Below are positions 1 through 64,000 of a DNA stretch of 64,000 nt, piece by piece. The position numbers and the translations under genes are program-made. The first letter of the stretch is position 1. Each line of letters opens with the position of its first letter. This DNA is from Ascidia mentula (taxonomy: Eukaryota > Chordata > Ascidiacea > Phlebobranchia > Ascidiidae). The notes beneath the pieces were generated by a model. The model did no database searches. It saw only the letters and a list, made by a program, of their open reading frames with translations, and was not told the origin of the DNA. The stretch lies in contig OX387198.1 of assembly GCA_947561715.1 (NCBI GenBank), positions 15,934,001 to 15,998,000 on the forward strand, read 5' to 3'.

Positions 1-2710
1 CGAATTCCCAAGTGTTTATTTAAATCGTTTGGCAAACGCCTGTGCTGAAAACCCGCATACTAATCAATTAGCACGAAAATTAGTGTTAAACGAATTTCTG
101 CAACGCATGCCGACAGAAATTCAAACCTTGATTAAGTCACAAAATCCTGATACATCGCTAGAAGACATTGGAATTTTAGCAGATCGAATTTCAGATACCA
201 ACCCCAATGCGCCAAGCGACCTCACGCAGCCAAACGAAATGCAACGTTTAACAAGCCAACTACAGGAATTGTTAACTACGTTTCAATGTTCAGCGACAGG
301 ACAGGGTACGCAAAAACCGCATTATTCAGATCGCCAAAATTATCAATCTTACAACAGGCAAGCACAACCGTTCAGGCGTAACGCATTTCAGCCACGTAAT
401 ACAGCACCGCAACGCGCGACCGGAAGCTCTTATCAGCTGTTTCAGCAGCCGCAGCAGTACAGTACGTCACAGCAGCCGCGCAAGCCATTTTCGGGATATC
501 CCCCAAATAGACAACGTTATAACTCAGACTTATGTTTTTATCACGCGCGTTTCGGTCCCCGTGCAAATAAATGCACTCCCCCTTGCCAATGGAAAGGCAA
601 TTAACAAGACATCCCTCCTTGTACATAATTCTATTATTAACCATGTTTTGGTGCACTGGCACAACTAACCTTGATTTCAATTTGCGCATTTGTTCGCCGC
701 AACAAGTTGCGGAATACGAGATATTCCCCCGGAAACCTGCCATCGCCACCTGCTCAATATGACCAAAAAATGCCATGTTAATGGTTTCCGCCTTGATAGA
801 AATTTAAAGGAAATTCCAGCCATATCATGTCCCGCTGTAGAAATAATTACTACAAACACTTATTACTTTTTTGGAGCACAAACATCCCACTCCATGCGAT
901 TTTGTCCAGCCCAATTATCAGGCACTATTTACGCCCGCCTGCTAAGGCAATGCCGACTGCTATTGGTTTTTACCTAAACGATTTAAATGATCAATTACGA
1001 TCAAGTTTCCAACACCTGAATGCTGATGCATCTTACCTAGAATGTCAACTGCAATCTTATCACTCGTTGCTACTTGCAACTAACGCGCGCATTAACCTCT
1101 CTCTTACTTTATCATTACTCACGGGACAACAGAAAGCAGCCATTACTGGAGAAACTATCACAGAGATAGGCTGCACGTACCGAAATGTACGTATACGCTC
1201 TTTACAATACATTAATGTGTATGCCACAATCCATTGTTTACCGAATTAGCCTGGCCAGCTAACTCGAAGTAAACCGTTTGGCAGCTGTATTCTAACAGAG
1301 AATTACACTCAAAGGTACAGTTTGTAGAGCACTACCAACCTAATAGGATTTTTCACTTTAAAATACAAGGAAAAATCTTTCGGTTGATTAATTGTACAAT
1401 GTCCCCGCAATTGCTTCCTATAAATAAGTCGATTAAGTAAGATAACTTTATCGAAGCTTCCAACATTCTATAGAATGTTCCTATAGGAACCCCTCATTAC
1501 CCTCTGAGGGATCTAGACTCAATTCCTGCGTCACTGGCACAGACCAAACGGCAGAATGAACGCTTAGACTCGTATTTTGGAGGCAAAAGGACTTCTCCAA
1601 AACGTCGGATGTGGCAAACTTGCGCATCTTCAAGCAGCATCCATTCAGTGCTTAAACAAACGTTATTAATGACACTCTCCTCTATAACAGACCCATTTTG
1701 GAGCAGTATTTTGGCTATTTTAGTCATTTTATCCTTAATTTGGGGTGTCATATTAACAGGCTTTGCAATTAAGCATGTCTGGCTACGCCTATACCCACGT
1801 GTAAGACAAACTATTGCTCATTATATAGCACGGGCTCGGACAAACTTAAATCCCTTCAATAGGAATGCACCAGGTAACGAACCTGAAGCAGCAGTACAAA
1901 ACGAGGCTGAAAATAATCCCTTGCATGAATTGTACCCTGATTCACAAAATGTAAATGCCCAGCAAGAACCAGCCGCACCTCCTACTGCATAGGCGCATGG
2001 CCCTATCCATAAATCTTTTTTTTCAAGGGTGAAGTTTCCCGCATTGTTATCATCCCCATGACATAGTAATGACCCTTTGTGTATTCGCATGTCATTGCAC
2101 ATTTGTTGTGACTTTTCCTTGTGCACCATTATAACCGAGATTTCTCTATTAATAACATACAAAATTTGCGTATTATATCATTTTTTTTTCGCACCCACCA
2201 CTTGCAATTTACTCGTTCAATCGCATTAACAACCTTTTTAATCGCCCACAGCTGATGTTATATTCATCACCTGCAAATCTGGGGGGAAGTATTTGTAACA
2301 TACGTCACAGAAAGCAGTGCTTGTATTGCGTAATGTTTTGCGTGTGTAACATACGTCACAGAAACCAGTGCTTGTATTGCGTAATGTTTTGCGCGCAGCT
2401 TTGCACATGTACTGCATAATCCCACAATGTGACCCAAATGATTGAGCCATCGAATATTCTCGAGTAAAGTGATTCATTCAACATCCTGTTTACCACATAA
2501 AATGTCCTCCTATGCTTATGTCACATCACACCTATGTTCTTGTATTATATTACTTCAAGCGCCTCATGATATCACGTGACATTATTGACCAATCAGCTCT
2601 CATAATGGAGAGCGTTAAAAAGCCCAGGTTAGACCGGTAAATTCATTCTAATTCTATTTAATTCTGTTTGATTCTATTTTGCTGGCATCCTAATAACGTT
2701 GTATTGAAAG
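1..2710 (+). mobile_element. 3' part of a Ty3/Gypsy-like LTR retroelement (fossil)
   Basis: Runs off the left edge of the window. Parts seen in order: the C-terminal part of a gag-like protein (29-604) ending in a Cys/His knuckle-like stretch; an envelope-like region (about 690-1992) ending in a strongly hydrophobic membrane segment and short basic tail; then a probable 3' LTR (about 2010-2710; ends uncertain). No pol is recognisable in the visible part. The element is broken, with several breaks. The 5' LTR is outside the window, so age cannot be measured; moderate decay suggests an old but not ancient insertion. The family call rests on the gag C-terminus and the gag to env-like order. Confidence 0.6.
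2294..2395 (+). repeat. Two tandem 51-bp units inside the probable LTR
   Basis: Units 2294-2344 and 2345-2395 differ at only a few bases. Each carries TACGTCA, a CRE-like core. Duplicated blocks upstream of the start site are a familiar LTR enhancer arrangement, so this may be the U3 enhancer; that role is inferred. Confidence 0.75.
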
Positions 2711-2895
2711 TTGTAATGTACCGTGGTAATGAAGAAGATAACAGAAATGAATACAATTATTCGGGAAGAGATCTTGGTTCTGGGTGCTTTATAGAACGGG
2801 GCAGAAGCAGGTTTAACCACCAAAGAGACTCAATAACCGCTCAGGCCATCGAGACCCTGTTAAATATCTCTGAGACCCTTAGAGTTATTTACAGG

Positions 2896-3000
2896 TGCAA
2901 CTTTGATTATTTTGAGCTGCATGTAAACAGCACAAAACAAATTTTTGTTTGCATTTCTAGCTAGAGGCAACGGTTGCTGCTTAGTTCAGAATAATACATA
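2896..3000 (+). repeat. Dispersed repeat, copy 1 (partner at 46897-47001)
   Basis: About 105 bp closely matching 46897-47001 in the same orientation, including the shared stretch AGCTAGAGGCAAC. It lies just downstream of the retroelement. No coding or terminal-repeat feature identifies its family. Confidence 0.7.
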
Positions 3001-6000
3001 AGGCACATAATGTAAAAAGAAAAACATCGTTTTGCGAAAAATGTCAAGTTTCGAATATACGAACATAAACTTCCCAGGAAGTTTTGAATAACGTTAACTC
3101 ATGAAACGCCCGAGAGCTTGTTGCGAATATATCACTTAAAAACGAAGTGTTCATTTGGCGATCTAGACTATGTGCACTGGGTGGCGCCATAGGTCCATAT
3201 TTTAGCGACCCATCATTACACCACAAACAGACGAAACATTTTCCTATTTTTTATCAGTATTCTGTAAGGTTCAAGCAAAATAAGTGACGCGTAATGTTTC
3301 CCAAACTTGTTTATCCGCGGAACACGGCAACGCTCATCTAAAAAGGAACTCTCAGGTGTTTTGTTTGGGTAAAGCGTTCCCCATTTAAGAAAAATAATCC
3401 GAAAAAAAAGATGTTTTTAGTTTGATCATTACATCGGTTAGTTTGCAAAATTGCGTCGGGCATAACATCACACGGCTAATTACAATGTTATAAATTGGTT
3501 GGCTTATGTTACTATTTTCGTCCGTTATATTTATGCCAGAACCGTTTCACCCTTGTGCTACAGCACTTTTTATTAACAAATTCATACACAAAAATCTTTC
3601 AATTTATAAAAAAAACGTGTTGCAAACACCGAATGACGAAGGTGGTTTGAATCGCTAAAATCGTAAGGATTTTTGAAACCTTGTTACAAAGGACGGAAAG
3701 GTTGTCCCTCTTGTAGTAATGTGATGAACTGTATGGAATATGTGTATGAAAGTAATGCAGCTCGCAATCGTCAATTCTTACACTTGTGGGTGATTAAACG
3801 GTTCAAAAAGTAGTTTGCAGGCGTGGCATAAAATGTTTCGATGTAGGTTTGCACGATCAGTCAACTTCTATCATCCTAACTTTTACGTAAAGATTTTTAT
3901 ATATTTAGCAATGACAGTCTGACACTGGTAAAATAATCATTTGTAATGGCCGATGGCGTAGCTTGTGTTTCGGTTGATTGTCAACAATTGCGGCAAGTCA
4001 GACTAGCCACGTGTGTACCGAGATGTTTAGACGTTCAATGAGAGAATGGGATCAAAACTTCATACAAGTAAGCTGTGACGTACCCAGGCCAAAATTTGGT
4101 GGGGTATTCAGAGTGATTTAATGGAGGAAATGAGATTAAATTCATGTTTGGCCAGCATGATATGGCACGCCGTGATTTGCATGTTCGCGAATAAGTATGT
4201 GAATCGTTGTACCCAGACTTTGTAAGATCTATCGCCGAAGTTTTCTGCTTTGTCTGAAAGGCGTTTCATAATCCGCTAGTACAGTTAATCTTTGCAATGG
4301 TAGATGAAAGCTGTGATTGTATTTTGTTTGGCACGTCATACACCAACCAACTATTGATCTGCTTTGAAACCTTACGTAAAGCTAAAATGATTTGTTGTAT
4401 AGCTGCACGTACCGGTAGATGATCTACGCTTCCGCCTATATCATATTATTTAGGAACGTCATTACGACAAACCCAACATGTACAATGCTAACAACCTGAG
4501 AACTGTTCAAAGTAAGTTTTACCAGTAAAGTGCAAAAAAATGACTTTTAGAAGTCAATAATAGCTGTAGCGTCGCTATTGGAACGAGATCCTGTCGACGG
4601 GAAAAATATGTCTGGTGTTGTTTTTATGCGGGCAACAAGGAACAAATCAGTGCGACTTTTGTCTTATACGTGTCTATGCAAACGTAATACGACTTCAAAA
4701 CAATTTTTGGTTGGTTAAATGTATCTTCTGTTTATAAACCAATATTTGTTAATTTACTTCATGAATAGCTGGTGTGCTCCACCACTTCTTTCCAAAATAC
4801 GATTTTCTTCGGTGCATCTGTTGGTGAAGGAAAAAAAGTTGTTTAACGTATCAAGATGTGGAAAAAGATCATCTTGGGCATGGATTCCCATCAGGTGACA
4901 CCTTTTAACAATTATACCGAATAGTGTTGGTTTGCGTTAATTATGTAATGAGCCATGGTGACTTAGAAAACCATTGCTTATATTTCTTATGTTTAGGTTT
5001 CGGTATCACTTTCAATTGTTATTTAACTTGGAGTGCCAGCCATTGCAAATTACAAGTTTTCATTATTTCTTTGCAAGACGAAAACCCGAACGACCACACG
5101 GTTAAAATGTATTTGGAATACAACTCTACAGAAACTGAGTTAAATTTTACCGAACAAAACCGACGCCAACGGGGAATCACCCAATCCGAACTGTGGTGAC
5201 GAAACAAAACGTTTGTTTTGGTGAAGCTCTGACGCGTTATAGCGACGTCTATCATATCCGGATTTCTTGGTGAAAACTGTTGAAACTTTTGTTTCGGTTT
5301 GATATTATCACTTGTATGTTTGTAAGATAATTTTAGTACACGTGCATATAGCTAAATTATGCCGACAACATAAAAGCTTCTAAATAACAAATAAATCTTG
5401 AATAAAAACTTTTTCTCAGATTTACGGTAAACAAAACTATAAAATATACGTATTCTCTCCGCAGATTGAAAATTATGTCATTACGCTCCACAAAACCTTT
5501 TATTGGCAAATGCCTCTCGCGGCCTTATTGCAGTCGTAATTAAAATTACCACAGAGACAATAGAAGTTTTAACAGACACTGTTAACTAAAAGTTTGGAAA
5601 CGTTTGCAAATTCAACAAATATTATGCGGAAACACTTTTTTACAAAAGCATTAAAATGACAACTGAGCAAGAAATGGTTGTGGATGGAGCAGCACGACAT
5701 TTCAGCACGTGTGATGAGACACAGATCTCATTACGCTAAGTATTAAAGCACTAAAAAAAGAACAGTCATTTCCTTTTAACATTTCAGGATTAAAAGCCCA
5801 TTGTACACGGCACGCAAATTCACTTGCTGTGCAAAAAGTTACATCACAACGTAAACTGTCGATTTAAACCATGGATTTTTGGTTGTTTTATTTGATATGA
5901 TTATTTGTCCTGACGTTAAACACATTCTGTAAAATCATATTTTCCTGGAAAGGGTATTTCAACAAACGTCCAACAACTTCCTCTTTTTTTTGTTCTGTTT

Positions 6001-7920
6001 TTATCATATTTCAACTGTAAGATTGCGAAGGGTGTTTTGGTTCCTGTTGTTGATGATTTTAAAACCAATCAACGGCACTTTTTTCGCACGTAGCACCTTT
6101 TCTCCCCAGAAAGAACCTATTGCGAATGAACAACGATTCTGCCAAGACGTTTTATTTTTAAAGAATGAATCTTAAACATCTTTATAAACTACGCACGGGT
6201 TTTTAATGATAACTATATTTTTCTTGTTGGAAATATGGTTTAAATCTATTTCTACGCTGGTGCCAATTATCGACACACAATGTCTTCTCCTTGTGTGTAC
6301 AAGTGTGTTTGGAGTTGACGTGTTCGTTTTGTTATATTTCATTTCAGTTTTTCCCTTGTTGGAGAAAACCACGCACAAATGCAAATGACGTTTTCAACCT
6401 AATACAAGGCTTGTTGCTGTAAATTTATCGTAAATAAAAACATACACTTTCTTATTTCCTAAAGCATTCCAAAAACATCTTCATAAACCCAGACACATTT
6501 AGCTGTGTAGTGATTTGTAATTACAATCGTGTGTAAAAATCGTGATACGGATTACCGCGGCAAGCGGATGTGCAGCTTCGTTTTTTAAGCTTTTAAGGCA
6601 AAACGTTTCCTGCTGTGGTTTTGCATTTGGCAAGCACTGACAACTAAACGTAACAAATCGTGAAATGTGATTAGGAAACGAACCGACAGCTGCGAGCATA
6701 AAATCGCAGGGACAATGACTTTTGCGTGTATTCAGGAATGTAGTTTTAGGTGCAGGAAAAGGTATTGCGTAGAAAATATTCTTCATTTGCGAACAAACCA
6801 GTAAAACCAAGATTGTTCCGATTAAAATGAATTGTAGTATGTTTAAGGATGTTACTCCCCAAGAATCAAACAATTATGTCGAGTTCTTTGCACCAGCATA
6901 TATGCTCCAGTTTATAAGCGTAATAATAGCATTGTATAAAAAGGCTAAAAAATGCTTTAAATTATTACAGTTACTTTGCATGTTGTTTGTTGTAGCACTT
7001 TTGTTAGGCGCAAACATAGGAGATATTGACAAATTAAAGTAGCAACCAAACAGATGAAATCAAATTTGTCAAGAGCGCATAATTAGCTTTGTGATTTTCC
7101 GATCGGCATAGAAAGAACTAAAAGAAGGACATATTTGTTATTTAAGATGAAGATTAAGCTTTCCTATCAAATTTCGGTAAAATGCGAATGTGTTTCTCGC
7201 TAGTACAGGACAGTGTGTCAACTTTATAAAGCAAAACCCCTCAGGGCATATGAACACGTCATCTCGAACTGGTCGCACCAAATCACAGTGTTTTGCATTG
7301 AATAACAATTTCATGTTGAATCACCCGAACACCTGCGTCATAATTTTTAGTCAGCAAAATTTACGTTGAAGTTGGCATTTGTACCGCGGGAACTGAATAA
7401 ACAAGCAATGTAAAAACAAGAAATGTAATGACGTCAAAAGGCTACAATAATTCTAAGTCTGTTGGCTCTGTCAGTTTTACTGCTATGCAATACGTTTGCA
7501 CATGCTGTAGTTAAATTGTACATATATGCGACAAACCAGAAATATAACAATGAACAAAAGTAAATTAAATTACGTGTGGTTTTTAAAAATGACATGAATT
7601 CATGTAAAAGGTGGCGTGTTCTAACACCAATTAACTTACAACACGAGACAAAGCACAAAAAACTTTATTGTCTTGCCTATTTCTAGTGACCTGGGTGTAA
7701 TGTGTTTGATTAGAATTGATGCCAATATTCGAAACATTAATGTTATCTAAGTCTCTTGTCATTGTGAAACATGCAAGTACAATTTTGCCCCAATTTTTTG
7801 TACATCAAAGATTGGCCAAATTCCTTTTGTATAGGAGCAGCCAAAGCATCGCAGTATGATGCATCGGTCTTTTGTCACACGTCTAAAAATAGCGCAAAAC
7901 CATGCTCAAATCAAATGCCA
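3001..7920. other. Gene-poor interval, nothing recognised
   Basis: AT-rich sequence. Open frames here (for example 4924-5199, 5990-6175, 6827-7042) are short, do not resemble known families and are not linked by matching splice sites and phases. It may hold distal regulatory sequence for the cellulase gene that follows. Confidence 0.5.
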
Positions 7921-7939
7921 AACGAATTTGGCAAAATTG

Positions 7940-8069
7940 GTGACTCATAGGAAAGGCGAGAGGTCAAAGTGGCAGGTTGGGCCCGGAAATTATCGTTCGA
8001 GATAATAGTAAAGCGTATCCATGGTGACTCATAAACCGCGACGGAAAAAAGGTGTTTTCTGGTATAAAA
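7940..8069 (+). promoter_or_regulatory. Probable promoter of the cellulase gene
   Basis: A TATAAAA box at 8063-8069 lies about 130 bp before the chosen ATG (8198). Upstream are AGGTCAAAG (7961-7969), a nuclear-receptor half-site of HNF4 type, an imperfect palindrome ATTATC...GATAAT (7989-8006) holding two opposed GATA cores, and two copies of TGGTGACTCATA (about 7939 and 8022) with an AP-1-like core. HNF4 and GATA factors drive gut genes in animals, which would suit a digestive enzyme; binding is inference. Confidence 0.5.
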
Positions 8070-8197
8070 CGCGCGTTTGTTTGAAAAGCTGCAAATGCAT
8101 TCAGCAGCTGTATAATATTTTAATATCTGTGTAGTACCTAATAAATAAAGCGATAACTTTTATATTGCAGTACTTTAAGTTGACGTATTTGTGAAAC

Positions 8198-19668
<11,471 letters not shown>

Positions 19669-19731
19669 TTATGAGACTTTCAGTAGCTTTTCCAGTCAGA
19701 TATGTGCAAACTTACGTCATAATTATTCCCA

Positions 19732-19737
19732 AATAAA
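19732..19737 (+). terminator. Polyadenylation signal of the cellulase gene
   Basis: AATAAA 63 nt after the TAA stop at 19666-19668, which would give a very short 3' UTR. Confidence 0.7.
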
Positions 19738-22539
19738 ATAATTCAGCAATAACTATGTTACTTTTTTGTCGAAGTGTAAATGTCAGAGATAGAAAGAAAG
19801 GTATCGAGTTATGTCGCTAAAAAAATACCAAACGAAAGGAGACCTTTTTTAAGCCCAGAAATCGGCAATTTTACCCAGTTTCAAAACACGAAACTCGCCA
19901 AAAAATATTTGACCCCAAGCAAAATTTTGCGCGCGCCACTATTAAACATTACGCATTCGTCTTGCACGAGTGGTCAGGTACTTTTAAGCGTAACGATTGG
20001 TCTAACAATAACGCGGGGCAATCTTAAACATAAACAGGAGCAAATCCTGGTAGAAGGTGTAAGATTCGGTTCAAAATGTCAATACATTCTGCAGTGCTTA
20101 CCAAAGCTTATCTTGGATCTGTATGTATAAGACAATATTTTAGTACAACTTGTCACCCATAGCTGATTTTCCAGACCGGTGAGGACTGTATTGGACGCTT
20201 TTGAAGAATTAGAACAAAATTGTTGATGATAATTCGTTACACTTTACTGCACTCAACTGATTGCACTCACATATAAATAAAAAATCAACATACTGTGACG
20301 TCAAAGAAAAATAAAAATCAGTACGAAAATGTGGCACCAAAGAATGAGATACAACTTGTAAACGGAAACCAGATCTTTTTAAGGGACTTGGGGGTCAATC
20401 CATCGTATTATGACGTCAGAATTCAATAGCAGGCGACCTGATGTTAAGTTTAAATTTTCTACCACCGTTGTTTTGCTGGAAGCTGGTTGTTCGTGTTTTT
20501 GACAAATGTGTGTTTTCCGGCTGAAACATCAAGTTGTTATGATTTAAAATTGCCGAAAAAAGTAGTTTGTTTCAAAATTGCCGAACTATCTGAGATGTCC
20601 ATCGTATTAAAAAGGTACATAACAGGTGACAGGTTCGTTTTCAGCCTTAATAAAAAAAATGTTTCAACAATTTCCTACCGTTTCGTCGTCTTTATGCTTA
20701 AATGCAAAGAGTAGGTCTTCTTTGCGGTCAGATTTTCGAGAAAAACTTTCGTAACTTCGACGGTCGGTGTCGACACGTGGCGGCGCAGCGGAGCCAAGTT
20801 GTTGCAGTAAACAGGATTTGTGATAAACTGAACCGCAACTGAAAACAAAAATTTTAACATTGGTGAAGCAATTTAACGCGACATATTTTTCTTTGTTCTT
20901 TATGCAAATCCAAATATTGCATAAGTTTTTGCAAACGCCAATTTTTTTCGACTAACTAAAATTCGCGTCAACAAACCAGCAAAAAAATGCTTCCTTCGCT
21001 GAGTGTAAAGTGTTAATTTTCACTTACTATTTCTATTTGCTCATGATGCCATGTTACACTAAAACTTCTGCTTGCTTAAATTTTAAAAATAGAAATGAAA
21101 ACCTGAACATGTGGCCTAACGAGAAAAACGAATTTCCTGATTTTAACAAAATAACAAACTTTTGTCCAACCTGAAAACGAGAAGTTTTTGTTCTTCCTGA
21201 TTCTTTACCGATCGAATCACAGACTTCCTGCATAAAGTGCATAGTTGGGATCTAGGGGCGATTCCACGTGTAATGTTCTTCCTGAGGCTGCACAACGACT
21301 TGTGGCGATCTCTAAATGTTAATTTCATTCAAGCAACTAAAGTGTTTCAAAATATTCTTTGCACATTTTTTTAAATAGTATCCAATAACCGAAAAATCGG
21401 TTATCAATGTATTTTTAAAATGTTACAATCGGTCGATTCATGCATTTACTTAAACATGCTGTGAACGACATATTTTTATCCTTCGTTAGGCCAATGTTAA
21501 ATTGAAACCATGTCAAACACGTGGGCCAAAATTCTTTCCTAATATTTTAACAAAAACTCCAGGAGCACAATTGAAAAATATTTTCACATACAAACCTTGC
21601 GAGGAGGTTTAAAGTCGTGTCGAGCAACGTTCGTTCGTACTGATAAGTTTCCAACATTCCCAGAAGCAAATTACGAATTTCACCGAATTTTCCACTTTTG
21701 TATGCAGGATCCTTAATGTGTTTGTGGAAGAAAGTACATGTAAATGTTGAGGTTTTGATATCTACAAACTTTAAGCACAAATTCAACAAAGTGTAACAAA
21801 ACTTGAGCAAAATGTGGCCCTTTAAACAAATTGTTTTCTAACAGGATCAACACAAAAAAACATATTTAGGCAGTCTGAAAAATATGTGAGAATAACACTC
21901 ATTAAAGTTTGCATTTTCGTTTATCCTGTTCATTTGTTTGCAACCGTACAATAAGTTATTTACATAAGATCCAAAACTTGCATTCACCCTTTTGCTTTTC
22001 AGAAGATTGTAATGCCTTCCTGACACCTGTTAATGTTAACAGTGTTTGTGAGTATTACTCAACAGTCTGGATTACTAAAAGCAGACTTTATCCAACCACC
22101 TGCTAATCCAGAGGTAGATGGTTGGTCTGTGCTTTGTTCTTCGCCTGCAATGTACATTTCGCTTGCATAAAACTGATTTAATTTCTTGTTGTCAAGTTTT
22201 TCTTGTTTTCAAGTTAATTAAAATTACAGAATAAGGAATGTGACATCTAAAGTCCGAAAACCTGGTATTAAGTATTATTACATCAAATTTTTCCAAAATA
22301 TTTTACCTAACATCGTTGCAATCTGCACCGTGATATTTGAATCCATATCTGCGTTGTGTCTTCAACTCTGATAGAACCTAACCCGTCCAAACCAACAAGC
22401 GTAATGAGGTTTTTGCGCCATACCTCCCGCATTTCATTCTTTTGCAAAGTGAAGGAAAAAAGGTTCCAGTTGCTTTAAATCGACGTAGTCCGACAAGGTA
22501 TAATTTTATTCTGGCCTGGTGTGCGGTGGCAACTCTGCA
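19738..22539. other. Intergenic interval, no gene recognised
   Basis: Open frames such as 19780-20130 (116 codons) and 20487-20714 resemble no known family and have no supporting splice context. AT-rich with many homopolymer runs. Confidence 0.5.
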
Positions 22540-23787
22540 ATGGATAATATGGGTAGGTCATATATAGTATACACATTAAATGCAGATAATGTAAACACTA
22601 CAGGAAACAATATGTTTTTACGTATGTTTCACTTCAAACAATAGATGAAAGTGGAAGTAATGATCATAGAAACGAACAAAACTTAATTGTGTCACGTAAA
22701 GTCGTGTTACTTTATGCACAATATGTAGTAACACTTACCAGTAGTAATCTAATTATATTGTTTTTATCTTTGCATTGCAGTAGAGGAAGATTTTACTGAA
22801 ACAGCATCAAAATATGACATCAAAGAGATTTTTTTGTGGAAAGGTTGTTGAAACATTTTAGGCTTGTACTAAAAAGGTATTTTATATTGCATGTTAAACG
22901 TTTTGTGTTTAGACGAAACATCAAAACTTTTTGAAAACGGTCAATTCGAGGAAGCGTTTGGAGTCCTTGAACAAAGAAACCGGTTAGGTGAAGAACTGAG
23001 GGACGTCCCCCTTTTGCTCAAAAACAGTGAGTGCCTCATGGCGACAGAAAAAAATTACGAGAAACCCAAGCAGGAGCTGAAAATAGTAATGCAAGGTCTT
23101 CGCCCCTCCGCGGAAACAGTTTTGTGGCTCGGTAATAAACTAAGAAAACAAGCTCGATATTTCGCAGCTTTTATTGTGTACGAAATGTTTTATGAGATGT
23201 TTTACAATGTTGATGACGCCGTGGCATCAATTGAAGTAATTGAGTTGTATTTAAGTGGGTTACAAGGCACAATTGCAACGATGGTGGAAAAAAACGACAG
23301 TTTAAACATATTTGTCCGCCGTAACATTTTGCCAAAAATGTACGAAATAAAAAATTCCTTCTTACAAATTGAAGGCATAAATCCGCATTACAAATGTGTA
23401 AAATATGGTTGGATAACACACGCAGTTGAAATTTGTGAGACTGATAGTAAAACTCGGCGCGACATTATTTTGGAAACTATTGCTTACATGGAAAAAACAT
23501 TGGGAAAAAGAGTCATTAAGTATCAAATATTTAGTACTCTCTGCAATAATTTGGGATCGACATTTTTAATGTTGGGCTCAAACGAGAAAGCTATACAATA
23601 TTTTAAAAAAGCAATTGAATGCATTCAAGTCGCCATCGACTTTCAACGTGAAGATTGTAGAAAGAAAGACCTCATGAAATCCGAAAAAGCGCTAAGGGGG
23701 GCTCAACTTTTCGGTGGTAACATTGACATGTTTTATATATCTAAATCTTTTGGACGTTTCGAAAATATCGGCAATTGTAATGTGTAA
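22540..23787 (+). CDS. TPR-like helical repeat protein
   Basis: Proposed exons 22540-22552, 22781-22843 and 22913-23787 join in phase 1 each time to give 316 residues; the long last exon alone holds 291 codons. The protein is helical throughout. The N-terminal part (SKLFENGQFEEAFGVLEQ) and the C-terminal part (LGSTFLMLGSNEKAIQYFKK) have the alternating small and large residues of tetratricopeptide helices, suggesting a protein-interaction scaffold; partner unknown. No signal peptide or membrane segment. The second donor (GTTGTT) is weak, so the first two exons are less sure than the last. Related, decayed sequence lies nearby at 24.4 kb and 27.5-29.6 kb, so this may be the intact member of a local family. 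Confidence 0.72.
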
Positions 23788-23830
23788 AAATGCATAAGAT
23801 ACAAGTATTTCGTCTTTGTTTGTTTGCATT

Positions 23831-23893
23831 TTTGAAGATTTTTGAAGATTTTTGAAGATTTTTGAAGATTTTTGAAGATTTTTGAAGATTTTT
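23831..23893 (+). repeat. Decamer tandem repeat (TTTGAAGATT x6)
   Basis: Six exact 10-bp copies in the 3' UTR of the TPR-like gene, followed by a CTTT-rich tail. Confidence 0.95.
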
Positions 23894-24009
23894 CTTTCTT
23901 TCTTTTTACCATTTTCTCCGCAAAAAGTGTTATTTTACTTATTTTCAGAATATATAAGTCAATTAATCTTGTAGTTACTTTTCGCTTACTTTGTATACTT
24001 ACATACTCA

Positions 24010-24015
24010 AATAAA
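24010..24015 (+). terminator. Possible polyadenylation signal of the TPR-like gene
   Basis: AATAAA about 220 nt after the stop at 23787. Confidence 0.45.
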
Positions 24016-24383
24016 CATATTTAAACAATTTTGAAATTAAGAATCATTTTTTTCACGCTAGTTTGCACCAACGCATTTTATCATACGAAAAGTTCTTGTC
24101 ACTAATATCCTAGTTTGAGCGAACCTGACAAGGTGATGTACCAGAAAAGCAAGTAAATTACCTGATTGGAAAATGTTTGCGCTTAATGCATGCAAGGCAA
24201 AACCTTTGCGCGAGGTGGCGTGGAGGATTTTTTATTTACAAGCTCTTTAAATCTTGCTGGAGCAAGTTTATATGCTAACGTTTTAAGCGGAAGAATTAAT
24301 GCCAATGTGGAACATGACGGTGTCGTCAACATGACTACCAATTTTCCCCAAAAAAAACGGAATAATAAACTAATTTGGATCAT

Positions 24384-24503
24384 GTGTATAAGCTGCAGAC
24401 AGATGGCCACTGTTTCGACCTAAAAGGTCTCATCAGTGCAGCTGGTGTGACTATCAGACGACTTTGCTGACCAAACAGCCAAGCAAAGACTTCCACTTTG
24501 TGG
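24384..24503 (+). pseudogene. Fragment duplicated from the minus-strand gene at 29.3-29.4 kb
   Basis: About 120 bp nearly identical to the reverse complement of 29329-29439. In the source frame it reads KLQTDGHCFDLKGLISAAG before a stop. It has no matching flanks and looks like a gene fragment in opposite orientation to its relative. Confidence 0.7.
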
Positions 24504-27500
24504 TGACTATACAATCACCGTCATCCGTTGGGCACCAAACTAGGTGCAACCTTACGGAGAAAAAAAGGTGGAAACGCTATGGCCAAGCAAAGCCCAACCA
24601 ATAGTGCCGTCAGGCCCCGTGTCACAATAATCATAAGATAAGCAAAGGGGAGCCCATAGTATGAATTGGATCACTATATGTATTTCTATATAAATCCAAC
24701 ACAGCGTTTATGCAGGCGGCTGAGTTAGTTGATGTTTTAATTTAAATCGTTGTGTGGTTCCAAACTAGTCTAGAGCCCATCAACTAAAAAATTAAGCCAA
24801 CGAACATCAATATAATTTCATGTTTACGAAAATTATACCACTTGTTTTTTTTCTCAAGGGTTCCAACTTCATCAGATATTATTTAACTGCACCGGGATGC
24901 GAACCCAGGCTATCTTGGTCGCAAATCCCCTCATGTCAAATATCGCATCATGTTCAAAAATATAAGGGTGCATACAAGCCTCAATATCCACGCACGATAT
25001 ATGAAAATTTGTAATGGTTATGGTATGTTTTGTCAAAGAAAGTATTGACTTGTTTTGTTGTCCCATTCGTTCTCCTTCGCTATATTGCATCGACCACATA
25101 GGTCGGGCCCTAGGAATGTCAAGTAAATAAAGCAGGATGCAAACTCATGTAATGCGTATGCCATGTTTAATAACCCAGTTAGTTAACAACACATGCCTGA
25201 ATTTCTAATTGAAAACATTCTATTGAGAGCAACTAAACGGTGAAACAACGCCCGTGAGCTAATAGCTGCGCGACACTCTTGGCTAGAGCGCTTAAATGCC
25301 AATTCTAATAATGAAACATTGGTGCTGAGCAAGCAGGTGCACGATCCAGCGTCAACAACCCAGAATAACTAATATAGTACCAGAAAGCACTTGATTGTGT
25401 TTCACTTGTAATCTAGTTTACCAACTTGACGAATATAGTTATTAAACAAGTTTAAATTCAGTCAACCTTGCACTTCCGATTAATGCGATATGTACAAACA
25501 ACGTTGATTAATGCGATAAGTATAAAACAAATTCGATCAAATCAAATTTCAAAGCTTTTCACACCCATGAATCAAGCTGAAACCTTCACCTGTTCATACA
25601 ACGTTGTTTGAAATTAATATCGCCAACTATGTTTCCCTTTGTATACGCTCATTGCAATAGCGCGTGAACGTGTACGACATATTTGTACATTTAACGAAAA
25701 CAATTTCCTATAATACATATTTAATCTTTTTCTAGTAACGTTTATTAAATATTTGATTCATATTAAACCTAAAGCAGGTTAAGAAGTGAAGTATATTATG
25801 CTTGTTTTGATCCTAACACGTATTCCTCTCGTTTAGGCAGAAATATTAGCTGGGCAAATTGACATTTTATTCACATTTATCATTCACAATTCACCCTACA
25901 CAGGAATTGCGACACTGACACAAATCATTTTTACTGATATTCGCAAAAGGCTACAACGTAATTTAGATACAAATGAAAATGTTAAAATAGCATGGATACC
26001 GATAAAACCTCAGTGGTTATCGAGTCAGGCACTCGTTTAAATAATCTGGCACAATTTTTAATTGTTACAGCGTGGTAGAAGAAACGTATTTCTATGTTTG
26101 TGTTGTTTATTATTTCGATGGCTTCATTGATGTTGGTCTTACATTGAACAATTTGTGAAAGGCAAAATAGATGCACCATCTTGCGTTAAGCACTAGGGCT
26201 TCCCAACTTAAGGTTTGCACGACGAATATTTTGGGTCGTAAACAGTTCACTAATTTCACACAAACATACACCTGAAACGTAAGTTGGGTCGCAATAAGAT
26301 TTTCTATCGTTGCATTTAATTTACTGTTCTGAGTACCTCAACATTAAATGACAGTCACACAAAAAGGTTGGAAAAAATTTTATTCAAGAAGTTTGTGAAG
26401 CTTCAAACTAGATCAGAGATAAACTTATAGCGACAGTGTAGATTAGCGATGCATGGTTTCCTTTGTAATCTCATACATGGTCGTTTTAAAGTTTTCAAAT
26501 ACTTTTATGCAGTCAACCATAGTAAGGTTTAAAACAAGCAAGGTTTAAATTTTTTTATGATAGTTAAGTTAGGCCAGTTAAAAAATCCGAGGTACGCAAT
26601 AACTAGGATTGGACTGCAGCATTCGATGCAGACGATAGTTGCACCTGGGCGCCGCAGAAGCTTACTTGTTTCTTAAGACCGCCACAAGCAAAAAATCTGG
26701 CAAGCAGTGCACTGATTTATGTGCGGGTATTCTGCACACTGGTAGCGTTGTTAACTCAATAACCGCCCGACCAACCTGTTGTGGTTTCCATTTCTGCCGC
26801 TCAATGTTCCCATATAGCGTAAAAAAAATTTTCAAAACAATTAGCTTTCATATACGAAACAATTTAGCCCGTTTCTACACCAATAATCGTATTTAAATAA
26901 AGTGGGTTACGCCTTACGATGTATGTTTAAGACGTGTACGATATGTAAACTAAATGCTTTTTCTTATGGACAAAGATAGGTCATTGTGCGACGGCGCGGA
27001 AAAGCGTTGGATAAAGTTTTAATTTTTTGAAGTTACTTTGGGACCAGCTTTTAGTTTTTCTGGCAGTAATCTACTGATAACAACCAGGCAATCAATTCTC
27101 TTAAACCCGAACTAAGCGAATATATTTGCTGAAAAGAGATGAGACATAAGAATGGCTTCATGCGTGCAGTTTACGAACGACGACATTCGCAGATTTAATG
27201 TGGAATGTTGCAGATATGATTTAGCAACTCTGAGAGTCAGTGAGACGCAAAATTCCAATGTTAATATGTCACGTCATGGAGTTGCTTTCGCAAACTGTTT
27301 GCTCTTGATTTTAAAAAACCTACATGTAACAATTTCAGTGCCAGTTCCTGTTGCGCGGCTCTATCGCCGAGGCATGTAATCTAGATAAACACAACAACGG
27401 AAATATTTCCTAAAATATTCCACATTGCATTTTACTTGGCCACGGTTCAGAGAAGGCAACTTACAAAATCCCTCAGCCCACACCTATTTATTATGACACT

Positions 27501-27560
27501 TTTACTTCATATAACTCTTTTCTTTATAGTTTATAGTTTTAGGTGCCTGGAAATATAACG
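24504..27560. other. Intergenic interval, nothing recognised
   Basis: Short open frames only (for example 26639-26896, 27152-27379), none resembling a known family or joined by consistent splice sites. Confidence 0.5.
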
Positions 27561-28115
27561 TTAAGCGTATTCTTTTGGCCTAAAGATTTTTTTTAAAACT
27601 ACTATAAAACCATACTTTAGAAAAGAATCTGCAGAACGCTCAATTTCTTTTATGGCATGCGAAAGTTTGAAACGTGACTTGCAGTTGGCATTATGTAGTA
27701 GAACTGTTGCATCATAAGAATGACAAACGTGTGACAACAATTTATTTTCGAGTCGCTTGATGTCGCTAGAGGTCAATAGGTGAATCCGCCGAAGCCACAG
27801 AGGTTGGAGGTAATTAGCAACATCGGCCAACGCATCCCAACAAATTACCAAGCTGAAAACCTCTTTGGAATTCGTGCCAAAGATAAAGTTTCATGTAAGT
27901 CAAAGACGAATGTTATGGTTACAGGTAAAACATTTCCTTGCGACCCTGATACGCCCACCATCACTCCCTTTCGTTACCATGTTAACATCAATCCAGTGCC
28001 AGAGGAGAGCTTTGCATAATCGGTTATTTTGCACGGATGGTCGTTGGGAAAGCGACCTTGCTATTGTAAAGCCATTCAAGGCCATTCGTTCAAACATCAT
28101 TCCCATGTAAAGCAT
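27561..28115 (-). pseudogene. Partial TPR-family-like coding remnant
   Basis: Two minus-strand open stretches (28115-27900 and 27851-27561) share a frame and are separated by in-frame stops. A phase-0 join from a GTAACG donor to an AAAGAG acceptor would link them through an intron of about 100 nt. The last 60 or so residues (basic helices with LSHAIKEIERSADSFLKYGF) resemble in pattern the end of the remnant at 28926-29586. Either a small gene of this family or a decaying copy; no start context was found. Confidence 0.35.
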
Positions 28116-28925
28116 TAGGACTGTTTATCACCATTAAAAGCTTCTTTTAATGGGATTCCAGACGTCAGATTTTTTTAGTGGAAATAAGAAGCAGATCAGC
28201 TTATTCCCGTAACGCTTTAAGTTTACGTGCAAATCGTTGATTGGCTGGTGGAAGGAATGATGCGTGTATGTCCCGTTAGTCTTGAGATGGGCGTCGCGCC
28301 GTGGTTTTCACTGTTGCCAAGCGATTATTTCGTACCGAAGGATTTATTGTTGTTCATTTGACTTCCATGTATTTTGTATCGTAGCTTTTAATATTAGTAC
28401 GTTTTATTCAAGTCAGGCGCCCATTTAGTGAAACCAGTATGAAATATTTTGGCATTTGTGGTGAGCCGTCATTGCAGGGTCCGGGCCTTTTCTGAAGGCA
28501 GCGTTGGGTGCCGAAATAATTCCGTAACAAAACCGAAAGTACATGAGTATTTGCAGTAGCCAAAACCTTTTATTTCGTGACCGATATACAAAACCATTTA
28601 AAAATCACAACAGATTTCGTAGAGGGTGCTAGACAAGTGTACATCTTGTAGATTATCAAACTGTAAATACACACATTAGCAAAATAACATGATATACATT
28701 ATATGTCTTGTAAACAACAATTCTCAATAAACCAGCCAAAGTTATAATTGAGAACGAAATGTACAAAAAGAAAACCAATGACAGACGTTCAATAAAGCAA
28801 TGGACGTGATTTAAGGATTTCGATAAAAAACAATCTGATGCGTTTGTATCACAAACTTGAGAAATAACGGATAATTTGATATTTACAGGTTTGTGAAAAG
28901 TGGCACTTTTATGCTGAAGAAGGTG

Positions 28926-29586
28926 TTATCCTATCTCAGGCGAGCGGCCTGTTTTGATTACATCTTCAAAAAGGGGACGTATGGCTTCAACACAGTAGCG
29001 CCGAATAAATGGTTTGGCCTTTTTTGTTTGGAGAGAAATATTGCCCAGGGCTTTGTTCGCACTGTTAATAGACGTTAAATTTACAGGGTCAGCCATATTT
29101 GCGGCACAAATGCACAACATAATTGCCTCGAAATTTTTACCACCGTCCACAGTTTTTTTGGCCAGTGACAAAACGCTGTCAAATGTTTCCCCCATTTCAG
29201 ATATCATAGACATAATTTTTTCAAACACCTTTTTGGCTCGAATGGTTCGCCTTGTGAGCATTAAACTTAAGCAATAACGAGACAAAAAAACAAGATCTCG
29301 CTGGGAAGGAGTGAACTTCCACAAAGTGGAAGTCTTTGCTTGGCCGTTTGGTCTGCAAAGTTCGTCTTATAGTCACACCAGCTGCACTGATGAGACCTTT
29401 TAGGTCGAAACAGTGGCCATCTGTCTGCAGCTTATACACAAGGAGTGAACCTTTTGTGACGCTGACGAACGCCGATTTCTTGATTAAACAATCCGCTTTC
29501 GTGAGCCAGTTTTTGCAGCAGAGGAGGACAATCCTGTAACCAACACCATTATATATATATCTAAAAATATGTGCAAATATGTGCAA
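28926..29586 (-). pseudogene. TPR-like family member, probably degenerate
   Basis: Two overlapping minus-strand frames (29586-29221 and 29324-28926) each look coding in part: the first carries LQTDGHCFDLKGLISAAG, the second is helical with RAKKVFEKIMSMISEMGETF. No intron fits their overlap, so a frameshift is likely. The C-terminal 130 residues have the helix spacing of TPR repeats. The segment 29329-29439 recurs inverted at 24384-24503. It could be a live gene if an unseen short intron restores the frame. Confidence 0.4.
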
Positions 29587-32329
29587 TTAAAACGAACAGT
29601 TAATCTTTTTCATCCGATTTTTGTTTCTTTAAAAGTTCTTGCATGCCTGCAACATTAACTAGTAAAATTAAAACCCAAGCGCCTTTACTAATCTCAAGGA
29701 ATGCCTTACTTTCTTCACCCAATTGTCCAAATAGTTTATCCAATCTACCTGAAAATATAACAATACAAATACTAATGTTTGTCCCTGTTAAAAATTAAGT
29801 TATTTTCTTGTAAAGCATATTTACAACATTTCAATGCGGTTAATTTTATGTTGTGGTATTCAATTTAAATGAAATTAACTTAAAGTCTCATTATTTGTAT
29901 TCAGCTCAGGGGTTCCTTTTTGGCATTTACAGCACGTTAGAAAAGACGTAGGTTTTGTGGACCCCAATATCCACATTAGATACCTCTAACGGTTAATTGT
30001 ACTTTGCAACACTTTATTTTTACTTGTTGTCTGAACGTTGTAGTGAACACACATGTGTATTTTTAATATGTATTTTTATAATGTACGTTGTATTACTTGC
30101 CGATGTTATGTTTGTGCAAATTTTTTACCCTGGAGCGTTTACCCACGCATTCACGTAACTCTAAACGACTATTTAAAACTTTCACGACCATCGCTCTAAA
30201 ACAATTAACTCGCTTGCGACCCCGTTAAAAACGTGTCAGTGTCTCCGCCTTGTCTGGACGCAGTTATAGCGCGCTGGCACATCATGACTTGACCTAGAGG
30301 CATTTTTAACTTGAAGAAGTTTTATGTACGAAAGAAAGTTGCAAGCGGGTTTAAAAAGCGATGTAATGCATTGTCTAAAGACCAGATTACTCTAACAACT
30401 CAACTCAATGCCATTCTGACTAGTTCGATACCTTTTTTGTTTTTTGCGTCAAAGATATTTTGGGGTCGTCTGAAATGCGTGCAGAACGTAAATGTTATTA
30501 GCAATACTTAAAGCAAAGAAAAATTGTTACTTACCACCAGTTGATAACAATACATGTTCGCTGCATACGAAACAGCAATTTGAACTTACATAAAGGGATT
30601 TAAATAAAAATAAAAACTACTAGTTTCTAGTTTCGGATTGCAACACGACATATTGAAGCAAATACATGTACTTACGCTATAATGTCAAAGTGGTGATGAA
30701 TAGATTTGTCGCCCATAGTCTACAGCACAGTTTTATTCGAAACCACCTGAGAAGCACTGGAACAACTCCACAATAAAACACAACAGTGATTCGTTTGATC
30801 ACCTAGCAAATACATTTAGCTGACTGAAACGTTCTTATATATAAGATCACCCTCATGACACCAGAAAAAGACGATTAAAAAGTCACGTGACTTGCCGTGT
30901 AAAAACAAGCGAGCCAACGTTCGCGAGTGCAGAAGTGCTAGTGCTATGAATTATGCCAACACTTGATTTTATTTTTTGAAAAAATTTTATTTTTTTTATT
31001 TTTTGTAAACTTAAAGAGAAAAAATCTTAGCTATAAGACGGATTTACGGGGAAACTTTTGTCTCCAAAGACATTCAAATGAGTTTTTTCTAAAGCCTGTT
31101 GAGTCAATAATTCCATCTCCTTTCTGATCTCAATATTAATATTTATACCACATAGGTATTTAACCAATATATATATATCGACTACGAAAATTTATTTTCG
31201 CCATGCTAGCTAATCGCCTTTGAGTTGTAGCAATTTTAACTAATCTGGTTCTGTCTCAATACCCATCACACAGGTGTACATCTGATAGATGGAAAAGTAA
31301 CACCCAAACTTTTTCGTTGGGCTTTTCATATTACTTGTGACACAACTTTGTAACAAAGAACAATTGCATCCGAGATGTTTTCCAAGTATATATTTATCTT
31401 TGCAAGCAATAATAACGGTTATACAATATAACGGCATGGCATAGCATATGTTAAATCGTAGGACATCGAAAAATATGCAATATGTGCTTGATTGTTTTCT
31501 GTCGTAATAATTTTAACAAATTACATGGATAGGTATTGAAATACGTTGTTTTCAGCTTGATAAGCATAAACAAGCAGTTTAGTAACATAATTTATCAATT
31601 GAACATGTTTAAAAATACACCATATTCGTCCTGAATATTTGCAGTTGGGCAAAGGTTATCACCAGAATACAGTCACTTACAGTCAGCAAAAAAAATAGGG
31701 CACAAGTCGAACACATTGACGAAACTTTCATTTTTATTAGGTAGCCTGTGTTTCATTGTCTACTTGTTCGAAAGTTGTTTTTGAAAATGGAGAGAATAAA
31801 AAATTTATATCAAAATTCTTTGGTGACTGGTCATCTTTTCCAGCTGAAGATAAAGAAAACATAAATACTATTAAAATACTTTTAGGGTTTTGTATTTAAG
31901 TTGCTTTTAGGGAACCAAACAACGGAGCCGGTCCTATCTGTGGGGCAAAGTCAACTTCCACATAAACACAATTTGATGTCAGAACTAAAAATTAGAAATC
32001 TTGACCCTTGTTTCATTACCCTACAGACACTAGTGTTTTATCCGGTATAATAGAGTGATGTTAATATATTTGGTGCGAGTAAATTTCGACAACATGTTGG
32101 AGGATCGCATTCTTTTCTTCTATGAAAGCAGGGCAACAGCAGGTAAGGCAAGATAACTTTTGGCGTTATCTGCAACGTATGAGTGGCAGCTAAATTGTGG
32201 TTTAGGTTACCAGCATGATTTAGATTGACAACAGTAAATGTCATAGCCGGTTCTTTGCAGTCAGCAGTAGGGATGAAATTTAGATGTAGATTGATTGTCA
32301 TTCTTAAATGTAAATCCAAACCTACCAAC
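29587..32329. other. Mostly non-coding; one possible Cys-rich exon
   Basis: Only 31240-31437 (-) stands out: 65 codons with six Cys and a CKDKYILGKHLG start resembling the short linker exons of the CUB array, ending in a stop. It could be the last exon of the CUB gene, but no connecting exon or phase was established. Confidence 0.3.
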
Positions 32330-35300
32330 GGCGGTGAAAGTAAGATCAAATCTCTTTCCTCTAATCGTCTGTAAACTGATGGGCAACAAACGAACGATCA
32401 GTTGGTTTGAGTTGGTAAGGAATGCAGTAGAGATTGGGCAAATTTCCTTAAGTATTCGATCCTCGGTTTCAAAATACTGCAAATATAAGTATTCTATTTA
32501 GGTATGAAGCTAAAAAATCAAGGAATAAATAATGTGGTACCACAGATTTAAACCAACAATTTTCCGAGATCAGATGTAAATAATATGATTTTGCATAGAA
32601 GTCGGGTAACGATTTGCCTCTGAGTAACATTTACTGACATTGACAACTTGCCTTCAAAAAATCGCCATAAATTTCCAGCGTAGATTTCGGGCATTCAATC
32701 AGAACCCTTTGGCCAATGGGAGCATTGATAGACCACACACAAGATATTGAAGAATCGTGATGGCCACGTGGATGGGACAAAGCTAAGAACCCCAGGATCC
32801 CAGGTCTAGCAGAAAAAGTCCTTTTGCCGCATTGGTCTAAAATATTAGTCGTTTGAATGAGTTTGTTTTTCGGTTTCTGCTAATGTTAATATGTATTTTG
32901 TATTCGTCACCGCAACACGTTTCCAAAAATAGAATAAAAGAGAATCTTGTCTTATTACAACCACACACATCCAACATTTCCTATTCAATTATTAATTTAT
33001 CAGTGAACGACAAAGACCAATGTTGCATTTTAAAAATCGAATATTTGAAAAATTTATCAAAGCGATTGTAACCACAAATGTCGTATTTACCGCGGTATTT
33101 CAAATGGATTGACATTAACTTATTTGTAAAGGTTATTAAAGTTCTACTTTTTCTTGAAATAAGCTTGAGGAACAATTATCGTTCAAGGATATTACCAGCT
33201 GCAGCATAGATCAATTTGAATCCTTTTGCTTCTTCTGTCGAATAGCTGGTAAAATGAACAGAGAGTAGTCGTTGAGTACTTCTGTATAGGGCTGCTTCAT
33301 CATATACTCTATTGGTCGGATCGGAAATCTGTAACCATGATATCCAGAATGATATATAATTGACGCAAGTATCAAGTTTGACTTACTTCTAAGAGGTCAT
33401 CTAGATAGTCGATATCCCAAGTATGCACCATGATCACTACCATCATTCCAACAGGAGCTGTAATTTTCCAGGTGCAGTCACAATCGGGAGGGTAGGTTTT
33501 GGGAAAATTTGGTGAAGTAAGAATTTGGTCATCATCGTGCAAAGCGTCAAGATCCCTTTCACCGCAAACCCCTTGATAATATAGGTGGTTTACATACTGT
33601 GATTGTTACGCGCTAGATGTGTCAAAATACTTGACTTTTTTGGGACAGATTAGCACGTTTCAAATGTGCCTGGTTTAGCCCAAAATTCAGTTTTATTCTT
33701 AAAAGAAACGCATTAACTCGTTCGTGAGGTTTTAGATAAGTGAAGTCCAAAAAGACAGTCTGCAAATATTTGCAATGTATTTAAAAAAACACAAACCGTA
33801 TCCTTGGCTTCTCTTGCTTCCATGTTTTTGTATGTCCAAAAACTTGTCTTTGTCAACTGAATGAACACAATTAGTAATTCACGGCAAACCAAAACTGGTC
33901 TTACATTCATTACATTCCCTTTACATTAATTACACACTAAAACGTTCAGCAAAATTTACGAAATATCGAATGATTTGAGTCAAGTATTTCGTTTATCATA
34001 CCTGTAGACAAGGTTAAAACGAATCCATCATTTGATATTTCTTCGGCACTGTGGTAAATGATACTTAATCGGTTTGTAGATGTCCATATAATTTCCAACT
34101 CGACAATTCCATCGAACAAACCTACATCTCTTCCCGTAGAACTTTCTACAATCTGCGTATTTCCTTCAGCTGTTTATTCGTGCTTCACAAAGCCAATAAT
34201 TAAGTAATGGATATATCCATCCAACACACTAACACAGCATTTAGTCCAATTCAAGTGCATGCAATTCATATGGCCGTTGGTTATGTACTACTTGCCTTCA
34301 AGAAGCCTTTTCCTTTCATAATTGAGAGATCTTGAATCGAAATAGCAATCCACGCCTCTTTGGGAGCAGTGATGTTGTATACACACGTGATATTGGGATG
34401 CTTTCCAGGATAATTGGGTGAAGTGAAAGTGACATTGTTGAATTCCACCCAGTAGGTTGTACGACCGCAGCTTTCTGTATAACAAACTCAATGACAATCA
34501 ACATTTTGTAAGGTGCAAAGTTATTTTTTTAACGTTGCGAACATTTAACCACCTTGAACAATTAGTGTCATTTATTTGTCATTTAGTTAGTGTAATACTT
34601 TTCGTCAAAAGGAAATAGGCTCGCGGACTAATTTTTTTTCAAGGAAAGACGAACCCTTACCATCGTTTTTCCTATAATACCGAACTTTTCTTTGTCCGTT
34701 TTTTTTCCATCTAGAAAGAAAAAATAATTTCAAACAGTCCCAACACAAAACTTTGTGACCTATCTAGAAAACATTGAATTGGTCACTCATCCTGAATTGC
34801 AACAGGAAAACGCTATGCACTGTCGCTTTATCGTTTTGATAAGTGATATTTAAAATGTCGGTATGAACACATACAAATGTTGTCACCACAAATAAAAATG
34901 TGGCACAGTGCAATATAAACTGGATCACCAAGTACCAAGGTTATCCCTGAGTCTTTCAACAAAGAATATTGAAGTTAAAGGGATTAGGGATTGTAAATTG
35001 TAAAACTGGTAAATATAACAATTAGTTCGTTTTAGCTTTTGCCTGGCCACAGTGTTCCATGTTGGTAGGTTTTTTAGCCGGTTACACTTAGTTTAGTGCC
35101 CAATGGTTAATGGTGGCTATAGTCACCACAGAGAGGAAGTCTTGTCGTCTTTTTAGCTGACAAGATCGTTACAAGTAAAACAATAGTGGCACTGGTGGGT
35201 CCTATTAGGTTGAAACAATGGAGCTCACTATAAATAGCAATTAGTTCCTTTCCATACGGGCGCAAACAAAAAACAAGTACTACCAATGGCGGTGTACGTG

Positions 35301-38300
35301 ATATTAAATACGTCTTCGTCTGTGCTGTAGTAGTTTTGTGTCAAACGTATGACCACTTCGTGTGAAGTACTAATGTATGGATTTGAGACTTGGTATTCCT
35401 TCCTCAGTACAAGTCCATCCTTTCGAAAATACTGCAAATGTAAATATATATTTTGGTGTAAAAATCGCAGAAATAGTGAAAAAACAAACCTTAAATACTA
35501 ATTAGGCCACTTATCGAAGTAGTTTGCTCGCCCACAGACAAACTTAAGCTTTATTGAAAAAATTGCCCATTTTGCATCAACATCAACATAATCTGTCTGA
35601 TGTTATCAACAACTTGCCTCCAAGTGTTTGAAATCGTTTTTAAACGTGGAACCAACGCATTCGATCAGAATCATTTGGCCACTTAGAGCCTGAATCGACC
35701 ACACACATGTTGTGTCCCTGCGTCCAATGCGAGGCACGGCCAAAGACCCCAGGACACCAAGACTCGCATTTCGAGAATCTTCTCCGCACTTATCTAAATT
35801 ACAGCAGTGAGAAAGTATGAACTTTGTATTTTTTACGTTATTGCATTGTTACATATTGTTTGCACAGAATTGCATCATCTCCGGTATAGGAATTTGAAAA
35901 TTAGATAAATATGTAGCAACAAAACTTTTTTGTAGGTATAACTTGCACAGTCAGTCACATTTTTTGAAAAAACAAAAAGAACAATCAGAAACCGGTAATT
36001 ATAACCCGGATGTCTAAATGTACATGTTACCAGCTGCAGAGTAAAGTAGTCGAAATCCTTTGCGTTCATCTGAATCATCGCTTGAAAAGCGAACAATCAG
36101 CTGATTTCCGCTACTCCTATAAAATGAGTCACCGTGATGAGACACTCCGGAGTCCACAAACTGTAACATGAAATATAATAATTAAGGCAAGCAAAAAATG
36201 TGTTCGATTCCCACAAAAAAACACTATCATTTTAACTTACGTCCAATTTGTCGTTTTTTTTGTCGATTTCAAGAACTGATGTCATAATTATAATTTGCCT
36301 GTTGTCAGGGTCAGTAATATGCCAGGTACAGTTACAATTAGGAAAGTAAGAAAAGGGAAAGTTTGGCGATGTGAGCTCGCTGTAACTTCCATCAGCATAT
36401 AAATCCAGTTTGCCGCAAACATCTTCAAAATAAACGAAGTTTGAATACTTTAATAACTCCAATATCAAAATCAACGCAAACATCATTTAATTTTTTTTTT
36501 CTGTATCAGCAAATCACGTATTTATCTGAAAATCTGCTTAATTTGTGGACACTTTTTTTGTGTTGGGAAAATAAATGGGCAATCTTCTCCATTTACTTTT
36601 AAATGTGAACAAGGCTTAACCAAAAGCACAAACACAAACGTCAAATTTACCAACTCAAGGAAATGCATACCTTTACTGTGGTTTTTCCCACTAGCAAGTC
36701 TGTCTTTGTCCGTGACCGCTTTGCCTGAGGAATGAAAATACTATACCAATATCAACCAACTATACACACAGCGAAATTTCATGGACGTCTAAGGTAGTTA
36801 TGAAATCGCATTTCGTTATTCAAGTTACTTTTCTTGCGTTCCTTACCCAGTCGTACATGTGCACCCAAACAACAAGCACACATTCGTCTTACACATGTTA
36901 AACAGTTTTTCCTGTGGAATGGCAAATTCAGTTTGAGAAGTTCAAATATAAATATTTTCCAGATGTTTATAGATTAACATAAATAACACAAACAAACTGT
37001 CGTTATCGGGTAAAAAAGTTTGCATGCGACGACAGACAAAAGAGTTTCCGCAACAAAGTCGAAAGCAGCGTGAGGTTAGAGCAGCGTATGTTTTCTCTAT
37101 AGTGTTGCAAGTTTTCCACAAAACAAATTGCTAAGCAAAAAAGTAGAAAGTAGTTTTTACAAAACGACAAAAAAGTTTCCGTATTGTTTCCTTCTCACAT
37201 ATTGTTACAACACTCGTTATAAAAAGTTATAATTTTTTTTGTTTTTCATACGTGTTTGTAGGTTCAACCGGAATCCACCACGTAGTATTGTTTCGTCGCT
37301 GTGGTATGTAATAATTAATTGATTAGTGGTTGTCCTAATTCCTTTCCATTCGAGACTTGTATTAAATGTCACGATATCTCTTCCTGTAGAATTGTCTCGA
37401 ATCTGAAAATTTGTGAAAAGGCTTCGTAAACTCCAACACGCAAAATTGTGTTTGGATTTAAAATACAAAAAACCTTCCTGTGCTCAGTCGAGCTACAGAC
37501 ATTGATAATATTTTACTACATGAACTACTTGCCTTCAAGTAGCCGATTCCAGGTTCCGCTGTTAGTTTTTCAATGACAACAGTAATCCATTCTCCTTCGG
37601 AAGCAGCAAGGTTGTATACACACGTGATATCGGGAGGAAGCACTCCAGGACGGAATGGTAACGTCAGAATATTTCGGGATCCCGTGATATCACGGTCTGT
37701 TTGCCCGCAAATATCTGCTCAATAAAAACTTACTTGAAAATAAAATTGTTGACATACTTTGGAAGTTATATGCTTTATTGTATTAGCAAATGACGCATTT
37801 ATCTGAAAATTTATTTTCTTCCATTTCCTGGTTTCTACTGCTTGAAATAGTGACAATGTTTTGTTAAAAAGAAAAATAGATGACAAATGTTCTGCATTCA
37901 CGTTGGATGTGAACAAACTTTACAAAAACCAAAACACAAACGTCAAATTTTCCAATACAAAGAAATGCAAACCCTTTGCCGTGTTTTATCCCATTACTAA
38001 GCCTGTCTTTGTCCGTGACCGCTTGCTCTGATTAATTAAAATATAAAATGTCACAACAACCATACACACAATTCTATTTTTGGCAAGCGAATGAAAAACA
38101 ATTATCATGAACGTCTATGGTAGTTGAACTACCTATGTATCGCAGTTTCGTTTGTCACCCAACAACAACCACAAAACCAATCATTTCATCTTGTACATGA
38201 TTAAACAGTTTTTCCAGGGAAAAGGCAAATTCTGATTATACAATTTGTTCATCGCAAATTCAGTTTGGGAAGTTCAAACATAATTATTTTGCTGAGGTTT

Positions 38301-39515
38301 GAAAATTAGCATAAATAACACAAACAATCATTAGGTTAACAGCCCAGGCATTGCAGCCTAGCTGGATTAGCCAATTTTTCCTGACAAATCGGAGAGAGAT
38401 TTGAGAAATCCATCCCAGGCTAACCACGCCCAACGCTCACCAACTGAGCTCCAGGAGCTCAGTGGTTTCACGGGGTATATTGTGGCCAAGTTACACTGGT
38501 GCGCAAACGAACAACTTGTCATGCAACCTTCACATATACGTAGGGGATCTCTACCTCCATAATCAGACAACGCAGTAATAATTATGGTTTGAGTTAACGC
38601 ATGTCATTGCATGAAATATTCCTGCGTTAACACCAACAATCTTTTTCAAATAAATGCACTACTGTCGTTATCGGGTTAGAATGTTTGCATGCGACGACAG
38701 ACAAAAGAGTTTCCGCAACAAATACGAAAGCAGCGGGAGATTAGAGCAGCGGGAAGTTAGAGCAGCGTATGTTTCCCTTAAGGTTGCAAGTTTTCCATAA
38801 AACAAATCGCCAATCAAAAAACCAAAAAAAAAAGTTTATAACGACAAAAACGGCAAAGAACCTTTTGTTTTCAAGAAAATCTTAAAACGGCAATATCGGC
38901 AAAATTATATTTCAATTAATTTAACTGTTTTCGTCATCGTATACTTTTTCTCATATTGTTACAAAACTCTACAAAAACTTATCTGTATAAAATATTTTAT
39001 TTTTCATACGTGTTTTCAGAATTAGTTTGAATCCACCGCGTGGCAATGCTTCGCCGCTGTGGTATGTAATACTTAATTGATTTGAGGTTGTCCCTATCAC
39101 TTTCAGTTGGAGACTTGTATTAAATGTATCGATGTCTCTTCCTGTAGAGATGTCTCGAATCTGAAAATTTGTGGAAAGGCTTCGTAAGCTACAGAAATCA
39201 ATACAATGTACAAAGTATCAAAAACACGCAAAATTGTGTTTGTTCTCTAAAGCTTGAATTTAAATATAAATAATCCTTTATGTACTTAATCGAGCTACAG
39301 ACATTGATTTTCACTTTATGCACTACTTGCCTTCAAGTAGCCGATTCCAGGTTCCACTATAAGTCTTTTAATGACAACAGCAATCCGTTCTCCTTCGGGA
39401 GCAGTAATGTTGTACTCACACGTGATATTGGGAGGATGCACCCCAGGATAGTTTGGTGACGTCAGAATCATTCGTGATGTCATCAAAGGAAAGTAAGTGA
39501 TTCCGCAAATACCTC
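32330..39515 (-). CDS. Multi-CUB extracellular protein (array of at least seven CUB domains)
   Basis: Seven CUB domains, each split into two exons. Order 5' to 3' on the minus strand: X1 (39331-39515, 39010-39160), X2 (about 37533-37716, 37250-37402), Y1 (36240-36430, 36030-36162), Z1 (35618-35797, 35282-35434), X3 (34296-34480, 34010-34150), Y2 (33390-33573, 33195-33332), Z2 (32652-32837, 32330-32478). CUB hallmarks are clear: LTSPNYPG or LTSPNFP, a C-x-W/Y pair, GFxL near the end. Short linker exons of the type AVTDKDRLASGKNHSK lie at about 38030, 36725, 34720 and 33845, giving X-L-X-L-Y-Z-L-X-L-Y-Z. Domain junctions are mostly phase 1; some linker joins do not fit perfectly, so this may be two genes or partly decayed. 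The first exon is uncertain; 40025-39913 (-) encodes a possible signal peptide. CUB proteins are secreted or cell-surface, often developmental or immune. Confidence 0.75.
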
Positions 39516-39530
39516 CTAAAAAACTTAGTT
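36720..39530 (-). repeat. Recent segmental duplication inside the CUB gene
   Basis: The blocks holding X2 and X1 align through introns as well as exons. For example 37003-37100 and 38663-38785 share the stretch GCATGCGACGACAGACAAAA and a following AGAGCAGCG motif, and both linker exons begin AGCGGTCACGGACAAAGACA. Intron conservation implies a young duplication relative to the other CUB units. Confidence 0.8.
38327..38662 (-). mobile_element. tRNA-derived SINE, copy 1 (in a CUB gene intron)
   Basis: Read on the minus strand it contains GCTCAGTTGGTGAGCG, a good tRNA A box, in a roughly 250-bp body that matches 40340-40600. The related intron of the duplicated CUB block (about 36990-37003) lacks it, so the insertion postdates that duplication. 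B box less clear in this copy. Confidence 0.7.
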
Positions 39531-40339
39531 TCATTGAACGTCCATGGTAGTTGGACTGTTAATGCAACCGTAGTGTTTTCTGGTCACTTTACATACCTGC
39601 CTCAATTCGCAGTACTTGTGCACCCAATAACAACCAGGCAATATAAAAATTCAACTTGCACATGATTAACTAGCTTAACTTTTCAAGATCTATTACAAAT
39701 GTTACAATTGGTTTAAGTGATTCGGATTGCAGAGTGAAAATGTACAACTTGGCTGCCTGCAGTCGTATTAGCTCGACATAAATGATATGAACAAAGATAT
39801 GTTGTGCTCCAAATTGTTGCCAGTGAAAGCCCAACCAATAGTTGTAGGATGCAATGTTTGCATGAAACCCAAAATATAACAGTTTCCGTTTGAGGCAGCA
39901 ACTATTGTTACCCTGTAAAGTGTTGCGTATTTTCTTAAAAACTCGATGACCGATGACGGAAATGCGGAGGATGTTTGCAGACAACTATAAAAACCGACAA
40001 CAAGACTGATGCAGTTTTTAACCATAAACAAAGCTGTAGGTTTTATCTACTTTAAGTGGAAAAAGTTCAATCAATTGCTTGCATTTGGAAAATATTATCT
40101 CATTTCAAACATAGTGATAAATTGATCATTTACCATAGAATAGCAATAAATTAAGTTTTATTTAAGTTTGTTATCATTCACTTATCTGTCAACTACTGTC
40201 TAGTAATCTAGCAAACAAGGGGGCCATCTGACGTGAACAGCATGTGTTTCTCTGTCGTAACCCTTCAAGCCTGCAAACCTAACGATCGCGATACGATAGC
40301 TGTGATTGCCAAACAAAGACTTGCGCAGTGGGGCGTGTC

Positions 40340-40600
40340 AATCATGCCATTGCATGAAATATTACTGCGTTATCTGATTATGGTGGTAGAGATCCCCTAA
40401 GGTTACCTGGCAAGTTGTGCGCTTGCGCACCAGTGTACCTTGGCCACAATATACTCCGACAAACCAATGAGCTCCTCTAGGGCCTGGTTAACCCAGGGTC
40501 GTGAGTTCAAACTTCGCCGGGAGATTTTTCAAATCTTGCTCCGACTTGTCACGAAACGGTGGCTGATCCAGTTAGGCAGCAAACCTTTCTTGAAATAATC
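40340..40600 (+). mobile_element. tRNA-derived SINE, copy 2
   Basis: Related to copy 1 but in the opposite orientation. GGGTCGTGAGTTCAAACTT is B-box-like (GGTTCGAANC type); the A box has decayed. The two copies form an inverted pair around the 5' end of the CUB gene. Confidence 0.65.
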
Positions 40601-41595
40601 TTCTTAGAGTTTTATGCAGTTACCTAAAATTTTATAAAAATTTTAAATGCTTTCGAGTGAGGTTGAAACAACGAAAACAATATGGCGGAAATTTACGTTC
40701 AAGGTGGCGGTATTTATTCAATAGATCCACAAAATGTTTTATCTCACCTGACGGGACAATCTTACCTTAGTTTACCCTACTTGGGAGCAATGGCACCCAA
40801 TTTCTATTCTCATTCTTTTGTTAAAATTTTGTTTCACTGTCTGCAATATTTCTTGGAGTCTTTGTTTCGTAATTACTTTTGTCAAGTGGACATTAGACGA
40901 AATAATTCAACCGCTGTTGTACATTTTCTTCATCTAATCGCAAACAAGTTGTTGTGTCAAAATTATATCATCACATTCTCACCAATGCTTGACGCTGCCA
41001 TTGACTAAAAAATAAAACACTCTCCAGAGGACAGTTTGTAGACAACTCGTTTCCCCGTGGCATCTTTAGTGGAACTAATACGCCCTATGTGACATGTGCT
41101 ACACACCCCTCAAACGCATTTCGGCTGCAAAACGTTAAGTAACATTTGAGAACGAAATCCGTAGCAACAAATACTCTTACACAAACCTACTATCGAACAA
41201 AATCAATCTTTGTCCTTCAAAAAAGAGACTCCTTTTCTAATTCACATATTAACCATAGCTTATTTCAAGATGAGATTAAACTTAAATCCCTTAAATTTCG
41301 CACAAACACGGTCGCATCTAGCCTTTTTTCAACAAACAATTTAATATTATCCTTCCATCGAATAAATCAAACTTTGACTGAATGTGGAAAATTGAACTAT
41401 AATTAACCTTACCCCGACCGCCGCACTTGTAAGTCTATTATCTACATGAATACATTCGCCGATAAATCTTCGTACAAACCCCAGCGTCTTCTGATTTTTT
41501 TTTCACGTCGCTAATTGTGCTAGCTATCGATCGCTGCCTGCTGATTACTCTTTCCACAATTATAATTGAAAGTTTGTATTTTGCAAACTAACATT
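40601..41595. other. Interval without a recognised gene
   Basis: Open frames at 40682-41008 (+, 108 codons from an ATG) and 41146-41406 (+) resemble no family I know and lack splice support. They could be short lineage-specific genes, but nothing beyond being open supports them. Confidence 0.4.
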
Positions 41596-41599
41596 CCAC

Positions 41600-41605
41600 T
41601 TTATT
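41600..41605 (-). terminator. AATAAA overlapping the ZU5-UPA stop codon
   Basis: On the minus strand the stop and signal form TAATAAA, sharing two bases. If used, the 3' UTR would be only about 15-30 nt. Confidence 0.5.
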
Positions 41606-44048
41606 ATATGTTCACTCTTCCGAATATTGGTGGAGATCCAACTGGGTACTGACAATCGCATTTTCGGCTGTCACATTCGTAATATTGGGAGGGGACGGCA
41701 CAAAACACGGCACTAAACACAAACGATCTGTTAAATGAGAATACAACATATTGAGCCCACCCTCGAATGCTATGTGACTCACTGAGGTTCCGCTTCTCAA
41801 TAAAGAAGTGCTTATCAATGTTTGACTGGCAAACGTTGACGGATTGTAAAAAAAGTTGAAGTTTTTTTTTGCTTTCCTTCCAGTTGCTGCTTGTCAAACA
41901 AAACTGTGTCAAATCCCTTGACCGGTGCCAAGTTTCATAAAATAAGTACTCGCATGGATCAGCATTTACTCCGCTTCCAGTAATCTTGAATCGAAGGACT
42001 TGGTTGCTTGACCTAAAAAAACTTATTTGATTTTGTTCGTTATCGATATTGAATGAACGAAATATGGAGTTTGCTCCTGACCTCATATTAAACACTGTGT
42101 CAAACACAACGTTCATATCCACAACCTTTTTTGCCGATTCGTCATTATCACAAATGTAAACATGTGCAATTATATCCTGGACAGTTTCCTCTTCGTAAGT
42201 AGGAACAGCAACTCTGATTACCTTTTCCTTAGTCAACCCAAAATACTTTTTAAATTTTGTCACAACGTCGAACCTTTAACAATAATGAAATAAATGTAGA
42301 GACAGGCGAAGATAAGCAATTGTAAAATCCTTACCCTATGAAATGAGTTGTTGTAAAGGTGAAAGATTTAGTATTTTTATCCATTGTTAATGTTTTTACA
42401 AACTGCCATTCTCCATTTAGAGGTTTTTGGCGAACCTAAAAGTGAAATAAACTCAAAATAAGGAAATAAAGAATCATACTGTGCTTCTTTTAGGGTGAAT
42501 AGATATGTCCTGATGCCAGTATCAAAATATAGTCAGGATACTAAAACTGGTTTTTCAATATTTCAGGTCGGAACACATATACCATAACTTCGAACGGAAG
42601 ACCATCCATGTTTCGAAAACATGTAGGAAGCGTTATTTCAACTGGAGAGGCAAAAGTAATTCCTGCTGGCTCGCAATTTAAGATGGGTGTAAGTCGACAG
42701 ACATCATCTTCACTGGGCCCACGAGACTTCTAAAAATGAGCAAAACACGTTCTAAATTTATTGACAAAACAAGTTATTAATAAAATGCATTACCATGCTG
42801 CCCGTTTCACCGATGTATGAGGTAATTTCAATTTTCACATCTTCCGAACAAGAACCTCTGGGTATATTTACTTCGCAATGTCCAACTCTCAGCGGGGGGG
42901 GGGGTAAGCCGCCCACCCACCGTAAATTGACGCAAAATTGATTTTGCCGTAAATCTGGTATAAATGCTTTTATCACCAATTTTCATGATATTTTCAGACA
43001 GCATACCGCATGGATCTAAAGTGCGATGTTGTTTAGTTCCATGCGGTATGCTAAAACTTACAGAACTCGTTCGCAGGTCAGAGCTGGTATGTTTCATTTG
43101 TTTATCATCGCCTAAAAGAATAAGCACTTATTGTAAAAAATAGTCTTTAAAATATCTTCCATGACCAAACAAAAAGTACTATTGTGTATATTTCTGGAAA
43201 AATGATTATTTTTTTCCCGGTAAGGTGGGGTTTGTCGTTCAAGGTGCATAAAAAATATTTCAGCAGAATTGGAGGAGATCGCGATTGGTTTATTGGGTCA
43301 CGTCTTATCATAATCTTACATATTGTATTTTAGGTTACGCCATACTGTATGTTTTTTTTCCCAAAGAAGAGTAGAGACTTAAAGTTTAACAGTAACTTTC
43401 AAATACACCAACACATATCATGGAATGAATTTGACATTAAATTACAAACCTTTGACGCGTTTTATTAATTTCGATGATGTTGTAAGTTTTCTATTTCGCC
43501 GCTGAGATCGTTTTTTAGAAGCACCAGAAGCTTCTAGAGATTGCAGAATTTCTAGAATAAGATAAATTTCAGTAACGTTGCTTAAACACAAAAGTTTGTG
43601 CGGTGAATTTAACAAAGGAAATTTTATGCTTTGATCATTTAGTGACAAAAAAAGTTTATACGAAAGCATCAAGAAGCGATTAAAATATAAATAATTGTTT
43701 CGCGTAACAAAGTAAATTTGTGTTTATGCTGTATAAATAGCAGGTAATAAATACAATCCTTTACCAAAAAGTGCAATTATTCTTTATACCGATCGGTTAT
43801 TGCAAATAAGGTTTGCTGGTGCTATTGCTATTTTTTGTTACTATTTGATGATTTTCTTTAAAAGCTAAAAAAATTTACATAGTTCAAAAACAAGTTGTGA
43901 TATTGTCTGCTAACAAACCTTTTGCCACTGTATTGGCGCGTTGATGAGCCTTTTCCCATTCCGTTTCAGCATTGCTGAGGTTCATTTGAGCCTTCATGAG
44001 CATATTTTGCTGCTCGGGTGTTGCAAACGTCGTAAAAACATTTACCAT
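41604..44048 (-). CDS. ZU5-UPA domain protein
   Basis: Six exons on the minus strand: 43919-44048, 43450-43551, 42794-43111, 42583-42729, 42335-42435, 41604-42273. Phases match at every junction; about 488 residues. N-terminus: a short helical, coiled-coil-like stretch from MVNVFTTFATPEQQNM, then a basic segment. ZU5 spans exons 3-4, with the hallmarks IPRG, VCRLTPILNCEPAGITF and a following hydrophobic ITLPTC. The UPA-like domain is in exons 5-6 (VTKFKKYFGLT, then IIAHVYICDND...). ZU5-UPA pairs occur in UNC5, ankyrins, PIDD and relatives, where they pack together and gate an attached death domain; no death domain is seen here. Exon 3 has an 11-G run (42894-42904) across which the frame shifts by one; ten G would keep it open, so a sequencing or length error is likely. 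The divergent neighbour is caspase-like. Confidence 0.8.
42894..42904. repeat. 11-G homopolymer in a ZU5 coding exon
   Basis: Exon 3 of the ZU5-UPA gene is 318 nt where the phases of its neighbours require 317. The two open frames meet at this run, so its true length decides whether the gene is intact. Confidence 0.8.
43000..43052. other. 14-bp inverted repeat inside ZU5-UPA exon 3
   Basis: AGCATACCGCATGG (43000-43013) is the exact complement of 43039-43052, with a 25-nt loop, inside coding sequence. Both arms encode variants of related short motifs only by chance; role unknown. Confidence 0.75.
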
Positions 44049-44864
44049 CTTGCTAAAACTACATTACACTCCAAAAGTTTAATTGAAGCAAAACATATTA
44101 GTATTCACGAAACTACATGGAATGATGTCGGTCTGAAATACAAAATAAGGGTATGTGTGACGTCAAAACAGCAAAACACAAAAAGGACAAAAGCACATAA
44201 AGCGAAGGGGTAGCAAAAATTTGATCAAGAGTTTTCACAAAAGTTGAAGCGAAAACAAACAAGTTTGGAGTAATGTTCTTGGCCTGATTAAAAAAATAAT
44301 TTTCTTGCTCGTAAAGTAAAAGGCATAAGCACAATTAAAATGTTTTAGGCAATTTTGTACACATTTTGTTTCATCATATTCTTCAATCACGCAAAATTTC
44401 AAATAAAAAACATCAATTTGAAGTTGGCTGGGAAAGCAATGCATAAGACCTCTGTTTAAATCTTCGTTTTAAAATTTTCTGCACTCCGTAAATTAATCTT
44501 CAACTAATATTTTTAGTTGATTAAATGTGACATTACTTAACCCTCGTTGATTGTGGTATTGTTATTATACACAAAAGTTCAATAACTACAAATGGACAGC
44601 GTGATTTACAGCATACGTTTCTCCTTGACTTTAACTATGACTGAGTCTGAATAGTTTGAGCGGTGTTCTCAAACAAGTTTAAAGCCATCTTTTTCACATC
44701 TTCATTGTGGCTTTGTGGCTCGTTACCATCACTTGGATATAGTGATAAACTCTGGGTTTTGTGATAAACTGTCAAAACTAGTCAGGTATCTGACTATATT
44801 TTAGAATATGTTACCGTTTCAATTTTTCGTCTGTGAATTCAACTAAGGAATTTTGCGTACACAG

Positions 44865-46355
44865 GACTACGCCAAACGCTACCAATATGACCGAGACAAT
44901 TTAAAGATGACCGCTGAAAACCTGAGATTTTCTTGCCATGAGTACAACTTCACATCTGCTGCAGATATGTCTCAAGTCGTTGATTCATGTAAGTGTCACG
45001 TGATTGTAAAATCCCTGCATACAAGAATTTTTGTTTTTATAAAAAGTTATGTTTTATATATTGCATGCATAATTTGTTTGTTTAAATGTACAGACCTCTC
45101 CAATACCAACCACGATAATACCAGCATTTTTGTCTGCGCGTTGCTCACATTGAAATACGAATACGGTGAAGACGGCGACGATGGAGACGCTAATCGATCA
45201 ACGATACTCGGAAACCTGCTGACGAAATTTACTTCCGAGCAATGCCCTAAACTAAAAGATGCAACAAAACTGTTTTTTGTCCAGGTTAAACCCTTGCTTT
45301 TTATAACAGAAGCCAGCATACACTAACACTATAGCGTAATTAGAAACACATAATTGGCAAAAATACGCAGGGACAATGTGAATATTCGTTGTCCTCATAG
45401 TAAAGATGCAAACACAACGATATCACAATAGCCATTGGCCAAGAAAATGTGCTTCCGCACTTATAGCAATGTTATGGAACTTATTTGTGAATTCTACGTT
45501 ACTTGTGTTACTTATAACTAACAAGTCACTTATTTAAAGTAATTTAAAATATTCAAATTGGTTTTAAGACCGCAGTATTTCTTTTACTTAATATGTTTCT
45601 ACAATACGTTTTCCATTCGTCGTAGGAACCAAATAGTTCAGAGGAAGACAGTGGAATTGGTTTGTTTGATGACACAAGCAGCATCACAAAATATCCAGAA
45701 GTTTCACCAATACTTACAAATGTTTTGGTTGTTCACTCCCGCTCAAGTAAGTAGTTTCTTAGGGCTTGTGTAGGATCAGTTTTAAACTAGTAAGGCCTTT
45801 ATTAAGCGATAAAAAGTAAGCCCTTTAAGCACAACAAGTCCTTCTCTTTACTGCCCTGCATATATTCTCTGGCTTGATTACACCAAAGAACTATCATAGA
45901 AATCACACGTAACCGTTAGAGGTGATAAAGATATATGATAATAATGTGTAACAGCTTCTTCGAATGCGATATGTTCTACCACCTAAATGGCTACAAAATA
46001 CCGTTTAATGTAGGTTACAATCTGAAATACGGCGTTGATTTTTGTGGATCGACATTTGTGAGCGCATTGTGTGAAAACTTGGAGGAATATGGCGACAAAA
46101 ACGATATTATGCAAGTAAGAAATGAGATTGAAATTTCCTTCCAATTGCGTTCAACTTTATTTCCTCATAGTGTGTCCTTTACTTGCAAACACTTACAACA
46201 TGCTTTTGCAGGTCATGCAGCGCGTCAACTTTACAATGTCCAACCTGGGAGTTGCGGAAGTCCCACTTGTAACAACACACCTCACAAAACCGGTTTTCAT
46301 TGGCTCGAAATCTAAGCATGACCAAATACAGGTATATAATATTGATCTTCAATAG
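44865..46355 (+). CDS. Caspase-like pseudoenzyme (catalytic His and Cys not found)
   Basis: Exons 44865-44988, 45094-45284, 45626-45746, about 45955-46114, and 46212-46355 (stop). The first three join with matching phases; the 45746 to 45955 join does not match, so that boundary is unsure. The fold is clear: p20-like RYQYDRDNLKMTAENLRF, then FVCALLTL, then CPKLKDATKLFFVQ; p10-like GSTFVSALCENLEEYGD and a final exon with NFTMSN. In active caspases FVC-x-x-LSHG carries the catalytic His; here the place reads FVCALLTLKYEYG. After KLFFVQ the catalytic QACxG is absent whether the intron is spliced or read through, and I found no mini-exon encoding it. This resembles cFLIP-type regulators that bind but do not cut. 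N-terminal exons (DED, CARD or none) were not found. It is divergent to the ZU5-UPA gene, about 0.8 kb away. Confidence 0.75.
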
Positions 46356-46896
46356 GCCCATGCCGACTTATCATTACTGGTCTTGAAGATACAAACACTA
46401 GAATAAAAATTCGAAAATATTTTTTATGAATATTGTGCTTTTGCGCTGTATACTATTTTATACTTTTTTGGTAGCCTCGTATACTCATTGCGTCCCAAAA
46501 ACAAATGGCCTACAAAATATTATTGTTGTAAAGTGTTTCACAATATTAACTCTTTCCTACAACCGGAGATTTTTGTCTTGTAAATTGAATTTGCCAAGAA
46601 ACATTTGAAACTTTTTTAAACACAAACTTTTACAGAATGCTCACATGAGTGTTGGAGGAGCAACTCCTTTCCAGGAAGGATGAATTATTTTTAATATATG
46701 TGTTATATATACTAAATGTATATATGTTATATATACTAAATGTACACATAAAATGTAGTGTGTACATGTGCAAATATTTATTTGCAAAACCATGATCACT
46801 GTAAAAATCAAACATGAGTTTTTGTGTGTGGTGGAAATTTTTTTCTGCCCTGCGTGAACTCCTGCAAAAAATAAAATTTTTACGATATCACCTCGG

Positions 46897-47001
46897 TGCA
46901 ATTTCGATTATTTTGAACTGCATGTAAACAGTACAGAACAAACTTTTGTTTGCATTTCGAGCTAGAGGCAACAGTTGCTGTATAGTTCAGAATAATACAT
47001 A
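46897..47001 (+). repeat. Dispersed repeat, copy 2 (partner at 2896-3000)
   Basis: Same orientation and about 85-90% identical by eye to copy 1, beginning TGCAA and ending at a shared TTCAGAATAATACAT. The sequence just outside differs. Confidence 0.7.
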
Positions 47002-47024
47002 GCCTATAGCACGGTCCGACACAA

Positions 47025-47870
47025 AAAAAAAATTTGAAAACGAAATTTTTGTTTTGAAATTTTGTTTTCAAATTTCCAATTTTTCGCATGGTGTCGCAAG
47101 AGGACTATGTAGATATGCGGTACAATTTGCCTTGATTTGGCGATTGATTCTTAGTTCTTAAACGATCTTATCATAGAAATACTGGATTACATCAACTGGC
47201 ATTACAATCAAACCCAAATTGCGTGATTTAGCTGTAGGTGTAGCAAATGTTCGTCGGACACTTCGATTTAGGAAATATAAATTCTTGTTAATTGTCGCAA
47301 TGGTGGACTAAATTAATTGATTTGCAATTTAGCAGACAAATACCACAGTCATGTAGCAGACAATGCCGAAAAACTTCTCTTTATTTTGACGTATAGCGCG
47401 TAATAACCTTGTCTTTTACAGGTGATCGCATGTTAGTATTTACTTTTACATACAAGCGAATTGAAATTTAGCAGATATATACTGCAGCCACGTCAAGACG
47501 ATCATTGAAAAACGTAATACGCTACATGTTTTATGTTTTTCTTGCCACACCAAAAAGCATTCATTAATTTGTTTTAGGAAGTAGCGGGGAATGAGAAAAC
47601 GCTTGGTAGATGTTCGGTGTTGATTTTATGAAAACTTTTATAATGCACTATCAAAATGCCAAACAATCCTAGGTGAAAACTTTGGCGGAAACACGACGAA
47701 CTACAATTTCTTTTGTAAACATCAAACGAAATCATAGTTTCCCTTTTGTAAACCAAATGTCAAGTTTGCAAACAAAATTTCCCTTTTGAGAACAAAATTT
47801 TGAGTTTGTAAATAAAATTTCACTTCTGTAAACAAAATTTTCTATTGCGAAAAAAATTAAAAAAAAAATT
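47025..47870. repeat. Degenerate AT-rich repeats related to the right-hand satellite
   Basis: 47025-47085 carries an AACGAAATTTTTG and CAAAATTTC-like inverted block reminiscent of the 423-bp satellite palindrome. 47740-47860 has about four degenerate ~29-bp units around the core AAACAAAATTT. No gene seen from 46356 to 47980. Confidence 0.45.
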
Positions 47871-47979
47871 TCATATCGGAATAGTGTTGTTCAACTGATG
47901 GATAGACCCGTAAGAGCACTTTCATGAATGTTGCAGGTTTACTACTTCAGTGGATACAAGCTATATCAAATTCGAATCA

Positions 47980-48620
47980 ACTGTTTTAAAGATAATCATC
48001 GAATATCTTACACATTTTTGTATGCATAGTGCTGAAATTCGCTGGGCTGTTTCATGTTCGTATCCACTATGAATTCTGCAAAGATGAATGCTGTATCTAT
48101 CGTACTTTTAGAGTTGATAAGGGTCAAGGTGTTGAAAACGCGTCAAACCACCGTCATAGAATTTGCGCCCGTTTTAAGGCAAATCATCGAATATCCTACA
48201 CATTTTTCGATGTACAGTGCTGAAATTCGCTGTAATGTTTAATGTTGGCATCCTCTAAGACTACTGCAAAGATTAATGTTGTGGCTTAAGTAGTTTTGGA
48301 GTTAATAAGGGTCAAGCTACTTGAAATTCTGGTTAGCGCCTGTTTCAACGATAATCATTCAATATCTAACACATTGTTGTATGCATAGGACTGAAGTTCG
48401 CTGTGCTGTTTCATGTTGGTATCCACTATAAGACCTGCAAAGATTAATGTTGTGGCTTATGTAGTTTTGGAGTTAATAAGGGTCAAGCTACTTGAAATTC
48501 TGATTAGCGGCCTGTTTCAACGATAATCATTCAATATCTAACACATTGTTGTATGCATAGGACTGAAATTCGTAGTATTTGAGTTGATAATAAGGATCAA
48601 GCTGTTTAAAACGTCTATTC
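47980..48620 (+). repeat. Array 1 of ~171-188 bp tandem repeats (four units)
   Basis: The motif AATCAT(C/T)...AATAT begins at 47994, 48182, 48353 and 48525. Each unit continues with a CTGAAATTCG block, a GCAAAGATTAATG block and AATAAGGGTCAAG. Units 3 and 4 are most alike. Confidence 0.85.
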
Positions 48621-48749
48621 GTTTTCCAATTTAAAGTCAATGTAATTAAAAGCAAACGGTTTCCACAGTCCGATATCAAATGGACAGTGGTATCACGTTG
48701 CAAAATTTTATTAAAATTGAAGTTGAAACAAGCAAATAAACGGCTTGAC

Positions 48750-49150
48750 GCGATTCAAAAAAGTTTGACCCATATTACATTTTAAAGTACGGAAGTTATA
48801 ATAGTGATTTTTAAACTACACATGCAAGATACCAATAGCAAACAGCCCTGTGATTCTCAGCCTCATAAACAAAATAGTTTGTGAGTTATTGAATGATTTG
48901 CTCCAAAACGTGCGCCGTTCTAGGCGAATGACGCGTCTCAAAAAAAGGTTGACCCTTATTTAATTTAAAAGTGCAAAAGCTACACTAGTCATTTTTGACC
49001 TACAGGTACAAGATACCAATAAGAAAAAGCCCAGCGATTCTCAGACTCATAAACAAAATAGTTTGTGATTTATTGAATGATTTGCTCCAAAACGTGCGCC
49101 GTTCTAGGTGACGTCTCAAAAAAGGTTGACCCTTATTCAATTCAAAACAA
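48750..49150 (-). repeat. Array 2, inverted relative to array 1 (three units)
   Basis: TTGACCC-A/T-TATT starts units near 48765, 48951 and 49128. Read on the minus strand the units match array 1 in block order (ATAAGGGTCAA, GGTATC, TTCAGTCC-like, ATTCAATA). The two arrays face each other across about 130 bp, so a transcript would fold back on itself. Confidence 0.75.
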
Positions 49151-49334
49151 GTAGCAAGACTTTTCGAACCTAAGTATTCTCCATGGCGGTAACCTCGTTG
49201 GCCAGTGAACCAATCGGAAACGACATAAGTTTGCTGAGCAACACACATCACAACTGTCAAAAATCCCCAAAATTATGTAAATACATCAGAACTATTAAGC
49301 GTAAAGACTTTATTTGATGGAAAGTGAATAAAGA

Positions 49335-51125
49335 AAATTAATGTACAGCATAACACTCAGTACTAGCAAAATTATGAAAGCATTTGAAGGACTTTCTATA
49401 AAAGTGAACAAAGTCATTTACAGCAAACACTTGGTACCAGCAGAAATATTAAAGCATTTGAAGGCAATTTTTCTATAAGTGAACAAAGTCATTTACAGCG
49501 TACACTTGGTACCAGCAGAAACATTAAAGCATTTGAAGGCAATTTTAAGTGAACAAAGTCATTTACAGCAAACACTTGGTACCAGCAGAAAGATTAAAGC
49601 ATTTGAAGGCAATTTTAAGTGAACAAAGTCATTTACAGCAAACACTTGGTACCAGCAGAAATATTAAAGCATTTGAAGGCAATTTTAAGTGAACAAAGTC
49701 ATTTACAGCGTACACTTGGTATCAGCAGAAACATTAAAGCATTTGAAGGCAATTTTAAGTGAACAAAGTCATTTACAGCAAACACTTGGTACCAGCAGAA
49801 AGATTAAAGCATTTGAAGGCAATTTTAAGTGAACAAAGTCATTTACAGCAAACACTTGGTACCAGCAGAAATATTAAAGCATTTGAAGGCAATTTTAAGT
49901 GAACAAAGTCATTTACAGCAAACACTTGGTATCAGCAGAAATATTAAAGCATTTGAAGGCAATTTTAAGTGAACAAAGTCATTTACAGCAAACACTTGGT
50001 ACCAGCAGAAATATTAAAGCATTTGAAGGCAATTTTAAGTGAACAAAGTCATTTACAGCGTACACTTGGTATCAGCAGAAACATTAAAGCATTTGAAGGC
50101 AATTTTAAGTGAACAAAGTCATTTACAGCAAACACTTGGTACCAGCAGAAAGATTAAAGCATTTGAAGGCAATTTTAAGTGAACAAAGTCATTTACAGCA
50201 AACACTTGGTACCAGCAGAAATATTAAAGCATTTGAAGGCAATTTTAAGTGAACAAAGTCATTTACAGCAAACACTTGGTATCAGCAGAAATATTAAAGC
50301 ATTTGAAGGCAATTTTAAGTGAACAAAGTCATTTACAGCAAACACTTGGTACCAGCAGAAATATTAAAGCATTTGAAGGCAATTTTAAGTGAACAAAGTC
50401 ATTTACAGCAAACACTTGGTACCAGCAGAAATATTAAAGCATTTGAAGGCAATTTTAAGTGTACAAAGTCATTTACAGCAAACACTTGGTACCAGCAGAA
50501 ATATTAAAGCATTTGAAGGCAATTTTAAGTAAACTAAGTCATTTACAGCAAACACTTGGTACCAGCAGAAATATTAAAGCATTTGAAGGCAATTTTTCTA
50601 TAAGTGAACAAAGTCATTTACAGCATACACTTGGTACTAGCAGAAACATTAAAGCATTTAAAGGCAATTTTAAGTGTACAAAGTCATTTACAGCAAACAC
50701 TTGGTACCAGCAGAAATATTAAAGCATTTGAAGGCAATTTTAAGTGAACAAAGTCATTTACAGCAAACACTTGGTACCAGCAGAAATATTAAAGCATTTG
50801 AAGGCAATTTTAAGTGAACAAAGTCATTTACAGCAAACACTTGGTACCAGCAGAAATATTAAAGCATTTGAAGGCAATTTTAAGTAAACTAAGTCATTTA
50901 CAGCAAACACTTGGTACCAGCAGAAATATTAAAGTATTTGAAGGCAATTTTAAGTAAACTAAGTCATTTACAGCAAACACTTGGTACCAGTAGAAATATT
51001 AAAGCATTTGAAGGCAATTTTTCTATAAGTGAACAAAGTCATTCACAGCGTACACTTGGTACCAGCAGAAATATTAAAGCATTTGAAGGCAATTTTAAGT
51101 AAACTAAGTCATTTACAGCATAACA
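49335..51125 (+). repeat. 70-bp satellite, about 25 units, with higher-order structure
   Basis: The unit includes TCATTTACAGCAAACACTTG and CATTTGAAGGCAATTTTAAG. Most units are 70 bp; a few carry a 5-bp insertion (TTTTTCTATAAG). Five consecutive units (from about 49691) with a fixed order of variants (CGTAC/TATCAG, then CAAAC/ACCAG twice, CAAAC/TATCAG, CAAAC/ACCAG) recur from about 50041, a 350-bp higher-order period. Long open frames across it are an effect of stop-free monomers, not genes. Confidence 0.95.
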
Positions 51126-51362
51126 CTTGACAGAAATAATCAGACCATTCACACTCAAAAACGTTAATGTAAACTAACAACATTAATCAAAGGCTGAAAT
51201 TGCATTTCATTGTTAGCTTTTTGGTTTTGATGGGGACATATTTGAGGCCTCTGAATCAGAATGTGTGCAGCTTGACCGACCTGTTCACAGAAAAAAAGCT
51301 TAAATTATGTACTGTTTCCCAGCATTCAAAAACAACTCATGATTCTATTATGCTTAACAAAA

Positions 51363-54300
51363 TTAGAACTGATAATTCATTTTACCTTCATCTTTGGCAA
51401 TTCTCCCTGCCTTGTAAAACAGTTTGTTTCCAGGCCAGCGAGCGAAGCACAAATCTTTCACCTTTATTTCTTCAAAGTGTTTTATTTTCTTTCGGCCTTC
51501 CGTTTTCAAATCTGTAATCCGGTAGATGTCAAGGCATTCACCATCATCCAAGAACACTACTCGAATAAACTTGACCTCTACAAAACAAAAAGCCAGACAA
51601 AGATAAACACTTTAACAATATTTTAGTAATTTGTTCGTATTCATTACCTTGCAAATCATCTTGTTGTTGTGATGGTGCTGGTTGAACATCTGTCAAAAAC
51701 AATCAAAAGGTTAACCACATTTTATTTTGTCTTTAAACATTTAACTATACAGAGGCAATCAATAGTGCAAACCTTGCAAATCATCTTGTTGTTGTGATGG
51801 TGCTGGTTGAACATCTGTCAAAAACAATTGAAAGGTTAACCACATTTTATTTTGTCTTTAAACATTTAACTATACAGAGGCAATCAATAGTGCAAACCTT
51901 GCAAATCATCTTGTTGTTGTGATGGTGCTGGTTGAACATCTGTCAAAAACAATTGAAAGGTTAACCACATTTTATTTTGTCTTTAAACACTTAACTATGC
52001 AGAGGCAATCAATAGTGCAAACCTTGCAAATCATCTTGTTGTGATGGTGCTGGTTGAACATCTGTCAAAAACAATTGAAAGGTTAACCATATTTTATTTT
52101 GTCTTTAAACATTTAACTATACAGAGGCAATCAATAGTGCAAACCTTGCAAATCATCTTGTTGTGATGGTGCTGGTTGAACATCTGTCAAAAACAATTGA
52201 AAGGTTAACCATATTTTATTTTGTCTTTAAACATTTAACTATACAGAGGCAATCAATAGTGCAAACCTTGCAAATCATCTTGTTGTTGTGATGGTGCTGG
52301 TTGAACATCTGTCAAAAACAATTGAAAGGTTAACCATATTTTATTTTGTCTTTAAACATTTAACTATACAGAGGCAATCAATAGTGCAAACCTTGCAAAT
52401 CATCTTGTTGTTGTGATGGTGCTGGTTGAACATCTGTCAAAAACAAATAAAAAGTTAACCATTCACTGAAGAAATATATTTAATATAATACAAATCACAC
52501 ACAACACTTACCAGATGTAGAGGCACGAGCCTCCAACAACAGTCGAGCCTTTTCAACCCTTCTGTGTGGGTGTTGTACATTATATACTTGGTCAGCAACA
52601 GCAAGTGAATGACCAGAGGCTTTTGCCACAGCAATTTGAACCTCTTTTGGCTCATCTGCCATCCATGTGTGTATGAGTTTTCGTACTTCAGTCGCCGTTA
52701 AAGATGTGTTTTCAAACACAAAAGGAATAACCTTTTTAAAAATTTTTGAAAATTCTGCATTTGTCATTTTAAATGAGCCTGTTGCTGCTAAGTTTCTTGC
52801 TGACGTTGTTGGAAAAACTGGTGACTGCCCTGTAGGTTTTATCTTGTGATACATCCAAGCCAATTTACTGGTGGTTTCAATGTCTTGTAATTCAAGTGTA
52901 TTTAAAACAATGCACGCCGGTTGCTTGTCCTTCTGGTCCACCACCAGAATTGAGTAATTGCCCTCGTCAGTTTTTTCATAGTCCTGGAGCTCTCTAATGA
53001 GGAGACCAATCATTACAGATGGTCTACAGCCTAGTCTGCATATCACCCTGCAGAAAATATCCCCATACAATAGTTGCAGGTTTTCGTTTCCAACTTGGGA
53101 TTCAGACATGGCTCTAATTCTTGCAACTCTCTTGAATTCTTCGCTTTTTTCGTACTGTAGTATGGCATTATATGCATTTGATTTTATGTTGGACAACTTC
53201 TTTCTGGATTTTTCTTTAGTGTAAAATTCTCTTTTCTTTTTCTCTTTGTTTATGCGTGCATGCAGGTCCATTGTTTCCGAATGCACTAAATTTAAACATT
53301 TCTCGGAAATCAAATCAAACTGATTGTTTTTGTAAAATCTAAGGAAATTCAGTAATGTAGACAAATATGCAACTTTCGATGAAACTTGACCTTCACCTTT
53401 CAAATGTTGCTCTAAATTTTCAAAAATCTTTTGGGGGTTTTTAAATACTTCAATAGTTGGTATTAAAGTTCTTATTTGGTTGGCATTTGAGTGGGCCACT
53501 GCCTTGTCAACTCTTTTGCGTTTCCCTACTCCAAACTTTGATAAGTGCTCCTCATATTTAGTTATTACAGATTGCAAAGAACCAATCTGGGTCTTTGCAA
53601 CAAGAGTTTGAAATTGCTTGGATTTGGTGTCGATTGTTTTATGTAAATTTTCATAATGCTTAGATAAATTCTTTACTGCCCTTCCGCAAATGGGACAGAA
53701 GTGTCCCTCAAAATTTTGATACTTTCCAATTCTGTTTTTCTTCGCCCTACTGGCATACAGGAATTCTGACTTGTCCATGTCTGGATGGTATGTTTTGTAG
53801 TGGTATGTGACATTTTTATACAGCTTATCACATGCATGGCATTCCCTCAAACCACTTGATGATTCTACAAAGTATATTAAACGTTACTGAAGGCATATCC
53901 AAAAATTTTACACGTATTTTACTTTAGTTTTTAATTGACTAACCTAGAATAAAATTTATGTAACTTATAAAGCATACTTTTTATGTTGCTTTCTGGGTTG
54001 AACATTTTTTTTGAGTGTTTGCGGTCTTTTCTCCTTTTATGGTGATATCGCTCAATTTTTTTTCTGCAAATTAGTGAAGTGGTAAAATCTTTGTTACATA
54101 ACACAAGACATTAGCAAATTCTAACCTTTGGTCTTTTTTTGCTTTCCTGAAAAAAACAAAAACAACAGTATAAAATCTTGTAAACCTATTGATTCATTCA
54201 GACACTAATTATTCGCTGTTTCTCTATAGGAAGCAGGTTGCCAATTGTCTATTATTTAAAAATTTTAACAAACATTAATAGATAAAATATATTGCAAAAC

Positions 54301-56851
54301 AAAAATGGCATGGTCGGGTATGTAACACAATTTTATCATAAGTCTGCTTAAAGTGTAAAAAAATGAAAGGTCAGGTAAAGTAATTTTGAGGTTTCCTCAT
54401 GTTTGAAACTAATCAAATGATAAACACTCTAGCTTTTTTTTTATTTAGGATGTGAAGCTTTTCAACCTATTTAGGAGATTTAAAGACGTGTTAAATAGTT
54501 TTTAATGGAAACATGCAAACACAGTTGTTTGTGCAATTGTCACATAACTGGCATTTTAAAGTTTACACCATTGCATAAAGTTAGCAAAAATTTTTTTTCA
54601 GTTCTCATAAATGAATGAATGCAACTGTATTTTTTTTGTCTAAATCCTTAAACCAAAACCTCTTTTTAAATGTTGACCTAATCAACCTGACACAAAACAG
54701 ATCAACTTAATAAAAATTTTTTACTGACGCAACTCTATTTTGTTATGTAACAGTAATGTCACAATGACTAGTTTTTGAAAAACGTTGAAGATTTTTTTTG
54801 GACACTTTTTGAAAATATGACATATTGTGCTGCATAGGACAATAAATTTACCACAAAAAATGGAAGTTTTGTTATAGAGCTTGTGTCCCCAATTAAAAAT
54901 GGTTAAGTCCCCCCTCCCCCCGACTGATGTAAACAGCATGTAAAAAGTAACAAAACACTTACCATTTCAGAAATTGTTGGTATTGTTTATAGTCACTGCT
55001 ACTGCTGCTGGAGGAACTACTGCTACTGCTTTCTTCAGTAGAGTCATCAGATGACGATGATAAACTTGAATAAAAAGAAAATACATGTTTACATCACCCA
55101 ACGGTTTTCAGAAGTTAAAAGCACTAGTAATCATATATTTACCAATATAAGCTATCCTCATCACTGCTGCTATCAGAAAACTGTAGGGTTCTGTTAAAAA
55201 ATTAAAATTATAAAGTAAACAACCCAATTTTCTTTTATTTCTGCAACACCAAGATTGTTAAAGAAGCCAAAAACCATTCTTAGATGAGGGAGTTAAAAAC
55301 ATTTTTTTTAAAGTTTTACCACTGATCAGAAGCCAAGACAACTGATAAGAAGCCAATAAACGTTGTATATACCTTTTATGTTTCTTTGAAGCTTTTTCAT
55401 CCTTCTTATAGTCTCTAAAAATGATAATAAAATAAATTACACCACAAGAGTGAAAAATGCAATAAATTACACAGCAAGTAAAATAAAATAAAATAAATTA
55501 CACAGCAAGAGTGAAAAATGCTATGAAAAAAAGTGCCCAAAACATAAAATTTTGTGAAAATATGAATGAAAAGGGCTTTAAACAACTTGTGTAAAATGCA
55601 CATTAAATTCATTATCTAAACCAGGGGTTCTTAAAGTGGGGAGGGGGGGTGTAGATGCTTGGCAAGGGGGAGCGCAAACATTTTCAAAAATGACCAATCA
55701 GCGTTCCATTTGTATTTAGTATTTCCATGCAAAGAAACCTTTGTTTAAATGTTTGAAAGATTATGATGTTTGTCCCTCTTTACATCAGTTTTGTTACAAT
55801 GGTAACTGTGTACCAAAATTGATCATTATATTGTCGAAAATAGTTTTGCTACCTTTATCTGCGGCAAATATTTAAAGATATCGAAGTTTAGAAAAAAAGA
55901 GCAGTGCAGAGTATTTGCAGATTGTTTCGTTTCAAAAATGCAGTCACATCCCTCCCATTGACAAACGTTAAAAAAAGCTTGTTTTTGAATTGCGCATTTT
56001 TTGAGTTGTCGGACTAAGAGGGGGGCAAGATTTGACTAGTAAGGGGGCGCGACCAAAATAGTTTAAGAACCACTAATCTAATTACTACTTATAGTTACAG
56101 CCGCGGTTACGCTGTGTGAATCTCAAGATGTGCGTTCTGCGTTGTTACAGCGAACATTTGGGGCAGTGCATAAAAGTGACAAAATAATAATGTTCCGGGC
56201 CAGAGAATTTTTTAAATTGGTGTAGAACAAGCTTACAACATATAAATCACGTTATCATTGCATTTTTTTAAACACCTATGAAGTATAATCGCAACGCAAT
56301 GGGTTTGACAGTGATCAAAATGAATAGTTACATAATGCGTAGATAGCGAGCATTTGGGCGCTGCATACAAGTGTCAATTTAATGATGTTCCGGGTCATAG
56401 AATGTTCAAAAAAATGGTGAAGAATAAGCACAGAACATGTACATTACATTATTGTTGAGTTTTTTAAACACCTATAAGTGTATCGCAACGAAATGTGTTT
56501 GACCGCGGTCACCAATCAACTGCATCGTAAATGCTACGACTTACATAAATAACTCGCATTCGTAATAGCTAATTGTTACGTCATGTGTGAAACACAATTA
56601 TAGAAAAAAGATTTTTCGCACAAAAGACTGTGATCTTCATAGTATTAAAAATTTTTCATGCGGTCCACACGCTATTGTTGATAAAATTTTTTAAATAAAT
56701 TCGGTTAACCGAAGCTTCGATACATCACTACCAAAACTTAACATCAACTTAAAACACACAAAAGTTAAAATTAAAGAACAAGCATTTTTTCAAAAAAAAA
56801 AGTTAATTAAGCTTACTTGGCAAACAACTTTCTCCTTCTGAAATTGTCCAT
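51363..56851 (-). CDS. C2H2-like finger and tyrosine-recombinase-like protein with mini-exon repeats
   Basis: Fifteen minus-strand exons: 56817-56851, 55373-55414, 55143-55190, 54963-55064, 54126-54146, 53978-54063, 52512-53864, seven mini-exons (52392-52433, 52267-52308, 52145-52183, 52023-52061, 51898-51939, 51773-51814, 51648-51689) and 51363-51577. All phases match and the sum, 2190 nt, gives 729 residues from MDNFRRRKLFAK. Order: basic start; acidic Ser-rich region; Lys/Arg-rich region; two C2H2-like fingers (CHACDKL..., FCPICGRAVKNLSKHYENLH); a recombinase core-like domain; a Gln/Pro repeat of seven units; a C-terminal 70-residue piece with FLDDGE and CFARWPGNKLFYKAGR, Tudor-like as seen near BEN domains. 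In the core, RLGCRPS, a later Lys, TATEVRKL, ASGHS and a Tyr in ADQVYN fit the R-K-R-H-Y set of tyrosine recombinases (Crypton-type). Nuclear DNA binding is likely; strand cutting is unproven. No terminal repeats are seen, so a domesticated Crypton-like gene is the favoured reading. Confidence 0.82.
51648..52433 (-). repeat. Seven tandemly duplicated mini-exons (unit 122-125 bp)
   Basis: Each unit holds a 3' splice site, an exon of 42 nt (39 nt in units three and four of the transcript) and a 5' splice site. The exon starts and ends in phase 1 and encodes DVQPAPSQQQDDLQ, or the same less one Gln. Unit starts are spaced 122 or 125 bp. Introns are almost identical between units. Any number of these exons can be included or skipped without changing the frame. 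Confidence 0.95.
55622..56075. mobile_element. Non-autonomous hAT-type MITE in intron 1 of the recombinase-like gene
   Basis: Ends CAGGGGTTCTTAAAG and TTTAAGAACCACTA form terminal inverted repeats of hAT type. Flanks ATCTAAAC (55614-55621) and ATCTAATT (56076-56083) look like a slightly diverged 8-bp target duplication. No transposase inside. Confidence 0.75.
56084..56810. repeat. Two degenerate ~210-bp repeats in intron 1
   Basis: Blocks at about 56140-56320 and 56340-56520 share the order GCGAACATTTGGG, ATGTTCCGGG, AAACACCTATGAAG and CGCAACGAAATG (with small differences). Family unknown; no coding potential. Confidence 0.55.
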
Positions 56852-57227
56852 TTCGCCCTCCGCTGAACCACGTAACTTTGACAAAGAAAAACTGTGCCGA
56901 ACAAAGACTTTGAAATCAATGTAGCCGAAAATAATTTGACATAAAACCTTCTTTCATTTGAGTGAATAACTATTGGTTACAGAATAAAGCGTCAATTTAA
57001 AAAAAAAAAAAATAAAATAAACTGTTAAAAGATTTTTCATTCAAATATCATCAGGGCTCAATCTACCCAGAAATAATAACAATTGCACTACTGCCGCGGC
57101 GCTGAATTATTCTTTTTCTGGTACGGCTTATTTGCTTGACTAACACTGATCTTTGGTGCGGTTTCGAAATGCGCTTCAGCTTTCGTTCTTATGCGTTTTA
57201 TACAAAAAATTTTCATTTTTTGAAACA

Positions 57228-59975
57228 GCTAACAGCTTTAAATAACTAACACCAACACTGTTACGACGCACTAGTTAAATTCCAACACAGTGGGGCAACG
57301 CAAAAACAACTTGCAATGTAGGTCGAGTCGCAGCTGGGCATCTAAGCCCAGGGACAACCAGACGCCTAATAAACTGCATAAACGATCGAAACCTGCACGG
57401 TTGAAGGGACGCCTGTTTACTTGTAATGAAAACAATCACAACTTTGCTTTACTTCAAAGTAAACATTAAATTTACGCAGATTTATCGTCGGCTGAGAAAA
57501 TTGCAAACGTTATTCGAAAAGAAATTATAATTCGAAACCAAAATTTGCGTTTCCAACGCCCTGGTTGTTGGGAAACATGATTACTTGTAAATAACTGATG
57601 TTCGTGCGATCCATTTTGGAATTGTTTCGAAACACGCCTTAGTGTTCGTTGTTCTGTTAAATATTATAAAAACAATTACAATTTTACTTTACTTCAAAGT
57701 AAATATTCAATTTACGCATAATTAGCGTAAACTTGACATTAAAATAAACTGCTTTTCACACAAATAACAACTTTAAACTTTCGAATAGCAACATGCAGTT
57801 CGTGGATTGTTATTATTGTAAATCTATGACGTAATTATGTAACAATTTTATTGATAAACATAAGTGGTGTGATATTTTAGTAATTTATTGGCGGAACCCA
57901 AACCAACTTGCATTTCGTTGTTAAATCAAAACTAAATTTGGTTTGCATGCATTTTTCAAACGGGAATTCAAATGAGATCTACGTGCGGAACATTTTGGAA
58001 CTGTTCGAAACAGGCTTTTATTGTTTTTTTTCTTTTGTTCACAAAACATGTTCAATATTGCATGACGTTTTTGTAAATTGAAACAGTGGCTAACAGCCTT
58101 GTAAAACCATCACCAACACTGTCACGACGCACTAGTTAATTTCCAACACAGTGGGGCAACGCAAAAATAACTTGCAATGTAGGTCGAGTCGCAGCTGGGC
58201 ATCTAAAACTTAAGAGAAAAAAGCCCAGGGACAACCAGACGCCTAATAAACTGCATAAACGATCGAAACCTGCACGCAGGGTTGCCAGGGTGGCGGTATT
58301 CCCGCCCAATTGGCCTGGTTTTCAACATCGAGTTGCGGGTTATTTTTACGAGTTGCGGGTTGCGGTTTATTGGGCGGGTTCGCCAATGACATTTTCAACC
58401 CCTATAATCACGCATTCTGGCACTAATGTCTCATACCAAGAGTAAACCAATGCGTTCATTTCCCGACAAACGAAACAATCGTACGGCGCAGAGAGTAATA
58501 ATGCGTTCAGAGAAACACGCAGTGGGTGGGTGCGACAGAAACTTGAACCATGCAACTGGAGTCGTTTTTGCAAAGCAGCAATGGTGCTGAGAAAATTTTA
58601 TTTTTGCAAACAAATTTAAAAAATATAGTAACCAATGAACTAAGGATTGCTTGAGAAAACAATGCAGTCAAGAGGTCTTTCGTAGTGGGTAAATTTTTTT
58701 GCCATAATGCTTGCAGCTTCCACGTTTGATCGCTTTACACACGCGTATGACGAAACTACGGAATACAGATGTACGAGATTTTGTAGTTGTAAAAATACAT
58801 GTTTTAATTGATTGCGTTTTTTAAAGTTGTTAGTTTTAGTTATATTATGACCCAAATTCATCAAATATTGCAATGTTTTTGCTATGTATTAATGCTCCTT
58901 GCAATTAAAGAAAACGTAATAGGTAGCGCCATGGTCAGAACCAAATGTGAAAAAACGTAACCGCGGTAGGTTAAAGCTACTGAGTGCGACAATTCACTAA
59001 CAGTTGTCGATTTCAAGCTAAGTCAGAGTAAAATTGGGCTGGTTTTGGGCTTGTTTCAGAAATTTCTTGTTTGGACGGTTTTTGGGCTAGTTTTGGCAAA
59101 GCGTTGGGCGGTTTTAGAAAATTTTACCTGGCAACACTGCCTGCACGGTTGAAGGGACGCCCGATTACTTGTAATGAAAACAATCACCACTTTGCTTTAC
59201 TTCAAAGTAAACATTAAATTTACGCAGATTTATCGTCGGCTGAGAAAATTGCAAACGTTATTCGAAAAGAAATTATAATTCGAAACCAAAATTTGCGTTT
59301 CCAACGCCCTGGTTGTTGGGAAACATGATTACTTGTAAATAACTGATGTTCGTGCGATCCATTTTGGAATTGTTTCGAAACACGCCTTAGTGTTCGTTGT
59401 TCTGTTAAATATTATAAAAACAATTACAATTTTACTTTACTTCAAAGTAAATATTCAATTTACGCATAATTAGCGTAAACTTGACATTAAAATCAACTGC
59501 TTTTCACACAAATAACAACTTTAAACTTTCGAATAGCAACATGCAGTTCGTGGATTGTTATTATTGTAAATCTATGACGTAATTATGTAACAATTTTATT
59601 GATAAACATAAGTGGTGTGATATTTTAGTAATTTATTGGCGGAACCCAAACCAACTTGCATTTCGTTGTTAAATCAAAACTAAATTTGGTTTGCATGCAT
59701 TTTTCAAACGGGAATTCAAATGAGATCTACGTGCGGAACATTTTGGAACTGTTCGAAACAGGCTTTTATTGTTTTTTTTCTTTTGTTCACAAAACATGTT
59801 CAATATTGCATGACGTTTTTGTAAATTGAAACAGTGGCTAACAGCCTTGTAAAACCATCACCAACACTGTCACGACGCACTAGTTAATTTCCAACACAGT
59901 GGGGCAACGCAAAAATAACTTGCAATGTAGGTCGAGTCGCAGCTGGGCATCTAAAACTTAAGAGAAAAAAGCCCA
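57228..59975. repeat. Older ~865-bp tandem repeat (about 2.3 units), itself a diverged dimer
   Basis: CACCAACACTG starts at 57250, 58111 and 59859; the second interval is longer only because of the 863-bp insertion at 58277. Each unit contains two diverged relatives of the 423-bp satellite to the right, seen for example in GCGGAACCCAAACCAACTTG beside the satellite's GGGGAACCCAAACCAACTTC. No gene seen. Confidence 0.85.
58277..59139. mobile_element. hAT-type MITE with exact 8-bp target duplication
   Basis: Ends CAGGGTTGCCAGG and CCTGGCAACACTG are inverted repeats, flanked by CCTGCACG at 58269-58276 and 59140-59147. The matching position in the neighbouring repeat unit (about 57391-57398) is an empty site with a single CCTGCACG. 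Short open frames inside (58367-58873) show no transposase similarity. Confidence 0.92.
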
Positions 59976-59976
59976 G

Positions 59977-62900
59977 ATGTAAAACCCGCGAAGTTTCGCA
60001 TATTTAGTGCGTGGTGATAATGTTATCACTGAAATAAACTGTTTTCTACGTAAATAACATCATTACACATTACAGTCGCATAAAACAACTCGAGTATTTC
60101 GAAAATGTCACACAATTGTGTCGCAATTTCATTGATGGCTTGTAATATTTAACTAATTTCTTCGGGGGAACCCAAACCAACTTCTGTTTCGTTTTCAAAC
60201 CTAACACGAAAACGAAATTTCCTTTTGCAAAGGTTTTTCGAAACGAAATTTTGTTTTAAAAACCAAAATTTCGTTTCCAATTCCCCTTTGCGGCACACGG
60301 TCAGATTCGTATGTGAAACAAGATCTTTCATCATCTTTTGGCGTAAATAGTGCAGGATTCACTTTATCACGATGAACAATCACGATTTTGCTTTACTTAG
60401 ATGTAAAACCCGCGAAGTTTCGCATATTTAGTGTGTGGTGAGAATGTTATCATTGAAATAAACTGTTTTCTACGTAAATAACATCATTACACTTTACAGT
60501 CGCGTAAAACAACTCGAGTAATTCGAAAATGTCACACAATTGTGTCGCAATTTCATTGATGGCTTGTAATATTTAACTAATTTCTTGGGGGAACCCAAAC
60601 CAACTTCTGTTTCGTTTTCAAACCTAACACGAAAACGAAATTTCCTTTTGCAAAGGTTTTTCGAAACGAAATTTTGCTTTAAAAACCAAAATTTCGTTTC
60701 CAATTCCCCTTTGCGGCACACGGTCAGATTCGTATGTGAAACAAGATCTTTCATCATCTTTTGGCGTAAATAATGCAGGATTCACTTTATCACGATGAAC
60801 AATCACGATTTTGCTTTACTTAGATGTAAAACCCGCGAAGTTTCGCATATTTAGTTTGTGGTGAGAATGTTATCATTGAAATAAACTGTTTTCTACGTAA
60901 ATAACATCATTACACTTTACAGTCGCGTAAAACAACTCGAGTATTTCGAAAATGTCACACAATTGTGACGCAATTTCATTGAGGGCTTGTAATATTTAAC
61001 TAATTTCTTCGGGGAACCCAAACCAACTTCTGTTTCGATTTCAAACCTAACACGAAAACGAAATTTCCTTTTGCAAAGGTTTTTCGAAACGAAATTTTGT
61101 TTTTAAAACCAAAATTTCGTTTCCAATTCCCCTTTGCGGCACACGGTCAGATTCGTATGTGAAACAAGATCTTTCATCATCTTTTGGCGTAAATAGTGCA
61201 GGATTCACTTTATCACGATGATCAATCACGATTTTGCTTTACTTAGATGTAAAACCCGCGAAATTTCGCTTATGTAGTGCGTGGTGATAATGTTATCACT
61301 GAAATAAACTGTTTTCTACGTAAATAACATCATTACACATTACAGTCGCATAAAACAACTCGAGTATTTCGAAAATGTCACACAATTGTGTCGCAATTTC
61401 ATTGATGGCTTGTAATATTTAACTAATTTCTTCGGGGGAACCCAAACCAACTTCTGTTTCGTTTTCAAACCTAACACGAAAACGAAATTTCCTTTTGCAA
61501 AGGTTTTTCGAAACGAAATTTTGTTTTAAAAACCAAAATTTCGTTTCCAATTCCCCTTTGCGGCACACGGTCAGATTCGTATGTGAAACAAGATCTTTCA
61601 TCATCTTTTGGCGTAAATAGTGCAGGATTCACTTTATCACGATGAACAATCACGATTTTGCTTTACTTAGATGTAAAACCCGCGAAGTTTCGCATATTTA
61701 GTGTGTGGTGAGAATGTTATCATTGAAATAAACTGTTTTCTACGTAAATAACATCATTACACTTTACAGTCGCGTAAAACAACTCGAGTAATTCGAAAAT
61801 GTCACACAATTGTGTCGCAATTTCATTGATGGCTTGTAATATTTAACTAATTTCTTGGGGGAACCCAAACCAACTTCTGTTTCGTTTTCAAACCTAACAC
61901 GAAAACGAAATTTCCTTTTGCAAAGGTTTTTCGAAACGAAATTTTGCTTTAAAAACCAAAATTTCGTTTCCAATTCCCCTTTGCGGCACACGGTCAGATT
62001 CGTATGTGAAACAAGATCTTTCATCATCTTTTGGCGTAAATAGTGCAGGATTCACTTTATCACGATGAACAATCACGATTTTGCTTTACTTAGATGTAAA
62101 ACCCGCGAAGTTTCGCATATTTAGTTTGTGGTGAGAATGTTATCATTGAAATAAACTGTTTTCTACGTAAATAACATCATTACACTTTACAGTCGCGTAA
62201 AACAACTCGAGTATTTCGAAAATGTCACACAATTGTGACGCAATTTCATTGAGGGCTTGTAATATTTAACTAATTTCTTCGGGGAACCCAAACCAACTTC
62301 TGTTTCGATTTCAAACCTAACACGAAAACGAAATTTCCTTTTGCAAAGGTTTTTCGAAACGAAATTTTGTTTTTAAAACCAAAATTTCGTTTCCAATTCC
62401 CCTTTGCGGCACACGGTCAGATTCGTATGTGAAACAAGATCTTTCATCATCTTTTGGCGTAAATAGTGCAGGATTCACTTTATCACGATGATCAATCACG
62501 ATTTTGCTTTACTTAGATGTAAAACCCGCGAAATTTCGCTTATGTAGTGCGTGGTGATAATGTTATCACTGAAATAAACTGTTTTCTACGTAAATAACAT
62601 CATTACACATTACAGTCGCATAAAACAACTCGAGTATTTCGAAAATGTCACACAATTGTGTCGCAATTTCATTGATGGCTTGTAATATTTAACTAATTTC
62701 TTCGGGGGAACCCAAACCAACTTCTGTTTCGTTTTCAAACCTAACACGAAAACGAAATTTCCTTTTGCAAAGGTTTTTCGAAACGAAATTTTGTTTTAAA
62801 AACCAAAATTTCGTTTCCAATTCCCCTTTGCGGCACACGGTCAGATTCGTATGTGAAACAAGATCTTTCATCATCTTTTGGCGTAAATAATGCAGGATTC

Positions 62901-64000
62901 ACTTTATCACGATGAACAATCACGATTTTGCTTTACTTAGATGTAAAACCCGCGAAGTTTCGCATATTTAGTTTGTGGTGAGAATGTTATCATTGAAATA
63001 AACTGTTTTCTACGTAAATAACATCATTACACTTTACAGTCGCGTAAAACAACTCGAGTATTTCGAAAATGTCACACAATTGTGACGCAATTTCATTGAG
63101 GGCTTGTAATATTTAACTAATTTCTTCGGGGAACCCAAACCAACTTCTGTTTCGATTTCAAACCTAACACGAAAACGAAATTTCCTTTTGCAAAGGTTTT
63201 TCGAAACGAAATTTTGTTTTTAAAACCAAAATTTCGTTTCCAATTCCCCTTTGCGGCACACGGTCAGATTCGTATGTGAAACAAGATCTTTCATCATCTT
63301 TTGGCGTAAATAGTGCAGGATTCACTTTATCACGATGATCAATCACGATTTTGCTTTACTTAGATGTAAAACCCGCGAAATTTCGCTTATGTAGTGCGTG
63401 GTGATAATGTTATCACTGAAATAAACTGTTTTCTACGTAAATAACATCATTACACATTACAGTCGCATAAAACAACTCGAGTATTTCGAAAATGTCACAC
63501 AATTGTGTCGCAATTTCATTGATGGCTTGTAATATTTAACTAATTTCTTCGGGGGAACCCAAACCAACTTCTGTTTCGTTTTCAAACCTAACACGAAAAC
63601 GAAATTTCCTTTTGCAAAGGTTTTTCGAAACGAAATTTTGTTTTAAAAACCAAAATTTCGTTTCCAATTCCCCTTTGCGGCACACGGTCAGATTCGTATG
63701 TGAAACAAGATCTTTCATCATCTTTTGGCGTAAATAGTGCAGGATTCACTTTATCACGATGAACAATCACGATTTTGCTTTACTTAGATGTAAAACCCGC
63801 GAAGTTTCGCATATTTAGTGTGTGGTGAGAATGTTATCATTGAAATAAACTGTTTTCTACGTAAATAACATCATTACACTTTACAGTCGCGTAAAACAAC
63901 TCGAGTATTTCGAAAATGTCACACAATTGTGTCGCAATTTCATTGATGGCTTGTAATATTTAACTAATTTCTTGGGGGAACCCAAACCAACTTCTGTTTC
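59977..64000. repeat. 423-bp satellite, 9.5 monomers, three-monomer higher-order repeat
   Basis: Monomers start at 59977, 60401, 60824, 61247, 61671, 62094, 62517, 62941, 63364 and 63788 and continue past the window. Three types recur: A (GTGATAATGTTATCAC palindrome), B (GTGTGTGGTGAG, or a close form, with TTGGGGGAACC) and C (TTTGTGGTGAG, GATTTCAAACC). Order A-B-C-A-B-C-A-C-A-B gives a 1270-bp period, with one B missing. Each monomer holds the inverted repeat GAAACGAAATTTTG / CAAAATTTCGTTTC. The ~60-codon open frames repeated here are artefacts of the repeat. Confidence 0.95.

What the first reader, a model, noticed from the sequence alone, without database searches (positions are those of the whole stretch)
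51648..52433. A tandem array of seven self-contained mini-exons
Each ~125-bp unit carries acceptor, 42-nt (or 39-nt) phase 1-1 exon and donor, and all seven join in frame between the recombinase-like exon and the last exon. The unit is both a minisatellite and a coding module: copy-number change alters the protein by 14 residues per step with no frame risk, and splicing can tune it further. Near-identical introns imply active turnover. I know of no described recombinase-like gene built this way.
Basis: seen in the sequence. Interest (0 to 1): 0.9.

Follow-up and report, generated by a model that had tools for sequence, protein, structure and literature searches.

The report
Transposon gene with tandem mini-exon array
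A sea-squirt-like genome carries a large jumping element whose recombinase gene contains a row of near-identical tiny exons; the row differs in length between copies of the element, always by whole units that leave the reading frame intact.

Summary
The array is real: seven 125/122-bp units on the minus strand, each AG-exon-GT, exons 42 or 39 nt, phase 1-1, joining in frame between a recombinase exon and a last exon. It lies not in a host gene but in a multi-copy element: 13 copies, 20.7-29.2 kb for the 12 with both ends found, no terminal inverted repeats seen, one recognisable gene (two C2H2-type fingers, tyrosine-recombinase fold by model comparison). The copies carry 6, 7, 8 or 12 units in 11 arrangements; 94 of 95 mini-exons encode DVQPAPSQ(Q)QDDLQ; 11 of 13 copies stay open to the last-exon stop. 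A Ciona relative joins the same recombinase to the same C-terminal domain, which supports splicing across the array. Relatives also have repetitive linkers: two 57-nt mini-exons in a second family here, 9-aa repeats in another Ciona protein. Best reading: a Crypton-like transposon whose linker is an exon-intron minisatellite turning over by whole units. Unproven: inclusion of the units in mRNA and any function of their number. Skipping all units is also in frame, the exon-constraint signal is weak, and the element's other tandem arrays vary too.

The parts
52512..53864 (-). Recombinase exon: two C2H2-type fingers (by eye) and a tyrosine-recombinase domain; ends in phase 1 at donor G|GTAAGT
   Evidence: open frame; 1353 nt, phase 1; exon start chosen by eye at an AG; fold by model comparison
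52434..52511 (-). Intron, 78 nt, recombinase exon to unit 1
52392..52433 (-). Mini-exon 1 (42 nt, phase 1-1)
52267..52308 (-). Mini-exon 2 (42 nt)
52145..52183 (-). Mini-exon 3 (39 nt)
52023..52061 (-). Mini-exon 4 (39 nt)
51898..51939 (-). Mini-exon 5 (42 nt)
51773..51814 (-). Mini-exon 6 (42 nt)
51648..51689 (-). Mini-exon 7 (42 nt), donor GTAATG
51578..51647 (-). Intron, 70 nt, last unit to last exon
51363..51577 (-). Last exon, 71 residues counting the split first codon, then stop; weakly Tudor-like C-terminal domain
   Evidence: 46% identical to Ciona P0001 397-467, E 1e-18; Pfam LBR_tudor only E 0.094, below its cut-off
47003..64000 (-). Part of the transposable element inside the window; 3' end at 47003, 5' end outside at G000 C2:16010169
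49344..51129 (.). 70-bp tandem array of the element, 15.2-25.2 units between copies
48746..49147 (.). 184-bp tandem repeat of the element
48220..48572 (.). 171-bp tandem repeat of the element
59975..64000 (.). 423-bp satellite in the 5' part of the element, running on past the window edge

Best explanation
The array is the linker-coding part of the recombinase gene of a large Crypton-like DNA transposon. SHOWN by sequence: a multi-copy element with shared ends and one recognisable gene; 6-12 whole units per copy; frame kept in 11 of 13 copies; splice dinucleotides kept in every unit. INFERRED: the units are spliced into the mRNA as symmetric phase 1-1 exons and give an 82-163-residue, probably disordered Q/P/S/D-rich linker between the recombinase domain and a Tudor-like C-terminal domain. 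Unequal exchange or slippage between near-identical exon-intron units adds and removes whole units; because each exon is symmetric, such changes and any exon skipping cannot break the frame. The array grows like the element's other satellites but is coding; unit number is more probably tolerated than set.
For: Multi-copy: recombinase ORF at 99-100% in 13 places, 12 open and one with a TGA; the array in the same places; 5' ends at 13 of 13 copies, 3' ends at 12 of 13. Units: 95 in 13 copies, 94 coding the same 13/14-residue motif; the 82 introns between units are all 83 nt, so no unit lacking AG or GT was overlooked. 11 of 13 copies open to the last-exon stop, 603-684 residues from the recombinase-exon start. 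In the 11 young copies 0 of 42 exon columns vary in bases against 11 of 83 intron columns, Fisher p 0.015; the only exon length change is one codon. Ciona P0001 joins recombinase (52%) and C-terminal domain (46%). A second family (L034) has two 57-nt phase 1-1 mini-exons at the same place. Ciona P0002 has 19 exact ATTSGH[VI]GG units there. L017 and L020 against the window: 9 and 10 synonymous, 7 and 6 non-synonymous changes, with 291 and 1095 sites.
Against: No transcript data. Skipping all units is also in frame in 12 of 13 copies. Over all 13 copies the exon/intron contrast is not significant (3/42 v 12/83, p 0.38), and shared descent and homogenisation make columns non-independent. Among the young copies the recombinase exon shows no excess of synonymous change against the window (0-3 synonymous, 1-2 non-synonymous per copy). 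Internal donors GTTTGC fit the recalled donor consensus poorly. P0001, the closest relative, has a 34-residue linker without repeats.
Confidence: 0.7

Rival explanations
1. Functional tuning: unit number and exon skipping set linker length, so the element adjusts recombinase activity or partner binding, and selection keeps the array long.
For: The same linker is repetitive with unrelated sequences in three lineages. No copy of the 13 has fewer than 6 units. Internal donors look weaker than the first and last ones (judged by eye against a recalled consensus), which would favour skipping.
Against: Another array of the element varies as freely (70-bp array 15.2-25.2 units), so variation needs no selection. 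P0001 has no repeat. No phenotype data.
Confidence: 0.2
2. Intronic array: the units are a satellite inside one long intron from 52511 to 51578 and are normally skipped.
For: Skip-all is in frame in 12 of 13 copies, including L020, whose array holds a stop. Weak-looking internal donors. The element is rich in non-coding tandem arrays. Precedent: in an earthworm metallothionein clone the duplicated exons are reported absent from the final transcript (PMC12783039, passages seen).
Against: In 94 of 95 units the only exon changes are one synonymous site or a whole codon; in the 11 young copies exon bases do not vary while introns do. AG and GT are kept in every unit. The second family has symmetric mini-exons in the same place.
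Confidence: 0.12
3. Assembly artefact or chance reading of a satellite.
For: Tandem arrays are error-prone in assemblies; I saw no reads.
Against: Thirteen separate loci show ordered, partly different arrays sharing unit variants, and homology fixes both flanking exons.
Confidence: 0.02

Closest known systems
Crypton DNA transposons of animals (PMC3212892: abstract, sections 5 and 8 and find-passages seen)
   Same: Tyrosine-recombinase gene, no terminal inverted repeats seen, no reverse transcriptase seen, multi-copy.
   Different: That paper says animal Cryptons have no C-terminal domain; this one has one, plus a mini-exon linker and satellites, at 20.7-29.2 kb. I obtained no sequence match to a Crypton.
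Homogenised repetitive exon-intron units of Argiope MaSp2 silk genes (PMC9779670, passages seen)
   Same: Coding repeat units delimited by near-identical iterated introns, arisen more than once, with unequal crossing-over proposed.
   Different: A structural silk gene; here a mobile element's recombinase with 39/42-nt exons.
Schistosome micro-exon genes (as described in PMC8293314, passages seen)
   Same: Short symmetric exons that can be dropped without losing frame.
   Different: [quoted passage not shown] here one exon is repeated in tandem within a transposon gene.
Mutually exclusive tandem duplicated exons (PMC9741552, passages seen)
   Same: Tandem exon duplication.
   Different: There one of two homologous exons is chosen; here all units can be joined and are near identical.

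Membership tests
Tyrosine recombinase | Cre/Xer/Int fold | tested here: met
   [not shown]
Tyrosine recombinase | Catalytic R-K-HxxR-H-Y | tested here: met
   R287, K318, R401, H425, Y434 invariant in 4 of 4 sequences; the usual H of HxxR is T398. The canonical motif is recalled. pLDDT is under 50 just at the H-Y stretch (model 325-336).
Tyrosine recombinase | Match to a curated family model | tested here: inconclusive
   None of 4 sequences matched a Pfam or NCBIfam recombinase model.
Crypton | Encodes a YR and no reverse transcriptase | tested here: inconclusive
   No ORF of 120 aa or more in window 47003-60000 besides the YR exon. Of 22 ORFs of 60 aa or more in 53900-59975 nine were scanned with Pfam, plus five from 48527-51626: no match above cut-off. 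The 5' part of the window copy beyond 70000 was not read.
Crypton | No terminal inverted repeats | tested here: met
   3' terminal 20-mer not found inverted near the 5' end, and no long inverted match between the ends; GG at both junctions.
Crypton | Animal Cryptons: no C-terminal domain | tested here: not met
   Conserved C-terminal domain in the last exon; criterion from PMC3212892 section 8.
Crypton | YR clusters with Crypton YRs in a tree | not testable with these tools
   No Crypton sequence at hand; three protein searches found only two Ciona relatives.
DIRS-like retrotransposon | Reverse transcriptase | tested here: inconclusive
   None seen among the ORFs scanned; coverage as above.

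The most novel reading that the evidence does not exclude
A mobile element carries a built-in length adjuster for its own recombinase: an exon-intron minisatellite in the linker, reinvented with different sequences in this recombinase family, that changes protein length by 13 or 14 residues per step through DNA turnover between copies and through exon skipping within a copy, with no cost in frame.
Probability: 0.2. Interest if true: 0.85.

Novelty: new variant of a known kind. Interest (0 to 1): 0.62.

Why it matters
Thirteen near-identical copies in one genome form a natural series of the same gene with 6, 7, 8 and 12 mini-exons. That makes it testable how exon arrays grow, shrink and stay in frame, and whether linker length matters to a recombinase. 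It also describes a large recombinase transposon that no family library searched here names, with copies so alike that it was probably active recently, and a linker that became repetitive with unrelated sequences in three lineages of one protein family.

Tried and rejected
Single-copy host gene: rejected, 13 copies. Retroelement: no reverse transcriptase seen, but only part of the small ORFs was scanned. First structure model of the whole 462-residue ORF: too poor (pLDDT 54.9), not searched. Pfam, NCBIfam and PDB sequence searches gave no credible match. The 423-bp repeat as a genome-wide satellite into which the element inserted: the listed matches lie in the element copies except four partial rows near C70:5.61 and 5.72 Mb (not all of its 216 matches were listed, and only 30 of 37 candidates were scored). 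Whether the 9-aa repeats of P0002 are mini-exons too: not testable, no Ciona DNA held. Two further relatives (L036, L037) showed no repeated linker exon in self-comparison or by eye; a third (L038) gave only a broken last-exon match. tblastn with the window's last exon did not find the L034 last exon; that one rests on reading the sequence by eye and holds a stop. A first pattern match missed two units each in L017 and L020, corrected. The exon-constraint test is significant only when these two older copies are left out. Ten paper searches listed no transposon gene with a tandem mini-exon array; one search found no paper and one irrelevant one, and the library lacks most subscription journals.

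Full report
OBSERVATION. On the minus strand seven units lie between the recombinase exon and a last exon. Their exons are 42, 42, 39, 39, 42, 42, 42 nt in gene order, each preceded by ACAG and followed by GT. Tandem Repeats Finder reports period 125, 6.6 copies, 97% matches. The recombinase exon (52512-53864, 1353 nt; its start chosen by eye) ends in phase 1, each unit is phase 1-1, and the last exon (51363-51577) starts in phase 1; the joined frame is open to the last stop. Without splicing the array is full of stops.

WHAT IT LIES IN. The window is part of an unnamed 196-Mb genome of 79 contigs. The array DNA matched at 14 places of about 700 bp or more plus two short ones; these are 13 loci, because the longer array of L016 gives two rows and the short rows belong to L013 and L014. 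The recombinase ORF matched at 13 places at 99-100%, then at 14 weaker rows. Comparison of 12 other copies with the window shows one element. The ten copies read at the 3' side, the window included, end in ...GACCGTGCTAT[A/T]GG and then differ. The 5' end reads GCATGGTCAGCC... and is preceded by GG in 6 of 6 copies read. A search with the 5' end found all 13 copies at 97-100% among 40 scored matches, the rest weaker or partial. A search with the 3' end found 12 of the 13, not L017, plus two ends on contig C69 without a recombinase match. From these coordinates the window copy is 29,167 bp and the other eleven with both ends are 20,695-25,849 bp (ends uncertain by a few bases). No inverted repeat joining the ends was found. 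The element holds satellites of 423, 70, 184 and 171 bp besides the mini-exon array. I call it Crypton-like by structure, not by membership.

THE ARRAY IN 13 COPIES. Unit counts: window, L009, L010, L011, L012, L015, L017: 7; L013, L014: 8; L016: 12; L018, L019, L020: 6; 95 in all. Together they add 82-163 residues. Exon types: 68 of 42 nt; 23 of 39 nt (one CAA codon less); 3 with a synonymous change; 1 with a stop, in L020. The 82 introns between units are all 83 nt, of 15 types. Written as strings of unit types there are 11 distinct arrays in 13 copies. Eleven copies are open from the recombinase exon to the last stop (603-684 residues); L017 stops within the recombinase exon, L020 in its third unit. 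Among the 11 young copies no exon base column varies, against 11 of 83 intron columns (p 0.015); among all 13 it is 3 of 42 against 12 of 83 (p 0.38). So constraint on the mini-exons is suggested, not proved. For the recombinase exon the two older copies show relatively more synonymous change (9 and 10, against 7 and 6 non-synonymous, with 291 and 1095 sites), but the young copies do not (0-3 against 1-2). Skipping every unit is in frame in 12 of 13 copies.

RECURRENCE. A second recombinase family of the genome (L034, 35% identical) ends its recombinase exon in phase 1 and is followed by two 57-nt phase 1-1 mini-exons of unrelated sequence, VDYEGSATSSSDKPT..., with AG and GT, in a duplication about 84% identical over 191 columns. 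Then comes a stretch that resembles the last exon by eye, with a stop, which tblastn did not find. L035, of the same family, has both mini-exons, 2.8 kb apart. P0002 carries a 288-residue linker with 19 exact ATTSGH[VI]GG units at the same place. P0001 has a 34-residue linker without repeats, and in L036 and L037 I saw no repeated linker exon. The linker is thus repetitive in three lineages with unrelated sequences.

HOW IT PROBABLY WORKS. Near-identical exon-intron units misalign and gain or lose whole units. Because the exon is symmetric, each change adds or removes 13 or 14 residues of a probably disordered linker. The 70-bp array varies as freely (15.2-25.2 units), so the simplest view is general satellite turnover in this element, tolerated in the linker. 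Tuning by unit number, or by skipping at the weaker-looking internal donors (GTTTGC against GTAAGT and GTAATG), is possible and untested.

KNOWN PARALLELS. Homogenised repetitive introns between repeated coding units are described for Argiope silk genes, with unequal crossing-over suggested (PMC9779670, passages). Symmetric micro-exons are described for schistosome genes (PMC8293314, passages). Exon duplications absent from the transcript are reported for an earthworm gene, a caution (PMC12783039, passages). Animal Cryptons are described as having no C-terminal domain and no terminal repeats (PMC3212892, section 8). A tandem mini-exon array in a transposon's recombinase did not appear in my ten paper searches. 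Verdict: a real, unusual variant of known kinds.

Noticed in passing
window 59975-64000, on past G000 C2:16004000: The element's 5' part is a 423-bp satellite; the listed matches elsewhere are in the element's own copies except four partial rows on C70.
   Followed up: partly
both ends of the element; window 47003; L039-L042: GG precedes the 5' end in 6 of 6 copies read and closes the 3' end in 10 of 10: a possible crossover or target dinucleotide.
   Followed up: partly
L014 against window 54226-56354: Copy L014 lacks about 2.1 kb just upstream of the recombinase exon although its recombinase ORF and array are open.
   Followed up: no
G000 C69:14303030-14303728 and C69:14319173-14319871: Two more 3' ends of the element at 99% with no recombinase match on that contig: truncated or non-autonomous copies.
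   Followed up: no
G000 contig C71: 11 of the 14 weaker recombinase rows lie on this one contig, for example near 12.69, 12.82, 15.40, 15.51 and 17.29 Mb.
   Followed up: no
P0002 (Ciona LOC113475390), linker: 288-residue linker dominated by 9-aa repeats with a higher-order pattern; whether they are separate exons is unknown.
   Followed up: partly
window 16127-18031: ORF pieces look by eye like a family 9 glycosyl hydrolase gene (recalled resemblance, not tested).
   Followed up: no
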